A stretch of DNA of 10,042 nucleotides from Verrucomicrobiota bacterium. Its GTDB lineage: Bacteria > Verrucomicrobiota > Verrucomicrobiae > Chthoniobacterales > UBA10450. Both the position numbers and the translations under genes were made by a program. A model generated the notes under the pieces. It was not told the DNA's origin, did no database searches, and saw nothing but the letters and a program-made list of their open reading frames with translations. Within the stretch, counting starts at the first letter, position 1. Each line of letters begins with the position of its first letter. This document shows, in pieces, positions 1 to 10,042 of this stretch. Where the stretch lies: positions 1 through 10,042 of the forward strand of contig VBQB01000128.1 in NCBI GenBank assembly GCA_005887855.1. The letters run 5' to 3'.

Positions 1-468
1 CACGGATTTGGCCAACTTGGTTAACTTTTTGTCTGTATCTGATTCTTCGGTCAAGGTAGTCTGAAGTAACTGCGCACCGGGTTCATCCCCCAGCAACTCG
101 GCGTATGTCCGAGCGCAGCCGTAACCGGCCATCTCGTAGTGCTCAACGCGCTGCGCGGCAGCAATTAGCCCGGCATCGCGCACTTCGTCTTCAGCATCTT
201 CTTTGATCATTTCGTCTCCCTCTTTAATCACACCCTCCATGCCCTCACATTTCGGGCCGCGGGTTGACTCATTGTGGCTCGTCAAAATCTTTTCGAGACG
301 CGCCGCGTGTTCCTTCGTCTGCTCGAAATGTTCTTCGAATCCCGCCGCAAGCTGTTTGTTAGTAGCGGCTTTAACCATTTTCGGCAGCGCTTTTATAATC
401 TGCTTCTCCGCGCTGTAGAGGTCTTTGAGTTCGTGAACGTATAGGTCTTTGAGTGTTTCTAGTTTCAT
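1..468 (-). CDS. DUF892 / YciF-type ferritin-like protein, 3' end outside window
   Basis: Reading leftward from an ATG at 468, 156 codons are open to the window edge, so the C-terminus is missing. The protein begins MKLETLKDLYVHELKDLYSA and continues with EKQIIKALPKM. This is the typical start of the DUF892 (YciE/YciF) family, a ferritin-like four-helix bundle linked to stress responses. Acidic and histidine residues expected of a di-iron bundle are visible: the EEHFEQTKEHAARLE stretch near residues 45-59 and the RVEHYEMAGYG stretch near 107-117. The usual family length is about 160-170 residues, so only the last few residues are likely lost. No clear Shine-Dalgarno lies before the ATG. The family is confident; the exact biochemical role is not established, with iron handling or oxidative and osmotic stress being the usual suggestion. 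It sits beside other small stress-type genes. Confidence 0.9.
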   Translation of the reverse strand, partial: MKLETLKDLYVHELKDLYSAEKQIIKALPKMVKAATNKQLAAGFEEHFEQTKEHAARLEKILTSHNESTRGPKCEGMEGVIKEGDEMIKEDAEDEVRDAGLIAAAQRVEHYEMAGYGCARTYAELLGDEPGAQLLQTTLTEESDTDKKLTKLAKSV

Positions 469-540
469 ATGTGTGGATTTAATATCGTTGGTTTTGCTCG
501 CACCTCAGTTTTCGATGAAGCGGGCTCGCTCCCAAACTCT

Positions 541-657
541 TTAGGTGCAACCGCGCAGCAGAAAGATCAGGAGCAAAATCGGAATCGGAATTGCGAGAAG
601 CCAAAGTAAAATGTACCCAGTCGCACCCGGTTGTTTGAGTCTATTCGTTAAACGCAT
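541..657 (-). CDS. 38-aa single-pass membrane peptide
   Basis: A short leftward gene starts at the ATG at 657, preceded by AAGGA nine bases upstream, and ends in TAA at 541-543. The same frame stays open upstream to 735, but the ribosome site favours the 657 start. The peptide has a polar N-terminus (MRLTNRLKQPGATG) followed by one hydrophobic segment of about 22 residues (YILLWLLAIPIPILLLIFLL) and ends RGCT. Small peptides of this pattern (YILLWLL-x-IPIP-LLLIFLLRGC) are familiar from proteobacterial and soil genomes as uncharacterised membrane proteins. A decayed paralogue lies at 942 on the other strand. Function unknown; it probably sits in the inner membrane. It starts 77 bases left of repeat element 1, which may carry its promoter. 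Confidence 0.7.
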   Translation of the reverse strand: MRLTNRLKQPGATGYILLWLLAIPIPILLLIFLLRGCT

Positions 658-734
658 CTCAGATGATCCTTTCTTAATGTTATTGATCCGAAACTCTTCG
701 TGCGCGCAGGAACCTGCTTTGATTGATGAACACA

Positions 735-778
735 CACAATCGGGACGGCGGATGATTGTCTAATCAGACAAAATCCTA
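735..778 (+). repeat. 44-bp conserved intergenic element, copy 1 (long-repeat family A)
   Basis: First of five 44-bp elements. It begins CACAATCGGG and ends CAAAATCCTA. It contains the perfect palindrome TTGTCTAATCAGACAA (756-771) and an ACAATC-N12-GATTGT inverted repeat on its left. A TTGTCT/TATGAT pair (756-761 and 777-782, 15-bp spacer) resembles a rightward promoter, though the spacer is short. Similarity to copy 3 (4662) continues rightward to about 907, including an exact 22-base match at 863-884. The gene-poor stretch 658-1149 otherwise holds only the peptide remnant at 942. The element lies between the leftward 38-aa peptide gene and the rightward remnant plus CsbD gene. Confidence 0.85.
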
Positions 779-941
779 TGATATGCGACGATTGTCTCGA
801 AGCCTGGATCACCGCGGCGTTGATCTGATTGAGAGCCGCGCTGTCGTTTGGCCGGTGGTGGTATTAGGATTGCGAACGCCGCAGTTGGCTACGCCAGGTT
901 TTTCAGTCGCTCACACGATACCGTGACCTGCGTTTTCCGGA

Positions 942-1148
942 ATGCGGTCGGGAGTAACCGCTTACATCTTGCTTTGGCTTCCGGGAGTTCCTGTTCCAGT
1001 GCCGCTCAACGGTCATGTCACTTACGAAGCAACACAGCCTTTCGCCCCCGCCACGGCTCAATTACTCTCCTGCGCGGGCTCTGAACAAACTGCGTCCTGC
1101 AGGTGGAACAGCTGCAACCAGTTTACAAATTTTCTACGATTTAAATGA
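942..1148 (+). pseudogene. Decayed paralogue of the 38-aa membrane peptide
   Basis: The frame opening at the ATG at 942 encodes MRSGVTAYILLWLPGVPVPV, which aligns with the GATGYILLWLLAIPIPILLL part of the peptide gene at 541-657 on the opposite strand. The DNA also aligns (for example CTTTGGCTTC in both). After PVPVPL the similarity stops: the LLLIFLLRGC end is replaced by a polar sequence (NGHVTYEATQ...) that runs on to a TGA at 1146-1148, one base before the CsbD start. Prolines replace leucines in the hydrophobic part, so membrane insertion is doubtful. I read this as a truncated, drifting copy. It could still be translated as a short leader coupled to the CsbD gene. No convincing ribosome site is visible. 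Confidence 0.45.
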
Positions 1149-1149
1149 T

Positions 1150-1329
1150 ATGGATTCAAGCTCGAGTAATAAAATTAAAGGCAGCCTTCACGAGGCTAAA
1201 GGCAAGATCAAGCAAGATACTGGTAAGGTTACCGGGAATCGCGATTTAGAAGAGCGCGGAGCTGCCGAGAAAACTGGCGGCAAAGTGGAAAAGAAAGTCG
1301 GAGACATTAAGAAAGTCTTTGGCAAATAG
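1150..1329 (+). CDS. CsbD family stress-response protein
   Basis: A 59-residue, highly charged protein. It carries the CsbD-like core: NKIKGSLHEAKGKIKQDTGK near residues 7-26, then VTGNRDLEERGAAEKTGGK near 27-45 and a lysine-rich end. CsbD proteins are small, soluble and largely helical; in Bacillus subtilis and others they are induced by the general stress response, but their activity is unknown. The length matches the family (about 60-70). The ATG at 1150 was chosen because CsbD similarity begins directly after it; the frame is open further upstream but that part is unrelated. No good Shine-Dalgarno is present; TGA of the preceding remnant ORF lies one base before the start, so re-initiation is possible. 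A GNRA-loop hairpin terminator follows at 1351. Confidence 0.9.
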   Translation: MDSSSSNKIKGSLHEAKGKIKQDTGKVTGNRDLEERGAAEKTGGKVEKKVGDIKKVFGK

Positions 1330-1350
1330 ATAGACAGGTTAACTAGCGAC

Positions 1351-1378
1351 GCAGCGCGAAAGCGTTGCCGTTCTTTCT
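1351..1378 (+). terminator. Rho-independent terminator after the CsbD gene
   Basis: GCAGCGC pairs with GCGTTGC (seven pairs, one G-T) around a GAAA tetraloop, followed by CG and the T-rich run TTCTTTCT. It lies 22 bases after the CsbD stop codon. The stem and GNRA loop are directly visible; the terminator role is inferred. Confidence 0.65.
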
Positions 1379-1487
1379 AGCGATACTACTGCGCACGCGC
1401 ACTCAGCCAGCGGAACGACACGACTCTGTCTGCCAGTGGTCCAGGCTCGTCGACGGAACGAGTGCTAATTAACGGCAAGGAGCATGT

Positions 1488-1610
1488 ATGTTTAAATTCG
1501 TGATTTTCGACCTGGACGGAACGCTTGTGGACTCCGTCAATCAGAACGCGCAAACGTGGCAGGAGACGTTTTGGAAGCTTGGTAAAGCGTATGCCGGAAA
1601 AAAATATTGA
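1488..1610 (+). pseudogene. Truncated HAD-superfamily hydrolase, N-terminal remnant
   Basis: An ATG at 1488 with a good ribosome site (AAGGAG five bases upstream) opens a 40-codon frame encoding MFKFVIFDLDGTLVDSVNQN and ending in TGA at 1608-1610. The DLDGTLVDS segment is motif I of HAD phosphatases of the beta-phosphoglucomutase/phosphoglycolate phosphatase type, including both catalytic aspartates (D8, D10). The following residues (AQTWQETFWKLGK) still look like the start of the helical cap domain. A whole HAD enzyme has about 210-230 residues, so about 180 are missing, and sequence after 1591 belongs to the overlapping isochorismatase gene. The likely cause is a deletion that joined a HAD gene start to the next gene. 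The peptide cannot be an active phosphatase. Confidence 0.75.
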
Positions 1611-2214
1611 TCTGCACGGCAGTGCACCGGACAAACATAAGTCCGCGCTTCTTTTGATTGATGTCATCAACGACCTCGATTTCCCCAAAGCGGATCAGTT
1701 ACTGAAATATGCACGGCCGATGGCGCGCAATCTCTTGCGCTTGAAACGGCGTGCGCAAAAAGCGGGAGTGCCGGTAATTTATGTAAATGACAATTTCGGG
1801 CGGTGGAAATCCGATTTCCGGCGTACTGTGGAGCACTGTGCGCGGCATGGGCGCGCCCGGGACGTCGTGAAATTATTGCGGCCCGAAGAAAGCGATTACT
1901 TCGTGCTCAAGCCGAAGCACTCTGGATTCTTTTCTACCACCCTCGAGACGCTTCTTCGCTATCTGGAAACGCAAACGTTAATCCTCACCGGCATTGCTGG
2001 GAATTTTTGCGTTCTTTTCACAGCCAACGATGCCTACATGCGCGACTTCAATTTGTTTGTGCCCTCGGATTGCACGGTCTCGAACACAAAGAAAGAAAAC
2101 GATTCTGCACTCGCGCTCATGAGAAAATTTCTGAAAGCTGACACGCGTTTGTCCTCTGGAATCGTGTTGCGCGCTCGTGAAAAAAGCCGCACGACTCAAA
2201 ACGTCGCCGTTTGA
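1591..2214 (+). CDS. Isochorismatase-like cysteine hydrolase
   Basis: A 207-residue protein of the isochorismatase/nicotinamidase fold. The catalytic triad is visible: Asp24 in LLLIDVINDLDF, a Lys in FVLKPKHSGFFSTTLETLL (Lys107 by alignment) and Cys140 in LTGIAGNFCVLFTANDAYMRDF. The conserved non-Pro cis-peptide region before the cysteine (GIAGN) is also present. Length is normal (about 180-210). Members hydrolyse amides or C-O bonds in nicotinamide, ureidoacrylate or isochorismate; the substrate cannot be read from the sequence. The start at 1591 (MPEKNIDLHG) is preferred because upstream codons in this frame overlap the HAD remnant and look non-coding. It overlaps that remnant by 20 bases, so translation may depend on ribosomes started at the strong 1478-1483 site. 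The C-terminal 15 residues are basic and variable. Confidence 0.9.
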   Translation: MPEKNIDLHGSAPDKHKSALLLIDVINDLDFPKADQLLKYARPMARNLLRLKRRAQKAGVPVIYVNDNFGRWKSDFRRTVEHCARHGRARDVVKLLRPEESDYFVLKPKHSGFFSTTLETLLRYLETQTLILTGIAGNFCVLFTANDAYMRDFNLFVPSDCTVSNTKKENDSALALMRKFLKADTRLSSGIVLRAREKSRTTQNVAV

Positions 2215-2243
2215 GAAACTTTTGTCGAAAATTGCGCGCAAAC

Positions 2244-2268
2244 GCAGGCCGACGATAAACCGGTCTGC
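2244..2268. terminator. Hairpin between convergent genes
   Basis: GCAGGCCG pairs with CGGTCTGC (eight pairs, one G-T) around a nine-base loop. It lies 29 bases after the isochorismatase stop and on the far side of the leftward DUF3618-like gene end. It lacks a clean T-run on either strand, so it may be a weak or factor-assisted bidirectional terminator. The rest of 2215-2359 shows nothing recognisable. Confidence 0.35.
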
Positions 2269-2359
2269 CTCATCCCTGCTTGAGAGGTGCGATTGCTATA
2301 CGAATCTTCAAATTGGAGAAAGGAGCAAAAAAATACCTACAAGAACTAAGAGCATCCCC

Positions 2360-2749
2360 CTACCTGCTTCTTGCTCGCGGTTGCCCGGCAACACCCGTCC
2401 GTCTGTTTTTAACTAGCTCCACTATCGCTGGGCGGATCAGGCTTGCTCCAATTTTCAGCGCGCCGAGAGCAAAGCCGGTTTCGACAAGCTTCTTGTTTGC
2501 TTTTCGACCGCTCTTTAAATCGACATACATTTTTTTCTTTCGCGTGGGCAGTAGGACAATCAACGCGCCGACCGCGGTTGCGGCTGCGAGCCAGGAAACT
2601 GTTTGTTCTCGAAATGATCTCTGTAGTTTCGCAGGAAGATCCAGTTCATAGTGCAGGCCGCGCAGGTCGCACCCCACACGCTCGCGTGAACGGGCTATCT
2701 CCGTTCTTAGCTCGTCGGTTGATTTGTTGCGTCCAGATTTTTCAGCCAT
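2360..2749 (-). CDS. DUF3618 / YqjK-like membrane protein
   Basis: A 129-residue protein starting MAEKSGRNKSTDELRTEIAR. The N-terminal motif (DELRTEIARSRERVGCDLRGLHYELDLPAKL, residues 12-42) is the charged helix seen in DUF3618-type proteins. It is followed by a membrane segment at about 51-69 (VSWLAAATAVGALIVLLP) and a basic cytoplasmic part with a second weakly hydrophobic stretch at 92-112. The start is well supported: GGAGG lies seven bases before the ATG. It overlaps the end of the upstream holin-like gene by 43 bases, so the two are co-translated or at least tightly linked. It is last in a three-gene operon, the position of yqjK in enterobacteria. The role is probably envelope-associated; no enzymatic motif is seen. 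Confidence 0.75.
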   Translation of the reverse strand: MAEKSGRNKSTDELRTEIARSRERVGCDLRGLHYELDLPAKLQRSFREQTVSWLAAATAVGALIVLLPTRKKKMYVDLKSGRKANKKLVETGFALGALKIGASLIRPAIVELVKNRRTGVAGQPRARSR

Positions 2750-3138
2750 TCACGATCCTCCTTCAATTCAGTTAATGTCGCGCGAAAGAGCGGCTTAGTC
2801 ATTCGGCTGCGTGCAACCAAGAGTAGAATGAGCGCAATCATAAAATGCCCTCCAGCAGCGGCCAATGCTGTCCATACCCACGAGATTCCAACCAGATGGG
2901 CCGAGCCGACAACGGCGCTGACGATAAGAAAAACATAGCCTAATACGCAAAGGACCAGGGCTAGAATCAAACATGCCGCCAGCACGAGCAACTGCACGAG
3001 CGCTGCTTTCGACTCCTGAGCGAAAAGAGCAAAGCGGCCTTCGAAAAACTCTGTCAGCGCACTCGCGAGCCCCAACAGATTTTCAAGCAAACCGGCATGC
3101 CCCGCGGGATTACGGGAGCGAGTCGTCTCGCTGATCAT
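2707..3138 (-). CDS. Phage-holin-like family membrane protein (YqjE type)
   Basis: A 143-residue membrane protein. An amphipathic N-terminal helix (LLENLLGLASALTEFFEGRFALFAQE, about 17-42) leads into two hydrophobic segments at about 47-77 and 87-109, then a charged tail (LTELKEDREWLKNL). This layout matches the Phage_holin_3_6/YqjE family, whose members are chromosomal membrane proteins and not lysis proteins despite the name. The likely location is the inner membrane. It follows the DUF883 gene by 15 bases and overlaps the DUF3618-like gene, the order yqjD-yqjE-yqjK known from Escherichia coli. The ATG at 3138 has no strong ribosome site; translation may be coupled to the gene before it. 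Function in this family is unproven. Confidence 0.8.
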   Translation of the reverse strand: MISETTRSRNPAGHAGLLENLLGLASALTEFFEGRFALFAQESKAALVQLLVLAACLILALVLCVLGYVFLIVSAVVGSAHLVGISWVWTALAAAGGHFMIALILLLVARSRMTKPLFRATLTELKEDREWLKNLDATNQPTS

Positions 3139-3153
3139 CCGGCGGCAGCGCGA

Positions 3154-3441
3154 TCAACGCCGGAAGATTAGGCCCAGGACAAACCCGATTCCAAGCGCTG
3201 TGAATACTGCCTTGGTCGGATTTTCGCGCACATATTGATCAGCATCTTCCCGGAACGTCCAGACGTGATCTCGGGCATCGTCCCAGGTTTGCTCAGCCTT
3301 ACCGCGATACTCTCCACCGATTTCACCTCCCGCCGATTTCAAATCCTCGGCCGCTTGTTGCGCGTGAGTTCTACTACTTTGTAATTCATGAGTGTCTGTC
3401 ATGCCAGAACCAGTTTGTTGTGCTTTATTCTCTTCAGCCAT
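3154..3441 (-). CDS. DUF883 (ElaB/YqjD/YgaM) C-tail-anchored protein
   Basis: A 95-residue protein: a polar, helix-forming body with regularly spaced charges (residues 20-70) and a C-terminal anchor, VRENPTKAVFTALGIGFVLG followed by LIFRR (71-95). The RENP motif leading into a Gly-rich membrane helix that ends in arginines is the signature of the ElaB/YqjD/YgaM family. In E. coli these inner-membrane proteins bind ribosomes in stationary phase. The frame is open upstream to 3477, but the ATG at 3441 (MAEENKAQQT) has GGGAG seven bases before it and fits the family length. First gene of the three-gene leftward operon. Its leader contains the left arm of repeat family A (shared with the gene at 4577), so its expression is likely controlled from element 2. 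Confidence 0.85.
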   Translation of the reverse strand: MAEENKAQQTGSGMTDTHELQSSRTHAQQAAEDLKSAGGEIGGEYRGKAEQTWDDARDHVWTFREDADQYVRENPTKAVFTALGIGFVLGLIFRR

Positions 3442-3497
3442 TGGTAATCTCCCGTTGATTTTCCTTCTTTCCTTCAACTCGGCTTGGAATGAAAAAA

Positions 3498-3541
3498 CAC
3501 AATCGGGCCGGCGGATGATTGTCTAATCAGACAAAATCCTA
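3498..3541 (+). repeat. 44-bp conserved intergenic element, copy 2 (long-repeat family A)
   Basis: Same 44-bp core as copy 1 with a single difference (GGGCCGG for GGGACGG). The palindrome TTGTCTAATCAGACAA is intact at 3519-3534. GATTGTCT occurs again 36 bases to the right (3553-3560). Similarity to copies 1 and 3 extends right to about 3600, and similarity to copy 3 extends left into the leader of the leftward gene (CGGCTTGGAATGAAAA near 3480, versus CGGCTTGAGAATGAAAA near 4643). It separates the leftward DUF883 operon from the rightward Lmo0937-like gene. Confidence 0.85.
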
Positions 3542-3691
3542 TGGTACGCGACGATTGTCTCGAAGCGCGGATCGCCGCTAGCTGATTTGATTGAGGCGCG
3601 CTGCCGTAAGACCGTCAGTTTTTGCTTGATCGAATCACGAAACTCTGTCGCAATAAGGGGGCTTAAATCAACTCAATTGCAAGGCATACCT

Positions 3692-3838
3692 ATGCTCTGG
3701 ACTATAATAATCATCCTAGTCGTGCTCTGGCTTCTCGGCTTCATCGGCCACTTTGGCGGCGCTCTCATCCATCTCCTGCTCGTGATTGCCGTTGTCATCC
3801 TGATCATTAACCTGATCCAAGGCAGACGGGGTCTCTGA
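3692..3838 (+). CDS. Lmo0937-like small membrane protein
   Basis: A 48-residue protein starting MLWTIIIILVVLWLLGFIGH, with a Gly/His turn and a second hydrophobic run (LIHLLLVIAVVILIINLIQG) before RRGL. This two-helix hairpin pattern is characteristic of the Lmo0937 family of tiny membrane proteins, which are widespread and often found with CsbD and other stress genes. The start at 3692 has AAGG about seven bases upstream; the longer frame from 3587 reads through the repeat and is not credible. It is the only gene rightward of element 2, about 150 bases away, and is followed by a candidate terminator at 3874. Function unknown; inner-membrane location is inferred. Confidence 0.85.
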   Translation: MLWTIIIILVVLWLLGFIGHFGGALIHLLLVIAVVILIINLIQGRRGL

Positions 3839-3873
3839 ACGAACGCACCTCCTCCCATGCTTCAGGGGCGGTT

Positions 3874-3899
3874 AGCTCGCTGCTAGAGCTTTTTGTTTT
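3874..3899 (+). terminator. Candidate terminator after the Lmo0937-like gene
   Basis: AGCTC pairs with GAGCT around a seven-base loop, followed at once by TTTTTGTTTT. It lies 36 bases after the stop codon at 3838. The stem is only five pairs, but the T-run is good. Confidence 0.55.
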
Positions 3900-3951
3900 C
3901 TAAATGGCCAGCGCAAAATCGGTGTTTCAAGTAGCCGCGGACTTGATATAA

Positions 3952-4074
3952 ATGGCGAATGGGCCTCAGGAAAAAGGCGATGATCGCGCTCCAAGCATGA
4001 AGAATTTTTCATGGCCTTCGCGCATTACGATTGGAGTGACAATTGTCCTAGTTGGCACGCAAGACGAAGGTTGA
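3952..4074 (+). pseudogene. 40-codon orphan ORF, possibly a truncated transporter start
   Basis: A frame from the ATG at 3952 to TGA at 4072-4074 encodes MANGPQEKGDDRAPSMKNFS followed by WPSRITIGVTIVLVG and a short polar end. The polar head followed by a WPxRITIGVT hydrophobic start recalls the beginning of multi-pass transporters such as the AI-2E/PerM family, in which a long first helix would follow. Here the hydrophobic stretch stops after about ten residues. No Shine-Dalgarno is clear. It lies in a 280-base region between convergent genes. It may be a gene remnant or chance; the family assignment is weak. Confidence 0.3.
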
Positions 4075-4118
4075 AGACGAGGGATTGAGCTGCTAATCGC
4101 TTTTTCTTAATCGAGCGC

Positions 4119-4577
4119 CTAATGCCGTTTTCTGCGACCGCCATGGCCTTTCCGAGCAGCCCGCGACGATGTCGACCTTCGCCCAGTTCTCGCCGCTTTG
4201 CGTGATTTTGCTGTCGTCGATCGACGTGATACTCTCTTTTTCGCCTTGCCGCGAGAGGGCGTCCCGGCTTTGCGCGATTTGGCAACCGATTTTCTGGCCG
4301 GGCGTCGCCTGCGGGGTGCTTGCGAGATCGCTTTGGAGCTTTTCACCACGCCCCGGATGGTCCGCCTTGCTGCCGGAGCAATCGGGCGTCGCTTCTCGGC
4401 GGCTTTTCCGGCAACGGCGCCCACAACTCCGCCAATAGCCGCGCCGATTGGTCCTGCTATGCTACCAATCGCGGCTCCGGCGACAGCGCCAGCAGTCTGT
4501 TTCGGAATAGGCGGGATTTCGATGTCTTCGGACAACTGCGAACGTTCTTTTTTTTGCGCGTCTGGATTGTTAGGCAT
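4119..4577 (-). CDS. Glycine-zipper protein with histone-H1-like basic tail
   Basis: A 152-residue protein in three parts. Residues 1-27 are polar (MPNNPDAQKKERSQLSEDIE, then IPPIPKQ). Residues 28-58 form a glycine zipper (TAGAVAGAAIGSIAGPIGAA, then IGGVVGAVAG) with small residues every fourth position, able to insert in or pack on a membrane. Residues 62-152 are extremely basic, with repeated RR, KSRKA and AARK motifs resembling histone H1 tails or bacterial nucleoid proteins. AAGGAG lies 11 bases before the ATG. No signal peptide is visible, so the tail probably faces the cytoplasm, where it could bind nucleic acid or anionic lipid. That role is inference. Its leader shares sequence with that of the DUF883 gene through repeat family A. 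Confidence 0.75.
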   Translation of the reverse strand: MPNNPDAQKKERSQLSEDIEIPPIPKQTAGAVAGAAIGSIAGPIGAAIGGVVGAVAGKAAEKRRPIAPAARRTIRGVVKSSKAISQAPRRRRPARKSVAKSRKAGTPSRGKAKKRVSRRSTTAKSRKAARTGRRSTSSRAARKGHGGRRKRH

Positions 4578-4661
4578 AGATGGTGGAGCTCCTTAATATT
4601 TGACTCAGCACTTTGCGGCGAGACCTTTTATTTCTCTCAAATCGGCTTGAGAATGAAAACA

Positions 4662-4705
4662 CACAATCGGGACGGCGGATGATTGTCCAATCAGACAAAA
4701 TCCTA
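4662..4705 (+). repeat. 44-bp conserved intergenic element, copy 3 (long-repeat family A)
   Basis: Differs from copy 1 by one base in the palindrome (TTGTCC for TTGTCT). Similarity to copy 1 runs right to about 4832, including the exact 22-base match at 4789-4810, and to copy 2 leftward from about 4640. The gene-free stretch 4578-4913 consists mostly of this repeat. The remainder (4833-4913) is GC-rich with a short CCCG/CGGG inverted repeat and no recognisable gene. Unlike the other copies there is no rightward gene here, only the leftward glycine-zipper gene. Confidence 0.85.
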
Positions 4706-4913
4706 TGGTACACGCGACGATGGTCTCGAAGCGCGAATCGCGGCCGCGTTGATCTGATTGAGACACGCTATCGTTGGTCGGCTGTGCTATTAGGATTGCG
4801 AACGCCGCAGCTGGCTATGCCAAGTTTTTCAACCCGAAAACCGGGCCGCCCGCGCGTGCAACCTGGCAACACGCCTTTAATCTGCGGACGACCCGGCTAG
4901 CTGGATAAGCCTT

Positions 4914-5192
4914 TCAATTCTTTGGCGCAATCCAGATGCGGTGAACTTCAACGGTTGGCCGCACCCAATCCATCGGAATCGCATTACAACGTTCCGTCGA
5001 ACAAACGATGCGCAGCGGCCCGTTTCCACGTGTGCCCCAAATCACTTGGATTTCCCGCCCAGTGATGATTTTGCCGCAAACAAGGCAATAACGTTTCTCA
5101 TCCAGGGAGTGCCACTGCCGGAATTGATCGAGTCGTTGCAGCGTCTCCAGTTTTTCTTCATCGGATAATTTGTTCGGAGAAACAAGCGCCAT
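4914..5192 (-). CDS. Small putative zinc-ribbon protein
   Basis: A 92-residue soluble protein starting MALVSPNKLSDEEKLETLQR. A short helical N-terminus (LSDEEKLETLQRLDQFRQWH) is followed by RYCLVCGKIITGREIQVI with a CxxC pair (Cys36, Cys39) and then RIVCSTERCN with a CxxxxC pair (Cys64, Cys69). Four cysteines in this spacing suggest a structural zinc site; no domain name is certain. A GTG at 5225 in the same frame would add 11 residues, but in the duplicate copy at 7413 that upstream GTG is out of frame while the ATG is kept, so the ATG at 5192 is the better start. It is transcribed away from repeat element 4. A truncated paralogue lies at 7258-7413. Function unknown. Confidence 0.7.
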   Translation of the reverse strand: MALVSPNKLSDEEKLETLQRLDQFRQWHSLDEKRYCLVCGKIITGREIQVIWGTRGNGPLRIVCSTERCNAIPMDWVRPTVEVHRIWIAPKN

Positions 5193-5334
5193 GGCCAAAT
5201 CATGCCGTTCTACCAATTGTCGCACAATCAGGCAGCCGGATGATTGGCGTATCGGTCAAAATCCTAGCTAACTTCTTTGCCCAAAAAATCCCCTACGCGT
5301 TTTGGAAAATGAGAGCGAATCGTTGATTCAAATT
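5068..5334. repeat. 267-bp duplicated segment, copy A
   Basis: This segment matches 7289-7555 in the same orientation. It covers the first part of the zinc-ribbon gene, its upstream region and 44-bp element 4. The non-coding right part (about 5250-5334, through CCCCTACGCGTTTTGG and GAATCGTTGATTC) is virtually identical between copies apart from one A in a homopolymer, while the coding part shows many substitutions and a one-base length change. Confidence 0.85.
5223..5266 (+). repeat. 44-bp conserved intergenic element, copy 4 (family B)
   Basis: Shares with copies 1-3 the ends CACAATC and CAAAATCCTA and the central CGG-TGATT and ATC-G blocks at identical spacing. The palindrome is degenerate (TTGGCGTATCGGTCAA), keeping the outer TTG and CAA. 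It lies between the leftward zinc-ribbon gene (start 5192) and the rightward PRC-barrel gene (start 5423). Confidence 0.8.
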
Positions 5335-5422
5335 GTGTATTCTGTTGATTCTATTCAACTCGTGTTCGGGAACGATTCTACATCCGAAGGCCCGATACTT
5401 GACGATTCTTTTTTATCACACT

Positions 5423-6325
5423 ATGAAAACATCACTCTTATTCGGAGCAGCGTTTGCCATCCTGGGTTTAACCGCAGCTCCAGTCATCGCTCAAACCGAG
5501 ACCAGTACAACTACGAGCACCAGCGGTCACGTGCAGACGAGCAAGCTTATTGGCACGAAAGTAAAAACCGCGCAAGGCGAAGAAATCGGCGTAATCAAGG
5601 ACATCGTGCTCGACCGCAGCAATGGGTGTATGGCCTATACCGTCCTCTCGACTGGCGCCGCCGGCACGCGGACGACCAGCCAGGCAAAAACCGTTGCCGT
5701 TCCGTGGGCAGTCTATTCCCCAACATCCGATCTGAGCGTTCTTACGGTTAGCGTTGATCGGGACCGGATCTATAACGCGCCGGTGTTTGACTACGCGCGC
5801 ATCGATGAATATGCGAGCAGCGGTTACATCAACAATGTTTACTCCTATTACGGCGTGTCAGGACAGGTCGGAGTTACCGGCCAGACTTCCGTGACTGGGG
5901 GAGCAACAGCAACGACGACCGGCGCCACCGCTAGCCCGATGCCGACTGGTTCACCTGCGGCAACGCCAGGAGGTGTTACTAGAACTCCTTCGCCAGCAGC
6001 GACCGCATCGCCAAGAGCAACGACTGCGCCCGCTGGGACTGCATCGGCAAGCCCGTATGCCACAGCGTCGGCAAGTCCACGTCGTACTGCATCTCCATAT
6101 GGCAGCGCAACCGCAAGTCCATCACCAAGAGAAACTCGGGGCGCGCGGGGCAGGACAGGTGGAACACCATCGCCGAGCGGTCGCGACGAAACGACATCGC
6201 CAAGCATGACCGAGGAGTCTTCAGCGGAAAGCGCAACGAGCCCTTCCAGCGAACGCAAAAAAAGTTCACGCCATCGTGCTACCGGAGAAACCACAGAGCC
6301 AAGCGCTACGCCGGAACAGGAATAA
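5423..6325 (+). CDS. Secreted PRC-barrel protein with Ser/Thr/Pro/Ala-rich tail
   Basis: A 300-residue exported protein. Residues 1-24 (MKTSLLFGAAFAILGLTAAP, then VIAQ) form a signal peptide with likely cleavage near VIA-Q. Residues about 38-140 are a PRC-barrel domain: SKLIGTKVKTAQGEEIGVIK, then DIVLDRSNGCMAYTVLS and KTVAVPWAVY. From about residue 145 the sequence is low-complexity, rich in Ser, Thr, Pro, Ala and Gly with recurring ASPxxTAS-like units (ATASASPRRTASPYGSATAS), ending in a mixed charged stretch. PRC barrels are binding or structural modules; periplasmic versions occur in stress-related proteins of soil bacteria. The ATG at 5423 is chosen because the signal peptide starts there; codons upstream to 5333 are not signal-like. 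No Shine-Dalgarno is seen. Periplasmic or surface location is inferred. Confidence 0.85.
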   Translation: MKTSLLFGAAFAILGLTAAPVIAQTETSTTTSTSGHVQTSKLIGTKVKTAQGEEIGVIKDIVLDRSNGCMAYTVLSTGAAGTRTTSQAKTVAVPWAVYSPTSDLSVLTVSVDRDRIYNAPVFDYARIDEYASSGYINNVYSYYGVSGQVGVTGQTSVTGGATATTTGATASPMPTGSPAATPGGVTRTPSPAATASPRATTAPAGTASASPYATASASPRRTASPYGSATASPSPRETRGARGRTGGTPSPSGRDETTSPSMTEESSAESATSPSSERKKSSRHRATGETTEPSATPEQE

Positions 6326-6388
6326 GTTGTCAGCGCAGCAAAACAAAACGGGAAAAGGCCTGTCTTTCTCTTTTAACTTTTCGAACAT

Positions 6389-6541
6389 TCAGATTCGTCC
6401 CAGCAACGCCAGGATCAGCACGATTAAAAGAATCAAGCCTAGGCCGCCGCTCGGGTAGTAGCCCCAGCCAGAACTGTACGGCCAAGTTGGCAGTGCTCCG
6501 ATTAGTAGGAGGATTAGAATAATTAGCAGAATTGTGCCCAT
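6389..6541 (-). CDS. DUF3309 family small membrane protein
   Basis: A 50-residue protein starting MGTILLIILILLLIGALPTW, with a central aromatic loop PYSSGWGYYPSGG and a second hydrophobic segment LGLILLIVLILALLGRI. This matches the DUF3309 pattern closely in both sequence and length (two short membrane helices joined by a WPYSxGWGYYPSGG turn). The family is common in alphaproteobacteria and soil bacteria and often found in stress regulons; its function is unknown. The stop TGA is at 6389-6391. A weak AGG lies ten bases before the ATG. The gene follows the ECF sigma gene by 111 bases on the same strand, so it may be co-transcribed with it. Confidence 0.9.
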   Translation of the reverse strand: MGTILLIILILLLIGALPTWPYSSGWGYYPSGGLGLILLIVLILALLGRI

Positions 6542-6652
6542 GAATCGAGCCTATTCGTTTCGACCACCGAATCGCAACTTTTTTCTCTGTCTTGGCTTTT
6601 GGCCGACAATTCCGCCTAACTGCTTCCTGCATGAGTATATTGTCATAGCCAG

Positions 6653-7249
6653 TTAGATTTTGTGACGCAGCGGTCTGATCGCGTGGGTCAATTTTTGCAG
6701 ACCCAGTTCCAGCCGCGTTTTGACGGTTCCGAGCGGCGCGCGAGTCGCGGTCGCAATTTCGCTGTGACTCAACCCTTTGAAAAATGCGAGTTCGACCGCC
6801 TCGCGTTGAAGCCGCGGCAGAGCTCGTATGGATTTCTCGAGAAAGTGCTGCAGATCGTTCAACACAAAAGGATCATATGCGGCACGACGCAGATTTCGCG
6901 GTTGCTGCCCGAGCTGTTTGCTGTAACGCTCCCGCGCACGAGAATAGGCCTGACGTCTGCGCAATCGGTCAATCGCGCGACGCCGTGCAATCGTTACTAT
7001 CCAGCCGAGCGGCGTGCCTGCTTTCGGTGAATAGCGATCTGCCTCATTCCAAATTTGGAGAAGAATTTCCTGCAACACATCGTCAGTGTCGGCCCCTTCA
7101 TGAACGACACCATTGATCATTGCCCTGAGTCTCCGGCGGTGGCGTCCATATAACTCCGTGAGCGCGTCGTGCCGCTGGCGCGAAATATGGTTTATGAGCG
7201 CCTCGTCCGTTGACGCCGCTGCGCCTGCTCTATCAAGAGTTTCGATCAC
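6653..7249 (-). CDS. ECF RNA polymerase sigma factor (sigma-70 family)
   Basis: A 198-residue two-domain sigma factor. Region 2 spans about residues 29-99 with DTDDVLQEILLQIWNEADRY and GWIVTIARRRAIDRLRRR (core binding and -10 recognition). A linker follows, then region 4 at about 137-190 with IRALPRLQREAVELAFFKGL and the helix-turn-helix SHSEIATATRAPLGTVKTRL (-35 recognition). No C-terminal extension or fused anti-sigma domain is present. The start is a GTG at 7249, eight bases after the stop of the truncated zinc-ribbon ORF; the next in-frame ATG would cut into region 2. No anti-sigma gene is adjacent on either side, which is unusual for this group. Regulation may come from element 5 upstream or from the HK/RR pair nearby. 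Confidence 0.93.
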   Translation of the reverse strand: MIETLDRAGAAASTDEALINHISRQRHDALTELYGRHRRRLRAMINGVVHEGADTDDVLQEILLQIWNEADRYSPKAGTPLGWIVTIARRRAIDRLRRRQAYSRARERYSKQLGQQPRNLRRAAYDPFVLNDLQHFLEKSIRALPRLQREAVELAFFKGLSHSEIATATRAPLGTVKTRLELGLQKLTHAIRPLRHKI

Positions 7250-7257
7250 ACGTGTTC

Positions 7258-7413
7258 TTATCTTTGGAATTGAGCATGCTGCTCAACCATTTTGCCGCAA
7301 ACGAGGCAGTACCGTTTCTCATCCATGGAGTGCCAGTGCCGGAATTGATCGAGTCGTTGCAAGATCTCCAGTTTGTCTCCCTCGGATAATTTGATCGGAG
7401 AAACGAACGCCAT
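7258..7413 (-). CDS. Truncated zinc-ribbon paralogue upstream of the ECF sigma gene
   Basis: A 51-residue ORF from the ATG at 7413 to TAA at 7258-7260. Its first 42 residues (MAFVSPIKLSEGDKLEILQR, LDQFRHWHSMDEKRYCLVCG, KM) match the zinc-ribbon protein at 4914-5192, but the similarity stops after the first CxxC pair. The ending VEQHAQFQR is unrelated and the second cysteine pair is missing. It could be a dead fragment left by duplication. However, the frame has stayed open despite many substitutions and an upstream one-base length change, and its stop lies only eight bases from the sigma factor GTG, so it may serve as a translated leader. A longer overlapping frame at 7233-7481 is out of register with the conserved protein and is not the gene. 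Confidence 0.55.
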   Translation of the reverse strand: MAFVSPIKLSEGDKLEILQRLDQFRHWHSMDEKRYCLVCGKMVEQHAQFQR

Positions 7414-7555
7414 GGCCAAAGCATGTTGTTTCTACCAATTGTCGCACAATCAGGCAGACGGCTGATTAGCGTATCGGTCAAAATCCTAGCTAACTTCTTT
7501 GCCCAAAAATCCCCTACGCGTTTTGGAAAATGAGAGCGAATCGTTGATTCAAATT
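7289..7555. repeat. 267-bp duplicated segment, copy B
   Basis: Counterpart of 5068-5334. The left boundary falls inside the zinc-ribbon frame at the codons after the first CxxC, explaining the truncated paralogue. The right boundary follows the GAATC-GTT-GATTC hairpin. In this copy the hairpin is followed by AAATTTTTGA, so it resembles a weak rightward terminator; in copy A the T-run is absent. Confidence 0.85.
7445..7488 (+). repeat. 44-bp conserved intergenic element, copy 5 (family B)
   Basis: Nearly identical to copy 4 (GACGGCTGATTAG for GCCGGATGATTGG). It lies between the leftward truncated zinc-ribbon/sigma operon and the rightward histidine kinase operon. The gene-free stretch 7414-7719 holds this element, the rest of the 267-bp duplication and about 165 bases of kinase leader. 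The leader contains two short frames, a 17-codon ATG frame at 7643 and a 37-codon GTG frame at 7601, neither of which is recognisable. Confidence 0.8.
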
Positions 7556-7719
7556 TTTGAGGCGATTCGCCATCGGCCTTTGTTGGGTTATCATATTTGT
7601 GAAAGCGGTGAACATCGAAAAGGCGCCGGAGCTCGATAGAAAATGGAGAGTCCTAAATCCTCGGACCGGACGACGGGCGGAGCGACCGAGAATTGAAAGG
7701 GGCACGAATTAAAAGGCGA

Positions 7720-8481
7720 ATGCAATCTCGTCGCAAAGCCAAGATAGGTTCGCGCCGATCCCGATCGCACTTGGAGGCACGTGTCAAGGCACGCACTGCC
7801 GAATTACGTGCCGCAAATAAGAAATTGGAACGCGAGATCCAACGCCGGAAAGGGCTTGAAGGCGAGATCCTCGAAATCAGCGATCGCGAGCAACAGCGAA
7901 TCGGTCAGGAACTGCACGATGAGCTGTGTCAGCACCTCACTGCCGTCGCGTTCATGACACGCGCGGTCGCCTTACGCCTGAAAAATCATCGTGTCATCGA
8001 ATTCGAAGATCTCGACAAGATTTCCGAATTGGTAAATCAGGGTGCAACCGACGCCCGCAACATCGCGCGGGGCTTACACACAGCCGAAGTCGATGCAGCG
8101 AGGTTGTTACCTGCAATACGAGATCTTGTTTCTCGGGAAATCTGGAAAACGCCCTGCCGGCTGGAGGTGAAAACAAAACTGGATCTCCATGACGACGCTG
8201 TCGCTTCACATCTTTATCGACTGCTGCGCGAAGCCGTCATCAACGCGCATAAACACGCTCAAGCAAAAGAGATCGTGGTTGGAATCAGCCGATCAAACGG
8301 CGAAATCGTCTTTAGCGTAACGGACGATGGAATCGGTATTCCCGCGGGCAAAAACAACCGCCACGGATTGGGATTTTATATTATGAACTACCGCGCTCGC
8401 ACCATCGGAGCCCGTCTCGAGGTCAAGCGCAGGCAGCGCCGCGGCACTCGGGTTGTTCTTTATTTGCCGCAATCAAAATGA
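7720..8481 (+). CDS. Cytoplasmic sensor histidine kinase, HisKA_3 (NarL-type partner)
   Basis: A 253-residue kinase. Residues about 18-52 are a coiled coil (LEARVKARTAELRAANKKLE), the linker usually placed after a HAMP or PAS domain. The HisKA_3 dimerisation segment follows, with REQQRIGQELHDELCQHLTA and phosphoacceptor His66. The HATPase_c domain shows the N box (LLREAVINAHKHAQA, Asn175), the G1 box (DDGIGIP, 202-208) and the G2 region (HGLGFYIMNYRA). No membrane helix or sensory domain is present, so the signal must come from a partner or from the short N-terminus. An in-frame TTG at 7693 is an alternative start; the ATG at 7720 has AAAAGG close upstream. A stop at 7654-7656 rules out a longer product. 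It overlaps the response regulator by four bases (ATGA). Confidence 0.92.
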   Translation: MQSRRKAKIGSRRSRSHLEARVKARTAELRAANKKLEREIQRRKGLEGEILEISDREQQRIGQELHDELCQHLTAVAFMTRAVALRLKNHRVIEFEDLDKISELVNQGATDARNIARGLHTAEVDAARLLPAIRDLVSREIWKTPCRLEVKTKLDLHDDAVASHLYRLLREAVINAHKHAQAKEIVVGISRSNGEIVFSVTDDGIGIPAGKNNRHGLGFYIMNYRARTIGARLEVKRRQRRGTRVVLYLPQSK

Positions 8482-9176
8482 AACGAGTCAGGTCGATCAA
8501 CAAAAATCCAAGGTGCGATCCGCCAAACGCGAAACGGATCGTGATTGTCGACGATCATCCATTGTTCCGAAAAGGCCTCGAGCAATTGATCCATTCCGAT
8601 GGAAGATTTGCGGTTTGCGGCGAAGCAGGCAATGCAGCAGAATCGATGGACGTAATCCGGAAGCTCAAACCTGATTTAGTAAGTGTCGACCTTAGCCTGC
8701 CAGGCGCCAACGGGATTGAATTGATCAAAAATATTCTCGCTGAATTTCCGAAGCTGCCAATTCTGGTGCTCTCGATGCACGATGAGTCGCTCTACGCCCT
8801 GCGCGCGCTTCGCGCCGGAGCGAAAGGCTATGTCATGAAACACGAAGCGATGGCCAATGTCGTCCAGGCGATTCATGAAATTTTTAGTGGGCGACCTTAT
8901 CTCAGCCCGGGGATAGCAGCACAAGTAATCACGAAATTCGCGCATGGCGCGTCTGAGGACGAAGCCGATCCGGTGAACAGGCTCAGCGATCGCGAGCTTG
9001 AAGTTCTGGAATTGATCGGCAAAGGCACTGAAGTGCGGGAGATCGGGAAGCTTTTGCATCTCAGCCCCAAAACCGTGGAGACTCACCGCGCCCACATTAA
9101 AGAGAAACTTCAGTTGAAGAATGCGCGCGAGGTTGCGCGTTTCGCCGTCCAATGGGTAAGCGCGCGCGGGATTTAG
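8478..9176 (+). CDS. NarL/FixJ family response regulator (REC + LuxR HTH)
   Basis: A 232-residue regulator and the probable target of the kinase before it. The receiver domain (about 20-140) has the acidic pair Asp25-Asp26 in IVIVDDHPLF, the phosphoacceptor Asp71 in DLVSVDLSLPG, Ser99 in LVLSMHD and Lys121 in GYVMKHE, a complete set of switch residues. The LuxR-type DNA-binding domain (about 166-227) shows LSDRELEVLELIGKGTEVRE and LSPKTVETHRAHIKEKLQLK, with the second helix recognising DNA. The first 19 residues are a basic extension; a shorter start is possible but no Met is available. Translation is likely coupled to the kinase through the ATGA overlap. Targets cannot be read from the sequence. 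Confidence 0.95.
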   Translation: MKRVRSINKNPRCDPPNAKRIVIVDDHPLFRKGLEQLIHSDGRFAVCGEAGNAAESMDVIRKLKPDLVSVDLSLPGANGIELIKNILAEFPKLPILVLSMHDESLYALRALRAGAKGYVMKHEAMANVVQAIHEIFSGRPYLSPGIAAQVITKFAHGASEDEADPVNRLSDRELEVLELIGKGTEVREIGKLLHLSPKTVETHRAHIKEKLQLKNAREVARFAVQWVSARGI

Positions 9177-9199
9177 AAAGGGCGATTAGGCCGATTAAA

Positions 9200-9224
9200 G
9201 AACATCGAACATCCAACATCGAAC
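9200..9224. repeat. Short GAACATC-type tandem repeat
   Basis: Three overlapping units related to AACATCGAAC (AACATCGAAC, ATCCAACATC, GAAC) lie after the response regulator. Strings of this type are common intergenic repeats in some soil bacterial genomes. The rest of 9177-9401 shows only a small direct repeat (CAACGCTT twice near 9339) and no clear terminator or RNA gene. Confidence 0.4.
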
Positions 9225-9401
9225 TCCGAAAGCCTTCGCAAGTAGTACCGAACATTCTAACGCTAGTGAGGCGAGACCCTGGCACCCGCCAAACCGATAT
9301 TCGTTAAAAAGGTTACATCGTTACCCCGGCTCCGGCTCAACGCTTCAACGCTTCAACAGTTTCCCTTTTGTTCCCCAGGAAGCCGTCGCATAGTTTCTGT
9401 G

Positions 9402-10042
9402 ATGGATTCGACGACGCGTGACGCGGTTGATGAGCTGCTTCAAACTTACAGCGAAACCGGCGGCATAAATTATCTCGACGCCGCCGCCACTTTACCGTCG
9501 CGTCTCGCGATCGAGTCGGCTTGCGCAGATTTGATGAGCTTGATGTTCCCCGGCTTTCGCAGCGAATCGCTGGTGAGTTCCGAGGATCTAGCCGAGACGA
9601 CCCGGACCCGAGTACGAAATCTCCACGCGCGACTCAAAAAGGAAATCTGCCGAAGCCTGGGGAAAATTCCGCCAGACGAAGCGACCGACCGGCGAGCGGA
9701 CGAAATTTTGGGCTACTTCATGTCGGAGCTGCCGAGAGTGCGCAAGACGCTTTGGACCGACATCGATGCGGCCTATGAGGGCGACCCCGCGGCGCAAAGC
9801 TACGAGGAAATTATCCTGGCTTATCCGGCCCTGGAAGCGATCGCCATCCAACGCATGGCGCATGAGCTTTATCTAAAGGAACTGCCATTGATTCCCCGCA
9901 TCATGACAGAATGGGCGCATAGCCGCACGGGGATCGACATCCATCCCGGCGCAAAGATTGGTTCACATTTTTTTATCGACCACGGCACCGGAGTTGTGAT
10001 CGGCGAGACGTGTGAGATCGGCTCGCGAGTAAAATTGTTCCA
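9402..10042 (+). CDS. cysE: Serine O-acetyltransferase (EpsC/CysE type), 3' end outside window
   Basis: Starts at the ATG at 9402 and stays open for 213 codons to the window edge. The N-terminal helical domain (residues 1-165) includes LGYFMSELPRVRKTLWTDID and AYPALEAIAIQRMAHELYLK, typical of EpsC-like serine acetyltransferases. The left-handed beta-helix begins at SRTGIDIHPGAKIGSHFFID and HGTGVVIGETCEIGSRV, containing the catalytic Asp-His pair (FIDHGTG) and hexapeptide repeats. The enzyme transfers acetyl from acetyl-CoA to L-serine, giving O-acetylserine for cysteine synthesis in the cytoplasm. About 90-110 residues should follow. A GTG directly before the ATG is an alternative start; no strong ribosome site is seen. 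It is a housekeeping gene and probably marks the right end of the stress cluster. Confidence 0.93.
   Translation, partial: MDSTTRDAVDELLQTYSETGGINYLDAAATLPSRLAIESACADLMSLMFPGFRSESLVSSEDLAETTRTRVRNLHARLKKEICRSLGKIPPDEATDRRADEILGYFMSELPRVRKTLWTDIDAAYEGDPAAQSYEEIILAYPALEAIAIQRMAHELYLKELPLIPRIMTEWAHSRTGIDIHPGAKIGSHFFIDHGTGVVIGETCEIGSRVKLF

Follow-up and report, generated by a model that had tools for sequence, protein, structure and literature searches.

Five copies of one short element lie, all in the same orientation, in a 10,042-nucleotide stretch of DNA from a Verrucomicrobiota bacterium (hereafter the window). The locus raises the question of whether these copies constitute a control site for adjoining genes or the remains of a mobile repeat, and, if the former, which protein reads them.

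The element copies and their neighbouring genes

A sequence-only reading had described five exact 44-bp copies on one strand; the coordinates were confirmed (Table 1), the invariant blocks carried 0 mismatches, and the chance expectation for the five-copy pattern was 0.00 in 200 dinucleotide shuffles. In a position-weight scan of both strands, for which the five window copies belonged to the training set, they scored 61.0 to 72.6 bits and the next best place scored -12. The accompanying statement that the flanking DNA differs holds in part only: a duplicated segment encloses copies 4 and 5 (5068-5369 and 7289-7587, with identity in 266 of 309 aligned columns), and the flanks of copies 1 to 3 are related though diverged (266 of 386 columns identical between 579-932 and 4502-4854 for copies 1 and 3; 181 of 264 for copies 1 and 2). 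The list of associated genes was likewise too broad, as only the leftward genes are targets of the element: the 39-aa membrane peptide, DUF883, glycine-zipper and zinc-ribbon genes, and the truncated zinc-ribbon ORF with the ECF sigma gene after it. The CsbD, Lmo0937-like/DUF5670, PRC-barrel, histidine kinase and response regulator genes lie on the other side.

Table 1. Element copies and selected genes of the window (gaps are counted between the 42-bp core and the ATG unless stated otherwise).
Feature	Position	Strand	Score or match	Remarks
Element copy 1, subtype A	735..778	-	72.6 bits	before 39-aa membrane peptide gene (541-660); gap 76 nt
Element copy 2, subtype A	3498..3541	-	71.3 bits	before DUF883 gene (3154-3441); gap 58 nt
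Element copy 3, subtype A	4662..4705	-	70.7 bits	before glycine-zipper gene (4119-4577); gap 86 nt
Element copy 4, subtype B	5223..5266	-	64.1 bits	before zinc-ribbon gene (4914-5192); gap 32 nt
Element copy 5, subtype B	7445..7488	-	61.0 bits	before truncated zinc-ribbon ORF (7258-7413); 33 nt to that ORF, 197 nt to ECF sigma gene start
39-aa membrane peptide (SmallMP64)	541..660	-	no Pfam match (longer ORF 541-735 scanned); no NCBIfam match	element 71-81 nt upstream in relatives (10 sites)
DUF883 protein, C-terminal glycine zipper region	3154..3441	-	PF19029 8.8e-07	
Glycine-zipper protein	4119..4577	-	PF13488 5e-06	
ZnR_B, small CxxC...CPTxxC protein	4914..5192	-	no Pfam match	
DUF3309 protein	6389..6541	-	PF11752 4.1e-24	
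ECF-1, SigK-like ECF sigma factor	6653..7249	-	Sigma70_r2 2.4e-16, r4_2 5.9e-12 (Pfam)	
Truncated ZnR_B duplicate, 51 aa	7258..7413	-		first CxxC only; 8 bp before ECF gene
Histidine kinase	7723..8481	+	HisKA_3, HATPase_c	found next to the ECF locus in several relatives
NarL-type response regulator, GerE HTH	8478..9176	+	Response_reg 6.8e-26, GerE 1.3e-16	

The truncated ZnR_B duplicate occupies the place held by ZnR_A in the ECF-bearing relatives that were compared. In relatives, DUF3309 is preceded by an element of its own (3 sites, and 1 before a degenerate gene); in this window it has none. The HTH motif of the response regulator, KTVExHR, was present in nearly all of 29 rows compared, the window included.

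Architecture, spread and placement of the element

Read leftward, the element has the 42-bp core TMRGNNTTTNNCYKA-N20-CYNATTG, in which block 1, TMRGNNTTTNNCYKA, occupies positions 0-14 and block 2, CYNATTG, positions 35-41. Within one family of soil Verrucomicrobia, 59 of 83 genomes contain the strict core; elsewhere in the order, 3 of 130 do (62 of 213 in total). The reversed pattern, used as a control, gave 0 matches in the same 213 genomes and the element gave 0 matches in viral contigs. A Candidatus Udaeobacter genome is included in this family. The earlier description of the regulon as local is too narrow, since individual genomes carry sites on several different contigs. When 86 loci were fetched via their ECF genes and not via the motif, the block spacing was 20 in 71 of 74 pairs and 19 or 21 in zero; a pair of sister genomes has block 1 displaced by 12 bp. 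A canonical ECF -10 box at positions 24-27 (C[AG][TG]C; GGA-N17-CGTC in a few copies) was considered and rejected because these columns are weak across 48 clusters. The column profile of the same clusters also lacks canonical AAC (-35) and CGTT (-10) boxes, which are the promoter boxes quoted for EcfG in an excerpt of PMC8103513.

The motif search yielded 132 distinct sites, of which 114 lie at most 200 bp before the start of a gene that belongs to one of seven query groups and runs in the same direction (99 of 115 for sites fitting the strict core), and 7 of the 132 had a query gene start on the opposite side. Targets include the ZnR CxxC protein, a paralogue together with the SigK-like ECF gene, DUF3309, the tiny membrane protein, and glycine-zipper and DUF883 proteins. 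The gap to the start was 25-38 nt for ZnR_B (n=49, the most frequent target), 30-40 nt for ZnR_A (n=34), and 33-34 nt for DUF3309 (n=3). Of the 18 sites without a query gene downstream, seven precede an NPNEPIKP-type hydrophilic protein, one a degenerate DUF3309, one an FHA protein and one a kinase-like protein; eight are unassigned, and the G086 site among these eight is probably a chance match. Such narrow, same-direction placement before unrelated families in many genomes supports the original suggestion that the element is a control site common to stress genes.

The same data bear on two explanations that involve no promoter. A mobile, REP-like or MITE repeat, formerly the main alternative, would suit an element that is short, repeated and accompanied by duplicated flanks, but the flanks are accounted for by segmental duplication, and we saw no sign of mobility. 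Element-bearing genomes carry 1-5 copies each, a Pfam scan of 17 window ORFs gave no transposase, orientation and distance to gene starts are fixed, and the element extends to genomes with an ECF of only 50-62% identity; we consider this the least probable explanation. Several copies contain both inverted repeats, TAGG..CCTA and CAATC..GATTG, that could form hairpins in a 5'-leader RNA element of the leftward genes. Against this, 48 representatives had no more Watson-Crick pairs than independent columns would give (lowest p 0.059), Rfam gave no match at the gathering score, and upstream of position 0 none of the columns in 73 cores was strongly conserved, making an RNA element highly improbable.

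Candidate proteins acting at the element

In the ECF-1 clade, a search of the 700 bp upstream with no more than 1 mismatch allowed found a site in 58 of 64 rows (copy 5 in the case of the window); of the other six, three are less than 80 bp from a contig end, two have the version stretched by 12 bp, and one is ambiguous. Sites were present in 53 of 63 genomes with ECF-1 and 6 of 20 without (p=1e-5), and in 47 of 59 genomes with the response regulator and 12 of 24 without (p=0.015), in hand-compiled lists from short contigs in which response regulators were counted from 53% identity upward. Where ECF-1 was present and the response regulator absent, 11 of 12 genomes had sites; in the reverse situation, 5 of 8 did. 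The comparison, made on short contigs, thus favours ECF-1 over the response regulator. Among the site-bearing genomes without a detected ECF-1, again with short contigs, five have the response regulator and one has neither.

The zinc-ribbon genes account for 83 of the 132 sites. Their family has 2262 database relatives, and the predicted fold (mean pLDDT 80.5) had no PDB match with E < 1 among the best 50 listed. Being the most frequent targets, these genes might be autoregulated, with the element serving as an operator for the zinc-ribbon protein itself; however, genome G012, which lacks ECF-1, has a ZnR gene (69% identity) without a site, and some sites directly precede ECF genes with no ZnR between, one of them an ECF of 42% identity in G169. 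We therefore regard such an operator as very improbable.

We propose instead, with a probability of about 0.63, that the element is an autoregulated promoter of a stress regulon for which the SigK-like ECF-1 would be the sigma factor. Read leftward, it would drive the stress genes and the ECF sigma gene itself, giving positive autoregulation. CYNATTG would be the -10 element, contacted by sigma domain 2, and the -35 contact would fall inside block 1, 20 bp from block 2. Block 1 may be read by sigma-4, by the neighbouring NarL-type regulator, or by both. Its upstream half exceeds the expected length of an ECF -35 and is probably bound by a second factor, for which the adjacent response regulator would be the first candidate. 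We infer these protein-to-block assignments, as well as the start site, the signal and any part of ZnR in control, from sequence comparison. The proposal builds on the conserved position of the element, the rigid distance between its blocks, the identity of its targets, its association with the ECF gene, and a co-change between block 2 and the sigma factor.

This co-change concerns six ECFs that have D or E in place of Q, A or S in an RRR[x]xY loop of sigma-2, whose aligned counterpart in the two sigma-E-like ECFs 6in7 and 8z6g is the stretch ARGRRPP. In passages of PMC8103513, loop L3 is described as determining -10 specificity in ECFs. In 12 of 12 ECF and ZnR_A promoters associated with the D/E loop, ATTG is replaced, by ATGG (8), ATAG (1) or ATTT (3), although these promoters differ in which base changed and come from one clade, possibly from one event. 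A strict ATTG site is missing altogether from five of the six genomes; the sixth, G036, has one approximately 3.7 kb from its D-loop ECF and also encodes a Q-loop ECF. A possible reversion of both loop and -10 in L146 was set aside, as its site has 2 mismatches and was not confirmed on re-examination.

Several findings speak against a simple sigma promoter. Block 1, at 15 bp, is longer than sigma-4 is expected to need, and the lack of any pair at spacing 19 or 21 is stricter than expected for such a promoter. If the promoters with the 12-bp shift work, block 1 cannot be the -35. ECF-2 paralogues share the sigma-4 helix PLGTVKTRLELG with ECF-1, yet lack the element. Among 26 upstream stretches (300 bp) of ECF-2 and related genes, the half-motif C[CT][TG]A-N18-22-C[CT]NATTG occurred in 2 (L215 and L219), taken as chance because the upstream half is missing and the match is placed at the coding start; TGGACGAA was found in 11 of the 26, and TAAGA stretches were also present. 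Furthermore, the element is no marker of a single ECF clade: two ECFs outside ECF-1, L162 and L193, carry it amid relatives that lack it, and on the tree the label requires 7 changes.

A rival explanation is activation by the response regulator, with a NarL/GerE-type dimer on a 15-bp inverted repeat, T[AC][AG]G-N7-C[CT][TG]A, near -42 and NATTG(T/C) as a weak housekeeping -10. The two-component system would then drive the ECF operon and the stress genes, much as CseBC drives SigE. The repeat arms have complementary alphabets at four outer positions and resemble the RcsB half-sites TTAGGAA/TCTAAGA given in an excerpt of PMC5829831; NarL activates from -44.5 at ogt, according to part of PMC7419079; and histidine kinase and response regulator genes are found near a number of ECF loci. 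Exact spacing would suit a rigid activator-polymerase contact, and a 12-bp shift is about one helical turn. The dyad, however, is best at centre position 7 with 24% of column permutations equal to it (0.24), and its arms show no covariation. ECF-1 is also the better predictor of site presence, and block 2 changes with the ECF loop while the recognition helix of the response regulators in that clade is constant, a single residue beside it differing (HRA to HRT). On balance, we consider this activator arrangement unlikely. Similarly unlikely is a two-input general stress promoter in which a NarL-type dimer would occupy the 15-bp block and the SigK-like ECF holoenzyme CYNATTG, the two being held at a fixed 20 bp from each other, with ZnR as a new kind of feedback regulator.

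Comparison with known regulons and biological meaning

The proposed ECF-1 promoter resembles autoregulated ECF regulons, such as those of E. coli RpoE and alphaproteobacterial EcfG, in that the ECF gene lies downstream of the regulon's own element, the targets are small stress-type proteins, and the putative -10 block differs in the one clade in which the sigma-2 loop differs. It differs from them in having no AAC/CGTT boxes, a 42-bp element with a 15-bp upstream block and almost invariant 20-bp spacing, and an uncharacterised zinc-ribbon gene where an anti-sigma gene might sit. Unlike in the EcfG system, neither NepR nor PhyR was found among the 17 window ORFs scanned, and the response regulator of the window combines Response_reg with a GerE output domain. 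The best NCBIfam (135.2 bits) and PDB (4nqw) matches of ECF-1 are both to SigK, a Mycobacterium ECF, but ECF-1 is not a member of the SigK family (NF007228), as the cut-off is 226 bits, and the window ORFs scanned include no RskA-like gene. The SigK -10 box, which we take to be CCGAAT, resembles CCGATTG. As in Streptomyces coelicolor SigE/CseBC (ECF39; PMC8999054), a two-component pair adjoins the ECF gene; here the regulator is of the NarL type, and the element is common to the stress genes and the ECF gene. RcsB and NarL boxes are likewise short inverted repeats with a TAGGA-like half-site near the expected position, whereas the putative repeat here spans 15 bp with 7 bp between its arms and its dyad is not statistically significant.

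The literature searched contained no paper on this Verrucomicrobia element or ECF circuit. The repeats point to what would be an unstudied stress-response circuit in soil bacteria, rather than a mobile repeat. With its reversed control at 0 of 213 genomes, the element is a nearly chance-free regulon tag that leads to a sigma factor, to the two-component genes beside it and to a zinc-ribbon family that has no name, and the change of loop and putative -10 together offers a natural test case for shifts in ECF promoter specificity. If the two-input arrangement is true, the regulon would fire only on simultaneous activity of the sigma factor and the two-component system, and would be the equivalent, in Verrucomicrobia, of the EcfG response, assembled from other components. 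The element also makes the putative circuit testable in a heterologous host.

Spread of the element

Sequence comparisons support the identification of the element as the putative promoter of a family-specific ECF stress regulon, which makes the sequence-only reading of a shared control site more specific; a mobile repeat was rejected as its identity in favor of this one. The five 44-bp copies described in that reading are correctly placed, with 0 mismatches to the invariant blocks, and 0 of 200 shuffled windows match. Scored with a weight matrix whose training set was these same five copies and related sites, they reach 61.0 to 72.6 bits, and the rest of the window is never above -12. They form two subtypes, A and B. 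The description of their flanking DNA as different needed correction, as copies 1–3 have common, diverged flanks and copies 4 and 5 share a duplicated segment of ~300 bp that includes the zinc-ribbon gene start.

Genome contigs scanned for the exact pattern gave 15 matches in 14 stretches, every record being titled Verrucomicrobia or Candidatus Udaeobacter, and viral contigs gave 0 matches. With up to 3 mismatches, a first pattern was found in 32 of the 83 genomes of one soil Verrucomicrobia family (control, 0). Profiles of 73 unique cores end sharply on the distal side, and the motif common to distant relatives too is, in leftward orientation, TMRGNNTTTNNCYKA-N20-CYNATTG (block 1, spacer, and block 2). 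Carried beyond the window, as the sequence-only reading had proposed, the search for this strict 42-bp core yielded 116 matches by a count of the listing, spread over 62 of the 213 genomes from the order Chthoniobacterales, 59/83 inside the family versus 3/130 outside; read backwards, the pattern had 0 matches in the 213 genomes. Two out-of-family sites precede a zinc-ribbon/ECF operon (G108) and an ECF gene (G169), and the third (G086) is probably a chance match.

Features of the window and of related loci
Feature	Locus	Position	Strand
Element, subtype A	window	735, 3498, 4662	
Element, subtype B	window	5223, 7445	
40-aa start	window	1488-1610	
Isochorismatase-family gene	window	1525-2214	
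ZnR_B	window	4914-5192	-
ECF-1 gene	window	6653-7249	-
Truncated zinc-ribbon duplicate	window	7258-7413	-
HK and response regulator	window	7723-9176	+
Serine-acetyltransferase-like gene	window	9399-10040	
Serine-acetyltransferase-like gene	L014	5255-5893	
Serine-acetyltransferase-like gene	L210	804-1442	
Element before NPNEPIKP repeat protein	L010; L014; L083; L006; L003; L065; L075	7469; 1114; 4596; 1406; 7047; 7194; 9538	

Genes downstream of the element

From the fetched loci, most of them picked for carrying a site or an ECF gene and thus a non-random sample, 132 distinct sites were pooled (strict core or >20 bits). The role of a shared control site of stress genes was supported: 114 are at most 200 bp upstream of a query gene start in the same direction, and only 7/132 have such a start on the opposite side. 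The genes are ZnR_B (49) and ZnR_A (34), both small CxxC zinc-ribbon proteins, ECF (16, including window copy 5), a small membrane peptide (10), DUF3309 (3), glycine-zipper (1), and DUF883 (1). Of the 18 other sites, ten precede a hydrophilic NPNEPIKP repeat protein (7), a degenerate DUF3309, an FHA protein, or a kinase-like protein (one each), and eight are unassigned. Gaps to the start are narrow in most gene groups and span 40 to 197 nt before ECF genes. The DUF3309 gene of the window has no element in the window scan, and several relatives' DUF3309 genes have their own.

ZnR_A and ZnR_B constitute one family, with six invariant columns across 12 aligned, including the first CxxC, and no match in Pfam. 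ZnR_B has 2262 relatives at E ≤ 0.001; the 120 listed are free of Pfam domains, and all names shown for them read 'hypothetical protein'. The low-complexity NPNEPIKP...GGQQGGG... protein, one example of which had no match in a Pfam scan, is perhaps a desiccation-type protein.

The ECF sigma factor as candidate reader

The window ECF protein is most like SigK and belongs to ECF-1, a clade holding 64 of the 81 rows of the ECF tree. A site (≤1 mismatch, ≤700 bp upstream) is present for 58/64 rows; of the other six, three have <80 bp to the contig end, two are sister genomes with stretched spacing, and one has no assigned reason. The element is absent from the examined upstream regions of the paralogue ECF-2, where another stretch, TGGACGA ... 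TAAGA, recurs (e.g., L215, L216, L223, and L224). Because two rows outside ECF-1, L162 (G108) and L193 (G169, on a long branch), have the element among relatives that lack it, the element label requires seven changes on the tree. By hand-compiled lists from short contigs of the 83 genomes, site presence tracks ECF-1 (53/63 with, 6/20 without) more than the response regulator (47/59 with, 12/24 without).

In six genomes with D or E in the ECF loop after helix 2.3, the 12 ECF and ZnR_A promoters read have ATGG (8), ATAG (1), or ATTT (3) in block 2; ATTG is retained by the ECF rows that have Q, A, or S at this loop position and whose site can be read. No strict ATTG site occurs in five of the six genomes. 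G036, the remaining one, has three such sites: two adjoin another ECF of its own, with a Q loop, and one precedes a ZnR gene some 3.7 kb away from the D-loop ECF. The response regulator recognition helix is unchanged in this clade; the four D-loop genomes shown have T as the residue that follows THR, a position mostly occupied by A in the others. Loop L3 sets -10 specificity in ECFs (excerpts of PMC8103513). The co-change of loop and block 2, from a single clade, supports block 2 as the putative -10 of ECF-1.

Spacing between the blocks is 20 bp in 112 of 115 pairs (5–39 bp apart; all fetched loci except the window), the exceptions being two at 32 bp and one at 30 bp, and block 2 sought on the opposite side of block 1 gave 1 match. 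Because the fixed-spacing pattern had selected some loci, the count was repeated on the 86 loci fetched by ECF gene, giving 71/74. The 32-bp pairs are a natural variant of the ZnR_A-ECF promoter in sister genomes G072 (L106/L155) and G061 (L115/L152), where a 12-bp tandem duplication separates the blocks further.

The role of block 1 is less certain than that of block 2. Its terminal CYKA lies at the place expected of an ECF -35 by comparison with sigma-E (23 bp first base to first base, if YCYGA is the -10). The outer positions of block 1 make up an inverted repeat with likeness to RcsB half-sites (compared with excerpts of PMC5829831); the dyad symmetry is not significant and the arms show no covariation. 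NarL activation from -44.5 is known (excerpts of PMC7419079), and a second factor bound at block 1, most simply the neighboring NarL-type regulator, is a live possibility.

The window locus and the proposed regulon

A ZnR_A match precedes the ECF gene in all 21 other ECF-bearing loci compared (only 30 residues aligned in L005). In the window, a truncated ZnR_B copy under its own duplicated B-type element, a putative promoter, stands 8 bp before the ECF start, and the ECF gene thus seems to have come under the sister promoter through the duplication. The HK-response regulator pair is followed in three loci by a serine-acetyltransferase-like gene (92% identity) and in L196 (G016), L200 (G017), and L201 (G018) by a second response regulator in tandem. 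Elsewhere in the window, a 40-aa start, MFKFVIFDLDGTLVDS..., runs into the isochorismatase-family gene; presumably HAD hydrolase-like by its motif, it may be a remnant.

A search of literature listings and of passages from two ECF reviews, mostly outside subscription journals, showed no paper on the element or regulon.
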